The notes beneath the pieces were generated by a model. That model saw only the letters and a list, made by a program, of their open reading frames with translations. It made no database searches and had not been told where the DNA came from. Position numbers and translations under genes: made by a program. Below, one piece after another: positions 1 through 64,000 of a stretch of DNA of 64,000 bases; the first letter of the stretch is position 1, and each line of letters starts with the position of its first letter. The DNA comes from Paenibacillus sp. OK003 (GTDB taxonomy: Bacteria > Bacillota > Bacilli > Paenibacillales > Paenibacillaceae), in NCBI RefSeq assembly GCF_900109515.1, contig NZ_FOBD01000004.1, positions 62,001 to 126,000 of the forward strand, written 5' to 3'.

Positions 1-88
1 TTTCGTCATCCAAGATGATGCCGAATGGGATATCGTCGAGGAGACGTTTAATACATTTCTTGCAGAAGATGAAGAGGAAGCGAACTAA
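1..88 (+). CDS. DUF1292 family protein, 3' end only
   Basis: Only the last 28 codons are in the window, read in the frame beginning at base 2 and ending with TAA at 86-88. The tail is very acidic and carries an aspartate-rich stretch followed by D-x-E-W-x-x-V-x-E, then a run of acidic residues, as seen at the C-terminus of DUF1292 (YrzB-type) proteins. The next gene starts at base 89, directly after the stop, and has a related ending, so the two look like tandem family members. Function of the family is unknown. The call rests on a short tail. Confidence 0.6.
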   Translation, partial: FVIQDDAEWDIVEETFNTFLAEDEEEAN

Positions 89-403
89 ATGACAGAATAC
101 AGCCGCGAAGACTTGAAATGGACAGATTCGCTGCGTCTGGCTTTTGGTGCTCACGTTGAGCTGGAAGAAGAGAACGGTAAATCGCACCCGTATGACCTGC
201 TGGCTGAGTTTGAAGTGAAGGGCCAGCAATATGCGGTGCTACGAAGTTCATTACGTCCTTATGACGAAGTTGAACTTCTACGGGTTTTACCGGGAAGTGA
301 AGGCCAGATCATGCCGGAATTAGTTACGATTGACGATGATGATGAGTGGGAGAACATCTCTGAATTGTATGATGAATGTACACTCCCCATTGACGAAGAT
401 TGA
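89..403 (+). CDS. DUF1292 domain protein
   Basis: A 104-residue acidic soluble protein with the DUF1292 pattern: an N-terminal beta-rich part, the central segment with Y-A-V-L-R, and a D-D-D-D-E-W-E-x-I block near residues 82-91. Members of this family sit beside ruvX (yrrK) and mltG (yrrL) in Bacillus, and the same order is seen here because mltG follows. It abuts the upstream gene without a gap, so translation is probably coupled. No enzymatic motif is visible and the function is unknown. A hairpin terminator lies 30 bases downstream. Confidence 0.75.
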   Translation: MTEYSREDLKWTDSLRLAFGAHVELEEENGKSHPYDLLAEFEVKGQQYAVLRSSLRPYDEVELLRVLPGSEGQIMPELVTIDDDDEWENISELYDECTLPIDED

Positions 404-433
404 TTGATCAGCTTCAAATTGAAAAAACCGGAA

Positions 434-456
434 GGGCGGAGAAGTCCGCTCTTTTT
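434..456 (+). terminator. Intrinsic terminator after DUF1292 pair
   Basis: Stem GGGCGGA / TCCGCTC (434-440 with 445-451, one G-T pair) closed by a GAAG loop and followed by five T. It ends only 9 bases before the ribosome binding site of mltG, so mltG is either transcribed by read-through or has a promoter upstream of the hairpin. Confidence 0.75.
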
Positions 457-482
457 GGTTGTGTAAAGGAGTTGTGTCTTTT

Positions 483-1523
483 TTGAAAGGGAAAGCAATA
501 GTAGTCATACTGCTTATCATTGTAGTTCTTGCCGGAGGCGCAGGCGGTTACGTATGGAGTATGATGCGTCCTGTGGAAGCTTCTACAGAACCGGTCGTAT
601 TCGAGATTAAGAGCGGATCGGGAACTTCGAAAATCGCGGATCAGCTTCAAGAGGAAGGGCTCATTCGAAGCGGGTTAACATTTAAAGGGTATTTAAAGTG
701 GAAAAAACTAGGTTCTAATTTCATGGCGGGTACATATTCTATGAATCCTGGCGTGACATATGATGAGATTGTTAGCAAGCTGAGTAGTGGCGAAGTTGTA
801 CCGGAGGAAATGGTGAAATTTACGATTCCGGAGGGTTATACCGTTCTGCAAATGGCGGGTAAGCTTTCTTATGAGCATGTCGTAGATCGGGATGAATTCA
901 TCAAGCTGGCCAATGATCCTTCGGCCTTTGATGTAGATATCGTCAAAGATATTCCAGTGGATGAAGAACTTCGCTATGTATTGGAAGGGTATCTTTTCCC
1001 GGAAACGTATGAGCTGAAAAAGGGAAGTTCCACGCATGATGTGATGCAACGGATGCTGGAAGAATTTCAGACCAAGATTAATTCCATTCCTGATTTGGAA
1101 TCCAAGCTCCGAGAGAAGAACCTTTCCCTGCATGAACTGCTGACCGTTGCGTCACTGGTGGAGAAAGAAGTTGTAGTGGATGAGGAACGTGCTCTGGTTG
1201 CCGGTGTAATCTACAATCGGATTAATCAGGATATGAAGCTGGAGATTGATGCTACCGTTCAATATCTGCTCGACAAGCCAAAGGAGCGGTTGTTTTTCAA
1301 GGATCTGAAGGTACAGAGCCCCTATAATACGTATCTGAACAAAGGCTTGCCACCAGGTCCAATTGCCAGTCCAAGTCTTCCGTCCATTGAGGCAGCGCTA
1401 AATCCGGAAGCTTCGGAGTATCTGTTCTATGTGACGAAAAAGGATGGTTCTTCTGGACATCTATTTGCCAAAACGTATAAGGAACACCAGCAAAATATAG
1501 CCAAAAGTAAGGCTGCGCAATAA
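483..1523 (+). CDS. mltG: Endolytic murein transglycosylase MltG (YceG-like)
   Basis: MltG cleaves nascent peptidoglycan strands in the membrane and sets glycan length. The protein is 346 residues with a single N-terminal membrane anchor (about residues 4-26) and then the YceG domain. Visible hallmarks are A-S-L-V-E-K-E, containing the presumed catalytic glutamate, and the loop L-P-P-G-P-I-x-x-P-S near the C-terminus. I chose the TTG at 483 because AAAGGAG at 465-471 is 11 bases upstream; the in-frame TTG at 459 and GTG at 474 lie before or too close to that site. It sits with DUF1292 and U32 peptidase genes as in Bacillus yrrL, but without yrrM between. Confidence 0.93.
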   Translation: MKGKAIVVILLIIVVLAGGAGGYVWSMMRPVEASTEPVVFEIKSGSGTSKIADQLQEEGLIRSGLTFKGYLKWKKLGSNFMAGTYSMNPGVTYDEIVSKLSSGEVVPEEMVKFTIPEGYTVLQMAGKLSYEHVVDRDEFIKLANDPSAFDVDIVKDIPVDEELRYVLEGYLFPETYELKKGSSTHDVMQRMLEEFQTKINSIPDLESKLREKNLSLHELLTVASLVEKEVVVDEERALVAGVIYNRINQDMKLEIDATVQYLLDKPKERLFFKDLKVQSPYNTYLNKGLPPGPIASPSLPSIEAALNPEASEYLFYVTKKDGSSGHLFAKTYKEHQQNIAKSKAAQ

Positions 1524-1538
1524 GCGGAGGGGATGTAT

Positions 1539-2468
1539 ATGAGTACGAAACATGAACTGCTCGTTACGGCGGCAAATGTGAAAGAGGCAGAGGTGCTGCT
1601 CCAGGCAGGAGCAGATGCTTTGTTAATTGGGGATGATCGCTTCGGCATGCGTCTTCCCGGAAGCTTCAGTTTAGAAGAAACGGCAGAGGTCGTTGCCATT
1701 GCAGCGAAACATCAGGCTCGTGTATACGTGTCCATGAACAATCTGATGTCCAACGAGCTGCTAAAGGAATTACCTGAATATGTTCAAGCGCTGGGTAAAA
1801 TCGGTGTTCATGGGGTGGAGTTCAACGATCCATCTGTGCTCGCCGCTATCAAGGAGCATGCTCCGCATATCCAGCTGCACTGGAACGCTGAGATGACATC
1901 GACCAACTATGCAACAGCCAACTACTGGGGAACCAAAGGAGCGAGTCGTGTCGTGCTTGCTCGGGAGCTGAATATGGACGAGCTTACAGAGATGGTTCCA
2001 TTTCTGAAGGTGGAGGCCCAGGTTCAGGTGCATGGCATGACGAACATTTATCATTCCAAGCGGAGTCTGGTGCAAAGTTATATGTCCCATCAGGGGCGTC
2101 CTGTAGAGGGGCATTTGGGTAAAGAGCGTGGTTTATTTCTGATCGAGGCTGAACGCCGGGATGAGAAGTTCCCGATCTATGAAGATGTGAACGGAACTCA
2201 CATTATGAGCTCGGAGGATATCTGTATTCTTGAGGATCTTCATCTGTTGATGGAGGCCGGGGTACACAGCTTCAAAATCGAAGGCATATTAAAACCGCTT
2301 GCGTATAACGAAGCTGTTGTGCGTGCATACCGAATTGCTCTGGACAGTTACGCAGCTGATGCCGATGCTTATGCCTTCTGTGAAGAATGGCTGGACGAGG
2401 TTCGTCAATTGCAGGACCCTGAACGGGAATTGTCGTTTGGATTTTTCTATAAAGAACAGGTGTATTAA
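1539..2468 (+). CDS. U32 peptidase family protein, TrhP1 (YrrN)-like
   Basis: A 309-residue U32-family protein. In Bacillus the paired proteins YrrN and YrrO (TrhP1/TrhP2) are needed for prephenate-dependent 5-hydroxylation of wobble uridine 34 in tRNAs, so the peptidase name is historical. The sequence has the family pattern A-G-A-D-A-L-L-I-G-x-D near residues 24-34 and S-F-K-I-E-G near residue 245. It lacks the four-cysteine cluster present in its partner downstream, as expected of the shorter member. The ATG at 1539 is preferred over 1533 because GGAGG lies at 1526-1530. The partner gene begins 17 bases later. Confidence 0.85.
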   Translation: MSTKHELLVTAANVKEAEVLLQAGADALLIGDDRFGMRLPGSFSLEETAEVVAIAAKHQARVYVSMNNLMSNELLKELPEYVQALGKIGVHGVEFNDPSVLAAIKEHAPHIQLHWNAEMTSTNYATANYWGTKGASRVVLARELNMDELTEMVPFLKVEAQVQVHGMTNIYHSKRSLVQSYMSHQGRPVEGHLGKERGLFLIEAERRDEKFPIYEDVNGTHIMSSEDICILEDLHLLMEAGVHSFKIEGILKPLAYNEAVVRAYRIALDSYAADADAYAFCEEWLDEVRQLQDPERELSFGFFYKEQVY

Positions 2469-2485
2469 TAGACGAGGTGAACAAC

Positions 2486-3814
2486 ATGGAAACAGTGGCG
2501 GTACAGCGGAAGTTCTCGGGTAAACGTAACCGTCTGGACAAACCGGAGCTGCTTGCTCCAGCGGGCAATCTGGAAAAACTTAAATTTGCAATCCATTATG
2601 GTGCAGATGCTGTGTATATTGGTGGGCAGGCCTATGGATTGCGTTCCAACGCGGATAACTTTAGCTTTGAAGAAATGCGTGAAGGTGTGGAATTTGCCAA
2701 AAAATATGGAGCTAAAGTTTTCGTCGCAACCAATATTTATGCGCATAATGAGGATATCGAAGGCATTCAAGCGTATTTGCAAAGCTTGTATGATGCAGGA
2801 ATTGCAGCGATTATCGTAGCAGATCCAGCAATTATTGAAGTGGCTCAGCGTGCTGTACCGGGTCTGGAAGTGCACTTGAGTACACAACAATCCACTCTGA
2901 ACTGGCAAGCTGTGAAGTTCTGGAAGGATGAAGGTCTTCCACGCGTCGTTCTCGGACGTGAGACAAGCTTTGAAGAAATTGAAGAAATCAAGGCCAATGT
3001 GGATATCGAGATCGAAGCCTTTATTCATGGAGCAATGTGCTCGTCATATTCCGGACGTTGTGTGTTGTCCAACCATTTTACGGATCGGGACTCCAATCGG
3101 GGTGGCTGCTGCCAATCCTGCCGCTGGAAGTATGATCTTTTCGAAGATGCCCGGGAAGATACCGTGTGGGTCAGCGAAGAAGAAATGCAAATGCAGGCAC
3201 CTGCACCATTCAAGTTGGGAGAGAACCAGTTGCCCCTATTTCAGGAGCAGGACAATTCTTTTTCCATGGGTTCCAAGGATTTGTGCATGATTGGTCATAT
3301 CCCAGAGCTGATTGATGTGGGTGTGGACAGTTTCAAAATCGAAGGACGTATGAAGTCGATTCACTATGTGGCTACCGTGGTTAACGTATATCGTCAGGCT
3401 ATTGATTCTTATATGGCTGACCCGGATAATTATGTATTGAAGCCTGAGTGGGTAGAGGAAATGAACAAGGCAGCGAATCGTCCACTGAATACCGGATTTT
3501 TCTATGATACACCGGATCATGAGGATCACATCTATGAACCGGAAGAAAAAGCGGTACCTTTTGACTTTGCCGGATTGGTTATGGACTATGATGCGACTAC
3601 AGGAATGGCGACCATTCAACAGCGCAATCATTTCAAGCCAGGACAGGAAATCGAATTTTTCGGTCCGGGCGGCCACTTTTTCAAACAGGTGGTTGGGGAA
3701 TTGCAGGATGAAGAAGGCAACGTGCTCGATGCCGCCCGTCACCCGTTACAACGTGTGAAAATGAAGGTGGATCAACCAGTTTCCTACTTTGATATGATGA
3801 GAAAAAAGAAATAG
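2486..3814 (+). CDS. U32 peptidase family protein, TrhP2 (YrrO)-like
   Basis: A 442-residue U32-family protein, the second member of the pair used for tRNA U34 hydroxylation in Bacillus. It opens with the family motif L-L-A-P-A-G-N-L-E-K-L and contains a cysteine cluster (C-x6-C, then C-C-x2-C) around residues 178-209 that probably binds an iron-sulphur cluster. F-K-I-E-G-R-M-K-S follows near residue 285, then a C-terminal beta-barrel extension. The start at 2486 is set by GAGGTGA at 2474-2480; the in-frame GTG at 2477 lies inside that site. It is transcribed with the preceding U32 gene and ends 70 bases before a terminator. Confidence 0.88.
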   Translation: METVAVQRKFSGKRNRLDKPELLAPAGNLEKLKFAIHYGADAVYIGGQAYGLRSNADNFSFEEMREGVEFAKKYGAKVFVATNIYAHNEDIEGIQAYLQSLYDAGIAAIIVADPAIIEVAQRAVPGLEVHLSTQQSTLNWQAVKFWKDEGLPRVVLGRETSFEEIEEIKANVDIEIEAFIHGAMCSSYSGRCVLSNHFTDRDSNRGGCCQSCRWKYDLFEDAREDTVWVSEEEMQMQAPAPFKLGENQLPLFQEQDNSFSMGSKDLCMIGHIPELIDVGVDSFKIEGRMKSIHYVATVVNVYRQAIDSYMADPDNYVLKPEWVEEMNKAANRPLNTGFFYDTPDHEDHIYEPEEKAVPFDFAGLVMDYDATTGMATIQQRNHFKPGQEIEFFGPGGHFFKQVVGELQDEEGNVLDAARHPLQRVKMKVDQPVSYFDMMRKKK

Positions 3815-3885
3815 GTTAAAATGCCTAGTTTTTAACAAAATAATACTAAGATTTAACAATATAGTGTTATAAAATTTACAAATTC

Positions 3886-3921
3886 GACCTCCGTCTATCG
3901 GCATATGGGGGTCTTTTTTTT
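3886..3921 (+). terminator. Intrinsic terminator after U32 peptidase genes
   Basis: Stem GACCTCC / GGGGGTC (3886-3892 with 3907-3913, one G-T pair) with a 14-base loop and eight T. It closes the mltG to trhP2 transcription unit. Confidence 0.85.
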
Positions 3922-4055
3922 ATAGAAAAATAGGAAAAAAGTTGTAATAAATTTCGAAAAAATGAGAGGGGAAAGGAGAAAGCTGTCGAATACTACATAT
4001 TTATAGGGGAGAGAAAGAAAAATCCAACAAGTAAATTACTGGCAGGTGAATGGGA

Positions 4056-6332
4056 TTGGTTCAAAAGAAGCAGAAGGACAGTGGGGAAGAGTTGACAAAA
4101 CCTGAGAAGGTTAAGCCCGAGAAGGTTCAGAAAGTGAAGAAAGAAAAAGTTGTTAAAAGTAAGGCAGGGGATGCTCCAGGCCAAAAGCCCTTTAAATTGG
4201 ACGGGAGTAAGCTAAAGTCCGGATGGAACAAAACGAAAACCCAATTGAAAAAGCAGAACTGGAAAAATGTTGGGGGAACAACGTTTACACAGATTAAGAA
4301 GGCTAATCCCGTTAAATCGGTAGGCGTTAAGCTGTTTTTGATCTTTTTTGCGGGCATCATGATCTTTGTCGTTAGTTTGGGTCTATTATCCTATGCGAAA
4401 GCCAAAGATACAATTGAGAAGAATGCATCCCGATCAAATCAGGAAACGATTGAACAAACCAAGCAAAAAATGGACATTATTCTGGAGCGGTTTGTAGATA
4501 CATCCACTCAAATTTTCTTCGATCCGGAAATGCAGTCCTTGCTTCAGAAGATGTCTGATAAGAATCTGTCGGCATATGATACGTTTGTGAATTCAAGCTC
4601 CATCAACAAACAATTGTCGAATATTGCTTTTACGAATAAATCTATGGAAGCGATTTATCTTGTGCCGACAGACGAAACAAAATCGATAATGGGTACAGGC
4701 AGCAACAGCTCTGCCATGGGCGACATCCGTAAAGAAGGTTGGTATGATGAATTGGTTCAGGCGGGTGGATATCGTTGGCTGCCAACAGAAGCCAAAGAGG
4801 ATGGCAGCACACCCACGTTCCGCATTGCCCGTTCGATGAAAAACCTGCAAGGGACAACCCAGTCCTATGTGTTAATCATTGAATTGAAATTGGAGGTTCT
4901 GGAGCAGCAATTGAAATCTCTTGACTTGGGTGAAGGCTCAGTTCTTCAACTCATTGCTCCGGACAACAAGGTTGTAGCTTCAACGATTGCTGATCGTACA
5001 GGGAAAGATACGGATTTGACTTTTGTAAAAGAGTTGCAAGAAAAATCCGGCAGCACGAATACGGAGTATACGGTGGATGGAAATTCAACCAATATGCTGG
5101 CTTCATATAGCACCATGGATTCATCCGATTGGAAACTGATTGGGATGGTTCCAACATCTAATCTGGTGAAAGATGCCAAGGGTATTCTGACGTTGACCTT
5201 GTGGATGGCATTGGTTGATGCCGCTATTGCGATTCTGATCGGTATTTGGATGGTTCGTATGATTGCCCGTCCAATGGGCAAATTGAAAGATCTGATGCAA
5301 GAAGGAGCAAAAGGGAACCTCAAGGTGCGCACACCGTATACCTCCCAGGATGAAATTGGTCAATTATCGGCTGCTTTCAATCTGATGATGGAGCAAATTA
5401 CGAAGCTTGTGGAGCAAACCAACCGTTCTGCGCAGGAAGTACTGGACACCGCTTCTGAGCTGAGCAGTGCATCCAAGAAAACAGCAGTGTCCGCTTCCGA
5501 GATTGCCGTAGCCACGGAAGAAATTGCAGGTGGAGCAAGTAGTCTGGCAACAGAAGCGGAGCGTGGAAATGAATTGACCGACAATATCTCCCGTCAGATG
5601 GAGAGTGTGGTCGCCGCGAATGAACAAATGGGTGATTCAGCCCGTCATGTAGAGAAGTCCAGTGAGACAGGTACACAGCATTTGAATCAGTTGATGACCA
5701 AAACGCAGAAGACAGAAGAAATGATTGGTGCGTTGGTGAACAAGGTGGATTCCTTGAAAGAGAGCACGTCCTCCGTTCTGAAGGTGCTTGACGTCATGCA
5801 GAATATTACCAAACAAACGAACATTCTCTCCTTGAATGCAACCATTGAAGCCGCACGTGCCGGTACGGCTGGACGCGGATTTATGGTGGTAGCGAATGAG
5901 GTTCGCCAATTGGCTGAACAATCCAGACAGTCCATTGATATGGTCGGTGACATTACCGACAAGATTATGACCGAAATGAATGAGACGGTGGATCAATTGT
6001 CTGCAGCTTATCCGTTATTCAAGGAACAGATGGATGCCGTGAAAGATACCAATGTAATATTTGCTTCAGTACAGCAACAGATGGGTGCTTTTGTCGAGAG
6101 TCTAAGCATGGTCACTGGCTCGATCGGAGATTTGAATCAATCTCAAAGTACGTTGTCCGAAGCGATGAGTAATGTCAGCGCAGTAGCTGAACAATCATCT
6201 GCAACGTCCCAGGAAGTTGCCTCCTTGAGCAGTGAACAACAAAATATCAGTAACCAATTGGTGAATTTATCTGCAAAACTGGAGAATGTGTCGACAGAAT
6301 TGAAAGATACATTGTCTCGCTTTACAGTCTAA
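4056..6332 (+). CDS. Methyl-accepting chemotaxis protein with basic N-terminal tail
   Basis: A 758-residue chemoreceptor. In order: a very lysine-rich cytoplasmic tail of about 90 residues, a first membrane helix near residues 92-115, an extracellular dCache-like sensor of about 260 residues, a second helix near 375-402, a HAMP domain, and a long signalling coiled coil. The hairpin tip includes [12 protein letters not shown], the CheA/CheW-binding signature. The TTG at 4056 fits AGGTGA at 4044-4049; the ATG at 4050 is also possible but is too close to it. The ligand cannot be told. Receptors usually have only a few residues before the first membrane helix, so the long basic tail is odd. Confidence 0.92.
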
Positions 6333-6360
6333 TTCGAATCTGTATGCTTCATTTGAGAAG

Positions 6361-6388
6361 CCTGTCCTTTAAAATGGACAGGTTTTTC
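6361..6388 (+). terminator. Intrinsic terminator after chemoreceptor gene
   Basis: Stem CCTGTCC / GGACAGG (6361-6367 with 6376-6382) and a T-rich tail. The penicillin-binding protein gene starts about 70 bases downstream and therefore should have its own promoter. Confidence 0.85.
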
Positions 6389-6456
6389 TTGTTATTACCG
6401 GATAATTCCATTCTGAATGTAGAATACTATGCCAAAACGCTGAATGGGGTGGTCTG

Positions 6457-8265
6457 ATGCATGTACAACTGAAACGACGCATTTATATTGCATGTATTCT
6501 TCTTACGGGTTTATTTTCTTTGCTGCTGATTCGTTTGGCTTGGGTTCAGGTCGTTCAAATCAATCGCACGATGCCAGGATTTCAACGTACCGTTCGTGAG
6601 ATGTCCGTATTGCAGCGAGAGCGAGGGGTTGTGCTGGATTCGGGGCGAGGGCAGTTTACGGATTATAAGGGTCAGCCCCTAACAGGCAAGCTGGAATGGG
6701 GGTTGGTCCTTTTTCCGCATTCAGATCAAACAAGTCATTCATATCCATCCACAATGGAGAATTCGGAAGTTAAGAAATTGGCGGCTCTCTTACATACCGA
6801 TGTGAAGTCGTTACAAAAGGAATGGAATCAAGGGAACGCACCCCATTTCTGGACAGCAGGTGCCAACCAGCCCAGCACAATGACCGATTCGCAGGTTGCC
6901 CGACTACGTGAATTGAAGGCAGACGGGGCGAGTGTGTATCCTCTGATGACACGTTATGGACAAGCCGCTACAGGCATGCAATGGTTGGGTTATCTTGCTG
7001 AACAGCCTGGATTCCCGAACGCGCAGTCTGGTCACAAAAATGAGGTGAAGCAGCCTTTTGCCATGAAATCTGGAGCAGCTGGGCTGGAAAGAACAATGGA
7101 ACCTTTATTGATGGGCATTGGGCCTACATTGTTAACACGGATGGTTACAGGTTCAGGAGAGGTTATTCCGGATATCCAGCCGCGCGTCATTGCACCCTCT
7201 AATACACACTATCCATTGCGTGCAGAGACGACGATCGATATCGATCTGCAGCAAGGGATAGAGCAGATGGTGAAGAAGTCCGGAATGAAGGAAGGGGCTA
7301 TCGTTGTGCTGGATGCGGCCAATGCAGACGTACGTGCAATGGTTTCGGCGCCGTTCTATCATCCGCAGCATGTAGACCCCAAACAAACGGCTTGGGCAAA
7401 TCGTGCCGTGCAGGGGGCTGTACCGGGTTCTATATTCAAAATCGTAACAGCAGCGGCCGCGCTGGAGTATCAAGCTGTATCCAAAGGAGAGACTTTCCAT
7501 TGTGGTGGCGAGTGGGGGAAATATGGTCTGTCCTGCTGGAAGGAGCATGGGCATGGGACATTGAATCTGGAGCAAGGGTTTGCCGAGTCCTGCAATATTG
7601 TATTTGCTGAAACTGCCCGTCGGCTCAGTATGGAGCAGTTGGAACGTACGGCGGAAGCTTTGGGATTGGCACGTCCGATTGGCTGGGAGGGGAAGCAGGT
7701 CGCGGGATTGCCGGTGCTGCATCATTTTGATCATGAGGACGCAGGGAGAGTGAGACTTCCATCCGTCTCTCCTCAGGATGAAGGAGCCAAGGTACAGACG
7801 GCGATCGGTCAGCGCGACGTACTGGTGACCCCGTTGCAAGCGGCCAATTTGATTGTCACGCTCTTGCATGATGGCAAGGTGAGCGCTCCACGCCTCGTGC
7901 AGCGTATCCGATATGCTGATGGTGATACAATGCTGGATATGCCGATGCATGATTCACCATCTTCAGCAGGACGGATCTCTCCAGCTACGGCGCATCAGCT
8001 GTTGTCCTGGATGAAGAAGGTTGTTCGTGACGGAACAGGAAAATCCCTGCAACATGCACGGTGGCAGGTGGCAGGGAAGTCAGGCACAGCACAGGTACAG
8101 CAGCACGGAGAGAAACGTAACCATCAATGGTTTATCGGGTATGGGCCTACGGAACAACCCAAATATGCTGTAGCAGTCCTTGTCGAGAACGTTGCTCCAA
8201 GCAGCCGTCATCAAGCAACGGCGATGTTCAGAAAAGTGATGGACTATTTGGCTGAATCCTCATGA
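6457..8265 (+). CDS. pbpI: Class B penicillin-binding protein (PbpI-like transpeptidase)
   Basis: A 602-residue D,D-transpeptidase that cross-links peptidoglycan outside the membrane. An N-terminal anchor (about residues 10-28) is followed by a dimerisation region and the transpeptidase domain. The three active-site motifs are clear: S325-I-F-K, S378-C-N and K541-S-G-T. There is no PASTA domain, which argues against SpoVD. In Bacillus subtilis pbpI (yrrR) lies close to the yrrL-yrrO genes, so position supports PbpI (PBP4b), though the symbol is an inference. GGGGTGG precedes the ATG. Its 3' end overlaps the convergent transporter gene by 22 bases. Confidence 0.82.
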   Translation: MHVQLKRRIYIACILLTGLFSLLLIRLAWVQVVQINRTMPGFQRTVREMSVLQRERGVVLDSGRGQFTDYKGQPLTGKLEWGLVLFPHSDQTSHSYPSTMENSEVKKLAALLHTDVKSLQKEWNQGNAPHFWTAGANQPSTMTDSQVARLRELKADGASVYPLMTRYGQAATGMQWLGYLAEQPGFPNAQSGHKNEVKQPFAMKSGAAGLERTMEPLLMGIGPTLLTRMVTGSGEVIPDIQPRVIAPSNTHYPLRAETTIDIDLQQGIEQMVKKSGMKEGAIVVLDAANADVRAMVSAPFYHPQHVDPKQTAWANRAVQGAVPGSIFKIVTAAAALEYQAVSKGETFHCGGEWGKYGLSCWKEHGHGTLNLEQGFAESCNIVFAETARRLSMEQLERTAEALGLARPIGWEGKQVAGLPVLHHFDHEDAGRVRLPSVSPQDEGAKVQTAIGQRDVLVTPLQAANLIVTLLHDGKVSAPRLVQRIRYADGDTMLDMPMHDSPSSAGRISPATAHQLLSWMKKVVRDGTGKSLQHARWQVAGKSGTAQVQQHGEKRNHQWFIGYGPTEQPKYAVAVLVENVAPSSRHQATAMFRKVMDYLAESS

Positions 8266-9440
8266 TTCCCGGGAGGAGCAGGTTCTTGCACCGAAGTTTT
8301 AGTATTCATACTAGGGGCCGTTCCACCCGGTGTGTCCATCACTAATGGGGAAGATTCGAATTCATCCTTCGGCAAATGAATCCATTGCTGGAGATATCCT
8401 TGTTGCAGCAATTCTTTGAGCAGAATCAGCAGCACCGGAGACAATACCACACCAGCCAGACCAAAGACAGAGAGCGAGATCAACATAAAAGAAAGCATCA
8501 AGTAAGCGGAAGAGACTCCGATCGAATTACCTGATATTTTGGGCTCCAGCAGTTGGCGTGTCAGCATGGTTACAGCAAGGACTACAATTAGGCCGATCGC
8601 AAGGCTGCTATTCCCCACAATGAACAGATACACAATCCACGGAATGAATATAACTGGAACACCCAGCAAAGGCACCAGGTCAAAAACGGCGCAGATGACT
8701 GCGATGGTGAAGGCGTTGGCAGTTCCAAGAATCAACAAGCCTGCATAAATCAATACAAAAGTAATCAGCATCATAATCATCTGGGCCTTCAAATACGAAC
8801 GGATCGTTTTGAACACATGATTACGCATAAATTCAAGAGCCAGCTTCAACGTTTTTGGCGTTTTGGCCCGGGCGAATTTCCGCCAGGATTCAATCTCAAT
8901 ACTGAGAAAGAACGCGAGAATAATGGCAATGCCAAAATTGGTAATAAACGAAGAAAACGAACTGAGAAAACCGATGACGATTTGTGCACCGCTGGTCACC
9001 CATTTGGACAGGAATCCGGTCAGTGTAGCAAAATAGTCACTAACCTTCTCGGTTATTCCGTCAGGTAAAGCATCGGACTTGTCCTGAATGAAATAAACCA
9101 GATTGGTGAATTCACGCTGAACCATCTCGATATAATAAGGGAAATTATCCTGCAAATTAGAAATTTGGGATACGATAATTAATCCCAATCCAAAAAAGGC
9201 AGCAACAATAACCGCAAGAAACAATAAAACCGAAATGGCGGCGCCCAGGGTTTTGGGCAATCCTTTGCGATGCAGGAATCTTGCCAGGGGTTCGATCATC
9301 CAATACACTATAAATGAAAGAAAAACTGGCGCAGCCAATTGATATAATCGACTGAAACCGTACATGATAAAGTACACGGTTAATACGAGCAGCGCAATGT
9401 CAAAGACGGTGCGCCCGTATTTTTTGTAAAGCGGCAGCAT
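8244..9440 (-). CDS. AI-2E family transporter (UPF0118/PerM-like membrane protein)
   Basis: A 398-residue polytopic membrane protein of the AI-2E exporter family. Helices are evident near the N-terminus (about 12-32, 35-55, 60-85), then a soluble segment, then four to five C-terminal helices that include the conserved D-L-V-P-L-L-G-V-P stretch. The C-terminal tail of about 40 residues is proline- and serine-rich. The start at 9440 follows AAAGGAG (9449-9455 on the minus strand) by 8 bases and removes 19 residues of an upstream open frame. The substrate of this member is unknown; family members export small molecules or sodium/protons. Confidence 0.86.
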   Translation of the reverse strand: MLPLYKKYGRTVFDIALLVLTVYFIMYGFSRLYQLAAPVFLSFIVYWMIEPLARFLHRKGLPKTLGAAISVLLFLAVIVAAFFGLGLIIVSQISNLQDNFPYYIEMVQREFTNLVYFIQDKSDALPDGITEKVSDYFATLTGFLSKWVTSGAQIVIGFLSSFSSFITNFGIAIILAFFLSIEIESWRKFARAKTPKTLKLALEFMRNHVFKTIRSYLKAQMIMMLITFVLIYAGLLILGTANAFTIAVICAVFDLVPLLGVPVIFIPWIVYLFIVGNSSLAIGLIVVLAVTMLTRQLLEPKISGNSIGVSSAYLMLSFMLISLSVFGLAGVVLSPVLLILLKELLQQGYLQQWIHLPKDEFESSPLVMDTPGGTAPSMNTKTSVQEPAPPGNHEDSAK

Positions 9441-9626
9441 GGGCAGGGCTCCTTTGTACGTCATTAAAGTAAAAATTAGGATGCATTTATTGTACACGAT
9501 AGCTATCTTTTTGGGAAAAGAGGATTCAAGAAAAGGCTGAATTATGATAAAATTAAAGGCGGTTTATTTTAGTTAGTGCTATATTATGGCACGGTAATTC
9601 AGCAAGAGAAGCGGGGAGTTTGTAGC

Positions 9627-11027
9627 ATGACAAATTTACTTCAGAGCATATTACTGTGGTTATTGTACATTTCATCGTTTTACGCCTTTATTCCGAGTTT
9701 AGTTAGCAGACTTTTCGGTTTACGTGTGTTCAGGCGCGGGAGAAGTGAGACGGCGTTTTCCTTAACCTTTGATGATGGGCCGGACCCGGAATACACACCC
9801 AGATTACTTGATTTACTGCGTCAGTATGAAGCAAAGGCAACGTTTTTTGTAGTCGGGGAGCATGCAGCCCGTCATCCTGAGCTCATTCAGCGCATACATG
9901 AGGAAGGTCATCTTCTCGGAATTCATAATTATATTCACAAAACGAATTGGTTGATGCGGCCGCGTACGGTTCGAGATCAGATTCAACGAACAGGTCAGAT
10001 TATTCAGGAGGTTACGGGGGTAAAAACTTGTTATTATCGTCCACCCTGGGGCATTATGAATCTGTTTGATTTTTTCAGTAAAAAAGATCGTCGGATTATT
10101 CTGTGGTCGTCCATGTTTGAGGACTGGAGAAGTAGTGTGGGCGTTGAGAAATTGACGGAACGAATGTTGAAGGAGCTAAGGGGCGGAGAGGTCATGTTGC
10201 TGCATGATCGAGGGACTACCCTCGGCGCTGATGCACACGCGCCGGAGCAGATGCTCCAGGCGCTCGAAGTCGTATTGCAGGAGGCAAACAGGCAGCAGTT
10301 GCACAGTGTACGCATCGATACGTTGATGGGAGGCGTTACGGTGAGCGAATCTAAAACTACAAGTCAACCCCAAACACATTTATCACCTTGGAAACGGGTG
10401 GTTGTTGCGTTATGGCTAGGTTGGGAGAAGTTGTTTCATTGGGTATACCATTTGCATACAGCGTCGCCGGAGGACCCATTGCTGCATTACCGCTCCCGCG
10501 TATATCATGGAGCATTGGTTGAAATGAATGATGGTCATGTGATTCGTAACGGAGATCCGGTTATTGAACTTCATTTTGATAATAAAAAGCTTTTCGATCT
10601 AGGTATGACTTCACGCTCAAGTATGCATCTGGCCATTCGCATGATTCGGGCCATGGAACAGCAGCTTCCTGATTTGGCCCGGCAGGTCGCACTTGAACCT
10701 GAGCTTCGCTCAGCCAAGGCTCTATACGGTGTGAGCATGATTAACCGGGGACCGGAGAAATTCGGTTTTACGGTTCGGGAGCTGGCTCCTGGCCCTTTCA
10801 GTTCTGCATCCAAAGTGTATCTGAAGCTTCTGCTGAGCGTCATTCATCCGGCAGGGACGAAACGTCTGAAGCAGCGATCCGAACAATTAATTCCAAAAAT
10901 GATTGCCATGCCGCTTGACGTGCTGCTGGATCGATATGGTCAGCACGCATTGGTAGCAGCGACAGCGGAACAGTCTATTGAGGAATTGGTGGTTTCTGAA
11001 CAGGATCTTGTACCTGAACGGAACTAA
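9627..11027 (+). CDS. Polysaccharide deacetylase with YkoP-like C-terminal domain
   Basis: A 466-residue protein. An N-terminal hydrophobic helix (about residues 3-28) is followed by a NodB-type deacetylase domain with L-T-F-D-D-G-P-D-P near residue 50, a metal-site histidine pair H-N-Y-I-H, and the R-P-P-W-G motif. From about residue 260 a second domain of roughly 200 residues resembles YkoP. It probably N-deacetylates a cell-envelope polysaccharide outside the membrane. The ATG at 9627 is preceded by GCGGGGAG, and the open frame before it has no ribosome binding site. A strong hairpin follows immediately. Confidence 0.87.
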   Translation: MTNLLQSILLWLLYISSFYAFIPSLVSRLFGLRVFRRGRSETAFSLTFDDGPDPEYTPRLLDLLRQYEAKATFFVVGEHAARHPELIQRIHEEGHLLGIHNYIHKTNWLMRPRTVRDQIQRTGQIIQEVTGVKTCYYRPPWGIMNLFDFFSKKDRRIILWSSMFEDWRSSVGVEKLTERMLKELRGGEVMLLHDRGTTLGADAHAPEQMLQALEVVLQEANRQQLHSVRIDTLMGGVTVSESKTTSQPQTHLSPWKRVVVALWLGWEKLFHWVYHLHTASPEDPLLHYRSRVYHGALVEMNDGHVIRNGDPVIELHFDNKKLFDLGMTSRSSMHLAIRMIRAMEQQLPDLARQVALEPELRSAKALYGVSMINRGPEKFGFTVRELAPGPFSSASKVYLKLLLSVIHPAGTKRLKQRSEQLIPKMIAMPLDVLLDRYGQHALVAATAEQSIEELVVSEQDLVPERN

Positions 11028-11045
11028 TCGTGAAACGAATAAAGA

Positions 11046-11090
11046 AAAGGGTTGCCCTCCGCCGAATTCGGCTGGAGAGCAACCCTTTAT
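11046..11090. terminator. Bidirectional terminator between deacetylase and ilvD
   Basis: A near-perfect hairpin with outer arms AAAGGGTTGC / GCAACCCTTT and an inner CCGAATTCGG palindrome. A-runs and T-runs on both sides let it end the plus-strand deacetylase gene and the convergent minus-strand ilvD transcript. Confidence 0.9.
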
Positions 11091-11136
11091 TTATGTTTCC
11101 GATAAAAGAAAATTCATCGGATATCTTGTACTTGAA

Positions 11137-12822
11137 TTAGATACTCAGTACGCCACCGTTGCTTGCATTCGTTACCAGTTTGGAATAACGAGCGAGGTAA
11201 CCGGTTTTTACTTTCGGTTCAAAGCCTTTCCAACCTGCGCGACGACGTTCGAATTCTTCGTCACTGATATGCAATTCGATGATGCGGTTGTTCAGATCAA
11301 GTTCAATGATGTCTCCTTCTTCAACAAAAGCGATTGGACCGCCTTCAGCGGCTTCCGGAGAGATATGTCCGATACTGATTCCGCGGGATGCGCCAGAGAA
11401 GCGTCCGTCGGTGATCAGACCTACTTTGGCACCAAGGCCCATACCTACGATCTGTGAAGTAGGAGCGAGCATCTCAGGCATACCTGGTCCGCCTTTTGGA
11501 CCTTCATAACGGATCACGACAACATGTCCTTCTTTTACTTTACCGTTCGCAATGCCTTCGAGCGCTTGTTCCTGGGAGTCGAAGCAAATAGCAGGACCTT
11601 TGTGGTATCCGCCAACCGAAGCGTCAACAGCACCGACTTTGATGATAGCTCCTTGTGGTGCAAGGTTACCAAACAATACAGCCAAGCCGCCTTTTTCGGA
11701 ATGCGGGTTATCCAGGTGGTGGATAACATTGGTATCCTGGATTTCTTGTCCTTCAACGTTCTCACGGATCGTTTTACCCGTTACCGTGATACAGTCGCCG
11801 TGAATTGCACCTGGTTTCTTGAGCAATTCGTTCAGAACTGCACTTACGCCACCCGCATTGTGAACGTCTTCGATGTGAAGATCGGAAGCAGGTGCCAATT
11901 TTGCCAAGTGAGGAACGCGGTTAGCAACTTCATTGATTCGCTCGATTGGATACTCGATGCCTGCTTCATGAGCCAGTGCCAATGTATGAAGTACCGTATT
12001 CGTGGAACCACCCATAGCCATATCCAGTGCAAAAGCGTTGTCGATAGCTTCTACAGTAACGATATCACGTGGTTTCAGATCCATTTTGATGAGTTCCATC
12101 AGTTGTTTAGCGGATTGTTTAACAAACTCACGACGCTCAGGAGCAACAGCCAGGATGGTTCCGTTACCTGGCATAGCCAGTCCCATCGCTTCAGCCAGAC
12201 AGTTCATGGAGTTCGCAGTGAACATACCGGAGCATGATCCACATGTTGGACAGCCGAACTGTTCAAGCTCAAGCAAGCTCTTGTCATCGATTTTACCAGC
12301 TTGATAAGCACCTACGCCTTCAAATACGGAGGTCAAAGACAGAGCCTTACCATTGCTGTCACGACCTGCCTTCATTGGACCGCCGCTGACAAACACGGTA
12401 GGGATATTACAGCGGAGTGCACCCATCATCATGCCGGGTGTAATTTTGTCACAGTTCGGGATACATACCATGCCGTCGAACCAGTGTGCAGATACAACGG
12501 TTTCCACGGAATCCGCGATAATGTCACGGCTTGGCAGCGAGTAACGCATACCAATGTGGCCCATGGCGATTCCGTCGTCAACTCCGATGGTGTTGAATTC
12601 GAATGGAACGCCACCGGCTTCACGAATAGCTTCCTTTACAATTTTACCGAATTCCTGCAGGTGAACATGGCCGGGCACGATATCAATGTAAGAGTTACAT
12701 ACGGCAATAAATGGTTTGCCAAAGTCCTCTTCTTTAACGCCCGCTGCGCGGAGCAAACTGCGGTGCGGTGCACGGTCAAAACCTTTTTTGATCATATCGG
12801 AACGCATCTTCTTGGCTGACAT
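11137..12822 (-). CDS. ilvD: Dihydroxy-acid dehydratase
   Basis: A 561-residue IlvD/Edd-family iron-sulphur dehydratase that converts 2,3-dihydroxy-isovalerate and its methyl homologue to the 2-keto acids of valine, leucine and isoleucine synthesis. Three cysteine motifs are readable: C-N-S-Y near residue 49, [10 protein letters not shown] near 120, and C-G-S-C-S-G-M-F-T near 193. The start at 12822 is preceded by GGGGGG; 56 residues of upstream open frame are not credible. It stands alone, apart from any ilvBHC-leu operon. No T-box was found in its leader. Confidence 0.95.
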
Positions 12823-13049
12823 GGTGTATTTCCCCCCAAATTTATAATATTGAGCAACATGAATGGAAATATAAATGGCAGTGCATCTGTCGTTTAATTT
12901 CATCCGTACTCTAAAAAAATTGACCAGTGATACTGGCTTCGAGCTTCCCGTAGTTTGTGAAATTCTTTGCTGCTTTAAACCCGTGAACAACCCGGTTTTT
13001 CTATAGAGTCTATCACAACCGTCGTCATATTTCTACAATTCAATAGAAA
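12823..13049 (-). other. Upstream region of ilvD, no gene
   Basis: About 227 bases without a credible gene. On the minus strand it has a small CCAGT-ATC-ACTGG hairpin followed by a T-run (around 12914-12936), which could be a weak attenuator. The T-box consensus (AGGGTGG...ACCGCG) is absent. No convincing promoter was picked. Confidence 0.4.
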
Positions 13050-13083
13050 GAAGCTTCAATCCATTAGTGGAATGAAGCTTTCT
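13050..13083 (-). terminator. Terminator after KGG-repeat gene
   Basis: Hairpin AAGCTTCA...TGAAGCTT with an inner TCCA/TGGA helix and one mismatch, followed on the minus strand by CTTTCT. It separates the KGG-repeat gene from ilvD. Confidence 0.65.
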
Positions 13084-13136
13084 ATGATTTGATGCGCTGC
13101 ATCAGGTGATCTTTCACCACTGCCCATGGCGGTCGG

Positions 13137-13388
13137 CTAACTGCTCCCGCCTTTGCGGCCAATCTCCCGATAGAAATCTTTATGATGTGTTTCGGAAGTC
13201 GCTTCTCCACCCTTGCGTCCAATTTCCTTATAAAATTCAGAATCGTGCGCATCTGAAGTCGCTTCTCCACCTTTTTTACCTATCATTTGGTAGAAGCTCC
13301 GATCATGATTTTTGGATGTGGCTTTGCCACCTAATCTGCCCGCTTCCTCGCGACTCATTTTGTGTTCAGACGTTTGTGGACGTGCCAT
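13137..13388 (-). CDS. KGG-repeat stress protein (GsiB-like)
   Basis: An 83-residue hydrophilic protein built of four copies of a repeat of about 18 residues with G-[RK]-K-G-G-E-A-T-S and an F-Y-x-x-I-G-x-K-G-G core (PF10685-type, stress-induced repeat). It resembles Bacillus GsiB and plant LEA-like proteins, which are induced by general stress. A strong AAGGAGTGAT site precedes the ATG. A perfect 8-bp inverted repeat lies in the 5' leader just upstream. The biochemical role is not known; desiccation or osmotic protection is an inference from the family. Confidence 0.85.
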   Translation of the reverse strand: MARPQTSEHKMSREEAGRLGGKATSKNHDRSFYQMIGKKGGEATSDAHDSEFYKEIGRKGGEATSETHHKDFYREIGRKGGSS

Positions 13389-13409
13389 TACAAATCACTC
13401 CTTATTTTA

Positions 13410-13442
13410 TAAGTAGGTTGTTGTAGCGCGTACTCCTACTTA
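13410..13442 (-). repeat. 8-bp inverted repeat in leader of KGG-repeat gene
   Basis: TAAGTAGG at 13410-13417 and CCTACTTA at 13435-13442 are perfectly complementary with a 17-base loop. On the minus strand the hairpin ends about 10 bases before the ribosome binding site. It may be an operator, an mRNA-stabilising hairpin or a translation-control element. Confidence 0.6.
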
Positions 13443-13500
13443 CCACAACATTTCCAGCCTGAAACAAGTCGATTTCAATGGAAAGGAGCATAATATCAGT

Positions 13501-14553
13501 TCATCTGAACCAGAATGCTGAGCGTTTCAATACCCCCTGACGATTGAAGTGAACGCGAGAGATATCTGGCTCAATGAGAGGTCGAAAGGCATGACGGACG
13601 GCTGGATGGGCCAGTGTTATAGCGAACAGCAATGCTATGGAAACAATCACCGGAATGTACAAGCTGGTCTCCATATCGTTGTAAACCCCGGACCAGACCG
13701 CCAGGCGAACGAGAAATCCATGTAAAAGGAACACATAGAGAGTACGTCGGCCCAGGTCGGTCAATCTGGAAGTTAATGAAGGGACCCAGGCGAGAAATAA
13801 TGCTCCCGATCCGATTTCAAGTGCATAGATTCCGAGTCGATATATTCCTGCAAACCACTCATGGTGTCCAAGCTCTGCGTAAGTCATGCTACCCAGTAAC
13901 CAGCCCGATGCAATGTTGAGTCCGCCCAGTCCGATCCATCCAAGAAGAGCAGCAGACAACGTAGCAGCAATTCTACGGCCCCAGCCGGATCGTAAACGGG
14001 AGCGGATGGACGCTCCGTAGTCATACCCCATAACAAAGAAAGGAAGAAACACAAACGTTCGGCTGAAGCTCAGCCAGAAACCGTCAATGGGTAAATAACC
14101 AGCACATACACCTAGCATCACGGCACAGAGTAGTCTGTAGATCGGCTTCCAGGAGAGTGTAAGACGAAGCAACAGCCGCCAGCAGAAATGACTTGCCAGA
14201 AACCAGAGCAATAAATAAGGTGCAAAGAAAGACAAACGCATATGCGGTGTGTGGAATACGGTGAAATCCATTATTGCATACAAGGACTGAAACAGAAGGT
14301 ACTGTAATGCAATCTGCTTAAGCACATTACGGCCAGAAGTACCTTTGAGTGAATGTCTGGCAAAGTAGCCGGTTACCCATACAAACAGCGGCATGTGAAA
14401 TGTATATATCCACAGAAACAGAGCCTCTGCTCCTGCAAAACGCGTAATGATTGGTTCGAGAGCATTGCCCGCTAATACACAGACAATGAGCATAAAGCGC
14501 AAGTTGTAAAAAAAGGAATCCTGATCTTCGTGATTGATGGTCGGTTTGTTCAT
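13501..14553 (-). CDS. Acyltransferase family 3 membrane protein
   Basis: A 350-residue integral membrane protein with about ten helices and the acyltransferase-3 layout. The N-terminal R-F-M-L-I-V-C-V-L helix, the segment F-H-M-P-L-F-V-W-V-T-G-Y near residue 54 and a C-terminal L-H-G-F are typical of sugar O-acetyltransferases such as fucose 4-O-acetyltransferase-like proteins. It probably acetylates an envelope glycan precursor, but the substrate cannot be deduced. The ATG follows AGGGGGG. It stands alone on the minus strand, divergent from kdgK. Confidence 0.82.
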   Translation of the reverse strand: MNKPTINHEDQDSFFYNLRFMLIVCVLAGNALEPIITRFAGAEALFLWIYTFHMPLFVWVTGYFARHSLKGTSGRNVLKQIALQYLLFQSLYAIMDFTVFHTPHMRLSFFAPYLLLWFLASHFCWRLLLRLTLSWKPIYRLLCAVMLGVCAGYLPIDGFWLSFSRTFVFLPFFVMGYDYGASIRSRLRSGWGRRIAATLSAALLGWIGLGGLNIASGWLLGSMTYAELGHHEWFAGIYRLGIYALEIGSGALFLAWVPSLTSRLTDLGRRTLYVFLLHGFLVRLAVWSGVYNDMETSLYIPVIVSIALLFAITLAHPAVRHAFRPLIEPDISRVHFNRQGVLKRSAFWFR

Positions 14554-14648
14554 GTTGTAGCCCCCCTGATAACCCTTGGCGATTGCAATCTGGTTCTGTA
14601 ATAAGGGTAATATGGATGTGCATCATTCATTGTGATATATTTCACAAT

Positions 14649-14662
14649 AGAAAGCGCTATCC
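14649..14662. promoter_or_regulatory. cre-like site upstream of kdgK-eda
   Basis: AGAAAGCGCTATCC matches the CcpA consensus TGWAARCGYTWNCW at 12 of 14 positions, including the AAAGCGCT core. It lies 39 bases before the predicted -35 of kdgK, so activation or repression by CcpA are both possible. Confidence 0.5.
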
Positions 14663-14700
14663 TTTCTCAAAGCTGTGACAACAAAATGAACGCTCCGGGA

Positions 14701-14729
14701 TTGACAACGGTTGCATAGAGGCTGACAAT
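14701..14729 (+). promoter_or_regulatory. Sigma-A promoter of kdgK
   Basis: A perfect TTGACA -35 (14701-14706), a 17-base spacer and GACAAT (14724-14729) as -10. It is about 45 bases upstream of the kdgK start. Confidence 0.7.
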
Positions 14730-14774
14730 GGGGAAAGAAGATGAGAAATTGTAAATATAAGGAGGGGAGAATTC

Positions 14775-15740
14775 ATGTCGACGAATACCCGCCGAAGCCC
14801 TGAAATTGTTACGTTTGGCGAAAGCATGGGTTTGCTGACGGCGAAGGATACAAGAGGTCTCGAATATGCCGCGACATTGGACAAATCATTTGGGGGCGCT
14901 GAGAGTAATCTGGCGATTGGTGTATCCCGGCTTGGGCATACCAGCGGCTGGTTTGGCCGTCTTGGTAATGATCCGATCGGTAACATGATCATGAAGGCTA
15001 TTCGTGGTGAAGGTGTAGATGTATCCAGAGCAAGGATGAGCGACAAGGAGCCCACCGGTTTGATGATTCGTGAGAACGCTTCCGGGAAAGCCTCGGTGCA
15101 TTATTATAGGAAGCTGTCCGCTGCAAGTGCGATTACTCCTGAGGACCTGGACACGGAATATATCGCGGGTGCGCAGATCCTTCATGTTACAGGCATCACC
15201 GCAGCAATAAGCGCGTCGGGACTTGCTACTGTTGAAGCTGCTATACATATAGCCAAGCAGGCTGGTGTGAAAGTGAGTTTTGATCCGAATTTGCGTCTTA
15301 AACTGTGGTCAGTTGAGGAAGCACGTCCTGTTCTGCTTCGTCTAGCTGAGCAGGCGGATTATTTCTTGCCGGGTCTGGACGAGATGAAACTTCTGTATAA
15401 CGAAGAAGATGATCAAAAAGTACTTGAGCGTTTGTCCGCCATGAATGCAGTTTGTATCGTGAAGGGCGGCCCTGATTTGACCTACGTATTGGTGAATGGT
15501 ACCCTAACGGAAGTTCCGTACTTCAAGGCAGATTATGTCCTGGATACGGTTGGGGCAGGAGATGGATTCTGTGCGGGCTTTTTGTCCGGCCTTATTAAAG
15601 GATATTCTCCGCAGGAGGCGACCCGCCTCGGGAATTTGACCGGTTCCATGGTTATACAGGCTGTTGGCGATTGGGAGGCGCTCCCGACGTGGGAGCAGGT
15701 CGAGGCCAAGCTGAACAATGTAGCTCATGTTGAGCGCTAG
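14775..15740 (+). CDS. kdgK: 2-dehydro-3-deoxygluconokinase (PfkB family)
   Basis: A 321-residue PfkB-family sugar kinase. The N-terminal G-G-A-E-S-N-L-A-I-G-V segment (near residue 40) and the C-terminal signature D-T-V-G-A-G-D-G-F-C-A-G-F (near 257-269), with the catalytic aspartate in G-A-G-D, are clear. KdgK phosphorylates 2-keto-3-deoxygluconate, the common product of pectin and uronate breakdown, in the cytoplasm. The specific call rests on eda directly downstream, whose product cleaves the phosphorylated compound. AAGGAGGGG precedes the ATG. Confidence 0.9.
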   Translation: MSTNTRRSPEIVTFGESMGLLTAKDTRGLEYAATLDKSFGGAESNLAIGVSRLGHTSGWFGRLGNDPIGNMIMKAIRGEGVDVSRARMSDKEPTGLMIRENASGKASVHYYRKLSAASAITPEDLDTEYIAGAQILHVTGITAAISASGLATVEAAIHIAKQAGVKVSFDPNLRLKLWSVEEARPVLLRLAEQADYFLPGLDEMKLLYNEEDDQKVLERLSAMNAVCIVKGGPDLTYVLVNGTLTEVPYFKADYVLDTVGAGDGFCAGFLSGLIKGYSPQEATRLGNLTGSMVIQAVGDWEALPTWEQVEAKLNNVAHVER

Positions 15741-15825
15741 TCGCTGCTGATATCATAATGTCTCATCTTCGTTCATTAATGTAAGGCTTGTAATACACAA
15801 CCACATTGACAAGGGAGAGAATGAA

Positions 15826-16491
15826 ATGAAGAAGCTTCAGCTGCTGCAAAAAATAACGGACAGTGGGGTTGTAGCGGTTCTGCGTGCAGATTCTGCTGAT
15901 CAGGTTATCGCTATGGCCGAGCAAGCCATCGCGGGTGGCATCAAGATTATCGAGATTACGATGACAGTGCCTAGTGCCCTCAAAGCCATCGAGAAATTAA
16001 GCCGTGTATACCATTGGAACACACAAGATCCAGAGAAATTTGCCATTATCGGAGCTGGAACAGTGCTTGAACCCCAGACAGCGCGTGCCGCGATCATGTC
16101 AGGGGCCGAGTTTGTTGTGGGTCCTTCCCTGAACCCGGATACTGTGAAAATTTGCAATCTGTACCGGATTCCGATTCTGCCAGGGGTGATGACGATTGCG
16201 GATGTACAACGTGCATTGGAACTTGGCGTGGATATTGTGAAGTTGTTCCCGGGTAATCTCTACGATCCGTCCATCATCAAAACGATGAAGGGACCTATGC
16301 CACAAGCGAATTTCATGCCGACTGGCGGGGTTTCCTTATCCAATCTGGGTGACTGGATTAAGGGAGGCGCTGTTGCTGTAGGGATTGGCTCGGACCTTAC
16401 AGCAGAAGCAGTGAAGACGGGGGACTTGAGTCATGTTCGCCGCAAAGCGGAACAATATATGGATGCTTACCGCAAGGCCAAGGCCGAATAG
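15826..16491 (+). CDS. eda: KDPG/KHG aldolase
   Basis: A 221-residue class I aldolase that splits 2-keto-3-deoxy-6-phosphogluconate into pyruvate and glyceraldehyde 3-phosphate. The motif I-K-I-I-E-I-T holds the catalytic glutamate (near residue 45), and V-K-L-F-P-G near residue 140 holds the Schiff-base lysine. A-N-F-M-P-T-G-G-V follows in the phosphate-binding part. It lies 85 bases after kdgK on the same strand and completes the two-step KDG pathway. GGGAGAG is the ribosome binding site. Confidence 0.94.
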   Translation: MKKLQLLQKITDSGVVAVLRADSADQVIAMAEQAIAGGIKIIEITMTVPSALKAIEKLSRVYHWNTQDPEKFAIIGAGTVLEPQTARAAIMSGAEFVVGPSLNPDTVKICNLYRIPILPGVMTIADVQRALELGVDIVKLFPGNLYDPSIIKTMKGPMPQANFMPTGGVSLSNLGDWIKGGAVAVGIGSDLTAEAVKTGDLSHVRRKAEQYMDAYRKAKAE

Positions 16492-16581
16492 CGATGAATG
16501 ATGTAGAAGGGGAGCCTCAGGAATGAAGGCTCCCGTTCTGCAAGCCGCGACACCTGCGGAAGTGCAGAAAGGTGATGAACG

Positions 16582-17346
16582 TTGAGAAACCGATATAATA
16601 CAGGGCGCAAGAAGAGGGGCATCGGGAAATTCCTGCTCGTTCTTCTGGCGCTCATTGTCATTGGGTGTGGGTTTGTGGCCTGGAAGCTGTTTACGCCTTA
16701 TGGACCACAGGAGATGGCTCAGACAGCCATGGAAACTGCTAATCAGGTGACTGTAACTGAAAAAGACAACTGGATTGATTTTGTGCCGGACAAATCTGTT
16801 GGGGTGAGTGTTATTTTTTATCCAGGTGGATTGGTTAAACCGGAAAGTTATGCACCTCTTGCCCATGAACTTGCGGCAGCAGGACATCATACCATTATTG
16901 CAAAAATGCCTTTTAATCTGGCGGTAATCAAGCAGAATCTCGCAGATGATATTATTAAAGCCTATCCGGATGAACCATTTGTTATGGGAGGTCATTCTCT
17001 TGGTGGCTCGATGGCGGCTCGTTATGCAGCCTCGCATCCAGATGCACTTCAGGGCATCTTTTTCCTCGCATCCTATCCGGATGAAAAAGGCAGTGTGAAG
17101 TCACTGGGGATACCCGCGTTATCCATCTTGGGTACGAATGACGAAGTTGTGAATGCAACAAAGTATCAGAATGGTCGGGCATATCTGCCAGAAGATACGG
17201 TGTACTACACCATTGAAGGTGGTAACCATTCGCAGTTTGGTGACTATGGCCACCAGAGTGGTGACGGCGAAGCTGGAGTCAGTGAAGAGGAACAACTGGC
17301 TCAAACGGTAAAAACGACTGTGGGCTGGCTGGATACAATCAAGTAA
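16582..17346 (+). CDS. Membrane-anchored alpha/beta hydrolase
   Basis: A 254-residue alpha/beta-hydrolase of the fold-5 / dienelactone-hydrolase-like group. After basic residues there is one membrane helix or signal anchor (about residues 13-33), then the hydrolase core with nucleophile elbow G-G-H-S-L-G-G near residue 136, an aspartate in the G-T-N-D-E stretch near 185, and a G-G-N-H histidine near 214. The enzyme should face outside. The TTG start is used because GAAAGGTGAT lies just upstream; the nearby ATG at 16575 is in another frame and closes at once. Substrate unknown. Confidence 0.8.
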   Translation: MRNRYNTGRKKRGIGKFLLVLLALIVIGCGFVAWKLFTPYGPQEMAQTAMETANQVTVTEKDNWIDFVPDKSVGVSVIFYPGGLVKPESYAPLAHELAAAGHHTIIAKMPFNLAVIKQNLADDIIKAYPDEPFVMGGHSLGGSMAARYAASHPDALQGIFFLASYPDEKGSVKSLGIPALSILGTNDEVVNATKYQNGRAYLPEDTVYYTIEGGNHSQFGDYGHQSGDGEAGVSEEEQLAQTVKTTVGWLDTIK

Positions 17347-17407
17347 GCTGCAATTTCAATGGTGAATGGAACGAACCCACAGTAGACGGGAACTGGAGGT
17401 GATACGT

Positions 17408-18193
17408 ATGTCCATGCTTCAAATCCGTGGTAAGCAAGTTACGTGCCGAGGCATTCTATTTGATAAGGATGGTACGCTGCTGGATTTCTTACAGCTATGG
17501 GGGCCGTGGGCGGAGTCTTTGCTGAATCAGCTGGAATCACAGCTGTCAGAGCTTGGGGCTTCGTTCACGGTGGAGCGTGAGCAAGTTCTCGGTACGGTCC
17601 GCAATCGCGAAGGTCATCTGATCGGATATGATCTTCAAGGGCCATTGGCTATTGCTACGGTGGACGAGAGCAACGGTTTGCTTGCTGGGCAGTTGTATGC
17701 AGCAGGCATGCCGTGGAACGAAGCAATTACTACGATCCGCCGTTTTTCCAGTGTCGCCATGGGTGAGGTAAGGCAGAGAAAAATGGCTGAACCGCTGCCT
17801 GGGCTAAATGCATTTTTGCAGAGCTGCAAGGAAGCATCAATTCCCATGGCGGTTGTCACTTCGGACAGCACAGCTGCTGCCGAGGAGCATATGGAGTGGA
17901 TGGGCATCCGGTCGTATTTTACATCGATTGTTGGCAGTGACCGGGTGACTCGGGGCAAACCGGATGGAGAGGCTGCGGTTCTGGCTTGCCGGGAATTACA
18001 TATTCTTCCTGAGGAGGCTGTTGTGATCGGTGACAGCAATGGGGATATGCAGATGGGACGCAACGCAGGGGTGTCCTATAGGATCGGTTTCTGTCCAGAA
18101 GTCGAGGGAAGCCACTATTTACATGACGCCGATGCCATTATCCAAAATTATGATGAGTTAAAAATCATCTCTGAATATTCTTCACAGGGGTGA
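17408..18193 (+). CDS. HAD-family phosphatase
   Basis: A 261-residue haloacid-dehalogenase-like hydrolase. Motif I, D-K-D-G-T-L-L-D (near residue 18-25), supplies the nucleophile; motif II is the T-S-D-S stretch, and motif IV is G-D-S-N-G-D-M-Q-M. The cap is the helical type seen in phosphoglycolate phosphatase relatives. The ATG at 17408 fits CTGGAGGTGAT upstream, dropping 14 residues of open frame. It follows the hydrolase gene by about 60 bases and precedes the sirtuin gene by 21. The natural phosphoester is unknown. Confidence 0.82.
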   Translation: MSMLQIRGKQVTCRGILFDKDGTLLDFLQLWGPWAESLLNQLESQLSELGASFTVEREQVLGTVRNREGHLIGYDLQGPLAIATVDESNGLLAGQLYAAGMPWNEAITTIRRFSSVAMGEVRQRKMAEPLPGLNAFLQSCKEASIPMAVVTSDSTAAAEEHMEWMGIRSYFTSIVGSDRVTRGKPDGEAAVLACRELHILPEEAVVIGDSNGDMQMGRNAGVSYRIGFCPEVEGSHYLHDADAIIQNYDELKIISEYSSQG

Positions 18194-18214
18194 TCTCATA
18201 AAGGAGGAGAGAGG

Positions 18215-18955
18215 ATGAACGCAACAGAACAACTGGCTGCCTGGATTAAGGAAAGCTCAAATATTGTTTTTTTCGGAGGGGCCGGAACTTCAACGGAAAG
18301 CGGGATTCCCGACTTCCGCTCTGCCGCTGGCTTATACCAGACAGAGCAGCATTCACCCTATCCACCGGAAGAGCTGCTGAGCCGACATTTTTTTGATCAG
18401 CATGCTGATATTTTTTATGATTTTTATCGAGGCAAAATGCTTCATCCCGATGCGATGCCCAACGGCTGCCATCGACTGCTCGCCAGATTGGAGCAGGAAG
18501 GAAAGCTTCAGGCGGTTATCACGCAAAATATTGACGGGTTGCACCAGAAGGCTGGCAGCAGCAATGTTCTGGAGCTTCATGGTTCGATCCATCGAAACGC
18601 TTGTAGGGATTGCAAGAGGTTTTATGGGTTGGATGACATTATTACGGCAAAAGAGAAGGTTCCTCGTTGCACTGCATGTGGTGGCGTGATCAAGCCGGAT
18701 GTCGTGCTGTATGAAGAAGAACTGGACCAGACGATATTATATCGTTCGGTTGACGCACTGTCCTCGGCGGATTTGCTGCTGGTTGGTGGAACTTCACTAA
18801 CGGTGTATCCTGCCGCACAATTGATTACGTACTTTCAAGGGAAACACACGGTCTTGCTGAACGCTACACCTACAGCTTACGACAGGCGAGCTGATTTGCT
18901 GATTACTGACCCTATTGGTGAGGTAATGAATAAGGTGGATCAGCTTATTGGTTAA
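18215..18955 (+). CDS. NAD-dependent protein deacylase (sirtuin)
   Basis: A 246-residue SIR2-family enzyme that removes acyl groups from lysines using NAD. The Rossmann motifs G-A-G-T-S-T-E-S-G-I-P-D-F-R-S and T-Q-N-I-D-G-L-H are present, along with the catalytic histidine in L-H-G-S. The zinc site is C-x2-C ... C-x2-C in the small domain (residues about 129-153). A very strong AAAGGAGGAGAGG site precedes the ATG. In Bacillus the counterpart SrtN controls acetyl-CoA synthetase; here it sits in a catabolic gene string, with no acetyltransferase nearby. Confidence 0.9.
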   Translation: MNATEQLAAWIKESSNIVFFGGAGTSTESGIPDFRSAAGLYQTEQHSPYPPEELLSRHFFDQHADIFYDFYRGKMLHPDAMPNGCHRLLARLEQEGKLQAVITQNIDGLHQKAGSSNVLELHGSIHRNACRDCKRFYGLDDIITAKEKVPRCTACGGVIKPDVVLYEEELDQTILYRSVDALSSADLLLVGGTSLTVYPAAQLITYFQGKHTVLLNATPTAYDRRADLLITDPIGEVMNKVDQLIG

Positions 18956-19040
18956 ACGTAAGTCGACATTGTCCGAATAACCGCATTCTCCGGCATACGG
19001 ACCGGGAACTAGAGGCGGAACCTGGGGAAAGAAGGGATTC

Positions 19041-20051
19041 ATGATGGTCTACGTAGCCAGCGATGCACGCTACGAAACAATGAAATACAACCGCGTTGGA
19101 CGTTCAGGTTTGAAACTGCCAGCGATTTCACTTGGGTTATGGCATAATTTTGGTGGCATTAATAATGCGGAGAACGGCCGAAATATGATTACCCGTTCGT
19201 TTGATCTGGGCATCACGCATTTTGATCTTGCCAACAATTATGGTCCGCCGGCAGGTTCGGCAGAGCAGTTATTCGGTCAGGTATTGGCGCAGGATCTGAA
19301 GCCATATCGAGATGAACTCGTCATCTCCACCAAAGCCGGGTACTATATGTGGCCTGGACCTTACGGTGAATGGGGTTCTCGTAAAAACCTGGTTTCCAGT
19401 CTCAATCAGAGCTTGAAGCGCATGGGTCTCGATTACGTAGACATCTTTTATTCTCATCGTTATGATCCCGAAACACCTCTGGAAGAAACGATGATGGCGC
19501 TGGACCATATTGTTCGTTCCGGCAAAGCATTGTATGTCGGCATCTCCAACTATCCTGCAGAACAGACGAAGCAGGCGGCCGAGATTCTCAAAGGCCTGGG
19601 TACACCTCTGTTGATTCATCAACCCAAATATTCCATGTTGGATCGTTGGATTGAGCAAGGATTGCAGGATGTACTTGATGACTATGGAACAGGCAGTATC
19701 GCTTTTTGTCCATTGGCACAAGGCGTGCTCACCAACAAATATCTGAACGGTATTCCTGAAGATTCACGTGCGAAGGGCCCGTCTGTATTCCTGAATGAAA
19801 ACAACATCTCTCCAGAGACATTGCGCAAAGTGCGTGCTCTGAACCAGATTGCAGCCTCGCGTGGTCAGAGTTTGGCCCAATTTGCGCTCGCTTGGGTATT
19901 GCGTGATGGCAAGGTAACATCTGCACTGATTGGTGCAAGTCGTCCTTCGCAGATTGAAGAGAATGTGGCTGCTCTCAGCCAGTTGGAATTCTCCTCAGAG
20001 GAATTGGAGCGCATTGAATCGATCCTTCGTCCCGAACCGGATCATAAATAA
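19041..20051 (+). CDS. Aldo/keto reductase, YghZ-like
   Basis: A 336-residue aldo/keto reductase resembling YghZ (AKR14, L-glyceraldehyde 3-phosphate reductase). The TIM-barrel tetrad is visible: aspartate and tyrosine in F-D-L-A-N-N-Y-G-P-P, lysine in S-T-K-A-G, histidine in S-H-R-Y-D. The C-terminal L-I-G-A-S-R-P-S-Q-I-E-E-N binds NADPH. The GGGGAAAGAAGGG site fits the ATG at 19041. It is last in the plus-strand string that starts at kdgK and is closed by a strong terminator. The true substrate is uncertain. Confidence 0.88.
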   Translation: MMVYVASDARYETMKYNRVGRSGLKLPAISLGLWHNFGGINNAENGRNMITRSFDLGITHFDLANNYGPPAGSAEQLFGQVLAQDLKPYRDELVISTKAGYYMWPGPYGEWGSRKNLVSSLNQSLKRMGLDYVDIFYSHRYDPETPLEETMMALDHIVRSGKALYVGISNYPAEQTKQAAEILKGLGTPLLIHQPKYSMLDRWIEQGLQDVLDDYGTGSIAFCPLAQGVLTNKYLNGIPEDSRAKGPSVFLNENNISPETLRKVRALNQIAASRGQSLAQFALAWVLRDGKVTSALIGASRPSQIEENVAALSQLEFSSEELERIESILRPEPDHK

Positions 20052-20056
20052 AGCTC

Positions 20057-20097
20057 AAAAGGTGCATCTTAGCCATAATGGCGGGATGCACCTTTTT
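20057..20097. terminator. Bidirectional terminator between reductase and AraC gene
   Basis: AAAAGGTGCATC pairs with GATGCACCTTTT around a 16-base loop. The flanking A- and T-runs suit termination from both sides, so it also serves the convergent AraC gene. Confidence 0.85.
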
Positions 20098-20156
20098 GGT
20101 CTCTAATTATTTATGCTGACCTACGGGGAGAGCAGATCCTGCTTTTGATTAAAGGG

Positions 20157-21128
20157 TTATCGCTGTTTGGGTAGTACTTGGCGTGTCGCTTGATGCAAGG
20201 GCCTGTTAAGAATGTTCTCCCGATACAGACTAGGGGCTTCCCCATGGAATCGCTTGAACTGTTTGGAGAAATACAGCGCATCTGGCAACCCCACGGAGGC
20301 CGATACCTGTTCAATGGACAGATCCGGACGTTCCCGCAGCAGCTGGCGCGATTTATCGATCCTTAGTTTAAGCAGGTAGGTAACTGGTGATAGTCCGGTT
20401 TCCTGTTTGAAAATGCGGGACAGGTAAGCACGGTTATAGCCAAGACTGGCCGACATTTGCTCAATCGAGACAGGGTAGGCATATTGAGTAGACATGTATT
20501 GAATCATCTGTTTTACAGTTCGTCGTATGGAAGATTCACCTGGTACTAAGGTTTGCCCCTGAGAAAGGTGATTTTGTGCCTCGGCTAGAATCATATATAA
20601 CGTACCCAGCGATGTAAAATGAGAGCTTTCTTTTCGCTCGGCAAAAGCCGTCTGCATCACGGATAACCAATCGGAAATACCGCAGGAAGGACCGGCATGA
20701 AAGACGGGTTTTTCCGGACGGAAACCTGCTTCCTCTATATGCTTGGCAGTCTGGCTGCCGTTAAAGGCCATCCAGCGGTATTGCCAGGGATTCCGGGCAT
20801 GGGATTGGTAGCTTACAAGCTGCCCTGGTTGAATAAGGAAACAATCTCCTGCGGATAGTTCGTAGGTATGTAGTTCAGTACGGAACGTACCGGCTCCTTT
20901 TTCTACATAATGCAATAGATAATAATCGTATAGCTTCGGGCCAAGGGCGTGACCGGGAAGGGTCTCGCTTGCCCCTGCAAAGAGGACATGCAATGCTCCT
21001 TTTTCGTAATAAACAGGGTTGGAGGCTACCGAGTAGCTGAGAGCTCCGCTTTTGCCAGAGGTTTCCGGAATCTGTTTTATCGGATCCCCCGAGTCCCCCA
21101 TTGGACCTTCCTTACGTTGTTCAGTCAT
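20157..21128 (-). CDS. AraC family regulator divergent from gal operon
   Basis: A 323-residue AraC-type regulator. The N-terminal half is a cupin sugar-binding arm with H-Y-V-E-K-G-A-G-T-F-R; the C-terminal 100 residues hold two helix-turn-helix motifs, with R-A-Y-L-S-R-I-F-K-Q-E-T-G-L-S-P-V-T-Y-L and the A-S-V-G-L-P-D-A-L-Y-F-S-K stretch. The start at 21128 is set by GGAAAGGAAT upstream. It is divergent from galK across a 156-base control region, which suggests it regulates the gal operon, unlike the LacI-type GalR more usual in Firmicutes. The effector is unproven. Confidence 0.88.
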   Translation of the reverse strand: MTEQRKEGPMGDSGDPIKQIPETSGKSGALSYSVASNPVYYEKGALHVLFAGASETLPGHALGPKLYDYYLLHYVEKGAGTFRTELHTYELSAGDCFLIQPGQLVSYQSHARNPWQYRWMAFNGSQTAKHIEEAGFRPEKPVFHAGPSCGISDWLSVMQTAFAERKESSHFTSLGTLYMILAEAQNHLSQGQTLVPGESSIRRTVKQMIQYMSTQYAYPVSIEQMSASLGYNRAYLSRIFKQETGLSPVTYLLKLRIDKSRQLLRERPDLSIEQVSASVGLPDALYFSKQFKRFHGEAPSLYRENILNRPLHQATRQVLPKQR

Positions 21129-21284
21129 GATGACATTCCTTTCCTTCCTGGATGTTCCATTCATTATACGTCGAAAGGTCACATTTATCCATATGGAACA
21201 CACATGGTTGCATTTCAAGAGGAACCGCCTTCTTGTATAATAACATTAAGAAAACCAACAACATTGAGATGGGGTGCAGCAGCA
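21129..21284. promoter_or_regulatory. Divergent control region araC / galK
   Basis: Contains TATAAT (21236-21241) 44 bases upstream of galK with only a weak -35 (TTTCAA, 21213-21218), which suits an activator-dependent promoter. A minus-strand TATAAT lies at 21163-21168 for the AraC gene. An inverted repeat GTTCCAT (21154-21160) / ATGGAAC (21193-21199) and the palindrome CCATATGG (21189-21196) are candidate operators. Confidence 0.55.
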
Positions 21285-22466
21285 ATGAACATAAATGAAT
21301 TGAAACAAAAGTTTATTGACAAGTACGGAGAGAGTGGAGCGGACATCCGTGTGTTCCATGCCCCTGGGCGGGTGAATCTGATCGGTGAGCACATTGACTA
21401 TAACGGTGGATACGTGCTTCCGGCAGCACTTGAATTCGGTACCACTTTGATTATCCGTGAGCGTGGGGACAACAAGTTGCAGTTGGCTTCCACCAATATG
21501 TCCTATGAAGGAACGCTGGATACGTCCTCGATTGGCAAGGAGAAAACAGGGGAATGGACGGATTACCCGGTAGGCGTCATGGTTGAACTGCAAGGCAAAG
21601 GCGTAAAAGTAACCAAAGGTTATGACTTCCTCTATCATGGAGAAATTCCGAACGGCGCAGGACTTTCCTCTTCCGCATCGCTGGAGGTTCTTACCGGGTT
21701 TGCCATCCAGTCGCTTGAAGGTGTGAAGGACATTGATACAGTTCAACTGGCGCTGCTGTCCCAAAAGGCAGAGAACGAATTCGTCGGCGTCAACTGCGGC
21801 ATCATGGATCAGTTCGCTGTAGCCAATGGAGCAGAGGATCATGCGATCCTGCTCATGTGTGACACTCTTGAATATGAAAAAGTACCTTTCCGTACCGGCG
21901 CCTACAAGCTGGTCATTGGTAACACGAACAAACGTCGGGGGTTGGTGGACTCGGCTTATAACGAACGTCGCTCCCAATGTGAGCAGGCACTTGCCATTTT
22001 AAAAGAACAACTGCCTTCGCTGAACTATCTGGCGCAACTTACACCTGAACAGTTCATCACAATGCAGGATCACATCAAGGATGAGAAGGTTAGACAGCGT
22101 GCTCAGCACGTCGTGGAAGAGAATGCACGTGTACTTGCATCAGTGGATGCACTGCGTGATAACGATCTGGAAACCTTCGGCAAGCTGATGAATGCTTCTC
22201 ATGAATCCCTTCGTTATCTATATGAAGTGAGCTGCGAAGAGCTGGACGTAATGGTTGAAGAAGCTCAACGGATTCCAGGCACTCTGGGTGCACGCATGAC
22301 CGGAGCAGGATTCGGTGGATGTACGGTATCCCTTGTGCATGAGGACGATGTAGAGCTTTTTGTAAGCGAAGTTGGAGCGGCATATGAAGCACGTACCAGT
22401 CTCAAAGGCGAGTTCTATGTATGCGGAGTAGGCGATGGCGTTAAAGAATTGAAGGAGGCGAAGTAA
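21285..22466 (+). CDS. galK: Galactokinase
   Basis: A 393-residue GHMP-family kinase that phosphorylates galactose at C1, the first step of the Leloir pathway. The galactokinase signature G-R-V-N-L-I-G-E-H-I-D-Y-N-G-G is at about residues 26-40, the ATP loop G-A-G-L-S-S-S-A-S around 122, and the C-terminal G-A-R-M-T-G-A-G-F-G-G-C near 338. Start at 21285 follows GATGGGG. The long upstream open frame crosses the promoter and the AraC gene and is not real. galE begins one base after the stop. Confidence 0.95.
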   Translation: MNINELKQKFIDKYGESGADIRVFHAPGRVNLIGEHIDYNGGYVLPAALEFGTTLIIRERGDNKLQLASTNMSYEGTLDTSSIGKEKTGEWTDYPVGVMVELQGKGVKVTKGYDFLYHGEIPNGAGLSSSASLEVLTGFAIQSLEGVKDIDTVQLALLSQKAENEFVGVNCGIMDQFAVANGAEDHAILLMCDTLEYEKVPFRTGAYKLVIGNTNKRRGLVDSAYNERRSQCEQALAILKEQLPSLNYLAQLTPEQFITMQDHIKDEKVRQRAQHVVEENARVLASVDALRDNDLETFGKLMNASHESLRYLYEVSCEELDVMVEEAQRIPGTLGARMTGAGFGGCTVSLVHEDDVELFVSEVGAAYEARTSLKGEFYVCGVGDGVKELKEAK

Positions 22467-22467
22467 G

Positions 22468-23457
22468 ATGGCGATTTTGGTGACAGGTGGAGCAGGATAT
22501 ATTGGTTCTCATACGGTAGCGGCTTTGTTGGAGCGTGGCGAAGAGGTCGTTGTACTGGATAACTTGCAGACAGGGCATCGTGAAGCTTTGCTGGGCGGAA
22601 AATTGTATGAAGGTGATCTTCGTGACAAGGAACTTCTGGCGAAGCTGTTCGCTGAGAACTCCATTGATGCAGTCATCCACTTTGCAGCTAACTCACTGGT
22701 TGGCGAGAGCATGAAAGATCCCGTTAAATACTATGATAACAACGTATTTGGCACATTGTGCCTGCTGGAAGCGATGAATGCAGCGAACGTACGTCGCATT
22801 GTCTTTTCCTCCACAGCTGCCACTTACGGCGAGCCGGAGAAAGTGCCAATTGAAGAGAGTGACCGCACAGAGCCTACGAATGTATATGGTGAAACCAAGC
22901 TGATGATGGAACGCATGATGTCCTGGTTCGATAAAGTACAGGAAATCAAATACGTCTCCCTGCGGTACTTTAATGCAGCCGGAGCCCATGAGAGCGGCAA
23001 AATTGGTGAAGATCACCAGCCTGAGAGCCATCTCATTCCACTCGTACTGCAAACAGCGCTGAAACAACGTCCACACATCGCCGTGTTTGGTGACGACTAT
23101 GCAACAGAAGATGGAACCTGTGTACGTGATTACATCCACGTGAGCGACTTGGCTGATGCACATCTGCGTGCAGTAGATTATCTTCGCAAAGGTGAGAACA
23201 GCAACGTGTTCAACCTGGGTAACGGCACAGGATTCTCTGTTAAACAGGTTATTGAAACAGCTAAAAAAGTGACTGGCCTGGATATCCCGGTTGTACAGGA
23301 ACCACGTCGTGCGGGTGATCCGGCTGTACTGGTGGCTTCATCTGCCAAAGCAAGATCCGTACTGGGCTGGAATCCGAAATGGACGAATCTCGAAGATGTC
23401 ATTCAAAGCGCATGGAGCTGGCATCAGTCTCACCCTGACGGCTACGGAAAAAACTAG
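22468..23457 (+). CDS. galE: UDP-glucose 4-epimerase
   Basis: A 329-residue extended short-chain dehydrogenase that interconverts UDP-galactose and UDP-glucose with tightly bound NAD. The N-terminal nucleotide loop G-G-A-G-Y-I-G-S-H and the catalytic S-S-T-A-A-T-Y-G ... Y-G-E-T-K (Y-x3-K) motifs are clear. GAAGGAGGCGAAG from the end of galK serves as ribosome binding site, so the genes are translationally close-coupled. It completes the K-E-T gal operon with the next gene. Confidence 0.95.
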   Translation: MAILVTGGAGYIGSHTVAALLERGEEVVVLDNLQTGHREALLGGKLYEGDLRDKELLAKLFAENSIDAVIHFAANSLVGESMKDPVKYYDNNVFGTLCLLEAMNAANVRRIVFSSTAATYGEPEKVPIEESDRTEPTNVYGETKLMMERMMSWFDKVQEIKYVSLRYFNAAGAHESGKIGEDHQPESHLIPLVLQTALKQRPHIAVFGDDYATEDGTCVRDYIHVSDLADAHLRAVDYLRKGENSNVFNLGNGTGFSVKQVIETAKKVTGLDIPVVQEPRRAGDPAVLVASSAKARSVLGWNPKWTNLEDVIQSAWSWHQSHPDGYGKN

Positions 23458-23472
23458 GAGGCGAACATCAAT

Positions 23473-25071
23473 ATGTCACAGACTCAACTTGCAGCAGGTG
23501 CCACAGAACGGACACCGGAGCAGCAGGAAGCACTGCATGCCATTGAACGTCTGGTAGCATTTGCCTTGCAGAACAAGCTGATTGAAGAAGCGGATCGGGA
23601 TTACAGCCGTAATTTGCTGTTGGAACAGTTCGGATTCTCGGAGCCGTATGCTGGAGTATTGAACGAGACGGTGTTGGATGGCCCCCAACCATTGCTGGAT
23701 ACGCTGATTGATTATGGATTCGAAATTGGACTTATACCTGAAAATACCGACACGTACCGTGATTTGCTCGATGCGAAAATTATGGGTCAATTGATGGCCC
23801 GTCCTTCCGAGGTGGTGCGCGCATTCCGTCATACGGAGCAGACCGAAGGCATTGAGGCGGCTACATCCCAATTTTATGAGCTTTCGATTCATTCCAACTA
23901 CATTCGGATGGACCGCATTTCCAAGAATGTGTATTGGACACAGGATACAGCTTATGGAGACATGGAGATTACGATCAACCTCTCCAAGCCGGAGAAAAGT
24001 CCGAAGGAAATTGCGATGGCCAAGCTGCTTCCGCCTCCGGTATATCCGAAATGCCAACTCTGTCGTGAAAATGTGGGCTATGCTGGTCGGGTCAACCACC
24101 CGGCCCGTCAAAACCTCCGTGTCATTCCTTTGGAATTGAACGGCGAACCTTGGTTCTTCCAATACTCGCCATATGTGTACTACAACGAGCACTGCATTAT
24201 TTTCCATCACGATCATGTGCCGATGAAATTGACCAAGGACACGCTTCGCAGGCTGCTGGCTTTTGTGGGGGAGTATCCGCATTACTTTATCGGATCTAAC
24301 GCGGATCTGCCGATCGTGGGTGGTTCTATCCTGACACATGACCATTTCCAGGGCGGACGTCATACATTCGCCATTCAAAATGCACAGCCAGAGGCGGTAT
24401 TCCGCCACGCTGGTTCACCGGGACTTACGCTCAGTCTTGTGAAATGGCCAATGTCCGTACTGCGGCTGGCCTCACACGATCCTGCACAGCTGCTTGAAGC
24501 GGGTAACGCAGTATATGAAGCGTGGAAGGTATACAGTGATTCTACGGTGGAGATCGAGGCCTTCAGTGAGGTTGATGGAGAACAGATTCCACACAATACA
24601 GTGACTCCAATCGTTCGTCGCAGTGCAGACGGAGGATATGAGATGGACCTCGTTCTGCGGAACAATCGTACGAATGATGAACATCCCGAAGGGATTTTCC
24701 ATCCGCATCGTGAAATGCATCATTTGAAAAAAGAGAACATTGGACTCATCGAAGTGATGGGGCTTGCAATTCTGCCAGGTCGTTTGAAAGAAGAGCTGGA
24801 CAGCATCGCGGATATTCTTGCTGGGGATACCAAACTTGCTGAGGCGGCCAAAGCTTCCGAACATGTGTTGAACAAACATCTGGGCTGGGCAGAAGAACTG
24901 ATCGAACGTTTCGGTCCCAACCTGAACAAGGAGCAAGCTGTTGCGCTTGTGCAACAGGAAGTCGGCTTGAAATTCGCCGAGATTCTGGAGCATGCAGGTG
25001 TATACAAATATGATGAGGCAGGACGTCAAGCCTTCCGTCGTTTTGTAAGCAGCATGGGATACACCGAATAG
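23473..25071 (+). CDS. galT: UDP-glucose-hexose-1-phosphate uridylyltransferase (class II)
   Basis: A 532-residue GalT of the long Firmicute type that exchanges UMP between UDP-glucose and galactose-1-phosphate. The active-site region shows the paired-histidine segments G-R-V-N-H-P-A-R-Q-N, I-F-H-H-D-H-V-P and T-H-D-H-F-Q-G-G-R-H-T. It is well over the roughly 350 residues of class I GalT, consistent with the Bacillus/Lactobacillus class. AGGAGGCGAAC precedes the ATG by a few bases. It ends the operon at a hairpin 17 bases downstream. Confidence 0.94.
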   Translation: MSQTQLAAGATERTPEQQEALHAIERLVAFALQNKLIEEADRDYSRNLLLEQFGFSEPYAGVLNETVLDGPQPLLDTLIDYGFEIGLIPENTDTYRDLLDAKIMGQLMARPSEVVRAFRHTEQTEGIEAATSQFYELSIHSNYIRMDRISKNVYWTQDTAYGDMEITINLSKPEKSPKEIAMAKLLPPPVYPKCQLCRENVGYAGRVNHPARQNLRVIPLELNGEPWFFQYSPYVYYNEHCIIFHHDHVPMKLTKDTLRRLLAFVGEYPHYFIGSNADLPIVGGSILTHDHFQGGRHTFAIQNAQPEAVFRHAGSPGLTLSLVKWPMSVLRLASHDPAQLLEAGNAVYEAWKVYSDSTVEIEAFSEVDGEQIPHNTVTPIVRRSADGGYEMDLVLRNNRTNDEHPEGIFHPHREMHHLKKENIGLIEVMGLAILPGRLKEELDSIADILAGDTKLAEAAKASEHVLNKHLGWAEELIERFGPNLNKEQAVALVQQEVGLKFAEILEHAGVYKYDEAGRQAFRRFVSSMGYTE

Positions 25072-25087
25072 TAGTCAACTAACCAAA

Positions 25088-25117
25088 ACACCCGCCCAAT
25101 CATGAGCGGGTGTTCTT
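25088..25117 (+). terminator. Terminator after galT
   Basis: ACACCCGC / GCGGGTGT (25088-25095 with 25106-25113) with a 10-base loop and a short imperfect T-rich tail. Confidence 0.75.
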
Positions 25118-25140
25118 GTCGTTCTTGACATTTGTGTGCA

Positions 25141-25169
25141 TTGGAATGAACTACCGAGCCAGTTATAAT
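25141..25169 (+). promoter_or_regulatory. Promoter of PNPOx-like gene
   Basis: TTGGAA (25141-25146), 17-base spacer, TATAAT (25164-25169). The transcript would start about 45 bases before the ATG at 25221. Confidence 0.65.
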
Positions 25170-25220
25170 AGAGGGAAGTCCTAGAGTACCACAATGAATT
25201 GAGGAAATGGGGTTAATAAT

Positions 25221-25808
25221 ATGGAAAAGAAGGCATTGGATATTCCGTTGATCACAGATGCTGAGGAACTGCAAGGCATGGTGGGTGAACCGCATGAACA
25301 TGTGCGTAACAAGGCAATCTCATTTGTGGATTCACATGTTCAGAACTTTCTATCCATGTCACCATTATTTTTCCTCTCCACCTCCGATCGTGATGGGAAA
25401 AGTGATGTGTCACCACGGGGCGATGGAGCGGGATTCGTAAAAGTATATGATACATACCGGCTCGTCTATCCTGAACGCCCAGGCAATCGGCGGATAGACT
25501 CCTTGTTGAACATTTTGTCTAACCCTGGTATTGGCATGCTCTTTTTGATTCCGGGTCTGAATGAAGTGCTGCGCATTAATGGTACAGCGTCCATTACCAA
25601 GGATGAAGAATTTATCGCGAGTATGGGCTGGACTGGTAAAACGATTGGTGCGGCTGTCATTGTGGATGTGGAAGAGTGCTTTATCCATTGTCCACGGGCA
25701 TTCAAACAGGCTGGATTATGGGCCTCAGAAACATGGGTGGATGCTGAAGATTTGCCTTCAACGAGCGAGATGTTTAGAGCCCATTTGCAGATTAACGGGT
25801 TGTTATAA
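25221..25808 (+). CDS. Pyridoxamine 5'-phosphate oxidase-like FMN protein
   Basis: A 195-residue split-beta-barrel flavoprotein of the PNPOx-like group (closest in pattern to the MSMEG_1061-type subfamily). The segment F-L-S-T-S-D-R-D-G-K-S-D-V-S-P-R-G-D, near residues 53-70, and P-E-R-P-G-N-R-R-I-D-S-L are characteristic of the FMN-binding fold. C-terminal C-F-I-H-C-P-R-A-F is also typical. It is probably an F420- or FMN-dependent reductase or a flavin carrier rather than a true PdxH, because the B6-binding residues are not recognisable. Monocistronic with its own promoter. Confidence 0.8.
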   Translation: MEKKALDIPLITDAEELQGMVGEPHEHVRNKAISFVDSHVQNFLSMSPLFFLSTSDRDGKSDVSPRGDGAGFVKVYDTYRLVYPERPGNRRIDSLLNILSNPGIGMLFLIPGLNEVLRINGTASITKDEEFIASMGWTGKTIGAAVIVDVEECFIHCPRAFKQAGLWASETWVDAEDLPSTSEMFRAHLQINGLL

Positions 25809-25825
25809 AGTGAGTGACTATGGAT

Positions 25826-25854
25826 TTGTTTTTCTATAAACGGGGTACTATAAT
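25826..25854 (+). promoter_or_regulatory. Promoter of alcohol dehydrogenase gene
   Basis: TTGTTT (25826-25831), 17-base spacer and TATAAT (25849-25854). The leader to the ATG at 25902 is about 40 bases and carries GGAGGCGA. Confidence 0.65.
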
Positions 25855-25901
25855 TGGAGTTGCACTAAAAATTCTAAACTCCATTGGAGGCGACAATAGA
25901 T

Positions 25902-27065
25902 ATGAGATCTTTTCAATTTTATAATCCAACCCGATTGATTTTCGGTAAAGGTCAGCTGGAAGCACTGAAAACCGAATTACCGAAATACGGCAAGCGGGTT
26001 CTGCTTGTATATGGTGGCGGCAGTATCAAACGCAGCGGTTTGTACGATCAGGTGATCGGTTTGCTGAAGGAAGTTGGAGCTGAAGTTACGGAACTGGCTG
26101 GTGTAGAACCGAACCCACGTCTTTCGACGGTGCATAAAGGGGTAGACCTCTGCAAAACGAACAACATTGACCTGGTCCTCGCTGTAGGCGGCGGCAGTGT
26201 ACTGGACTGTGCCAAAGCGATTGCTGTAGGTGCCAAGTATGATGGTGACATGTGGGATTTTGCCCAGCGTAAAGCCGTTGCACAGGATGCTCTTCCACTG
26301 GGAACCGTGCTGACAATGGCTGCAACTGGCTCGGAAATGAACTCCGGATCAGTTATCACGAATCAGGATACACAGGAGAAATTGGGCTGGGGCAGCGCGT
26401 ATTCGTTCCCTGCGTTCTCGATCCTTGATCCGGTAAATACATATACCGTTCCTCTGGACCAAACGGTTTATGGCATGGTGGATATGATGTCCCACGTACT
26501 GGAGCATTACTTCCATCTGGATGCTAACACACCGGTTCAGCTCGGCTTCTGTGAGACGATTCTGCGCACGGTTATGGATGCAGCCCCTCGTCTGGTTGAA
26601 GATCTGGAGAACTATGAACTGCGTGAAACGATTCTGTACTGCGGAACGATGGCATTGAACGGCGTACTGAACATGGGTCTCGCTGGTGACTGGGCTACTC
26701 ACAATATCGAACACGCGGTATCCGCAGTGTATGATATTCCGCATGGCGGAGGACTCGCAATTCTGTTCCCGCATTGGATGAAGCATAATGTGGACGTCAA
26801 TGTGGATCGTTTCAAACGTCTGGCCATCAATGTATTTGAAGTTAAACCTGAAGGTAAATCGGACAAACAGATTGCTGAAGAAGGCATCGAAGCGTTGAGC
26901 AAATTCTGGACATCCATTGGTGCGCCTAACCGTTTGGCAGATTATGATATCGATGACAGCCAAATCGAAGTTATGGCTGACAAAGCCATGCTCTTCGGTC
27001 CATTTGGTAACTTCAAAAAATTGCAACGTGAAGATGTTGTAACCATCTACAAGGCTTCTCTCTAA
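25902..27065 (+). CDS. Iron-containing alcohol dehydrogenase (YugJ/BdhA-like)
   Basis: A 387-residue group III alcohol dehydrogenase, probably an NADH- or NADPH-dependent butanol/aldehyde dehydrogenase. [10 protein letters not shown] near residue 95 binds the nucleotide. Metal ligands lie in [10 protein letters not shown] and H-N-I-E-H-A-V-S ... P-H-G-G-G-L-A. The ATG at 25902 is used because GGAGGCGA sits just before it; an in-frame TTG at 25884 lies at that site. Single gene between its own promoter and a terminator. Confidence 0.9.
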
Positions 27066-27091
27066 AAATAAAACACAGCAATGTGTTCTGG

Positions 27092-27129
27092 AACCGCACG
27101 TCTCCTTTAACGGAGAGGTGCGGTTTTTT
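27092..27129 (+). terminator. Terminator after alcohol dehydrogenase
   Basis: AACCGCAC / GTGCGGTT with an inner TCTCC/GGAGA helix and six T. Confidence 0.9.
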
Positions 27130-27228
27130 GTTGTGAACAAGAGCGAGTTGGAGAATGTTCCAGGAACTGGACGATATTCCGATGAGAATAACCATTATCG
27201 GGTCTGGAAACCAAATGAGGAAAGATTT

Positions 27229-27255
27229 TGAAACATAACAGTGGGTTGCTACGTA
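27229..27255 (+). promoter_or_regulatory. ECF (sigma-W-like) promoter of NfeD-flotillin operon
   Basis: TGAAAC (27229-27234), a 17-base spacer and CGTA (27252-27255). This matches the envelope-stress sigma-W pattern TGAAAC-N16/17-CGTA. In Bacillus subtilis the equivalent yuaF-floT operon belongs to the sigma-W regulon. It is 60-90 bases upstream of the NfeD start. Confidence 0.7.
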
Positions 27256-27317
27256 TTTATTTACATGAGGAATGCCCAGTTGGATGGAATTGCGGCAGAA
27301 GAGAGGAGGAACGGGGA

Positions 27318-27854
27318 ATGGAGTCAATCTATTGGGGGTGTCTAATCGGAGGAGCCATATTTGCAGTCGTTAGCCTTGTGTTAGGTGACTTGATTGATGG
27401 CTTGCTGGACGGGGCCTTTGAATTGCCAGGCCTTGATTTTTTCAAACCTGTTGTGCTGGCCGGTTCCGTAACAACCTTTGGCGGAGCCGGTATTATGCTG
27501 ACACGTTATAGCTCGTTAAGTGCCAGTTCGGCATTGATACTTTCCCTGCTTATAGGTATTGCTGCATCCATGCTGGTATTCTTTGCATATATCAAGCCGA
27601 TGCGTAACAGTGACGTTTCCATTGCGTTTTCCATGAAAGAGCTATCCGGGAAAATTGGTGAAATTACCATTCCGGTACCGGAAAAAGGTTTTGGTGAAGT
27701 CATGATCAAGATTGCTGCCGGTAATACGGTGCACACGGCATCCAGCTTTGAACATCGTCCCATTGCGGCGGGAGCGCGTGTTGTAGTTGTGGATGTAACC
27801 GAAGGTGTACTGCGTGTATCGGAATGGGATGAAGATGTACTTAAAGATGTTTAA
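27318..27854 (+). CDS. NfeD-family membrane protein (YuaF-like)
   Basis: A 178-residue protein with about three membrane helices in the first 95 residues and a C-terminal OB-fold (about 110-178) in which G-K-I-G-E-I-T-I-P and G-A-R-V-V-V-V-D-V are typical of NfeD. NfeD proteins pair with flotillin-like scaffolds and affect membrane fluidity and stress response. The ATG at 27318 follows GAGAGGAGGAACGGGGA. The open frame before it contains the sigma-W-like promoter and is not real. The flotillin gene starts 58 bases downstream. Confidence 0.87.
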   Translation: MESIYWGCLIGGAIFAVVSLVLGDLIDGLLDGAFELPGLDFFKPVVLAGSVTTFGGAGIMLTRYSSLSASSALILSLLIGIAASMLVFFAYIKPMRNSDVSIAFSMKELSGKIGEITIPVPEKGFGEVMIKIAAGNTVHTASSFEHRPIAAGARVVVVDVTEGVLRVSEWDEDVLKDV

Positions 27855-27912
27855 GGAAGTTTAACCGTTAGCGGTGTAAGCACTCATGAATGAATAAGGG
27901 GAGAGATGTGGA

Positions 27913-29466
27913 ATGGATTTGAATTTGGATTGGGATGTATTGTTGATTCCTGCAGTTGTGGTAGGTATTATTCTGATTCTTGGTTTGGCGTTCTGGGCAA
28001 GGTACAAAACGGTTGGACCGGATGAAGCTATGATCGTTACGGGTTCATTCCTTGGAAGCAAAAACATTTCCGACGATGACTCCGGTCGTAAGATTAAAAT
28101 TGTTCGTGGAGGCGGCGCATTTATTTTGCCAGTGTTCCAGCAGTCGGAGTTTATCTCGCTGTTGTCCCATAAGCTGGACGTTTCCACACCGGAAGTATAC
28201 ACGGAACAGGGCGTACCGGTCATTGCCGATGGTGTCGCCATTATCAAGGTTGGAAGCTCAATAGAAGACGTGGCTACTGCAGCCGAGCAATTTATCGGTA
28301 AGCCGGTAGAATCGTTAAGAGGCGAAGCACAGGAAGTTCTGGAAGGGCATTTGCGGGCCATCCTCGGAACGATGACGGTGGAAGAAGTATACCGTAACCG
28401 TGATCGCTTCGCGCAAGAGGTTCAAGGTGTAGCTGCCAGGGATCTGAAAAAAATGGGACTGCAGATTGTTTCTTTTACCATCAAAGATGTTCGTGACAAA
28501 CAAGGCTATCTGGATGCTCTAGGTAAGCCAAGAATAGCAGCCGTTAAGCGGGATGCTGAAATTGCGGAAGCGGAAGCGATGCGGGATGCGCGTATTCAGA
28601 AGGCCAATGCGGAAGAGCAGGGGCAAAAAGCCGAGTTGCTGCGTGATACGAATATCGCTGAAGCCGCAAAAGAGAAGGAACTGAAAGTAGCGACGTTTAA
28701 GCGGGATCAGGATACTGCTAAAGCGGAAGCGGATCAGGCGTATCATATCCACGAAGCGCGTGCGAGACAAACCGTGGTGGAAGAAGAGATGAAGGTTGAA
28801 CTCGTTCGTAAAGAACGTGAGATCGATCTGCAAGAGAAAGAAATAATCGTACGTGAGAAGCAGTATGATGCTGAAGTGAAGAAAAAGGCGGAAGCCGATC
28901 GTTATGCGGTGGAGCAGGCTGCCGAAGCGGATAAAGCCAAAAGAATGCGTGAAGCCGATGCAGTACAGTACTCCATTGAAACGCATGCGAAAGCTACTGC
29001 GGAGCAGAAGCGTCTTGAAGGGCAAGCTATGGCGGATGCAGAACTCGCTAAAGGTACAGCGGATTCAGAGGTTATTCGTCTGAGAGGACTTGCAGAAGCA
29101 GAAGCGAAGGAAAAGCTGGCCGAGGCGTTCCAGAAGTTCGGCGAAGCAGCAGTGCTCGATATCATCGTCAAAATGCTGCCTGAACTTGCTGGTAAAATTG
29201 CGGAGCCGATCTCTGCGATTGATAAGCTGACCGTTGTGGACACAGGGAAGGGGGAAGGCGCCACTCGTGTAAGCAATTATGTAACAGAGCTCATGGCGAC
29301 GGCTCCCGAGATGCTCAAAAGTGTCTCCGGCATTGATGTGGAGCAGTTAATTAAAGGTCTCACCAAGCCTAAGACAGCTGTACCGGTTGCTATTCAACAG
29401 AGTGAACCTGTAACGACTCCCTCTATAATCGATAGGATTGTGGAAAAAGCTGGAGTTGACGAGTAA
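27913..29466 (+). CDS. floT: Flotillin-like protein (FloT/YuaG)
   Basis: A 517-residue membrane scaffold of bacterial functional membrane microdomains. One N-terminal membrane helix (about residues 10-28) leads into an SPFH/PHB domain (about 35-210), followed by a long charged coiled coil rich in E-A, K-A and R repeats (about 210-400). The C-terminal region has oligomerisation sequences. GGGGAGAG precedes the ATG. It forms an operon with the NfeD partner under a sigma-W-like promoter, which supports FloT over FloA. Confidence 0.92.
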   Translation: MDLNLDWDVLLIPAVVVGIILILGLAFWARYKTVGPDEAMIVTGSFLGSKNISDDDSGRKIKIVRGGGAFILPVFQQSEFISLLSHKLDVSTPEVYTEQGVPVIADGVAIIKVGSSIEDVATAAEQFIGKPVESLRGEAQEVLEGHLRAILGTMTVEEVYRNRDRFAQEVQGVAARDLKKMGLQIVSFTIKDVRDKQGYLDALGKPRIAAVKRDAEIAEAEAMRDARIQKANAEEQGQKAELLRDTNIAEAAKEKELKVATFKRDQDTAKAEADQAYHIHEARARQTVVEEEMKVELVRKEREIDLQEKEIIVREKQYDAEVKKKAEADRYAVEQAAEADKAKRMREADAVQYSIETHAKATAEQKRLEGQAMADAELAKGTADSEVIRLRGLAEAEAKEKLAEAFQKFGEAAVLDIIVKMLPELAGKIAEPISAIDKLTVVDTGKGEGATRVSNYVTELMATAPEMLKSVSGIDVEQLIKGLTKPKTAVPVAIQQSEPVTTPSIIDRIVEKAGVDE

Positions 29467-29531
29467 GACAACGAATTATAAAGCACTCATGCTCTATTGA
29501 CCTTAAGGCGAATTTTTGTTACTTTTTAAGC

Positions 29532-29570
29532 GAGACGTCCGGCGCGGTTTGCCCGCTCCCGGATGTCTTT
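29532..29570 (+). terminator. Hairpin after flotillin gene
   Basis: AGACGTCC / GGATGTCT (29533-29540 with 29561-29568, one G-T pair) with GC-rich interior and a short T-tail. Likely terminator; the weak tail lowers confidence. Confidence 0.6.
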
Positions 29571-29583
29571 GCGTTCTTACTAG

Positions 29584-29615
29584 GGTGTGACTGAATCACA
29601 CCTAAGATGGTGTGA
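29584..29615 (+). promoter_or_regulatory. Three-arm alternative hairpin in glcT leader
   Basis: GGTGTGA (29584-29590), TCACACC (29596-29602) and GGTGTGA (29609-29615): the middle arm can pair with either neighbour, but not both. The second hairpin ends 5 bases before the AGAGGTG ribosome binding site of glcT, so the choice could affect initiation. Confidence 0.55.
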
Positions 29616-29632
29616 AAAAAGAGGTGCAAACA

Positions 29633-30487
29633 TTGAGTAGCCTGCAAGTAGCCAAAGCTCTAAATAATAATGTAATTATTGCACAGCATCCTGAACATGG
29701 AGAAGTTGTCGTGATTGGTAAAGGCATCGGCTTCAATCGGAAAACGAATGACATTATTCCACTGATGGCTGTGGAGAAGATGTTCATTTTGAGAAACCAG
29801 CAGGAGCAGGAGCAGTATAAACAGCTTCTTCCACAAGTGGATGAAGCATTGATCGAAATTATTAACGAAGTCATTACGTATATTGCAGAACGTACGGACG
29901 TTCCTTTAAACGAACATATTCATATCGCACTAACCGATCATATTTCTTTTGCACTGAAACGGAAAGAACAAGGGATTGTCATCCAGAATCCGTTTCTATA
30001 TGAGACCCGTGAAATTTATCCTGATGAATATCGCATGGGTGAATATGCGGTTCGCTTGATTAAAGAAAAACTGGGCGTAGATCTGGGAATGGATGAAATC
30101 GGTTTTATAGCGCTCCACATCTACAGTGCCATGACCAACCAAAATATTTCCCAAGTTCGCGAGCATTCGCAATTGATTACCGATCTGGTGAGCCTGGTGT
30201 CCACCCAACTGGATTATTCGTTTGAGAACGAGTCACTGGATTATTCCCGGTTACTGACTCATCTTCGGTTTGCCTTAGAGCGTGTCCGTCGGGGAGACAA
30301 AGTGGAAGAAATCCACAAGTTGGATTCCCTGTTGAAGTTGGAATATCCTGAAATGTACTCGCTTGCATGGAAGCTAACGAAGGTGATGGAAAAAAGGTTG
30401 AATCTTCCTGTATATCCTGCTGAAGTAGGGTATCTGACCATTCATTTACAGCGTTTGAATCAAAGGAAAGAAGAAGAGAACAAGTGA
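29633..30487 (+). CDS. glcT: PtsG-operon transcription antiterminator GlcT
   Basis: A 284-residue BglG-type RNA-binding antiterminator. Residues 1-60 form the CAT RNA-binding domain, starting with the typical A-L-N-N-N-V-I-I-A. Two PRD domains follow (about 70-170 and 175-284) with phosphorylatable histidines in H-I-H-I-A-L-T-D-H, A-L-H-I-Y-S-A, L-L-T-H-L-R-F-A and Y-L-T-I-H-L-Q-R. The TTG at 29633 is set by AGAGGTG at 29620-29626; the GTG at 29612 has no such site. Its target is the RAT hairpin before ptsG directly downstream. Without glucose, EII phosphorylates and inactivates it. Confidence 0.92.
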   Translation: MSSLQVAKALNNNVIIAQHPEHGEVVVIGKGIGFNRKTNDIIPLMAVEKMFILRNQQEQEQYKQLLPQVDEALIEIINEVITYIAERTDVPLNEHIHIALTDHISFALKRKEQGIVIQNPFLYETREIYPDEYRMGEYAVRLIKEKLGVDLGMDEIGFIALHIYSAMTNQNISQVREHSQLITDLVSLVSTQLDYSFENESLDYSRLLTHLRFALERVRRGDKVEEIHKLDSLLKLEYPEMYSLAWKLTKVMEKRLNLPVYPAEVGYLTIHLQRLNQRKEEENK

Positions 30488-30535
30488 AATTTTTCCACAA
30501 GTGGAATACTGATTTGAGAAATTTCGTGTAAAGGC

Positions 30536-30564
30536 TTGCATCGTTTTTGAAGTGGTGCTACAAT
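30536..30564 (+). promoter_or_regulatory. ptsG promoter
   Basis: TTGCAT (30536-30541), 17-base spacer, TACAAT (30559-30564). The leader begins near 30572, about 30 bases before the RAT element. Confidence 0.75.
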
Positions 30565-30600
30565 GGTCTCCGTAATCAAGCAACTGAATAAACACAAACG

Positions 30601-30629
30601 ACGTGTTACTGATTCGATCAGGCATGAGT
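30601..30629 (+). ncRNA. RAT ribonucleic antiterminator of ptsG
   Basis: The 29-base stretch beginning ACGTGTTACTGATTCGATCA and ending GGCATGAGT closely follows the GlcT-binding RAT known from Bacillus subtilis ptsG. It overlaps the 5' arm of the terminator at 30621-30629, so the two structures exclude each other. GlcT binding should stabilise the RAT and allow read-through into ptsG. Confidence 0.88.
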
Positions 30630-30717
30630 TATCTAGAGCGTGATTGTTCTTACCTTATACCGGGTATGCTATACCCGAAGGTTGGACCAATTTGCTTTGT
30701 TAACTCGTGCCTTTTTT
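30621..30717 (+). terminator. GlcT-controlled terminator before ptsG
   Basis: GGCATGAGTTA (30621-30631) pairs with TAACTCGTGCC (30701-30711, one G-T pair), followed by six T. The 69-base loop holds a further hairpin, CGGGTAT-GCT-ATACCCG extended by ACCTT/AAGGT, so the terminator is much larger than usual for such systems. Confidence 0.85.
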
Positions 30718-30775
30718 GTTTTCCCTTGCTTGCTTCACAACATAAAAATTTAAAAGAAAGGGTGGATACGACGCA

Positions 30776-32833
30776 ATGTTTAAAAAGCTTTTTGGTGTAT
30801 TGCAAAGAGTAGGTAAAGCTCTCATGTTGCCCGTAGCGATTCTTCCAGCAGCAGGTTTGTTGCTCGGGATCGGTAACATGCTTGTAAATCCGGATTTTCT
30901 GCAATATGCTACAGCGCTAGATACCCCATGGGTAAGCTCGATCGCGACGATTATGATGAATGCGGGTCAGATCGTATTTGATAATCTGGCATTACTATTC
31001 GCTGTCGGTGTAGCCGTCGGGCTGGCCGGAGGCGAAGGTGTCGCAGGTCTTGCGGCCATCATCGGTTACCTGGTCATGAATGTGACTTTGGGTACGGCTG
31101 TTGGTGTTACGCCGGCCATGATCGGTGAAGTACCCGGTTATGCCAGCATCTTGGGTATCCCTACATTGAGTACTGGCGTGTTCGGAGGTATTATCATAGG
31201 TATTACCGCCGCGCTATGTTACAATCGATTTTTCAAAATCGAACTGCCGTCTTACCTTGGTTTCTTTGCAGGTAAACGCTTTGTCCCCATTATCACTTCA
31301 GTCGTTTCCCTCTTAATCGGGTTGCTTCTGGTAATCATCTGGCCTCCGATTCAAAATGGGCTGAATGCTGTATCTCACTTCATGGTAGATACAAGTCCGA
31401 CATTGTCGGCGTTCATTTTCGGAGTGGTAGAACGGTCACTTATTCCGTTCGGTCTGCATCACATTTTCTATTCACCATTCTGGTTTGAGTTCGGTGAATA
31501 TGTGAACAAAGCTGGAGATGTCATTCGTGGAGACCAGCAAATCTTCTTCAATCAACTGCGTGATGGTGTGAACCTTACAGCGGGAACGTTCCAAGTTGGT
31601 AAATTCCCGTTCATGATGTTCGGTTTGCCAGCTGCGGCGCTTGCGATGTACCATGAAGCAAGACCGGAGCACAAAAAGTATGTTGCAGGGATCATGGGAT
31701 CAGCTGCGCTGACTTCGTTCCTCACAGGGATTACAGAACCACTGGAGTTCTCATTCCTGTTTGTAGCGCCAATCCTTTTTGCAGTACACTGTATCTTTGC
31801 AGGTTTGTCTTTCATGACGATGCAGATTCTTGGAGTCAAAATTGGGATGACATTCTCCGGTGGATTTATTGACTTCCTGATCTTCGGAATTATCCCGAAC
31901 CGCACGCCGTGGTGGGATGTTATCATCGTAGGTTTGATTCTTGCAGTGATCTACTATTTCGGATTCCGATTGATCATTCGCAAATTCAACCTCAAAACAC
32001 CAGGACGCGAAGAGGCAACACCTGAAACTGCTTCGGGCGGTGGAGGCTCAGGTTCAACGGATGATCTGCCTCACAACATTCTTGCTGCATTCGGCGGACA
32101 AGAAAATATCAAACATCTGGATGCCTGCATTACTCGTTTGCGGATTGAAGTAAATGAGAAATCCAGTGTAAATAAAGATCGTTTGAAACAATTGGGTGCA
32201 TCTGGCGTACTTGAAGTGGGTAATAATGTACAGGCCATCTTCGGTACACGTTCAGATACGATTAAATCTCAAATGCAGGATATCATTGCAGGACGGACAC
32301 CGGCACCATCTCCAGCAGCTGTGGCTAAGCCAACTCCTGAACAGGAAAAGGCGCAAGGTGAAGAAGGCGAACGGATTATTGCGGAAGACATCGTTATGCC
32401 AGTGAATGGTGAACTGATGGACATCACAAACGTTCCTGATCCGGTCTTTGCTGAGAAAATGACAGGCGATGGCTTTGCTGTTCTGCCTCATGATGGCAAG
32501 ATTACTTCTCCTGTATATGGTAAGGTGTTTAACGTATTTCCAAGCAAACATGCCGTGGGCATTATGTCTGACGGAGGCAAGGAAGTGCTTGTTCATATAG
32601 GTGTCAACACGGTGAAGCTGAAAGGTCAGGGCTTTAACGTGCTTGTGCAGGAAGGCGACCTGGTATCGGCAGGACAGCCGATTATGGAAGTGGATCTGGA
32701 GTATGTGAAAGCTAATGCTCCGTCGATCATCTCTCCGGTCATTTTCACCAACCTGCCAGAAGGCTCGACAGTAACGCTAACGAAAAGTGGGTTACTGAAA
32801 ATTGGCGATCAGCCGATTATTGAGATAAAATAA
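30776..32833 (+). CDS. ptsG: PTS glucose transporter EIICBA
   Basis: A 685-residue glucose permease-kinase. The EIIC membrane part covers about residues 1-405, then a glycine/serine linker. EIIB (about 430-505) has the phosphocysteine in L-D-A-C-I-T-R-L-R. EIIA-Crr (about 540-685) has H-D-G-K-I-T-S-P-V and the phosphohistidine in V-L-V-H-I-G-V-N-T. AAAGAAAGGGTGG is the ribosome binding site. The gene is behind the RAT/terminator leader and is followed by ptsH and ptsI with no terminator between, as in Bacillus ptsGHI. Confidence 0.95.
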   Translation: MFKKLFGVLQRVGKALMLPVAILPAAGLLLGIGNMLVNPDFLQYATALDTPWVSSIATIMMNAGQIVFDNLALLFAVGVAVGLAGGEGVAGLAAIIGYLVMNVTLGTAVGVTPAMIGEVPGYASILGIPTLSTGVFGGIIIGITAALCYNRFFKIELPSYLGFFAGKRFVPIITSVVSLLIGLLLVIIWPPIQNGLNAVSHFMVDTSPTLSAFIFGVVERSLIPFGLHHIFYSPFWFEFGEYVNKAGDVIRGDQQIFFNQLRDGVNLTAGTFQVGKFPFMMFGLPAAALAMYHEARPEHKKYVAGIMGSAALTSFLTGITEPLEFSFLFVAPILFAVHCIFAGLSFMTMQILGVKIGMTFSGGFIDFLIFGIIPNRTPWWDVIIVGLILAVIYYFGFRLIIRKFNLKTPGREEATPETASGGGGSGSTDDLPHNILAAFGGQENIKHLDACITRLRIEVNEKSSVNKDRLKQLGASGVLEVGNNVQAIFGTRSDTIKSQMQDIIAGRTPAPSPAAVAKPTPEQEKAQGEEGERIIAEDIVMPVNGELMDITNVPDPVFAEKMTGDGFAVLPHDGKITSPVYGKVFNVFPSKHAVGIMSDGGKEVLVHIGVNTVKLKGQGFNVLVQEGDLVSAGQPIMEVDLEYVKANAPSIISPVIFTNLPEGSTVTLTKSGLLKIGDQPIIEIK

Positions 32834-32910
32834 GAAGTGTTACGACGATGGCAAGCAAGTGTAAATATATGCAATGCCTAAACTAAACTATTGAAAGTGA
32901 GATGATTGTA

Positions 32911-33186
32911 ATGCAACAAACATTCAGAATTACAGACGAAGATGGTATCCACGCACGTCCGGCGACAGCCCTGGTTAATACAGCAAACAAATTCAAAGGT
33001 GCAGAATCCTTTGCAGAAGCTAACGGTAAAAAAGTAACTTTGAAATCCATCCTGGGCGTACTTTCCCTTGGTCTGGAACAAGGCGACACCATCAACATCA
33101 TCGTTGAAGGCGAAGGAGAAGCTGAAGCTCTTCAAGCTCTGACAGACGTTATGGTTAACGAAGGGTTGGGCGAAATTAATGCTTAA
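32911..33186 (+). CDS. ptsH: Phosphocarrier protein HPr
   Basis: A 91-residue HPr that carries phosphate from EI to the sugar-specific EIIA domains. The phosphohistidine is H14 in G-I-H-A-R-P-A. The regulatory serine is S46 in L-K-S-I-L-G-V, the target of HPr kinase, whose product is the CcpA co-repressor. I start at ATG 32911, since the GTGAG site at 32897-32901 directly touches the ATG at 32902. Its last codons overlap ptsI by 8 bases. Confidence 0.95.
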
Positions 33187-34891
33187 TGTCTCTGGGATCG
33201 CGGCTTCGGCGGGTATTGCTATCGCCAAGGCGTTTATCTTGGAGCATCCCAACTACTCTGTAGAAAAACGCGAAATCAACGACGTTGACGCAGAGATCGC
33301 GAAACTCGACTCAGCTCTGGGCAAGTCCCAGGCTGAGCTTGAGGCGATCAAAGAGCGTACTTTACAAGAGCTTGGCGAGAAAAAAGCTGAGATTTTTGCT
33401 TCGCATTTGCTCATTCTGAATGACCCGGAACTGATTGATCCGGTTAAAGCGAAAATTGCAGATGATAAGGTCAACGCGGAATTCGCATTGAACGAAACAG
33501 CAACGCAATTTATCGAAATGTTCGAAAACATGAAGAGTGCTTACCTGCAGGAACGTGCTGCGGATATGCGTGATGTAACCAAACGTGTGCTAAATCACTT
33601 GCTTGGTATCGAATTCATGAGTCCGGCTGAGATCAGTGAAGAAGTGATCGTGCTTGCGGAGGATCTTACGCCTTCCGACACGGCTCAACTGAACCGTCAA
33701 TATGTTAAAGGTTTCGCAACCAATATTGGTGGACGTACTTCTCACTCCGCGATCATGGCGCGCTCTCTTGAAATTCCGGCTGTTGTTGGAACCAAGGACA
33801 TCTTGGCCCAAGCGAAACAAGGCGATATGATTATCGTTGACGGTCTGGATGGTCACGTACTGGTTAACCCTACTGATGAAGTTATTGCTGAATACCGTGC
33901 CAAACAGGAGCAGTATGATGCACAACGTGCAGAGTGGAGAAAACTTCGTGATGAGCCAACGGTAACGGTGGACAACGTTCATGTTGAACTTGCAGCCAAC
34001 ATCGGTACACCGAATGATGTAACGGGTGTTCTGGAGAATGGCGGCGAGGCTGTAGGCCTGTACCGTACCGAGTTCCTGTACATGGGCAGAGACAAGCTTC
34101 CTTCCGAGGACATTCAGTATAATGCTTACAAGGCTGTACTGGAAAAAATGGAAGGCAAACCTGTTGTTGTTCGTACACTCGACATCGGTGGAGACAAAGA
34201 GCTTCCATATCTGGATCTGCCAAAAGAAATGAATCCATTCCTCGGTTTCCGCGCAGTTCGTCTGTGTCTGGACCGTCTGGACATTTTCCGTACGCAATTA
34301 CGTGCATTGCTGCGTGCAAGCGTACATGGTAACCTGCGTGTTATGTTCCCAATGATCGCAACACTTGGTGAATTCCGTGAAGCGAAAGCTGTCCTGCTCG
34401 AAGAGAAGGAAAAGCTGGTTGCTGAAGGTATTGCTGTTTCGGACAGCATTCAACTCGGAATCATGGTCGAAATTCCTTCGACTGCAGTTCTGGCAGATCA
34501 ATTTGCCAAAGAAGTGGATTTCTTCAGTATCGGAACGAACGATCTGATTCAATACACGATGGCTGCTGACCGTATGAATGAACGAGTGGCATATCTGTAC
34601 CAACCTTACAACCCAGCCATTTTGCGTTTGGTTAAAATGGTTATCGATGCAGCGCATCGTGAAGGCAAATGGGTTGGCATGTGTGGTGAGATGGCCGGAG
34701 ACGAAACAGCAATTCCATTGCTGCTCGGTCTCGGACTGGATGAGTTCAGCATGAGCGCAACATCCATTCTGCCAGCTCGCAGTCAGATCACCAAGCTGTC
34801 CCGTGCAGATATGCAAGAACTTGCTGCCAAAGCACTGGATATGCAAACGGCTGAACAAGTCGTTGAATTGGTTCAAAGCATTCAAGCGTAA
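33179..34891 (+). CDS. ptsI: PTS enzyme I
   Basis: A 570-residue phosphoenolpyruvate-protein phosphotransferase that starts the PTS phosphate chain in the cytoplasm. The phosphohistidine motif [12 protein letters not shown] lies near residues 183-194. The PEP-binding barrel shows [15 protein letters not shown] and the cysteine motif V-G-M-C-G-E-M-A-G. The ATG lies inside the end of ptsH, so translation is coupled. A strong terminator 78 bases downstream ends the ptsGHI unit. Confidence 0.96.
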
Positions 34892-34968
34892 TGTAATTTT
34901 ACGGGGTTTCCACCCGATTTTAAGGGTTTCTTTTTCCGATAAAAAAGCTGCAGTCGTGCAGCGATTTT

Positions 34969-35006
34969 GCCGGTATCTGTTGTTACAACAGATACCGGCT
35001 TTTTTT
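34969..35006 (+). terminator. Terminator after ptsI
   Basis: A perfect 14-bp stem, GCCGGTATCTGTTG / CAACAGATACCGGC, with a TTA loop and seven T. A smaller GCTGCA-rich hairpin lies just upstream. Confidence 0.95.
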
Positions 35007-35097
35007 GTTTTGAGCATTTTGCATAAATCCATAGAGCGTCTTTCAATCAGCAAGATAGAGATCGAAACGCTATTATTCGTTTTTTATATTTTTCCGT

Positions 35098-35125
35098 TTG
35101 TATCTTGGTTGAAAATCATTATCAT
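35098..35125 (+). promoter_or_regulatory. Promoter with overlapping Fur box (AraC-binding protein fusion gene)
   Basis: TTGTAT (35098-35103), 16-base spacer, TATCAT (35120-35125). The Fur-like box TGAAAATCATTATCA (35110-35124) matches TGATAATNATTATCA at all but one position and covers the -10, so iron-loaded Fur should block transcription. Confidence 0.75.
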
Positions 35126-35183
35126 TAAGGTAATCGAACAATCAATCAATGGACATCATGCTGAGGGAGAAAGTAGGGTTACC

Positions 35184-36755
35184 ATGAAGGTCAATGAAAA
35201 AAAGGCTGGCAAGATGCTTAAATATGGCAGTATCGATTCGTTTGAAGTGTCCTCGAATGGAGAAATTGTTCATGCAGCGACAGCGGAACACTTCGCTATT
35301 CTTTGTACAAGTGGCTCAGGAACTTTGGTATCGAACGAACACATATCCCGATTGAATGAAGGGGAAGTCTATTTGCTGGCTCCTGGACAGAGGTTCAAGC
35401 TGGCGGCAGATGAGCAGGCGTTAAAAGGCTGTATGGTCCGTTTCGAAGTATACGAATATGGCGGAGAACAGCAGATGACCGCTACCCATGCTTTCATGGA
35501 GGGTTTGTTTTGGTGCAAAGATCCGCATCAACTCGCGCTCTCTTGTGATCGATTGCTTCAACTGGAGGTCGCTGGTGACGAGGAACACTTCAATAGACAG
35601 GCCGCATTATACGGTTTGATGACTTCACTTGTTCAAGCGGAGGCCAAGCCGGAAAGCGTTGAGTCTACCGCTTCTGCGATTGCCCGTGTTGCCGATTATA
35701 TGAATGAACATCTGGATCATGAATTAAAACGAGATGAATTGTCCAAGCTTGCTGGCCTGAGTCCAGGGTATTTTTCGTGGGCATTTCAGCAATATACAGG
35801 AAAGACCCCGACGGCCTATCTGATGGATGTCAGAATGAAACGGGCCAAGGAGCTCCTTTTGTCAGGTGATGGTGTAAAAGAGACCGCGGTCCGAGTCGGC
35901 TATGAAGATGAATTTTATTTTAGCCGCAGATTCAAACAGAAGATGGGACTTTCGCCTAATGCGTTTGTCAAAAGCCGCAGATATAGTATCGCAAGTGTCT
36001 CTGATCCAATCTCGGGCAGTTTACTGGCACTTGGCCTGCTTCCGAAAGCTGCTGCCTTTTATCCAAATCATGAATTATACAACCGAATGACTCGTCTGCA
36101 TTCTTATGAGCTGGGGGAAGGGCAGATCTGGCAAGAAAATGTGGATCGATTGCGTGCGTCGGAGCCGGAGCTTATTTTCTGCACTGACCTTCTGGCCGAG
36201 CGGGCGCGAAAAGAGCTGGAGCAGATTGCGCCGACAGTTGCCATCCCTTGGTTATCCGCAGACTGGCGCGAGCAGCTTCGAATGATTGCAGAAGTTATGG
36301 AGCATCGGGCAGAGGCGGAGATGTGGTTGTCGGAATACGATGGCAAGGCGGAAGCGGTCTACCGCAAAGTAAGGCGTAACATCGGTGGAGCTACGGTCAA
36401 CATATGGCGTATCACGGATTCGGAATATCGGATATATGGCAAACGCAATGCTGGTGCGGTCCTTTATGATGATTTTAGATTGGCAGCTACGCATCGTCTC
36501 GATGACATCAATGTTTTTGAATCGGTGACCAAAGAAGCTCTGGAAAAATACGACGCAGATATGCTGATTATCATGGTAGATTCTACGCAGCAGGCGGCCC
36601 GGGAATGGAAGGCACTTCAGGCCAGCGAGCAGTGGCATCGTTTGACAGCGGTTCGGCATGGACATGTGTACGAGGTGGGGACAGAAAAATTGTTTGAGTA
36701 TTCAGCATGGTCGCATGAGCGGGCGCTGTTCTATTTTATGCGGTTATTTGGCTGA
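35184..36755 (+). CDS. AraC regulator fused to siderophore-binding domain (Btr-like)
   Basis: A 523-residue regulator with a cupin-like N-terminal part (about 1-140), an AraC helix-turn-helix region (about 170-265, with L-S-K-L-A-G-L-S-P-G-Y-F-S and V-G-Y-E-D-E-F-Y-F-S-R-R-F-K) and a C-terminal periplasmic-binding-protein-like domain (about 270-523). Bacillus Btr (YbbB) has this layout and activates siderophore uptake when the siderophore enters the cell. The ATG at 35184 follows AGGGAGAAAGTAGGG; the longer open frame reaches back across the ptsI terminator and is not real. A Fur box lies upstream. Confidence 0.88.
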   Translation: MKVNEKKAGKMLKYGSIDSFEVSSNGEIVHAATAEHFAILCTSGSGTLVSNEHISRLNEGEVYLLAPGQRFKLAADEQALKGCMVRFEVYEYGGEQQMTATHAFMEGLFWCKDPHQLALSCDRLLQLEVAGDEEHFNRQAALYGLMTSLVQAEAKPESVESTASAIARVADYMNEHLDHELKRDELSKLAGLSPGYFSWAFQQYTGKTPTAYLMDVRMKRAKELLLSGDGVKETAVRVGYEDEFYFSRRFKQKMGLSPNAFVKSRRYSIASVSDPISGSLLALGLLPKAAAFYPNHELYNRMTRLHSYELGEGQIWQENVDRLRASEPELIFCTDLLAERARKELEQIAPTVAIPWLSADWREQLRMIAEVMEHRAEAEMWLSEYDGKAEAVYRKVRRNIGGATVNIWRITDSEYRIYGKRNAGAVLYDDFRLAATHRLDDINVFESVTKEALEKYDADMLIIMVDSTQQAAREWKALQASEQWHRLTAVRHGHVYEVGTEKLFEYSAWSHERALFYFMRLFG

Positions 36756-36828
36756 CAAAAGTCCAGTTCACTACGTTTAAATATCCATGTTTAGCTGAAG
36801 CAATGAATGATATGATATCTATTGAGAA

Positions 36829-36843
36829 AGAAAATCATTATCA
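36829..36843. promoter_or_regulatory. Fur-like box before esterase-binding protein operon
   Basis: AGAAAATCATTATCA matches TGATAATNATTATCA at 13 of 15 positions and is almost identical to the box at 35110. It lies 8 bases before the strong ribosome binding site at 36852-36860. No clear -35/-10 pair was fixed. Confidence 0.65.
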
Positions 36844-36866
36844 GTGTAAAGAGGAGGTGACATTCC

Positions 36867-38066
36867 ATTTCTGGAAAGCCGCCTTGGAATCTAGAGCAAT
36901 TGTTTAAAGTACCTCGATTATACCCGTTTTCCGAAGATCAACATACCGGCGTACATGCCTGCTTCTATGAGGGGGTGTCATATAAAGGTCGTGCTACTCG
37001 CATATTTGCCTACTACGGCATCCCGCGTTCAGTCTCTCCTAACGAGAAAGTTCCCGCGGTGATCCTGGTTCACGGTGGTGCGGGAACAGCCTTTAGCAGT
37101 TGGGTGAAAGAATGGATGGCACGCGGGTATGCTGCGATAGCCATGGATCTGGAAGGACATATTCCATTCGGGGATGAGGAGCACAGCGAACGGATGGAAT
37201 GGCCATCACATTCATGGAGTGGTCCGGAGAAGCAGGGTGTATTTGCGGATTACGAACAGCTTGTCGACGATCAATGGATGTATCATGCTGTAGCTGCGGT
37301 AATATTGGCACATTCGCTGCTCCGCTCTTTTCAGGGAGTGGACAAGCAGAGCATAGGCATAACAGGAATTTCTTGGGGAGGCATCATCACAAGTTTGGTT
37401 GCGGGATTAGACACCAGGCTTTCTTTTGCCATGCCCGTTTATGGCTGTGGGTATCTGCATGAACCGGGTTCCTATTATGGGCTTAGCTTTGCATCCATGC
37501 CGGAGACAGAAGCAGAGCGTATTCGTCTATTGTGGGACCCATCCAATTATCTGTCGGAAAGCCGCTTGCCGATGTTATGGGTTAACGGTAGTAATGATAC
37601 CCATTTTCCGTTGACCATATTTAACAAGTCTTTTGAGCAGCATCTGGAGTGCCATCCAAACAACAACCATAGCAGACTAAGCCTTCATCCGGGTCTCGGG
37701 CATTCTTACAAGGAGGCATGGGCATGCGAGGAGCTCTTCGCTTTTGCGGATAGTATCGTTAAAGCGAAACCTGCGCTTGTTGAAATTTGTGAGGAGAAGC
37801 ACGAGGACGGTTGGTTTGCCGTTCGGTATGATTCATGCCTTCCTGTCCTGGAGGCCAATCTGTATTGGTGCGTGGATGATCGCGATTGGAGAACCGCAAG
37901 ATGGGAGTCTATTCCCGCTTCTTTGGATGCAACGAACTCTAAAGCGCTAGTACGTCTTCCACAGCATGGGATTTCGTTTTTTATGAATCTAAGAAATGAA
38001 AAGGGCTGGATCACAAGCACACGCGTAATGAGAAATGAGAGAATGGCAGAGCAGAAGATAAAATAA
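36867..38066 (+). CDS. Alpha/beta hydrolase (esterase) with likely ATT start
   Basis: A 399-residue prolyl-oligopeptidase / acetylxylan-esterase-like hydrolase. The oxyanion stretch is I-L-V-H-G-G-A-G-T, the nucleophile elbow is G-I-S-W-G-G, and a D-T-H-F and G-H-S histidine region follows. Position after a Fur box and before a siderophore-binding lipoprotein suggests hydrolysis of a ferric-siderophore or its precursor. AGGAGGTGA at 36852-36860 points to ATT at 36867 (7-base spacing). The next canonical start, TTG at 36900, is about 40 bases from any such site, and an in-frame TGA at 36858 closes the frame upstream. Confidence 0.75.
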   Translation: MSGKPPWNLEQLFKVPRLYPFSEDQHTGVHACFYEGVSYKGRATRIFAYYGIPRSVSPNEKVPAVILVHGGAGTAFSSWVKEWMARGYAAIAMDLEGHIPFGDEEHSERMEWPSHSWSGPEKQGVFADYEQLVDDQWMYHAVAAVILAHSLLRSFQGVDKQSIGITGISWGGIITSLVAGLDTRLSFAMPVYGCGYLHEPGSYYGLSFASMPETEAERIRLLWDPSNYLSESRLPMLWVNGSNDTHFPLTIFNKSFEQHLECHPNNNHSRLSLHPGLGHSYKEAWACEELFAFADSIVKAKPALVEICEEKHEDGWFAVRYDSCLPVLEANLYWCVDDRDWRTARWESIPASLDATNSKALVRLPQHGISFFMNLRNEKGWITSTRVMRNERMAEQKIK

Positions 38067-38100
38067 CAGAATAACGAATGAATAAGGGGATTTGCAGAAC

Positions 38101-39081
38101 ATGAAACAACGAAATCAACGCTATTTCACTTTAACAGCAGTTTTGCTTGCGGTGTTATTATTAATTGTAGCCTGTGGCAACAAAGAGAAGTCAGGTTCGT
38201 CTGAGGCAGAACCGACGAAACAGGAACAAGCGACATCGGAAGAGTCCCAAGATGCCACGTTTACATTTAAGGATACAAATGGTGAGCAGACATTACCGCA
38301 AAAGCCAGAAAATATCGCTTCCACAGTGACATATTTGACGGATCACCTGATTGCGCTGGGCATGACGCCGAAAGCTACGGTGAAATCACAGAACGAAGAT
38401 TTTCCGTTATATTTGAAGCCATTCTTAAATGATGTGGCGATCATCGGTGATCAAGGTAAGGTAAGTGCTGAGAAAATGCTCTCTCTTGGACCAGATCTGA
38501 TTGTGACGGATACGAACAGCAAAGAGCAATACGAGAATTACGCCAAAATTGCTCCAACGGCCATGCTTGAGAATGGATATGTGGCACCTGACTGGCAGAC
38601 GGCATTTCGGGCTACCGCTGCGGCCTTTGGTCTGAACGAAAAGGCAGAAGAAGTGATAAATACCTATGAAACGTATAAAGCTGAGGCGATCCAGAAGGTT
38701 CACGCCAAAGCAGAAGGCAAGACACTGATGGTATTGCGGATAAGAAATGATATTCGGTATTACGGAGACATGGACTACAAGTGGCTTTATGATGATTTCG
38801 GTTTCTCCAGACCGGCTGTTTTCCCCGTGACAAGCGCTGAAAGTCGCTATGAAGTGTTGTCTAATGAAAAGCTCCCAGAAATCGATCCGGATTACATTAT
38901 CCTTATCAATGATAATGAAGAGATCTATAACAATCTGCAGACCTTGGGGATTTGGAAAAACATGAAGGCTGTTAAAAATAATCAGGTATTCCAGGTGGCC
39001 TCGGATTCGTGGTTTGGCGGATATGGACCTAATGCTGCTACTTCCATGCTGGATGACCTGAATCGTTTGTTCGGCGAATGA
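38101..39081 (+). CDS. Siderophore ABC transporter substrate-binding lipoprotein
   Basis: A 326-residue class III binding protein of the FhuD/FeuA type. A signal peptide ends in the lipobox I-V-A-C, so it is anchored outside the membrane by a lipid on the cysteine near residue 23. The mature part has the two-lobed pattern with L-G-P-D-L-I-V-T-D and the C-terminal W-F-G-G-Y-G-P. ATG 38101 follows AAGGGGA. It overlaps the next gene by ATGA-type coupling. No permease or ATPase gene follows in this cluster. Confidence 0.9.
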   Translation: MKQRNQRYFTLTAVLLAVLLLIVACGNKEKSGSSEAEPTKQEQATSEESQDATFTFKDTNGEQTLPQKPENIASTVTYLTDHLIALGMTPKATVKSQNEDFPLYLKPFLNDVAIIGDQGKVSAEKMLSLGPDLIVTDTNSKEQYENYAKIAPTAMLENGYVAPDWQTAFRATAAAFGLNEKAEEVINTYETYKAEAIQKVHAKAEGKTLMVLRIRNDIRYYGDMDYKWLYDDFGFSRPAVFPVTSAESRYEVLSNEKLPEIDPDYIILINDNEEIYNNLQTLGIWKNMKAVKNNQVFQVASDSWFGGYGPNAATSMLDDLNRLFGE

Positions 39082-39860
39082 TGAATGACCTAATTCGTGA
39101 GGAACTGGGGAAGCACTTTAATCTGGTGCAGGAACTGAATGGTGTACCCGTGGCATCGCTATGGGGAGAATCTATTGTTGATCCAGAGGCAATGAGAAGC
39201 TTTTTGTCCGCCTATCAACAGTTAATCGAGGGACAGGATCTAACGGTTGCCGCAGCCTATTTTACCAGTTGGTTCGGTGATGTGGCAGCTGCGCTGCAAT
39301 ATACCGTATCCGTCCATCATGCAGCTCCGAATTTTTCGCTAGCCAATCTGAGTATACATTTGATGAAGGAAACCGGGTATACACGAATTGCTTTTCAACT
39401 TGAGAACATGGATGTCACTCTCGCTCCGAAGCATTCGGAGGAAAGAACGGTCTGGCTTGAAGCAGAATTAAGACGTTTTTACAGTCAGACTGCACGTCCC
39501 CTCATAGAGTGTTTGTCCGAAGCTTCCGGGTTGCATGTAAGCATGTTGTGGGGGCAGTTGCCAACGGCTCTGCAAAACTACAAGGAGAATATCCATAATA
39601 CGTATCAAGACAATGAAGCTCTCTTGCGTCAGTTTGCCGCTGATGAACTGGTGCTGCAAAATGGTCTGAAAGCTGATATATTTGGTCTGGTCAAGAATCC
39701 GCTTCGTGTCAGGGTTCGGATGATTGATCATCCGCTGGAGCCTTCCAAGAGACTTGCGATCAAAAACGTCTGTTGCCTGCAATATTTACGACAAGGTCGC
39801 TCCTATTGTTACACCTGTCCGCGATTGGGCAAGAAGGAACGGGCTAATTGGAAGCCCTAG
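39078..39860 (+). CDS. FhuF-like ferric-siderophore reductase
   Basis: A 260-residue protein whose C-terminus carries the FhuF-type cysteine pattern C-C-x10-C-x2-C (in K-N-V-C-C-L-Q-Y ... Y-C-Y-T-C-P) that binds a [2Fe-2S] cluster. The rest resembles the FhuF / IucA-IucC C-terminal-like domain. It probably reduces ferric siderophore in the cytoplasm to release iron. Start overlaps the end of the binding-protein gene, so it is made together with it. A terminator follows. Confidence 0.85.
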   Translation: MMNDLIREELGKHFNLVQELNGVPVASLWGESIVDPEAMRSFLSAYQQLIEGQDLTVAAAYFTSWFGDVAAALQYTVSVHHAAPNFSLANLSIHLMKETGYTRIAFQLENMDVTLAPKHSEERTVWLEAELRRFYSQTARPLIECLSEASGLHVSMLWGQLPTALQNYKENIHNTYQDNEALLRQFAADELVLQNGLKADIFGLVKNPLRVRVRMIDHPLEPSKRLAIKNVCCLQYLRQGRSYCYTCPRLGKKERANWKP

Positions 39861-39905
39861 ACCTCAAAAGATAAAATAAAGCTGACAGGTTAATCAGCAA
39901 TAAGA

Positions 39906-39942
39906 AAAACAGCCGCGCAGAAAGAAAAATGCGGCTGTTTTT
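39906..39942. terminator. Bidirectional terminator between FhuF-like gene and gcvPB
   Basis: AAAACAGCCGC / GCGGCTGTTTT with a 14-base A-rich loop. A- and T-runs on both sides serve the convergent units. Confidence 0.88.
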
Positions 39943-40072
39943 GGCATTTATTAATGATTATCCAACGATAGAATATGTGTTTTCGTTGTAATGATCGTTC
40001 CCAGTCCTGGGATCATAACATAGTTCGGACGTCGTTGCAGGCATAATCATATGCAAGTTTATTAGTTAACTT

Positions 40073-41659
40073 TTAACTGCAAGCGCAGTTCAATACAGGT
40101 TTACGGGCTGCTGTTGTTTCATCCAGACGGGTAACCGGTGTGCCATAAGGGGCATTGAGCACCAGTTCTGGCGTTTCTTCTGCTTCCTTGGCAATGCGAA
40201 TCATTGTATCGACGAACCCATCAAGGGTTTCTTTGCTCTCGGTTTCCGTTGGTTCGATCATGATGCACTCCTCGACGTTCAGCGGGAAGTACACGGTTGG
40301 CGGGTGATACCCAAAATCAAGCAATCGTTTGGCAACATCCAGTGTACGTACACCATACTGCTTCAACCCCCGGCCAGACATAACGAATTCATGTTTGCAC
40401 ACGCCTGGATACGGAATCTCGTAGTAAGGTGCGAGACGGGCCATCATGTAGTTGGCGTTGAGCACCGCACATTCAGATACCCGGCGTAAGCCTTCAGGTC
40501 CATAGGTACGAATGTAGGCATAGGCACGGACCAGAATGCCGAAGTTGCCATAATACGCTTTGACCCGCCCAATGGATTGATCGCCTTCGCGATCCAATGC
40601 ATATATGCCCTCATCATTTTTGATGACCATCGGTTTCGGCAGAAACGGAATCAAGCGGCTCTTCACGCCAACCGGGCCGGCACCAGGCCCACCGCCGCCG
40701 TGCGGAGTACTCATCGTTTTATGCAAGTTCAGATGCACCACGTCGAAGCCCATATCGCCAGGCCGGGTGATGCCCATAATGGCATTGGAGTTCGCTCCAT
40801 CGTAGTAGAGCAGTCCACCTGCCTGGTGCACAATGGAGGCAATCTCCTGAATGTCTTTTTCAAAAAGTCCGAGTGTGTTCGGGTTAGTCAGCATGAGCGC
40901 TGCGGTGTCCGAACCAACAGCTGAGCGAAGTACGTCCAAATCTACCAGTCCGTCTGCGCGGGAAGGGATCGTTACCGTTTCGAAACCTGCTACGGTTGCA
41001 CTTGCCGGGTTGGTTCCGTGAGAAGAGTCCGGTACGATAACTTTCGTGCGCTGTTCACCACGACCTTCGTGGTAGGCACGGATCATCATGAGCCCGGTCC
41101 ATTCGCCATGTGCACCAGCAGCTGGTTGGAGCGTAACGGCGTCCATCCCCGTTAGTCCGGCAAGGTCATTTTGCAACGTATAGAGCAGTTCAAGGGCACC
41201 TTGAATACTGGATTCATGCTGATAGGGATGAATTTTGGCGAACCCGTTGTAACGGGCCACATCCTCATTAATCTTCGGATTATATTTCATCGTACAAGAG
41301 CCCAGCGGATAGAATCCGTTATCTATCCCGAAATTACGACGAGACAGGGCAGTGTAGTGGCGAATGACGTCAACTTCAAAAACCTCAGGCAATGCTGCTG
41401 CTTCCGACCGAAGCATTTCCCGGGGAATCAGGGAATCCACAGCTTGACGGGGAACGTCGCATTCAGGCAATGAATAAGCGACCCGACCCGGACTGCTGAG
41501 TTCAAAAATCAACGATTGCTCCAGTGCTGGAGAGGCAGTCTGAGCAGTGACTGTTGTGATGGTTTCAGGTTGGCCCGAAGTGGAGATAGAGGTTACCGTT
41601 TCCGATTGTCCTTGTGCCGATGTTGTCGTCGTTGTCTTTGTTGTCGTTTCCTGAGTCAC
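40073..41659 (-). CDS. gcvPB: Glycine dehydrogenase (decarboxylating) subunit 2
   Basis: A 528-residue PLP subunit of the split P-protein that decarboxylates glycine and passes the aminomethyl group to lipoyl-GcvH. The PLP lysine is K314 in [12 protein letters not shown], followed by a glycine-rich loop. The family normally begins near L-I-F-E-x-S-x-P-G-R; here about 46 residues precede it, 17 of the first 41 being threonine, with a visible GQ-x-E-T repeat. A cysteine-rich C-terminus (N-C-A-C-S) ends it. GTG start after GGAGGGA, overlapping the gcvPA stop. Confidence 0.94.
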
Positions 41660-43011
41660 AGCGATCCCTCCAATACACGTGCGAATTCGTCGATCTCTTC
41701 CTTGCTGCGTCGTTCAGTGACCGCAATCAGCATATGTCCAGCAAGCTCGGGATAATCACGTCCAAGTTCATACCCGCCAATGAAACCTGCATCGAGCAAT
41801 TTCAGTTGCAGTAGTTCCACTTTTGTTCCTTCAGGCAGTTGGATCACAAACTCATTGAACGTCGGTGCGGTAAATGTAAGAGAGACGCCTGGAATTGCGG
41901 TAAACGTGTTAAGGGCATAATGGCTCTTCTGCAAATTCAAATCAGCGACGTCGATCATGCCTTGTTTACCCATGATCGACATATAGACAGAGGCGCTTAG
42001 CGCGAGTAACGCCTGGTTCGAACAGATGTTGGACGTCGCCTTTTCCCGGCGGATATGCTGTTCTCGTGCTTGCAGCGTGAGTACAAAACCACGCTTGCCG
42101 TTGCGGTCCGTTGTCTGGCCTACAATTCGGCCAGGAATCCGGCGCATATGAGCCTGGGATACAGCGAAGTATCCGCATGTTGGGCCGCCGAGTGAAGCGG
42201 CGATGCCAAGGGGCTGTGCGTCGCCAACGACGATGTCAGCACCCAGCTTGCCTGGGGCTTCCAGCAGACCCAGCGATAGCGGGTTGGCGCTGACCACGAG
42301 CAGGCTCTTGTGCGCATGCGCAAGCTCTGCGGCCTGTTTTACATTTTCCACGGCGCCGAAGAAGTTCGGGCTTTGAATCATGACGGCTGCGGTGTCATCG
42401 GACACGGCGGCTTGCAGGGCATCCCAGTCTGTTACACCATTTTGATATCCAATCTCAACAATCTCCAGATTGAGGCCGTGAGCATAAGCTTGCAATACCT
42501 GACGGGATTCGGGGTGCACGGTACGTGACACAATCAGCTGTTTGCGGCGGGTTGCCGCTGCGGCCAGATTGCCTGCTTCCGCAAATGCAGTTGCACCATC
42601 GTACATGCTGGCATTGGCTACAGCCATACCTGTCAACTCACAAATGTAGGATTGAAACTCGAAAATCGCCTGCAATTCTCCTTGGCTGATCTCGGGTTGA
42701 TAAGGTGTATAGGCGGTATAGAACTCAGAACGGGAGATGACATGATTAATGACGGAGGGAACGTGGTGATCATAAATGCCTGCACCCAGAAAACTGGCGT
42801 GTGTCTCGAAGTTGGCATTCGCTCCCGCTTGCTTCGACATATGACGTGTTAGTGCATACTCATCGAGTTTGGAGGAAACAGGCAGTTCGCCCTGATAGCG
42901 AATCTCCTGTGGAATGTCATGGAACAGATCCTCAATCGTTTCCACGCCGATGGTTGCCAGCATGGCACTCTGATCCTGCTCGGTCATGGGAATGTAGCGA
43001 TGCTTGCTCAT
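41656..43011 (-). CDS. gcvPA: Glycine dehydrogenase (decarboxylating) subunit 1
   Basis: A 451-residue partner subunit of the two-piece P-protein typical of Firmicutes. It opens with the usual R-Y-I-P-M-T-E-x-D and holds [14 protein letters not shown] and the G-G-P-T-C-G-Y-F-A stretch. It carries no PLP lysine; that is in subunit 2. The ATG overlaps the gcvT stop (ATGA), and its own stop overlaps gcvPB, so the three genes are translationally coupled. Confidence 0.95.
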
Positions 43012-44144
43012 GCTTGATCAGCTCCTTGAGTAGGTGTCTTTGGCGCACGTGTCCGTTTATGAAAAGGGGTCTTCACGACCTCGGCTTTCAGTTTCTTGCC
43101 ACGAATCTCAATCTCCAGCGGGGTACCCAGTGCAGCATATTTGCTGTCAATCAAGGCCAGCCCCAGATTACGTTTTAACGTAGGCGACTGGGTGCCTGTG
43201 GTTACTTCACCAATCTGTACGCCTTCGGCGTAAATGGGATAATGAGGACGAGGGATGCCGCGCTCCAGCACTTCGATGCCGACCAGCTTGCGGGCAGGCC
43301 CATCATTTTTTTGCTGCAACAAGGCTTCATGTCCGATAAACGGTCCTGCATTTAGCTTCACAAACATGCCAACGCCAGCCTCCAGCGGTGAGATGGTTGC
43401 AGACAATTCCTGTCCATACAGGGGCAGCTTGGCTTCAAAGCGCAGCGTATCCCTGGCACCCAGTCCTGTCGGAACGAGACCGTGACCTTCTCCCGCTTGC
43501 ATCAATCCGTTCCAGACCGCAGCGGCTTGTTCCGCAGGAACATAGAGCTCAAAGCCATCTTCACCGGTATATCCGGTGCGGGATAACAGCAATGTAACGC
43601 CACATACCTTCGCATTTGCTACAAAGCGGAAAGGCTCAATCGAAGACACATCGGTATCTGTCACCGTTCCGAGAATATCGACTGCCAGCGGACCTTGCAG
43701 GGCAAGCAGCGCCGTTTGATCCGAATCATTGGTCATCGTTACGCCTGGCGTCATGTGCTGTTGCAGCCATGCCCAGTCCTTGTCGATGTTGGAGGCGTTA
43801 ACCACGAGCATATAATGCTGGTCTTTCAGTTTATAGATCAGCAGATCATCGACCACGCCGCCATCCGGATAACACATTAACGTATATTGGGCCTGACCGG
43901 GAACGAGTGTTGTTACATCATTGGTGGTCATGTGCTGTAAAAAAGCTTCCGCGTGTTCACCTTGTACGGTGAATTCACCCATGTGGGATACATCAAATAA
44001 TCCGGCACGTTCTCGCACCGCTTCATGCTCTTTCTGAATTCCACTGAATTGTACCGGGAGCTCCCAACCCCCAAAATCAATGCATCGTACGCCTTCATAT
44101 TGCTGATAGAGTGGAAAGAGTGGGGTTCTAAGCAAATCGGACAT
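43008..44144 (-). CDS. gcvT: Aminomethyltransferase (glycine cleavage T protein)
   Basis: A 378-residue folate-binding enzyme that releases ammonia from the aminomethyl-lipoyl arm and makes 5,10-methylene-tetrahydrofolate. Visible family blocks are F-D-V-S-H-M-G-E near residue 50, [12 protein letters not shown] and the C-terminal G-x-x-S-P-T-L barrel. GAGGTGATTGG is the ribosome binding site. First gene of the gcvT-PA-PB operon, behind a tandem glycine riboswitch. Confidence 0.95.
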
Positions 44145-44285
44145 CCAATCACCTCGTCATGGGCCGTCAACCGGCCGAGTGTATAACCGTAGATCAATGA
44201 ATCTGGCAATATATTTTATTATAAAAGTAAGGTAAGGACGCTATAGGCAGCGCCGCTCTATAACCTGTTTTCGTTTTTTTTGGGA

Positions 44286-44350
44286 AAAAGGAAAAGGACA
44301 GGCCAAAGAACCGGCATGCCAGAAGCACGCTGTATTCTTAGGCTCTGTCC
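44286..44350 (-). terminator. Riboswitch-controlled terminator before gcvT
   Basis: On the minus strand GGACAG (from 44350-44345) at the end of the second aptamer pairs with CTGTCC (44301-44296), followed by a long T-rich tract. A second GC-rich hairpin lies inside the loop. The 5' arm overlaps the aptamer end, so folding of the aptamer and terminator compete. Confidence 0.75.
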
Positions 44351-44562
44351 TTGGTACCTGAGAGTTACCCCGCCGCATGATGCAGCAGGTTTCCCCTTGG
44401 GTGATCATAACGCCCACACAGGGCGATTAGATGCTCTCCAGAGTTGCGTCCCGTAAAAGTCCTTTTGCCTGAGAGATTCACCTCCGCTTGTCGGTGGTTT
44501 ACTCCTTCGGCGTTACCGCAAGTACACCCTGAATCGGGTGTCAAGGGTAATCTCTCCCTTTA
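44345..44562 (-). ncRNA. Tandem glycine riboswitch
   Basis: Two successive aptamers on the minus strand. The first has GGGAGAG ... GGTGAATCTCTCAGGCAAAAGGAC, cited here by its ends GGGAGAG and AAAAGGAC (about 44558 to 44460). The second has TCTGGAGAG ... GGTAACTCTCAGGTACC ... AAGGACAGAG (about 44442 to 44345). These are the hallmark P1/P3 and conserved-core segments of the gcvT RNA. Glycine binding should prevent the terminator downstream and switch on gcvT-gcvPA-gcvPB. Confidence 0.95.
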
Positions 44563-44612
44563 CATTCATCCGCGGGTATTGCATAGACCAATGAAAAACA
44601 TTTACTACTCTC

Positions 44613-44642
44613 ATTAAAGCCTGAATCGACTATTGATGTCAA
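44613..44642 (-). promoter_or_regulatory. Promoter of glycine riboswitch / gcvT operon
   Basis: On the minus strand TTGACA (44642-44637), an 18-base spacer and TTTAAT (44618-44613), about 50 bases before the first aptamer. Confidence 0.7.
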
Positions 44643-44817
44643 GAACGATATCATAGAAATGAATAAAAAACCCGAATGATATTCGAAATTCATTTAATAA
44701 CGTTCGTCTATTTATGAAGAGTGCGCTTACTTTTCTAATATTCACCATTATATGTAGGGAGGGTCCATTTGAGTTACAGGCATATAAGGAAGAAAATCAA
44801 ATAAATTGTAAGGTATC

Positions 44818-44847
44818 TTGACATTTGAATCGGAAATATCATACGCT
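44818..44847 (+). promoter_or_regulatory. Possible gcvH promoter
   Basis: A perfect TTGACA (44818-44823) followed after 18 bases by TACGCT, a weak -10. The rest of the 44650-44900 stretch is AT-rich and shows no gene or recognisable riboswitch. Confidence 0.4.
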
Positions 44848-44916
44848 ATGTTTTGGGAAAAAGGTTAAGGTCAAAGAAACGCATGCACTCATTAATGAAA
44901 AGCGAGGCGGATATCG

Positions 44917-45306
44917 ATGAGCGAATTGAAAAGTGATTTCCTGTACAGTGAAGAGCACGAATGGGTGCAGACCGTAGGGGAGGATACCGTACGTATTGGC
45001 ATTACCGAGTTCGCGCAGCATCAGCTGGGTGACATTGTGTTTGTTGAATTGCCTGACCTGGAATCGGATGTAAAAGCGGAAGACAGTATTGGAACGATTG
45101 AATCCGTCAAAACCGTTTCGGATTTGTTTTCTCCTGTCAGCGGAACGATTATTGCTGTGAATGATGCATTGCAGGATTCCCCGGAGCTGGTTAACAACTC
45201 CCCGTATGAGGAAGGCTGGATGATTGAAATTCGTGTTGAGGGCGATCTGACAGCAGCACTTTCCACATTGATGAACGCGGATGCGTATCGTAAACATACG
45301 GAATAA
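44917..45306 (+). CDS. gcvH: Glycine cleavage system H protein
   Basis: A 129-residue lipoyl carrier that shuttles the aminomethyl group between P and T proteins. The lipoylated lysine is K65 in E-S-V-K-T-V-S-D, with the usual S-P-V-S-G-T-I after it. GAGGCGG is the ribosome binding site. It is transcribed away from gcvT-PA-PB and has no riboswitch of its own, which fits the wider role of GcvH in lipoyl transfer. Confidence 0.96.
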   Translation: MSELKSDFLYSEEHEWVQTVGEDTVRIGITEFAQHQLGDIVFVELPDLESDVKAEDSIGTIESVKTVSDLFSPVSGTIIAVNDALQDSPELVNNSPYEEGWMIEIRVEGDLTAALSTLMNADAYRKHTE

Positions 45307-45435
45307 TATGAAGGTGCAATTCACCGGTTGGATAGAGAGCTTTAGCTTGATGTAAAAGTCCGTTTAGCGTAAAAAAATGAATCGATTGATTATATAGATC
45401 CGAATGGTCATTTCGGTTATTAGGAGAATACTTAG

Positions 45436-45481
45436 ACGCAATTGCCTCATCTGAAACAGGATGAGATAATTGCGTTTTTTC
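45436..45481 (+). terminator. Terminator after gcvH
   Basis: ACGCAATT ... AATTGCGT outer arms with inner CTCATC / GATGAG and a six-T tail, about 130 bases after the gcvH stop. Confidence 0.85.
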
Positions 45482-45745
45482 GTTGTTACTCGACGAATTA
45501 GATGGGATAAATATCAATCTAACATGTTTCATCATCATTTCTAAATGAGGTAGGAACAATTTATTTAAATAGAATAAATTTACATTTTGTATGTCATTAA
45601 AATGGGGCAATTCGTGGGTATGATACATAAAAGGGAATAACAGGTTCCAGTGCTTATACAAGCTCTTAAATATGGGACAATCCTTTAAATTTAAAATCTT
45701 GTCATCAACGTTCATGACGGAAGTAGGTTTTCATTTCGTTGTAGA
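45482..45745. other. AT-rich gap, no gene seen
   Basis: About 260 bases of AT-rich sequence between the gcvH terminator and the mtl control region. A 174-codon minus-strand open frame crosses it but runs through the terminator into gcvH and has no family resemblance. No RNA element was recognised. Confidence 0.5.
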
Positions 45746-45759
45746 AGATACCGTTTTCA
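45746..45759. promoter_or_regulatory. cre-like site upstream of mtlA
   Basis: AGATACCGTTTTCA matches the relaxed CcpA consensus TGWNANCGNTNWCA closely (two mismatches). It lies 116 bases before mtlA, where it could mediate glucose repression of mannitol use. No reliable sigma-A promoter was fixed between it and the gene. Confidence 0.4.
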
Positions 45760-45874
45760 TTTACGATATGGTTGTAAATTAAGATTTATTGAAGATTTGT
45801 ACCTTTGTTCGTCTGGATCATCGTTGTCAAAATTCAGTGGAATTAAGGTTTAATATGTTGAGGAGGTTTTCAGT

Positions 45875-47341
45875 ATGAGTTCAGTGGACGCAAAGTCCGA
45901 AAAAAGCGGAGGAATACGGGTCGGCGTTCAGAAGTTTGGACGTTTCCTGAGTGGTATGGTTATGCCGAACATGGGTGCATTTATCGCCTGGGGTTTGATT
46001 ACGGCATTGTTCATTCCAAAAGGATGGTTCCCTAACGCAGATTTTGCATTGCTGGTTGATCCAATGATCAAATATTTACTGCCTTTGCTTATCGGTTACA
46101 CAGGCGGTACCATGGTACACGGACAACGTGGTGGTGTAGTCGGTGCAATCATGACCATCGGGGTTATTGTCGGCAGTGATATTCCAATGTTCCTTGGCGC
46201 CATGATTGCCGGACCATTGGGAGCCTGGGTCATTAAGAAATTTGACAAGGCTGTTGATGGCAAAATCAAATCAGGGTTTGAGATGCTGGTTAACAACTTC
46301 TCCGCTGGTATTATTGGTGGGATTTTGGCCCTTCTAGCCCTTAAAGGCATCGGGCCTTTCGTTGAAGCGATTAGCAAGGTGTTATCGGCCGGGGTAGAAG
46401 CTTTGATGAATGCTGGTCTTCTCCCACTGGTCAACTTGATCATTGAGCCAGGAAAAGTATTATTCCTGAACAATGCCATCAACCATGGGATTTTGACGCC
46501 AATTGGTACGGATCAAGCAAGAGAACTGGGTCAATCCGTATTATTCATGCTTGAATCCAATCCAGGACCTGGACTCGGCATTTTGCTGGCATACTGCTTC
46601 TTCGGTCGCGGATCAGCCAAATCTTCCGCTCCAGGTGCTGTAATCATTCATTTCTTTGGCGGGATTCACGAGATTTATTTCCCTTACATTCTGATGAGAC
46701 CGATACTGATTCTGGCTGCGATGGCTGGTGGTGTGGCGGGTACATTGACCTTCATGCTGACAGGAGCTGGTTTGGTATCTGCACCGTCACCGGGAAGTAT
46801 CATTGCCTACTCATTGTTAACGCCTAAGGGTGGATATCTTGGCATGTTTGCAGGGGTAGCCGTAGCTGCGATCATCTCGTTCCTCGTGGCATCGATCCTG
46901 CTCAAAACAGGTAAACAGAAGGACGACGAAGATCTGGATAGTGCGTCCAACCGTATGAAGGACATGAAAAATCAGGGCAAAACGGGCAATCTCACCGTTG
47001 ATAAAGACAATCGTGAAGCTGACCGTGCGGCCGATATTGCTTCTTCGGCAGTAAAAACGGATATCAATAAAATTGTATTCTCCTGTGATGCAGGGATGGG
47101 TTCGAGTGCCATGGGTGCCTCGATTCTCCGGAAGAAAATGAAGGCAGCCGGTGTGGATGTCGCTGTAACCAACACGGCGATCAGTGAGATTCCACAAGAT
47201 GCCGACATCGTCATCACACAGAAAACATTGACAGACCGGGCCAAATCCGTGGCTCCAAATGCAGAGCATATTTCCATCGATAACTTCCTGAAGAGTCCTG
47301 AATATGAGGCACTGGTGGAGCGCCTCAAATCCGACTCCTGA
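45875..47341 (+). CDS. mtlA: PTS mannitol transporter EIICB
   Basis: A 488-residue mannitol permease. The EIIC part (about 20-345) has the family start G-R-F-L-S-G-M-V-M-P-N-M-G-A-F-I-A-W-G and the G-G-I-H-E-I-Y-F motif. A charged linker leads to the EIIB domain (about 393-488) with phosphocysteine in F-S-C-D-A-G-M-G-S-S-A-M-G. There is no fused EIIA; it is supplied by mtlF. TTGAGGAGG is the ribosome binding site. Its stop overlaps the mtlR start by one base. Confidence 0.95.
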   Translation: MSSVDAKSEKSGGIRVGVQKFGRFLSGMVMPNMGAFIAWGLITALFIPKGWFPNADFALLVDPMIKYLLPLLIGYTGGTMVHGQRGGVVGAIMTIGVIVGSDIPMFLGAMIAGPLGAWVIKKFDKAVDGKIKSGFEMLVNNFSAGIIGGILALLALKGIGPFVEAISKVLSAGVEALMNAGLLPLVNLIIEPGKVLFLNNAINHGILTPIGTDQARELGQSVLFMLESNPGPGLGILLAYCFFGRGSAKSSAPGAVIIHFFGGIHEIYFPYILMRPILILAAMAGGVAGTLTFMLTGAGLVSAPSPGSIIAYSLLTPKGGYLGMFAGVAVAAIISFLVASILLKTGKQKDDEDLDSASNRMKDMKNQGKTGNLTVDKDNREADRAADIASSAVKTDINKIVFSCDAGMGSSAMGASILRKKMKAAGVDVAVTNTAISEIPQDADIVITQKTLTDRAKSVAPNAEHISIDNFLKSPEYEALVERLKSDS

Positions 47342-49446
47342 TGAGTAATATTACAAGGAGACAGCGTGAGATCGTGGAGTTCCTGCTGGAGCATCCTCAT
47401 GAGGTAACTGCTGGCGATATAGCTGTTGCGGTCAAAGTAAGCACTCGTACCGTACATCGAGAGTTGCAGATGATTGAACAATGGCTTGAGCCCCTTGGCA
47501 TGAGATTGGAAAAAAAATCAGGAACCGGGGTTCGAATTGATCCCGGTTCCGATGATTTGGCCGTATTGCGCCAACAACTTGAGCTTAACGAATATGTGGA
47601 GTTTACGCCCGAAGAGCGTAAACTCTTCATGCTTTGTATTTTGCTGGATGAAGCTGAACCTGTGAAGCTGCTTGCATTGGCCTCAGATCTGAAGGTAACC
47701 GTGTCTACGGCGAGCAATGATCTGGACGATCTGGAGCCACGCATTCAGCTGGCGGGATTGAAGCTGGTTCGCAGGCGTGGATACGGGGTCAAGATCAATG
47801 GAAGCGAGCTGGCTCATCGCATGGCTATTTCCGCGCTCGCTCTTGAATATCTGGATGAATCCGATTTATTCGGTAGACATGCGGAGCAGGGAGTTTCCAA
47901 AGTAAACAGCAAACTTCTAGAAATGATAGGGCATGAGGATGTACTTAAAGTTGAAAATGCGTTATGGCAGCCGGATATTGAGTGGTTGGAAAATATCCCG
48001 GAGCGTCAATATATGAAGCTGCTGATTCAATTGTCAGTAGCCGTTGTGCGGATTCGGAAAGGTTTTGGCATAGGTCGGAGCACTCAACAGGACAAAAAAG
48101 ACGTTGGAAATCCTCTGCAAGATGAGCGGAAGGTGCCGGAATATTTGGCTTCACGGTTGTGCGGCGTTCTATCTGCCCAGCTTGGGCTGGAGTTTGTCGG
48201 CGAGGAGCAGGCTTATTTTCACAGGCTGCTAGTTGAAATCGAGCAATCGATTCATTCCTCGCGTCTACTGCCCATAGACGATCTGGTCTTACTCGACATG
48301 GTTCGTTCTCTTACAGATCGAATGCAGGAGAAAACTCATTATTCGTTCCATGAGGATCGTCTGCTTCGTGAAGGTCTGATTGCCCATATAGAGCCGGTGC
48401 TGGAACGAATGGATGGGCGGCAGCTCATCCGTAATCCGTTGCTTCAGCAGATCCGAAAGGATTATGAATCACTGTTTGAGGATGTAAAGTCAGCGGTGCG
48501 AGAGGCTTGGCCCCATACGGATGTGCCGGATGAGGAAATTGGTTTTTTGGTAATGCACTTCGGTGCTTCCATGGAACGGCTGCGGGTGCTGAAGCGTGAA
48601 ATCCGGGCTGTCGTCGTCTGTACGAGTGGGATCGGATCTTCACGGATGTTATCGAGCCGTCTGTCCAAGGAAATCCCCGAAATTCGGATTGTGGACAGCG
48701 TGTCCTGGTATGAAGCTGCACGTATACCGAAGACGGAATATGATCTGGTTCTCTCTACAGTGGATTTACCGATGGATAAACATCAATACTACAAGGTGAG
48801 CCCACTGCTGACGGCAGAAGAAAGTGAACGTTTAAGACACTTCATCCGGACAACGACGCTTCAGCGGGAACATAGTCCCCCACCTGAAGCAGATTCAGTG
48901 ACAACAGGACGAATTTCCGATCCGGTTGGACTGGAAGCGACCCTGATTGAAATCGTACAGATTATCGGCAAGTTTCAGGTGTTCCCGCTGGATAATCAGG
49001 ATATCGGATTTTATGAAACGGCGTACGCTATGTGCAGCGTTTTGCATCAATCCGGTGTATTGAATAATCCAGATGAGATTGCCAGGCTGCTGGAGGAGCG
49101 TGAAGCTGTTGGAAGTCAGAAGATTCCCGGAACTTCCCTCGCTCTGTTTCATACACGCAGTGATGGCATTCACAGTCCTTCAATTACGCTGTTCCAACTG
49201 ACAGAGCCGCTTCTCCGCACGCCGGAAGACCCGGCAGGTGTCAGCCATGTGCTCTTGATGCTTGGGCCGAGACAGTTATCGAAGGAAAGTTTGGAGGTAC
49301 TGAGTGAGATCAGTGCGCTATTGTTGCAGGAAGAAATGATTGCATTACTTGAAAAAGGCAACCGGGATGATCTAATTCATTACTTGTCCCAAGAACTTGC
49401 GGGATTTTACCGCAGCAAAACCGAAATTGGAGGTATTCAAACATGA
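47341..49446 (+). CDS. mtlR: Mannitol operon activator MtlR (PRD-containing)
   Basis: A 701-residue DeoR/BglG-type activator with an N-terminal helix-turn-helix (about 1-60, T-A-G-D-I-A-V-A-V-K-V-S-T-R-T-V-H-R), a second winged helix, two PRDs (about 200-400), an EIIB-Gat-like domain with the cysteine in V-V-C-T-S-G-I-G-S-S-R and an EIIA-Mtl-like domain (about 540-690). PTS phosphorylation of these parts tunes DNA binding. ATG overlaps the mtlA stop with no clear ribosome binding site, so it depends on coupling. Placing mtlR between mtlA and mtlF follows the Geobacillus-type order. Confidence 0.93.
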   Translation: MSNITRRQREIVEFLLEHPHEVTAGDIAVAVKVSTRTVHRELQMIEQWLEPLGMRLEKKSGTGVRIDPGSDDLAVLRQQLELNEYVEFTPEERKLFMLCILLDEAEPVKLLALASDLKVTVSTASNDLDDLEPRIQLAGLKLVRRRGYGVKINGSELAHRMAISALALEYLDESDLFGRHAEQGVSKVNSKLLEMIGHEDVLKVENALWQPDIEWLENIPERQYMKLLIQLSVAVVRIRKGFGIGRSTQQDKKDVGNPLQDERKVPEYLASRLCGVLSAQLGLEFVGEEQAYFHRLLVEIEQSIHSSRLLPIDDLVLLDMVRSLTDRMQEKTHYSFHEDRLLREGLIAHIEPVLERMDGRQLIRNPLLQQIRKDYESLFEDVKSAVREAWPHTDVPDEEIGFLVMHFGASMERLRVLKREIRAVVVCTSGIGSSRMLSSRLSKEIPEIRIVDSVSWYEAARIPKTEYDLVLSTVDLPMDKHQYYKVSPLLTAEESERLRHFIRTTTLQREHSPPPEADSVTTGRISDPVGLEATLIEIVQIIGKFQVFPLDNQDIGFYETAYAMCSVLHQSGVLNNPDEIARLLEEREAVGSQKIPGTSLALFHTRSDGIHSPSITLFQLTEPLLRTPEDPAGVSHVLLMLGPRQLSKESLEVLSEISALLLQEEMIALLEKGNRDDLIHYLSQELAGFYRSKTEIGGIQT

Positions 49447-49877
49447 GTGTGTTAACTAAAGATAAAGTCATCATGAATGCAACGGCTCAGGACAAATACG
49501 AAGCGATTCGTATGGCAGGTCAAATTCTGAAAGACGCGGGACATATCACCGCTGAATACATTGACAAAATGCTGGAGCGTGAAGAGATTGTCTCCACATA
49601 TGTCGGCAACGGACTTGCGATTCCACACGGCACGAAGGAATCCAAATCATTCATCCTGTCCACAGGCATTTCCGTCATTCAGTTCCCGCAAGGTGTTGAT
49701 TTTGGGGAAGAAAAAGCGTATATGGTCATTGGTATCGCCGCTCAAGGTGGAGAACATATGGAGATCCTGACCAGCATCGCAGTCATCTGCGCCGAGGAAG
49801 AGAACATGGAAGCTTTGCGTCATGCTCAAACCGCTGAAGAAGTCATCACTATTTTGGAAAGTGAAATGGAGCTATGA
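49443..49877 (+). CDS. mtlF: PTS mannitol EIIA component
   Basis: A 144-residue EIIA of the mannitol/fructose type that passes phosphate from HPr to the EIIB domain of MtlA. The phosphohistidine lies in L-A-I-P-H-G-T-K-E near residue 61. ATTGGAGGT in the end of mtlR is its ribosome binding site, and the ATG overlaps the mtlR stop. It overlaps mtlD downstream in the same way. Confidence 0.95.
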   Translation: MSVLTKDKVIMNATAQDKYEAIRMAGQILKDAGHITAEYIDKMLEREEIVSTYVGNGLAIPHGTKESKSFILSTGISVIQFPQGVDFGEEKAYMVIGIAAQGGEHMEILTSIAVICAEEENMEALRHAQTAEEVITILESEMEL

Positions 49878-51025
49878 AGGCCCTTCATTTTGGAGCAGGT
49901 AATATTGGACGTGGCTTTATCGGTTTGATTCTGTCCCGTGCAGGCTACAATGTCGTTTTCTCCGACGTCAATCAGGAGCTGGTTACGGCTCTCCAGCAGC
50001 GTGGAGAGTACACGGTTGAACTGGCTAACGAGGCCAAGGATCTGGAGACAGTTACCGGTGTGAGTGCAATCGATGGAACCAACCTGGATACTGTTGCCCA
50101 GAACGTTGCAGAAGCTGAACTGATCACAACCGCAGTGGGTGTGAACATTCTGAAACATATTGCTCCGGGTATTGCCAAAGGACTGACGTCCAGACTGGGA
50201 ACGGGTGATGTCTTCCAGCCCCTTCACATTATTGCCTGTGAAAATGCAATTGGTGCCAGCACTCAACTGAAAGAACATGTATATGGTCTGCTGGATGAGC
50301 GTACTCGCCTGCTTGCGGATCAGTACGTGTATTTCCCGGACTCTGCCGTAGATCGGATTGTGCCGATTCAGCATCATGAAGATCCATTGCATGTACAGGT
50401 AGAGCCTTTCTATGAATGGGTTGTTGACCGTTCACAAATGGCTCCTGCATTCAAACCGATTGAGGGTGTAATGTATGTGGATGATCTGGAGCCTTATATC
50501 GAACGGAAGCTGTTTACCGTTAATACGGGACACTGTATTGCCGCTTATATTGGATATGTGAACGGATATGATACGATTCAGAAGGCTATTGCCGATGAAA
50601 AAGTCAAATCCATCGTATATGGTGCCTTGCAGGAAACCGGATCCGTTTTGGTGAAGCGATTTGGATTCAATGCCGATGATCATCAGTTGTACATTGCCAA
50701 AATATTGGAACGTTTCGTTAACCCGCATCTGACGGATGAGGTAACTCGTGTAGGACGTTCACCACTGCGGAAACTGTCCCCGAATGACCGTCTGGTTCGC
50801 CCGGCTCTCCAGGCTTACGAGTATGGAACAGAGACAACACATTTGGCGATGGGGATGGCCGCTGCCTGCAAGTTTGACGTTTCCGAAGACCCGGAAGCAG
50901 TGGAACTCCAGACTACGATCCAGCAAAAAGGGATTGAAGCAGCACTCAGCCAGTATACGTCCATGGACGAGAGCCATCCTGTACTGAAACAGGCTGTAGC
51001 GCATTATCAACAAATGCAGAAGTAA
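49874..51025 (+). CDS. mtlD: Mannitol-1-phosphate 5-dehydrogenase
   Basis: A 383-residue polyol dehydrogenase that oxidises mannitol-1-phosphate to fructose-6-phosphate with NAD. The N-terminal H-F-G-A-G-N-I-G-R-G-F-I-G nucleotide motif and the K-L-F-T-V-N-T-G-H-C-I-A-A-Y block (near residue 215) are family signatures. The ATG overlaps the end of mtlF, with GGAG just before. It completes the operon and is followed by a strong terminator. Confidence 0.96.
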   Translation: MKALHFGAGNIGRGFIGLILSRAGYNVVFSDVNQELVTALQQRGEYTVELANEAKDLETVTGVSAIDGTNLDTVAQNVAEAELITTAVGVNILKHIAPGIAKGLTSRLGTGDVFQPLHIIACENAIGASTQLKEHVYGLLDERTRLLADQYVYFPDSAVDRIVPIQHHEDPLHVQVEPFYEWVVDRSQMAPAFKPIEGVMYVDDLEPYIERKLFTVNTGHCIAAYIGYVNGYDTIQKAIADEKVKSIVYGALQETGSVLVKRFGFNADDHQLYIAKILERFVNPHLTDEVTRVGRSPLRKLSPNDRLVRPALQAYEYGTETTHLAMGMAAACKFDVSEDPEAVELQTTIQQKGIEAALSQYTSMDESHPVLKQAVAHYQQMQK

Positions 51026-51063
51026 CGTTCTGTATTTCAATACAAAATAATATTGATTGAAGA

Positions 51064-51100
51064 AGAGCCTCACAGGGTTAACTGTGGGGCTCTTTATTTT
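51064..51100. terminator. Terminator after mtlD
   Basis: A 12-bp stem AGAGCCTCACAG / CTGTGGGGCTCT (with two G-T pairs) around GGTTAA, then a T-rich tail. The convergent CWC gene ends inside the hairpin. Confidence 0.88.
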
Positions 51101-51326
51101 GGTCTGTCTTCTTTTTATACGTATCCAGACATGTCTCGCAGATGCAGGACTTCCTGCGCTGGTCTGCCGGAATGGGGTCAAATACCCCTTCTGGGAACAC
51201 AGCCCGGTTACACCAGCATTCTGAATGAGGACGACCAGCGGCATAGGAGCAGCCATTGGGCTCACCGCACAAAGGACATACAAGAACTTCTGGATTGACT
51301 TTCTTTGTATCTTGCTCAACAGACAT
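51078..51326 (-). CDS. Cysteine-rich CWC family protein
   Basis: An 82-residue small protein with C-P-L-C-G ... N-x-C ... E-C-W-C ... C-I-C-x2-C, the cysteine-rich CWC pattern that probably forms two zinc knuckles. The start at 51326 follows GGAAGGAAG; the open frame upstream of it lacks a site. It lies directly downstream of the MutS2-like gene's stop region on the same strand with about 90 bases between, so the two may be co-transcribed. Function unknown. Confidence 0.78.
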   Translation of the reverse strand: MSVEQDTKKVNPEVLVCPLCGEPNGCSYAAGRPHSECWCNRAVFPEGVFDPIPADQRRKSCICETCLDTYKKKTDQNKEPHS

Positions 51327-51418
51327 ACGAGTCTTCCTTCCCCGATGAATTTCTAACCACGCACGATCGATAGGTTTATTAAAGCATAGCAACTCAACCC
51401 ATTATACCAATCCTGTGA

Positions 51419-53374
51419 TTATTCTTCAGGGGGCAATTCAATCTTCAGTCCTTCCACATGCTTGCGACTCATCAGTTTGCGTTTTTTGCGGTTCTCTTTG
51501 GTCTCCAGCACGATGTCGAGGTCATAGTCGTCGCCCGGATAAAGTTCCTGTGCAGAAATATGCAAAGTCAGGCGTTTCTTGTGAATTTTGACTTTACGTC
51601 CACGTAGCATGACTCCGATATTTCCGCGACTGTCCTCCACATCACAGACGATGCCTGACTGGTTCAGATAAGCTGCATAGACGCGATCCCCTTTTCGGAA
51701 TGCTTTGGCAGGAGGAGTAGGTTCTAATGTTTCAGGCCGATCAGCAGATTGCTCTCTTGTTTCCGTTTGTACGGACGGGCTCACAGATTTCATCTTGTTC
51801 CTTGTTTTATTTAAGTGTTCTTGTTCAACCGTACTGTTTGTTTGCGAGACACCCTGATCTGAAATGAGCTTGGATCGCTCAATAATGCGCTGTGGCATAC
51901 CCAGTTTCAGTGCAATGGAATAGGCATAGCTGTCTCCGGCTTCTCCGATCCGCAATCGATAAAGAGGCTGAAGAGAGACCGTATCGAATTCCATTCGGGC
52001 ATTCTCAAATCCAGGCGTGGCTGCTGCAAAATGTTTGATTTCCCCAAAATGGGTTGTGGCGATAACGGTAGCTCCACGGCTGTGCAGCTCTTCCAGCATG
52101 GCGATCGAGAGCCCCACTCCCTCACCGGGATCGGTACCGGAGGCCATCTCGTCAATAAGCACAAGTGTAGATGAATCGGCTTGCTCCAGAATGCCAATCA
52201 TGTTGCGAATATGTGCAGAAAAGGTACTGAGTGCTTGCTCCAGGCTCTGTCCATCGCCGATATCAACAGCAACTTCATGATATACGGCCATCTCGCCATT
52301 TTCAGCGACAGGCACAAGCAGACCAGATTGCATCATCAAGGTGAGCAGACCCAATGTTTTGAGCGCAACCGTTTTGCCACCCGTATTCGGCCCGGTAATG
52401 ATTAGTGAGGAATACGTCTGACCGATTGCAAAATCAAGCTGAACCATGGATGCACCCATAAGCGGATGGCGGGCATGATGAATCCGAACCCGTCCATTGG
52501 CATTGACACGTACAGTCCGTCCGTCCATGGTGGCCGCATATTTCGCTTTGGCGAACAGGAAATCCAGAATACCTACCGTTTCCGTATTTAACGATATTTC
52601 ACGATGATAAGACTCTGCCAGGGAGGTTAAGTCACCGAGGATTTTCATCTCCTCCCGTGATTCCTCGGCTTGCAGTGAAGCGAGCTCCATTTGCAGACCT
52701 ACTAACTCAGCAGGCTCGATATATACGGTTTGACCACTTCCCGATTCATCCAGCACACTGCCTTTAACGTGTTTGCGGAATTCTTTCTTAATGGGCAGCA
52801 CGGTTCTTCCACTACGCTGACTAATCACATTTTCCTGCATGATGGAGCGGTGTTTGCTTATAAGAGAATCCAGCTTGCGCTTCATGCGTTCCTCATTCAC
52901 CGTCATTTTTTTACGAATACGTATCAGCTCCTTGCTTGCCTGATCTTGAATGCGTCCACTATGGATACAACGTTCAATCTCGCTCAGCAGGGATTCCATC
53001 CATATCATGGATGAAGCGTAGCGACTAACTGTGGGGGCCACTTCGGATTTGCCCTCCATGTATTTCATAAGCTGTGCGCAGCTGCGAAGAAATTGGGCGA
53101 GATGGCTGAAATCACGTTCCGTAAATAAATAACCGGTGCCTAGCAGATCCATAATGGTCTCCATGCCATCCAGTGATGGAATGGGCACGCTGGCGCCGTT
53201 ACGAATCAAAGCAGCCGCTTCAGCGGTCTCTTCCAGACGCATTTGAATCAGAGGAGCGTCCACCATTGGTTTCATGTCTCTTGCATAACGTTTGCCCAAA
53301 TAAGATAGGGCACAGTTAGCAACGTTTTTTTGAATTTGTGGATAACCCAAACTGGTTAATGTTTTTTCATTCAT
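51419..53374 (-). CDS. MutS2-like ATPase lacking the Smr domain
   Basis: A 651-residue relative of MutS2 (RqcU), which acts on DNA recombination intermediates and, in Bacillus, on collided ribosomes. The core has a MutS lever/clamp coiled coil (about 30-285) and the ATPase with Walker A G328-P-N-T-G-G-K334-T, Walker B 404-410 (L-V-L-I-D-E-M) and T-T-H442. A linker and a KOW-like barrel (about 555-625) follow, and the protein stops where MutS2 (about 785 residues) would continue into the Smr nuclease domain. AAGGAGAGATC precedes ATG 53374. A long attenuator-like leader lies upstream. It is probably a paralogue rather than the main MutS2. Confidence 0.85.
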   Translation of the reverse strand: MNEKTLTSLGYPQIQKNVANCALSYLGKRYARDMKPMVDAPLIQMRLEETAEAAALIRNGASVPIPSLDGMETIMDLLGTGYLFTERDFSHLAQFLRSCAQLMKYMEGKSEVAPTVSRYASSMIWMESLLSEIERCIHSGRIQDQASKELIRIRKKMTVNEERMKRKLDSLISKHRSIMQENVISQRSGRTVLPIKKEFRKHVKGSVLDESGSGQTVYIEPAELVGLQMELASLQAEESREEMKILGDLTSLAESYHREISLNTETVGILDFLFAKAKYAATMDGRTVRVNANGRVRIHHARHPLMGASMVQLDFAIGQTYSSLIITGPNTGGKTVALKTLGLLTLMMQSGLLVPVAENGEMAVYHEVAVDIGDGQSLEQALSTFSAHIRNMIGILEQADSSTLVLIDEMASGTDPGEGVGLSIAMLEELHSRGATVIATTHFGEIKHFAAATPGFENARMEFDTVSLQPLYRLRIGEAGDSYAYSIALKLGMPQRIIERSKLISDQGVSQTNSTVEQEHLNKTRNKMKSVSPSVQTETREQSADRPETLEPTPPAKAFRKGDRVYAAYLNQSGIVCDVEDSRGNIGVMLRGRKVKIHKKRLTLHISAQELYPGDDYDLDIVLETKENRKKRKLMSRKHVEGLKIELPPEE

Positions 53375-53442
53375 GCTTGATCTCTCCTTGGTAATAAAAA
53401 TGAATTTCGGTTTAAGCGATGGGACATATTCCCGGAAAACGC

Positions 53443-53482
53443 AAAAAGGGCGGAGAATGAACAAACGTCATTCTCCGCCCTT
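53443..53482 (-). terminator. Second terminator in MutS2-like leader
   Basis: A 15-bp perfect stem, AAGGGCGGAGAATGA / TCATTCTCCGCCCTT, with a 7-base loop and a T-run on the minus strand. It lies 70 bases before the start codon. Confidence 0.85.
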
Positions 53483-53517
53483 AACGTAGGGGAAAGTAGG
53501 GCCCGTTATAGGTCTAT

Positions 53518-53548
53518 AAAAAAAAATCCACGCTGAACACAGCGCGGA
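53518..53548 (-). terminator. First terminator in MutS2-like leader
   Basis: Minus-strand stem TCCGCGCTG / CAGCGTGGA (one mismatch or G-T) with a four-base loop, followed by nine T. It is flanked by GGTCTAT (53556-53550) and ATAGACC (53517-53511), which can close an outer helix around hairpin and T-run. Confidence 0.8.
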
Positions 53549-53693
53549 AATAGACCCGGACACGTACAATCCCGGAGGCGATTTATGATATCCGCTGTTC
53601 TTAACTAAGTACAGGGTAGTGGCGCATCATGAAACACACGTATGCCACAAGGCACAAGTGAATCGAAGGCCAAACTCCTGAATATGAAACTTG

Positions 53694-53717
53694 TTAGTTA
53701 AGAACGCTCACCGACAT
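53694..53717 (-). CDS. Putative leader peptide MSVSVLN
   Basis: A 7-codon ORF (M-S-V-S-V-L-N, then TAA) on the minus strand. AAGGAGA (53732-53726) stands 8 bases before its ATG, as good a site as those of real genes here. Codons 5 to stop (GTT CTT AAC TAA) are exactly the 5' arm of the 12-bp leader helix, so a ribosome on these codons would prevent the helix from forming. It is probably a regulatory ORF and the product has no role of its own. Confidence 0.6.
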   Translation of the reverse strand: MSVSVLN

Positions 53718-53751
53718 CAAAATCTCTCCTTTGATTGAGGAATATGCAACC

Positions 53752-53781
53752 AATATAAACTGGAAATTGCCTTGAAGTCAA
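53752..53781 (-). promoter_or_regulatory. Promoter of MutS2-like leader
   Basis: Minus-strand TTGACT (53781-53776), 18-base spacer, TATATT (53757-53752). It would start the transcript near 53745, just upstream of the leader-ORF ribosome binding site. Confidence 0.65.
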
Positions 53782-53948
53782 CCTTCAATAATAAATAGTG
53801 GACTTGAATAACGATGGGTTTTAAAATAACAATAGTAAATTAATCCAATGAAAGCGATATTATACATACGTTTTGCATTCGATCGGGAAGCGATCCCAAA
53901 ATCGTTCTCGTTCAAATCACGCAAAATGCACAAAGGAGGATGCTCTTT

Positions 53949-56285
53949 TTGCCTAAATACCTGCTGCGTTTGCTCTGTTTTACGATGATTCTTGGAGCCC
54001 TTCCGGTCATCGTTATTGGTTCAGTCTCCTATTCGATTGCTTCACGCGACATTGAGCAGAAGGTGCGGGAGAGTAATTTGCAGATTCTGCATCAGACCCA
54101 AATGCGGGTAGAGCAAGTATTGCGCAGCCTGCAATTATCGTCCATCCAATATGTGAATTCTCCACTGGTATTACAAGCGATGAAAAAATCGCTGGACAGC
54201 AGCGAATTTCAGGAAATTCGTGATCTGACTTCCGGATTTAATAATCTGCAATCGGTGACTAATATTGATCAGGCCTATCTCGTGAATCTGGATGAAGACT
54301 GGGTCGTTTCAATGCGTTCCTTTGGAAAATTGGATGATTTCAGTATTCGGGACCGGATAGGCTCTTATTTGAAATATACAAACAGCCTGTTCTGGGTGAC
54401 GCAAAATGTGAGTTCAACCAAAGAGAGTGTGCCGGTATCAGCGGGAGTTGGTGAAGCGACACCGGAGCACGCACCTACCCTTATTTCATCCGACAACGTG
54501 GTCAGCATGGTATTCAAGATTCCGATGATACCAACGAATGTGAAACCCAAGGGATTTCTGGTTATAGACATAGCCGATACAGAGCTAAGTACATTTCTAA
54601 GCCGAAATCCAAATTCAGGAGATATGTACGTCCTTGATCGGGAGCAGAAATATTTTCTCAACGACACAGAACAAGACGGGAAATACGACGCGCTGAATCA
54701 GGAAATCCATGAAAAGGTCCAAGAGACGGGACAATCGGAGGGGTTCTTCAGTGCAGAGGTGGAGGGAAGCCAGGTGGCGGTTAGCTATAGGCAATCTCCA
54801 CTCAATGGCTGGTTGTATGTGTCCGTTGTATCGCTGAGTCAGATCACCGCCCAGTCGCAGAAAATTGCATTGGTTACGGGAGTGGCTACCTTAGTCATGT
54901 TATGTTTGACGGGACTAGTAGCCATCTACGGCAGTCGCAAGATGTATTCTCCCATTTCCAGACTTCTGCAGTTTACAAAAGGACTGGATTCTCCATTGGC
55001 TCCGTCGGGACGCCGTCAGGATGAATTTATATACATCGAAGAGCGATTAACTACCTTGTTCAGCTCGGAGAAAACGATGCGTGAGCAGATGAAGGGCCAG
55101 CATGTTCATTTACAGGAATTTTTTATGACCAAACTGCTTACAGGCAAGATATCGGAAGATGACTTCAGATATCAGGGTCAGTTATATGATTTTCCAACCT
55201 CATGGTCCAGACTTGGGTTACTTACACTTCAGATCGATACCCTTGAAGGGACAAGGTATGAAGAGCAGGACCGGGATCTGCTGCTGTTTGCGTTAAACAA
55301 TATGGTCGGTGAACTGCTGCCCTCTGAGATACGTTTTGCACCTGTCATGATTGATGACGCCCAGGTTACGGTGCTGGCATCCGTGTTGGATGATGAAGTA
55401 CAGCTAAAAGAGTGGATGCACACTCAAGCCGAATTGATCCGTGAGCGGGTCGTGACCTATCTGAATCTGCCTGTAAGTATCGGTATTAGTCGCTCCTATT
55501 CTGCAATAGGTGATTCACCAAGGGCTTACCAGGAGAGTCGTGAGGCGCTGCAAGGCAGGGTAAGTCTGGGCAGCCGTATTATTTTGCATTACGAGGATAT
55601 TCAGCCACGAGGTCAGACGGAGGCAGCGTTATATACACAGCTCAGGATGATTGAGGACCAGTTGGCTTCTGCACTCAAGCAAGGGGACGAGGAGAAAACC
55701 GATACATACTTTAAGAGGTATCTTGGATTGCTCTCAGACAAGAAGCTGCACTTTAGCGAATATCCCGTTATCATGGTTCAGCTGTTGTCCCGTGTGTATC
55801 AGCTTGTACAGGAGCAGGGTGGCAATGTCGCCGAAGTGTTGGGTGAAAAGGCCTCTATGGCTCGACTACTCAAATTGTCTACATTGGATGAAATGACGAA
55901 CTGGTTCCGCAAATGTTTATTTCAACCTGTCATTCGATTCTGGCGTGAACAGGAAGAATCTCAATATCTGAATATTGCCCGGCGTATGATTCGGCTGATT
56001 GAGGAGCGATATGATCGCGAATTGTCGCTGGAAGCTTGCGCAGAAGAACTGAATTTTCATCCGGTTTATTTGAGCCGTGTGTTCAAGAAGGAGGCTGGTG
56101 TGAACTTTACGGAATACCTTGCCGAATACCGGATGGAAAAAGCCAAAACCTGGCTGCAGACGACCAATCTGAAAATATCGGAAATTGCCGAGAAACTCAA
56201 TTACACCAACCCTACCGCTTTTATCCGTACATTTCGTAAAATTACGGGAACCACCCCCGGAAAATACCGGGAGCAGCAGCGATAA
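53949..56285 (+). CDS. Membrane AraC-family regulator (YesS-like)
   Basis: A 778-residue regulator with two membrane helices (about 5-27 and 297-318) enclosing an extracellular Cache-like sensor of roughly 265 residues, a cytoplasmic linker region and a C-terminal AraC helix-turn-helix pair (about 675-778, with F-H-P-V-Y-L-S-R-V-F-K-K-E-A-G and the L-N-Y-T-N-P-T-A-F-I-R-T-F-R-K-I-T-G-T-T-P-G motif). YesS-type regulators control pectin-oligosaccharide genes, as here. The TTG at 53949 is set by AAAGGAGG at 53932-53939; the ATG at 53940 touches that site. Confidence 0.9.
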   Translation: MPKYLLRLLCFTMILGALPVIVIGSVSYSIASRDIEQKVRESNLQILHQTQMRVEQVLRSLQLSSIQYVNSPLVLQAMKKSLDSSEFQEIRDLTSGFNNLQSVTNIDQAYLVNLDEDWVVSMRSFGKLDDFSIRDRIGSYLKYTNSLFWVTQNVSSTKESVPVSAGVGEATPEHAPTLISSDNVVSMVFKIPMIPTNVKPKGFLVIDIADTELSTFLSRNPNSGDMYVLDREQKYFLNDTEQDGKYDALNQEIHEKVQETGQSEGFFSAEVEGSQVAVSYRQSPLNGWLYVSVVSLSQITAQSQKIALVTGVATLVMLCLTGLVAIYGSRKMYSPISRLLQFTKGLDSPLAPSGRRQDEFIYIEERLTTLFSSEKTMREQMKGQHVHLQEFFMTKLLTGKISEDDFRYQGQLYDFPTSWSRLGLLTLQIDTLEGTRYEEQDRDLLLFALNNMVGELLPSEIRFAPVMIDDAQVTVLASVLDDEVQLKEWMHTQAELIRERVVTYLNLPVSIGISRSYSAIGDSPRAYQESREALQGRVSLGSRIILHYEDIQPRGQTEAALYTQLRMIEDQLASALKQGDEEKTDTYFKRYLGLLSDKKLHFSEYPVIMVQLLSRVYQLVQEQGGNVAEVLGEKASMARLLKLSTLDEMTNWFRKCLFQPVIRFWREQEESQYLNIARRMIRLIEERYDRELSLEACAEELNFHPVYLSRVFKKEAGVNFTEYLAEYRMEKAKTWLQTTNLKISEIAEKLNYTNPTAFIRTFRKITGTTPGKYREQQR

Positions 56286-56297
56286 AAGCAACCTGCT

Positions 56298-56324
56298 CTG
56301 CCTGCCATGGCAGGCAGGTTTTTC
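56298..56324 (+). terminator. Terminator after YesS-like gene
   Basis: A 20-base perfect palindrome CTGCCTGCCATGGCAGGCAG followed by GTTTTTC. The 210 bases beyond it up to the cre-like site hold no gene. Confidence 0.9.
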
Positions 56325-56535
56325 TTTGTTTCAGGATCAGCCTTTATTCTGCGTTTGCAGCAGAGTTAAGACAGGAATATCGGAGGTTAAATGTGGTTCA
56401 TTAAGGGCAGCAGCCCAGAATTACAAATGCCTTAAACCCTTGCTGCATAAGGGAAACCAAGAAGCTAAAACGAGATGATAGCCAGTTACCCGTTTATCCT
56501 CCACAATGAAGATATGAATTCAGGAAGTGATATTT

Positions 56536-56549
56536 TGTAATCGTTTCCA
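56536..56549. promoter_or_regulatory. cre-like site at start of LplB-type permease gene
   Basis: TGTAATCGTTTCCA matches TGWAARCGYTWNCW at 13 of 14 positions. It ends only 4-5 bases before the GGGGAGGA ribosome binding site, a position where CcpA would act as a roadblock in the leader. Confidence 0.65.
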
Positions 56550-56568
56550 ATGTGGGGAGGAAGACACT

Positions 56569-57522
56569 ATGAAAGCCGAAACGGCGGCTCGGACACGACC
56601 CGCTACCCGCAGTGACAAAAACCTGCTGTGGAGGGACATTATCAAAAACCGGTGGCTCTATATTATGTTGATACCGGGCGTGCTCTACTTTGTTATTTTC
56701 AAATACATACCCATGTACGGCATTACGATGGCTTTTCAGGATTACACGCCTTACAAGGGCATCCTGGGCAGTGATTGGGTAGGGTTCAAGCACTTCCAGC
56801 GTTTCTTCGGGGAACCGCAGTTCTGGACCTTGTTCCGGAATACGTTTTTGCTAGCGATTTATAATATGGTGTTCTTCTTCCCGCTGCCAATTGTATTGGC
56901 ACTGATGATGAATGAAGTTCGCCGCGAACGGTTCAAACGCTTTGTACAGACGCTGGTATATGTTCCGCACTTTGTATCCTGGGTTGTTGTGGTTGGTGTG
57001 TTCTACATGCTGTTCACAACCGAGGGTGGCGCTATTAACGAATTACTTTATAACCTGACGGGACAAAAAGTAGCTTTCCTGCTTGAGCCCGGCTGGTTTC
57101 GAACGATGATTGTTGGACAATCCATCTGGAAAGAGGTAGGCTGGGGCACGATTATTTTCCTGGCGGCACTCTCCGGTGTAGATACACAGCTCTATGAAGC
57201 TGCACGGATGGATGGTGCCAATCGCTGGCGTCAGACGTGGCATATTACGTTGCCTGCCATCCGCAGTACAATCATTATTTTGCTCATTCTGCGTCTGGGT
57301 AACTTCCTGGATACAGGCTTTGAACAGATCTTCCTGATGCTCACGCCGACGAACCGGGATGTGGGTGAGGTATTTGATACCTACGTCTACACCAAAGGTC
57401 TCACACAGGCACAGTACAGTTATAGTGCTGCTGTTGGTTTGTTCAAGTCGGTGGTCGGACTGGCACTTGTACTGGGTGCCAACACGATGGCCAAAAAATT
57501 CGGGGAGGAAGGCGTCTACTAA
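56569..57522 (+). CDS. Oligosaccharide ABC permease, LplB type
   Basis: A 317-residue permease with six membrane helices and the family start of LplB/YtcP-partner proteins (Y-I-M-L-I-P-G-V-L-Y-F ... Y-I-P-M-Y-G). The EAA loop that contacts the ATPase is E-A-A-R-M-D-G-A-N-R-W-R. The ATG at 56569 follows GGGGAGGA. With the next permease it forms the membrane channel for (rhamno)galacturonan oligosaccharides; the ATPase (MsmX-type) is probably encoded elsewhere. Confidence 0.93.
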   Translation: MKAETAARTRPATRSDKNLLWRDIIKNRWLYIMLIPGVLYFVIFKYIPMYGITMAFQDYTPYKGILGSDWVGFKHFQRFFGEPQFWTLFRNTFLLAIYNMVFFFPLPIVLALMMNEVRRERFKRFVQTLVYVPHFVSWVVVVGVFYMLFTTEGGAINELLYNLTGQKVAFLLEPGWFRTMIVGQSIWKEVGWGTIIFLAALSGVDTQLYEAARMDGANRWRQTWHITLPAIRSTIIILLILRLGNFLDTGFEQIFLMLTPTNRDVGEVFDTYVYTKGLTQAQYSYSAAVGLFKSVVGLALVLGANTMAKKFGEEGVY

Positions 57523-57567
57523 AGCTTGGCAGCAGACGTCCTTCACCAGACAGGAGTGAACATTAAG

Positions 57568-58440
57568 ATGCAACAGGATAAAACGTGGGGCAACCGGATC
57601 TTTGATATCCTCAATCATGGTTTTCTACTTTTGATCGGAATCGTGACCGTTATCCCGTTCATTTATATTTTGGCCGTCTCGTTTACGAGTCCGCATGAAG
57701 TGGCCAAGGGAGGATTCATTCTTTTTCCAAAAGAATTCTCCCTCGCCGCTTACCGTTACATCTTCTCTACAGACACATTGATTCGCAGTCTGGGTGTATC
57801 GATCTACATCACTGTCATCGGAACACTGCTTAACCTGTTGTTCACGTCGCTTATGGCGTATCCGCTCTCCAGAAGATACTTGCGTGGACGTCAGCCGATC
57901 TTGCTGGGTGTACTGTTCACCATGCTGTTCAGTGGCGGCATGATCCCAACCTACTTTGTCGTAAAATCATTGCACCTGACGGATACATTATGGTCTTTGA
58001 TGCTGCCTACAGCGATTAGTGCGTTCAACCTGATCGTACTTAAGAACTTCTTCCAAGCCATTCCGGACGAACTGGAGGATGCTGCCAAAATCGATGGATG
58101 TAACGATGTGGGCGTATTGTTCCGTATTGTTCTGCCTTTGTCGATGCCAGCAATGGCTACCTTCTCTCTCTTTTACGCGGTGGCTCACTGGAACAGCTTC
58201 TTCAACGCTGTCATTTATATCAACGATAGTGAAAAGTGGCCTGTACAAGTGTGGCTGCGTGAGATTGTCATCCTGGCTCAGAGCCGGATCGGGGATACCA
58301 GTATCGAAGAGACCGAGATTCAGCCGCTCACCATTCGTATGGCCGTTATCGTGTTCTCCACGATTCCAATCATGCTGGTGTATCCGTTCCTGCAAAAACA
58401 CTTTGCCAAAGGAGTGATGCTGGGATCGGTAAAAGGTTGA
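57568..58440 (+). CDS. Oligosaccharide ABC permease, LplC/YtcP type
   Basis: A 290-residue second permease with six membrane helices. Recognisable features are N-H-G-F-L-L-L-I-G-I near the start, L-F-S-G-G-M-I-P-T-Y-F near residue 115, the EAA loop E-D-A-A-K-I-D-G-C-N and a C-terminal G-V-M-L-G-S-V-K-G, which is typical of the LplC group. The ATG at 57568 follows CAGGAG by 11 bases. It is 45 bases after the LplB-type gene. Confidence 0.93.
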   Translation: MQQDKTWGNRIFDILNHGFLLLIGIVTVIPFIYILAVSFTSPHEVAKGGFILFPKEFSLAAYRYIFSTDTLIRSLGVSIYITVIGTLLNLLFTSLMAYPLSRRYLRGRQPILLGVLFTMLFSGGMIPTYFVVKSLHLTDTLWSLMLPTAISAFNLIVLKNFFQAIPDELEDAAKIDGCNDVGVLFRIVLPLSMPAMATFSLFYAVAHWNSFFNAVIYINDSEKWPVQVWLREIVILAQSRIGDTSIEETEIQPLTIRMAVIVFSTIPIMLVYPFLQKHFAKGVMLGSVKG

Positions 58441-58505
58441 AATTGCGCATGGTTGTACATCAGAACGGGTTCATGACTGTATAAAAAAGGGGAGGTTTTC
58501 GTTTG

Positions 58506-60005
58506 ATGAAAGCAACAAAAAAGAAAGCCGTAGCTGTCTTGAGCACACTGGCATTGGTAACAGGTCTGCTGGCAGGATGCGGATCGGATGAAGGTCAGGC
58601 TGCCGAGGGCGGCGTACAGAACGTGTCCATTGCAATAGCACAGGTGGGTGACGTACCGAGCAAAGGCAATGAGGTTCAGCAAAAGATTGAGGCGTATACG
58701 AACACCAAACTAGACATTCAGTGGATTCCGGCTTCGGCTTATAATGACAAAATCAATGTCATGATTGCATCCAGCGATATGCCCAAAATTGTGAAAGTGC
58801 AGTATAACCCAACCGTAACCAGTGCGATGCGTAACGATGTATTCTGGGAAGTTGGACCTTTGTTGAAGGATTATAAAAATCTGTCTGCACAGAACGAGCG
58901 TTTCTTTGACAATATCAAGGTGGAAGGCAAAATCTACGGGGTACCCGTATTCTCTGATATTGCTCGTGCAACGGTGATTTACCGTAAAGACTGGTTTGAT
59001 AAGTTGAATCTCAAGGTACCAACGACACCGGATGAATGGTATGAAACGATCAAGACGCTGGCGACCTCCGATCCGGATGGAGACGGTCAGGATAATACGT
59101 TTGGACTCATGCTTTTCAAAAAGTATAACGAGGATCAATATTCCTTCACTACACGTCTTGGCGTAAGCTTTGGTGCACCAAACAAGTGGAAGGTAGAAGA
59201 TGACGGCAGTTTTACGCCTGAATTCATGACACCGGAATATATGCAGGTGCTGGATTTGCTGAAACGTTTGTATAGCGAGAAACTGCTGAATCAGGACTTT
59301 GCCGTATTTGACTCCACAGAAGCGGAGAAGAAATATGATACAGGTGTTGTCGGCATGCGTATCGGTGTCGCCCAGAACGGAAAGAGCCAACAAGAGCGTC
59401 TGTCCAAGAACGACCCGGATGGCGTAGTAGACATTGCAGGTTTGCTTGGTGTGAGCGGCGACCGTGTGGCGGGTCAGACGGGTAACTCCGGTATTCTGGC
59501 CTTCCCGAAAGCGACGGTGAAATCGGAAGAAGAGCTGAAAAACCTGTTGTCTTTCCTGGATAAATTGATGGACCCGGAGATGGCAACGCTGCTGATGCGC
59601 GGTATTGAAGACAAACATTATAAGAAAGCTGGCGAGGACCAGGTGGAGATGAGCGACTTCGATGCGTTCCAGCGTGAAGTGAAGCCATATCGTGATAACT
59701 TGCCTTACGTAGAAGGATATAATGTGCCGAAATTGAAAGATACCGAACTCGGTGAAAAGGGTACGGAACTTGCCAAAGAACTGGCGGAACATGCTGTGCC
59801 AAACCCTGCATTAACCTTGTATTCGTCTACTTATGGCGATCGTGGGGCAGATCTGGATCAGATGATTGCAGATGCGCAGACCAAATATATTATGGGCAAA
59901 ATCGATGAAAATGGCTGGAAACAGGAGATCGAGAATTGGGGCAATGCGGGCGGTACCAAAATTCGAGAGGAATATGCCGAAGACTACAAAAAACAGGCTA
60001 AATAA
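58506..60005 (+). CDS. Extracellular solute-binding lipoprotein 1 (LplA type)
   Basis: A 499-residue binding lipoprotein. Signal peptide ends in the lipobox L-L-A-G-C, so it is lipid-anchored outside the cell. Mature protein follows the family 1 extracellular binding fold, with Y-R-K-D-W-F-D-K-L and the C-terminal M-G-K-I-D-E-N-G-W motif. GGGGAGG at 58489-58495 suits either TTG 58503 or ATG 58506. It is clearly paralogous to the protein at 61221 and probably binds unsaturated galacturonan oligosaccharides. Confidence 0.92.
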   Translation: MKATKKKAVAVLSTLALVTGLLAGCGSDEGQAAEGGVQNVSIAIAQVGDVPSKGNEVQQKIEAYTNTKLDIQWIPASAYNDKINVMIASSDMPKIVKVQYNPTVTSAMRNDVFWEVGPLLKDYKNLSAQNERFFDNIKVEGKIYGVPVFSDIARATVIYRKDWFDKLNLKVPTTPDEWYETIKTLATSDPDGDGQDNTFGLMLFKKYNEDQYSFTTRLGVSFGAPNKWKVEDDGSFTPEFMTPEYMQVLDLLKRLYSEKLLNQDFAVFDSTEAEKKYDTGVVGMRIGVAQNGKSQQERLSKNDPDGVVDIAGLLGVSGDRVAGQTGNSGILAFPKATVKSEEELKNLLSFLDKLMDPEMATLLMRGIEDKHYKKAGEDQVEMSDFDAFQREVKPYRDNLPYVEGYNVPKLKDTELGEKGTELAKELAEHAVPNPALTLYSSTYGDRGADLDQMIADAQTKYIMGKIDENGWKQEIENWGNAGGTKIREEYAEDYKKQAK

Positions 60006-60028
60006 AAAGCCGGAAGCGGAGGAACATC

Positions 60029-61138
60029 ATGAAAGAAACCCTGCAATTCACACCGGTACGGATGGCTGAACAGTTCATGGAAAGTTATCGCAATCATGAG
60101 TTATATCCGACCTGGCATTATGAAAATGGTTGTCTGCTGAAAGCGCTGGAAGAGCTGTACACCCATACCGGAGAACAGAAATATTTCGATTACATTCATG
60201 AACTAATGGATAACTTCATTCAAGAGGATGGCTCGATTCGCTCCTATGCGGTAGAGGAATATAACCTGGACCAGATTAACCAGGGGAAATCGCTGTTCCT
60301 GTTGCTGGACAAAACGGGTGAAGAAAAGTACCGTAAAGCCGCGGATTTGCTCATGTTACAGCTTAAGGGACAGCCTCGTACGAGTGAAGGCGGATTCTGG
60401 CACAAGAAAATCTATCCGTTCCAGATGTGGCTGGATGGGCTGTATATGGCAACGCCGTTTCTCACGCAATATGGTGCGGTTACTGGCGAGGAGAAGTGGT
60501 TTGACAAAGCGGCATTACAGCTGCTGCTGGTGGAGAAACGTACACGTGATCCACGCAGTGGTCTGCTGTACCATGCCTGGGATGAGAGCAGGGAACAGCG
60601 CTGGAGCTCGGGAGAAACCGGATGCTCTCCGCATGTATGGAGCCGGGCGATGGGCTGGTATGTGATGGCGGTAGTGGATACATTGGATCATCTGCCTGTA
60701 GATCATGAGCAGCGGGGTCAGATTGTGGGGATTTTCGAACGTGTAGCGAATGCACTTGTACATGTACAGGACCAACAGTCCGGGTTATGGCCTCATTTGC
60801 TCGATCAGCCGGGGCGTGAGCGTAATTATTTGGAGGCTTCGGGAACCTCAATGTTTGTGTATGCACTTGCGAAGGGCGTACGTAAGGGTTATCTGAGTGG
60901 CAAGTTTAAAGCTATCGCAGAAAAGGGGTATCAAGGTCTGCTGCTGCATCTGCTGCAAACGGACCGTGAAGGTGTATTGTCCCTGACGCAGTGTAACGGC
61001 GGAGCAGGGTTGGGGGGGACCCCGTATCGTGACGGGTCATACGAGTATTATGTAACTGAATCCATTCGGATTAATGATCCGAAATCGGTTGCTCCATTTA
61101 TTTTGGCAGGAGTGGAGATGGAACTGGCGACACGCTAG
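60029..61138 (+). CDS. Unsaturated rhamnogalacturonyl hydrolase, GH88/GH105 (YteR/YesR-like)
   Basis: A 369-residue cytoplasmic (no signal peptide) alpha6/alpha6-barrel glycosidase. It hydrolyses the unsaturated uronate from oligosaccharides released by pectate or rhamnogalacturonan lyases. Hallmarks are F-P-F-Q-M-W-L-D-G-L-Y-M-A (near residue 131), G-C-S-P-H-V-W-S-R-A-M-G-W-Y (near 200) and E-A-S-G-T-S-M-F-V-Y-A. GCGGAGGAAC is the ribosome binding site. It lies between two binding-protein genes. Products lead towards KDG, used by KdgK/Eda in this window. Confidence 0.93.
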   Translation: MKETLQFTPVRMAEQFMESYRNHELYPTWHYENGCLLKALEELYTHTGEQKYFDYIHELMDNFIQEDGSIRSYAVEEYNLDQINQGKSLFLLLDKTGEEKYRKAADLLMLQLKGQPRTSEGGFWHKKIYPFQMWLDGLYMATPFLTQYGAVTGEEKWFDKAALQLLLVEKRTRDPRSGLLYHAWDESREQRWSSGETGCSPHVWSRAMGWYVMAVVDTLDHLPVDHEQRGQIVGIFERVANALVHVQDQQSGLWPHLLDQPGRERNYLEASGTSMFVYALAKGVRKGYLSGKFKAIAEKGYQGLLLHLLQTDREGVLSLTQCNGGAGLGGTPYRDGSYEYYVTESIRINDPKSVAPFILAGVEMELATR

Positions 61139-61160
61139 TTCTTTTCTTCAGACTCATTTA

Positions 61161-61174
61161 TGATAGCGCATTCA
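61161..61174. promoter_or_regulatory. cre-like palindrome before second binding protein
   Basis: TGATAGCGCATTCA resembles the CcpA consensus (12 of 14) and is nearly palindromic. It lies in the 82-base gap between the GH105 gene and the second binding-protein gene, about 35 bases before the ribosome binding site. Confidence 0.4.
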
Positions 61175-61220
61175 TAGAGAGTGCCCGTAACAATTTGGTT
61201 AACCAAAGGAGAGATGGTTC

Positions 61221-62732
61221 ATGAGTCCAAAAGGTCGGATGTCCCGTTTAGGCGGATTGGTCGTGGTTGGTGCAATGTCCGCCGGGCTGCTTGCAGGCTG
61301 TGGGGGAGAAAAAGCGCCTGCGGCAGGGGAAGGCAAGCTTCCCATTTCGATTTCTTTGATGCAGGTTGGTGATGTGCCGGCCAAGGAGAATGGGATTGAA
61401 CAAAAGATTGAGGAATATACGAATACGGATGTCAGTGTACAGTGGATTCCGCAGTCTGCTTTTGATGATAAAGTGAATGTCATGGTAGCATCGGGCGAGA
61501 TGCCGACCATCATGCGTGTGAATTATGTACCCACAACATTTAATGCAGCCAAAACGGGGCTGTTCTGGGAAATTGGACCCTACCTGAAGGATTATAAGAA
61601 CCTGTCTGCCCAATCCGAGGCTTATTTTGACAATATCAAGATCGAAGGAAAGGTCTACGGGGTACCCAACTTCCGCGATATTGGGCGTACAGCCATGGTG
61701 TACCGCAAGGACTGGTTCGACAAGTTGAAGCTGGATGTACCAAAAACGCTGGATGACTGGTACGAAGTGATGCGCTCCATTCGCAAGGATGATCCTGATG
61801 GTAACGGCAAGGAAGATACGTATGGAACGGTACTATTCAAAAAGTACAACGAAGGAGTATCCTCTCCGCTGACACGGATCGCCGTAAGTATTGGTGGGGT
61901 GAACAAGTGGGGTGTGGACGATGCGGGTAAACTTACCCCTGAATTCCTGACCACAGAATATGTGGACACGATGAAGCTGTTCAAGCGTCTGTTCAGTGAG
62001 GGATTGATCAACAGTGACTTCCCAGCGCTGGACCCTTCTGATGCGGACAAAAAAATCGACTCCGGTCTTGTAGCTATGAAGCTGAACGGTGTTGCTCAGA
62101 ACGGAAAGTCGTTTCAACAGCGGCTGACACCAAACGTGCCTGATGGCGAGATTGATGTGGCTCCGTTCCAAGGACCGGATGGCATTCGAATTGCCGGGGA
62201 ACCAGGGAACTATGGCATGCTTGTCATTCCCAAAGCTTCCGTACCGGACGAAGAACAGTTAAAACAGGTGCTGACGTTCCTGGATCAACTGATGGACGAA
62301 CCACTGAGTACGCTTCAGCTGCGTGGTCTGGAAGACGTGCACTATACGAAGACTTCGGATGGCAAAACCGAGTTCAAGGACTTCGACGGGTATCAGCGTG
62401 AAGTGAAGCCTTATCGTGACAATCTGTTAAGCATTGAAGGTTATAACGTGCCTGAGCTTGTCGATGTACCGATCGGTATGAAGGGCACGAAGATGGCACG
62501 TGAGAATGAGCAGTATGCCATTCCAAATCCGGCGCTGACCTTGTCTTCTGCCATCTATACTGAGCGCGGCCAGGAGCTGGACCAGATGATCTGGGATGCA
62601 CAGACCAAATACATTATGGGCAAAATCGATGATGCTGGATGGGAGCAGGAAGTGGCGAACTGGAGAAAATCCGGTGGCGACCAGCTCATTTCCGAATTTG
62701 AAGCGTCTTATGCCCAGCTAAACGGGAAGTAG
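61221..62732 (+). CDS. Extracellular solute-binding lipoprotein 2 (LplA type)
   Basis: A 503-residue lipoprotein with lipobox L-L-A-G-C, closely similar along its length to the one at 58506, e.g. I-E-E-Y-T-N-T-D-V-S-V-Q-W-I-P versus I-E-A-Y-T-N-T-K-L-D-I-Q-W-I-P. Both share Y-R-K-D-W-F-D-K-L, L-F-K-K-Y-N-E and the C-terminal Q-T-K-Y-I-M-G-K-I-D. AAAGGAGAGATGG is the ribosome binding site. A gene duplication with GH105 between copies is inferred; ligand preference may differ. Confidence 0.92.
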   Translation: MSPKGRMSRLGGLVVVGAMSAGLLAGCGGEKAPAAGEGKLPISISLMQVGDVPAKENGIEQKIEEYTNTDVSVQWIPQSAFDDKVNVMVASGEMPTIMRVNYVPTTFNAAKTGLFWEIGPYLKDYKNLSAQSEAYFDNIKIEGKVYGVPNFRDIGRTAMVYRKDWFDKLKLDVPKTLDDWYEVMRSIRKDDPDGNGKEDTYGTVLFKKYNEGVSSPLTRIAVSIGGVNKWGVDDAGKLTPEFLTTEYVDTMKLFKRLFSEGLINSDFPALDPSDADKKIDSGLVAMKLNGVAQNGKSFQQRLTPNVPDGEIDVAPFQGPDGIRIAGEPGNYGMLVIPKASVPDEEQLKQVLTFLDQLMDEPLSTLQLRGLEDVHYTKTSDGKTEFKDFDGYQREVKPYRDNLLSIEGYNVPELVDVPIGMKGTKMARENEQYAIPNPALTLSSAIYTERGQELDQMIWDAQTKYIMGKIDDAGWEQEVANWRKSGGDQLISEFEASYAQLNGK

Positions 62733-62834
62733 TAGAAATGGTAAAAAAAAGAGTAGTCAAATGGAATGGAATCGTTTATTCTATGAAGTAGTGATGTTTT
62801 TACAAAATTAAACAGTAATTACACCTTAAAGAAT

Positions 62835-62869
62835 AAGGCTATGAATCTGCGGATTCGTGGCCTTTTTTT
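62835..62869 (+). terminator. Terminator after second binding protein
   Basis: AAGGC-x2-GAATC / GATTC-x2-GGCCTT-type stem with a short TGCG loop and seven T, about 100 bases after the stop. Confidence 0.85.
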
Positions 62870-63063
62870 GTGCTTTAAGGAGTGAATTAGTTCTTAGGGA
62901 GGAGATAAGTCTTAAAAACAAATACCAATAGCCTAGACTGACATGGTAGAATATTGATTATTATGACAAATTTAGGTTTTATTTTGAAAGAAATACGAGA
63001 GTGCTGAACAAGCAGTAGTAAGCAGAAGTTTACCCCATATTAAGGTACATAGGAGGAAAGAAA
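62870..63063 (+). other. AT-rich leader of SLH protein gene
   Basis: About 195 bases without a gene. A weak TTGATT-17-TTTTAT pair (62955-62985 region) might be the promoter. A GGGAGGAG stretch near 62898 is not followed by an open frame of any length. Confidence 0.4.
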
Positions 63064-64000
63064 ATGAAAAAAGTAATATTAACAGGAGTGGCTGCACTAA
63101 CTCTACTTTCCGCACAAGCATCTATCGGTCCACAACCCGTAAAAGCTGCAATTACCGACGACATCAAGGTTGGACAAAGATTTAAAGACATTACTGGCCA
63201 TTGGGCAGAATCCAGTATCCTTCAGGCTATTCAGCGAGGCTATGTCGATGGTTTCCCAGATGGGAAATTCCTTCCCAACAATATAGTTACCAGAGCAGAA
63301 CTCGTGAAAATGACGGTATCTGCTTTAGATCTGGAGGTCGGATCTACATCCGGGAGTTGGTATACCTCGTACGTCAATGCTGCTCAAACAGCAGGGATCT
63401 ATAAAGCAGGCGACTTTTCAAATTCAGATTGGACAAAGCCGATGTCTCGAGAGGAAATGTCAAAAGTAGCTGTCCGAGCATTTGGGGTTACCGACGTAGA
63501 AGACAAACAATGGATGTACTTGGCCACCAAGAACGGTATTATCACAGGCACGGCACCAGGTGAAATTTCGCCAGAGGGAACTACAACTCGCGCTCAAGCA
63601 ATTGCTGTTATTGAACGGGTTTTGTCAATAAAGGATGGTAAGACTTTGGCATCTGATAAGTATGCTGTCGCGGCTGCGGAACTGTACTGGCACAAGACCA
63701 ATATTTTCACTGTTGCAGAAGAAATCTTTAATGGTCCGAAAAACTCTAATCACAGATTTGGTATTAAATCGTGGAAACAGTCCAACCTTACCGTTTCAGC
63801 CCCTAACGGTTCTGTTCAGGGTCGCGTAAACAGTCTGATTGCAATTGATTGGAATGACCCGAAAGACCCTAATCGAAAACTGCTCCCATCCAAAGATAAG
63901 TTCTTCTGGCTCTACGGGGGACAAGAAAAGAAATTCTCTGACAATGATGAGTGTTATATCTTGTTACTTGACTCCGAACTGACAGTTAATAAGAATCCAC
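63064..64000 (+). CDS. S-layer homology (SLH) domain protein, 5' part
   Basis: The first 312 codons of an exported protein that runs off the window. A signal peptide (M-K-K-V-I-L-T-G-V-A-A-L-T..., likely cut after V-K-A, about residue 28) is followed by three SLH repeats (about 42-195): F-K-D-I-T-G-H-W-A-E-S, then Y-V-N-A-A-Q-T-A-G-I-Y, and T-K-N-G-I-I-T-G-T with T-R-A-Q-A-I. SLH domains anchor proteins to pyruvylated secondary wall polymer. From about residue 200 a unique region begins that I do not recognise. AGGAGG at 63051-63056 fixes the ATG. Confidence 0.88.
   Translation, partial: MKKVILTGVAALTLLSAQASIGPQPVKAAITDDIKVGQRFKDITGHWAESSILQAIQRGYVDGFPDGKFLPNNIVTRAELVKMTVSALDLEVGSTSGSWYTSYVNAAQTAGIYKAGDFSNSDWTKPMSREEMSKVAVRAFGVTDVEDKQWMYLATKNGIITGTAPGEISPEGTTTRAQAIAVIERVLSIKDGKTLASDKYAVAAAELYWHKTNIFTVAEEIFNGPKNSNHRFGIKSWKQSNLTVSAPNGSVQGRVNSLIAIDWNDPKDPNRKLLPSKDKFFWLYGGQEKKFSDNDECYILLLDSELTVNKNP

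Follow-up and report, generated by a model that had tools for sequence, protein, structure and literature searches.

Layout of the locus

In the window, by which we mean the whole 64-kb stretch of DNA analysed, a promoter-like site, a strong Shine-Dalgarno (SD) site and a 7-codon ORF on the minus strand open a leader of approximately 370 nt in front of a 651-aa gene, a MutS2 paralogue (51419–53374, start at 53374; identified by profiles and a structural model). All leader features described below lie on this strand. A site scan located the sigma-A-like promoter, TTGACT-N18-TATATT, at 53752–53781; as 2 promoter-like sites were found in the 1-kb region and 2.3 were expected, the promoter call alone is not significant. 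By eye, 17 of the 20 relatives listed have TTGAC ahead of the leader. The leader SD is AGGAG (53726–53730), and the ORF is ATGTCGGTGAGCGTTCTTAACTAA (53694–53717), read as MSVSVLN* from its translation and from relatives. Promoter, ribosome binding site and ORF are thus located as a sequence-only reading of this DNA had claimed, the promoter with the reservation just given.

Codons 5–7 and the stop of the ORF, GTTCTTAACTAA (53694–53705), are arm 1 of a helix, P1, assigned as the anti-antiterminator. Arm 2 is TTAGTTAAGAAC (53597–53608), and both arms were called by covariation and folding. By sequence, an upstream ORF (uORF) with its own SD therefore appears to overlap the anti-antiterminator helix. 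The two arms form a perfect 12-bp duplex, 85 nt apart, as had been seen for GTT CTT AAC TAA in the sequence-only reading, and the helix turned out to be longer than claimed there. A lower helix joins GATGTC (53718–53713), which holds the start codon, to GATATC (53592–53587), as judged by folding and covariation, and GGAG of the SD (53729–53726) can pair with CTCC (53577–53574), 3' of arm 2. Because P1 pairs the start-codon region and the SD, the complete helix hides the leader's own ribosome binding site. No other perfect 12-bp inverted repeat with a 40–150 nt spacer occurs in the window; since 9 of 30 first-order Markov resamples of the window hold at least one, the repeat alone is no proof. 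The plus strand opposite 53587–53730 also reads as an SD-like site followed by a short VLN* ORF, and because the leader is nearly its own mirror image, leader models give antisense matches.

The 3' end of arm 2 and its flank make up the antiterminator strand, GAACAGCGGA (53591–53600), assigned by pairing score and folding. The hairpin of the first terminator, T1, lies at 53527–53548 with its U tract at 53526–53518 (terminator scan, pairing tests). Hairpin and U tract are enclosed by a further helix, P3, with GGTCTAT (53550–53556) as 5' strand and ATAGACC (53511–53517) as 3' strand, called by folding and permutation. The second terminator, T2 (53446–53482), carries at its apex TGTTC (53463–53459), complementary to GAACA, which is the end of arm 2 plus one base. 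Terminator-like sites numbered 3 versus 1.0 expected, T1 and T2 among them. The SD of the main gene, AAGGAG (53384–53389), was read from the sequence. The predicted folding energy of the leader as a whole (53742 to 53440) is -122.9 kcal/mol; 100 shuffles give -77.5 ± 5.1, so that z is -8.9.

A cysteine-rich ORF of 104 aa (51078–51392) closely follows the MutS2 paralogue on the same strand and may be cotranscribed with it. The convergent plus-strand genes at 47341–51025 are presumably mannitol PTS regulator-, PTS IIA- and mannitol-1-phosphate dehydrogenase-like.

Conservation and competing pairings of the leader

The leader is widespread. A 66-nt core was found by blastn in 239 of the 392 genomes of the order, and a covariance model built from 25 leaders (R1) matched 277 of the 392; among the 66 genomes of the same genus listed, only G017 and G037 had no R1 match. 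In the class, R1 matched 48 of 299 genomes, 23 of the 48 being outside the order. A broader model (R2) matched 15 of 398 phylum genomes, and its seven matches outside the class were weak (35–40 bits) and checked by eye. Leader homologues occur in Bacillaceae and Clostridia. An exact-pattern scan of named genomes gave at least 119 stretches at at least 80 loci; the matches listed come from Paenibacillus, Brevibacillus, Saccharibacillus, Bacillus, Neobacillus, Mesobacillus, Priestia and others, and also from Acidaminobacter, Geosporobacter, Tissierella and Oceanirhabdus, which we take to be Clostridia. The pattern fixed SD, start and arm 1 and did not cover MSV-type leaders, so the ORF is necessarily conserved in this set and the counts cannot be read as frequencies. 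Arm 2, which lay outside the pattern, was found by regular expression in 71 of the 80 loci among the matches listed. The window genome has a single leader copy.

Rfam 15 gave no match at E ≤ 1 in positions 50000–57000 of the window; seven distant loci gave five weak matches, none above the gathering threshold. A known Rfam RNA is thereby rejected at that threshold, in line with the sequence-only reading, whose author knew of no named RNA family built like this. The words MutS2 and Paenibacillus are absent from the main text of the Breaker-lab 50-genome survey, and among the titles and abstract beginnings listed from open PubMed Central papers, none dealt with a leader-controlled MutS2 paralogue. 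With neither an Rfam match nor a paper in the open PubMed Central search, the leader family was not found named.

Conservation of the ORF was assessed on 60 relatives taken from BLAST and model hits, whose selection did not depend on the ORF pattern. All 60 had an SD-like site, a start and an in-frame stop, and 55 ended in VLN*. The variants on record are VLK, VLY, VLS, ILN, VQI and ELTN; the ending is ILN in L008 and VLS in L155, L156 has one extra codon, and L149 has lost the arm-1 stop. Directly after the leader stop, AATTYCATA (alignment A1 columns 54–61) is nearly invariant, which exceeds what partial pairing before arm 2 explains.

Both arms of P1 vary together. For the P1 model (lower helix including GATGTC/GATATC, 12-bp core and upper helices), 88 distinct leaders gave 147 cells changed on both sides versus 59.5 ± 8.2 after shuffling, in an alignment (A3; 97 loci given, 7 below threshold, 90 matched) that was fitted to the P1 model and leans towards it. 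None of 500 shuffles reached 147, and slid versions of the model scored lower. Changes on both sides affected 14 of 26 pairs, and the 12-bp core was paired in 98.3% of cells. Compensated core changes include TAA/TTA to TGA/TCA (L071, L072), CTT to CTG with AAG to CAG, which retains VLN (L154, L304), and AAC to AAA with GTT to TTT, which yields VLK (L298, L302, L303); the change of AAC to TAC in arm 1 of L170/L171 (VLY) is uncompensated. The sequence-only reading had made its proposal dependent on conservation of the leader ORF and both arms, and SD, start, in-frame stop and both arms are indeed kept from Paenibacillus to Clostridia, with compensatory changes. A chance helix is ruled out by this conservation and covariation.

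Terminators, P3 and the P1 loop were analysed on 164 leaders, 162 of them with a T1 and 104 unique. Identical leaders and loci with less than 330 nt behind arm 1 were left out, as were L179, L218, L220 and L231, whose arm 2 fell outside the search range (an arm-2-like sequence is present in each). In the window, GAACA and GCGGA (53600–53591) can pair with TGTTC and TCCGC of T1, as the sequence-only reading had noticed, and antiterminator and T1 covary among relatives. The bases after arm 2, which are CGGAT, CGGC, CAGC, CGGT or CACG depending on the leader, match the 5' base of the leader's own T1. Over the 104 unique leaders, the score for pairing of the antiterminator with its own T1 was 12.07, compared with 10.36 ± 0.18 when T1 was permuted (maximum of 500 permutations, 10.94). 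With the first detection of T1, which often took a wrong hairpin or T2, the difference was weaker (10.28 vs 9.68 ± 0.16). The excess persists inside three sequence groups (0, 21 and 5 of 1000 permutations score as high); these groups are defined by flank sequence and not by taxonomy, and permutations in general do not fully remove relatedness. In 11 of the 104 leaders there was no convincing match (score under 9).

By sequence and folding, the antiterminator and the intrinsic terminator are mutually exclusive. When the window leader is folded up to the T1 loop as free RNA, 11.4 pairs of the P1 core and no antiterminator are predicted; if the ORF is masked instead and T1 is only half formed, the prediction includes 5.8 antiterminator pairs. 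With the T1 hairpin finished, masking of the ORF no longer keeps the terminator from prevailing at equilibrium, so that the switch must work kinetically. The earlier suggestion that a stalled ribosome would free an antiterminator is supported by the covarying switch and by folding with T1 half formed, with the limit that the capture would have to precede completion of T1.

T2 and P3 are two features outside the model of the sequence-only reading. Of 104 leaders, 94 have a second U-tract hairpin before the gene; in these it is stronger than T1 (mean -22.6 vs -12.8 kcal/mol). Its apex reads GTTC in 77 of the 94, compared with 6 of 166 other terminators at the same loci. At least five Watson-Crick pairs between the T2 apex and the end of arm 2 with its flank are possible in 70 of 94 leaders, versus 13 of 166 controls, which may include the antisense side of two-way terminators, and 17.9 ± 3.6 with a shuffled apex. 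Divergent leaders fit this match as well, L299 with AATGAACA and TGTTCATT, L298 with AAGAACA and TGTTCTT. Covariation of arm 2 with T2 is small overall (4.96 vs 4.71 ± 0.07) and not significant within sequence groups, 268 and 1000 of 1000 permutations reaching the observed value, so the T2 apex stays a candidate second antiterminator contact. No upstream sequence was found that pairs with the entire 5' arm of T2; a weak excess was seen only in the stretch from arm 2 to T1 (-9.23 vs -8.82 ± 0.20).

For P3, the leader's own duplex energy was -12.59, against -8.91 ± 0.26 for permuted strands, and it was below each of 200 permutations within each group. This helix can form only in read-through RNA. 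The P1 loop contains TTNTTT in 75 of 104 leaders, compared with 47.5 ± 4.3 in shuffles; the window's own loop is among the 29 without it. A hairpin lies just upstream of the motif in 54 of the 75, which is the layout reported for NusG pausing in yxjB and vmlR.

Genes downstream of the leader

The leader family precedes unrelated genes, which is a new observation. Among the matches listed, the first recognised gene is a MutS2 paralogue in 51 of the 80 named loci and a BpsA-like gene, encoding a putative methyltransferase, in 19. The other 10 listed comprise eight loci with less than 750 nt of downstream DNA, L246, where the gene looks like a broken MutS2 paralogue, and L229, with a class I methyltransferase. 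A set of 60 loci, selected among the search hits so as to favour second copies and outgroups and sharing some loci with the named set, contained 36 paralogues, 18 BpsA-like genes, 5 GNAT genes and one weakly APH-like kinase. Eleven genomes have leader copies before two different genes. Paralogue and BpsA-like gene are both under a leader in G092, G093, G113, G131, G295, G300, G337, G391, G544 and G649, and paralogue and GNAT gene in G004. No BpsA_C gene was found in the window genome. A BpsA-like ORF comes after the paralogue in L136–L138, as a fragment in the case of L136, and in L161 the GNAT gene is 1.9 kb from the leader. Genome G108, of the window's species, has a second leader copy (L155) that encodes MSAVVLS* and precedes the gene of a 343-aa protein matching APH weakly (PF01636, 3e-5).

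In genomes of other classes, the leader stands before an ABC exporter gene pair (L306; the leader peptide of bmrBCD, which controls such a pair in B. subtilis, is longer) and before an ABC-F gene above the NCBIfam cut-off (L301/L305). The best PDB sequence matches of the ABC-F product are 8buu and 6ha8, the latter presumably VmlR. The former is VmlR2 (PMC10201436). A VmlR-like gene is thus itself a target of this leader family. The sequence-only reading had stated that leaders of this kind control antibiotic-resistance genes, and the homologous leaders found before the VmlR-like ABC-F gene and the ABC exporter pair agree with it, this being the class expected for antibiotic-stall attenuators.

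The MutS2 paralogue matches the MutS2 core only (TIGR01069, 582 bits, 1–529 of 790), and it has matches to MutS2 in PDB and by Foldseek. Walker A is kept in all 74 full-length paralogue ORFs, the SMR domain (PF01713) was detected in none of 33 paralogues, and PF20297 (KOW/SH3) in 2 of 33. The canonical MutS2 of the window genome carries an SMR and an SH3 domain. In the model of the window paralogue (mean pLDDT 84.7), a C-terminal five-strand barrel is seen at 564–606. Six paralogues of other genera align over 646–674 residues at 36–58% identity, the canonical MutS2 aligns to the window paralogue over 514 residues at 35%, and a Clostridial paralogue is no closer by identity than the canonical copy. 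Sequence comparison suggests that the paralogues are an old separate family. For MutS2 of B. subtilis, splitting is reported to depend critically on the ATPase, and some function to remain in SMR or KOW mutants (PMC10897456). The likeliest function of the paralogue would be that of a ribosome-splitting factor without the collision-binding SMR domain.

All four BpsA-like proteins scanned match BpsA_C (PF01861; E 1e-40 to 1e-43), and all 34 examined contain a GDDD motif. DPPY is present in the same number (L065, L140, L166 and 31 more), and the DPPE of the solved BpsA 5xnc is not. DPPY marks amino-methyltransferases. C-terminal CxxC pairs are invariant in 17 aligned proteins. Given DPPY in place of DPPE, together with the CxxC pairs, the BpsA-like proteins could equally well be nucleic-acid methyltransferases or polyamine synthases, and they are possibly an RNA methyltransferase family.

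A candidate sensor of stalled ribosomes

The anatomy and conservation of the leader, the covariation of P1 and of the antiterminator with T1, and the use of the leader before several targets are computational observations. We consider it very probable that the leader is a ribosome-mediated transcription attenuator, in which a stall on the ORF unlocks arm 2 for read-through of T1, and perhaps of T2, into the SMR-less MutS2 gene. Freely translating ribosomes would leave the 7-codon ORF fast; arm 1, SD and start codon would then pair with arm 2 and its surroundings as P1, and with arm 2 locked, T1 (and T2) would form and the gene would be off. A ribosome lingering anywhere on the ORF, be it at start, elongation or stop, would mask arm 1. 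Freed arm 2 and its flank could then capture the 5' base and loop of T1 before the hairpin closes, so that RNA polymerase reads through, and the antiterminator may also act on T2 by capturing its apex before closure. Induction would come from stalled ribosomes, most likely caused by ribosome-targeting antibiotics, and the product, a second, SMR-less MutS2, probably splits or recycles them.

Mainly translational control, in which ribosome binding sites would be hidden by P1 or T2 and termination would be of minor importance, survives best among the alternatives and is nonetheless unlikely. P1 does pair with the leader's own SD, and both layers are reported to be combined in vmlR (PMC9226507) and cplR (PMC10201436), but 94 of 104 leaders have, besides T1, another hairpin with a U tract, and T2 of the window does not include the SD of the main gene. 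In amino-acid attenuation, uncharged tRNA would slow the Val, Leu or Asn codons and turn the gene on, as in trp or ilv leaders. The position of the ribosome on the ORF would be the signal here too, and 55 of the 60 leaders not selected by ORF end in VLN*; however, there are few codons per amino acid, VLK, VLY, VLS, ILN, VQI and ELTN variants occur, and the recognised targets are not biosynthetic genes for Val, Leu or Asn, which makes this explanation quite improbable. We rate at the same low level the binding of a protein, for example the MutS2 paralogue, or of a ligand to the P1/T1 RNA, with an incidental ORF. The arms and AATTYCATA are more invariant than pairing needs, as such binding would predict, but SD-like site, start and in-frame stop are retained in 60 of 60 leaders examined and two compensated changes keep VLN (L154, L304). 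The targets are, moreover, unrelated proteins, so that autoregulation by one product is no explanation. T1 and T2 resemble ordinary intrinsic terminators, but that they are merely a non-regulatory conserved terminator pair of an upstream transcript is hardly credible with a promoter-like site, SD and ORF in front and with P1 and antiterminator covarying.

As a stall-responsive attenuator, the leader would work like that of vmlR, and its target appears analogous to hflXr. The B. subtilis vmlR leader also has a short uORF inside an anti-antiterminator, a competing antiterminator, an intrinsic terminator and a resistance target (PMC9226507). It carries a TTNTTT NusG pause motif, which here stands in 75 of 104 P1 loops but not in that of the window. 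In contrast to vmlR, with its uORF MIN (PMC9226507), the ORF described here has 7 codons, mostly ends in VLN-stop and has its stop inside the helix, and there are two terminators, a helix around T1 and unrelated targets under one leader family. One family over unrelated targets, the stop inside P1, tandem terminators and P3 are thus variant features. In Listeria, the hflXr attenuator places a ribosome-splitting-factor homologue under a small-ORF transcription attenuator, as here, but with a 14-aa ORF containing an RLR motif (PMC6310831); the MutS2 paralogue belongs to another protein family and its leader has no RLR. The yxjB leader of B. subtilis is similar in having a terminator and a pause hairpin; the latter caps a hairpin expected to block leader-peptide translation as well, and the target is an rRNA methyltransferase. 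This leader differs in its RYR arrest motif for tylosin (PMC6851288). For the toiL uORF of E. coli, a stall anywhere on the short ORF has likewise been proposed as the signal, so that several drug classes are sensed, but it acts via topAI translation and Rho on one target operon (PMC12121999). The bmrBCD leader is comparable, by its description, in ribosome-mediated transcription attenuation of an ABC exporter pair (PMC4191407), cf. L306.

The genes under this leader family resemble a regulon of the vmlR type, controlled in cis by ribosome stalling. A broader reading, to which we give somewhat less than even weight, is that of a Bacillota-wide RNA class by which stuck ribosomes are sensed in general. 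A single 7-codon ORF and a single antiterminator strand, opening T1 at its base and loop and T2 at its apex, would then serve at least five unrelated, probably protective families as a regulon without a regulator protein, with the SMR-less MutS2 as main effector and the BpsA-like RNA methyltransferase as second.

The papers cited describe stall-sensing uORFs gene by gene, and uORF consensuses are reported to vary among ABC-F genes even when these confer a similar resistance spectrum (PMC10201436). With a leader common to the MutS2 paralogue, BpsA-like, GNAT, ABC-F and exporter genes, hitherto unknown genes for ribosome protection could be traced by guilt by association with the attenuator. Such a leader also predicts that MutS2 lacking the SMR domain is a new, inducible factor for ribosome rescue, as the analogy to HflXr suggests, and that the BpsA-like protein is a new candidate for an enzyme of RNA modification.
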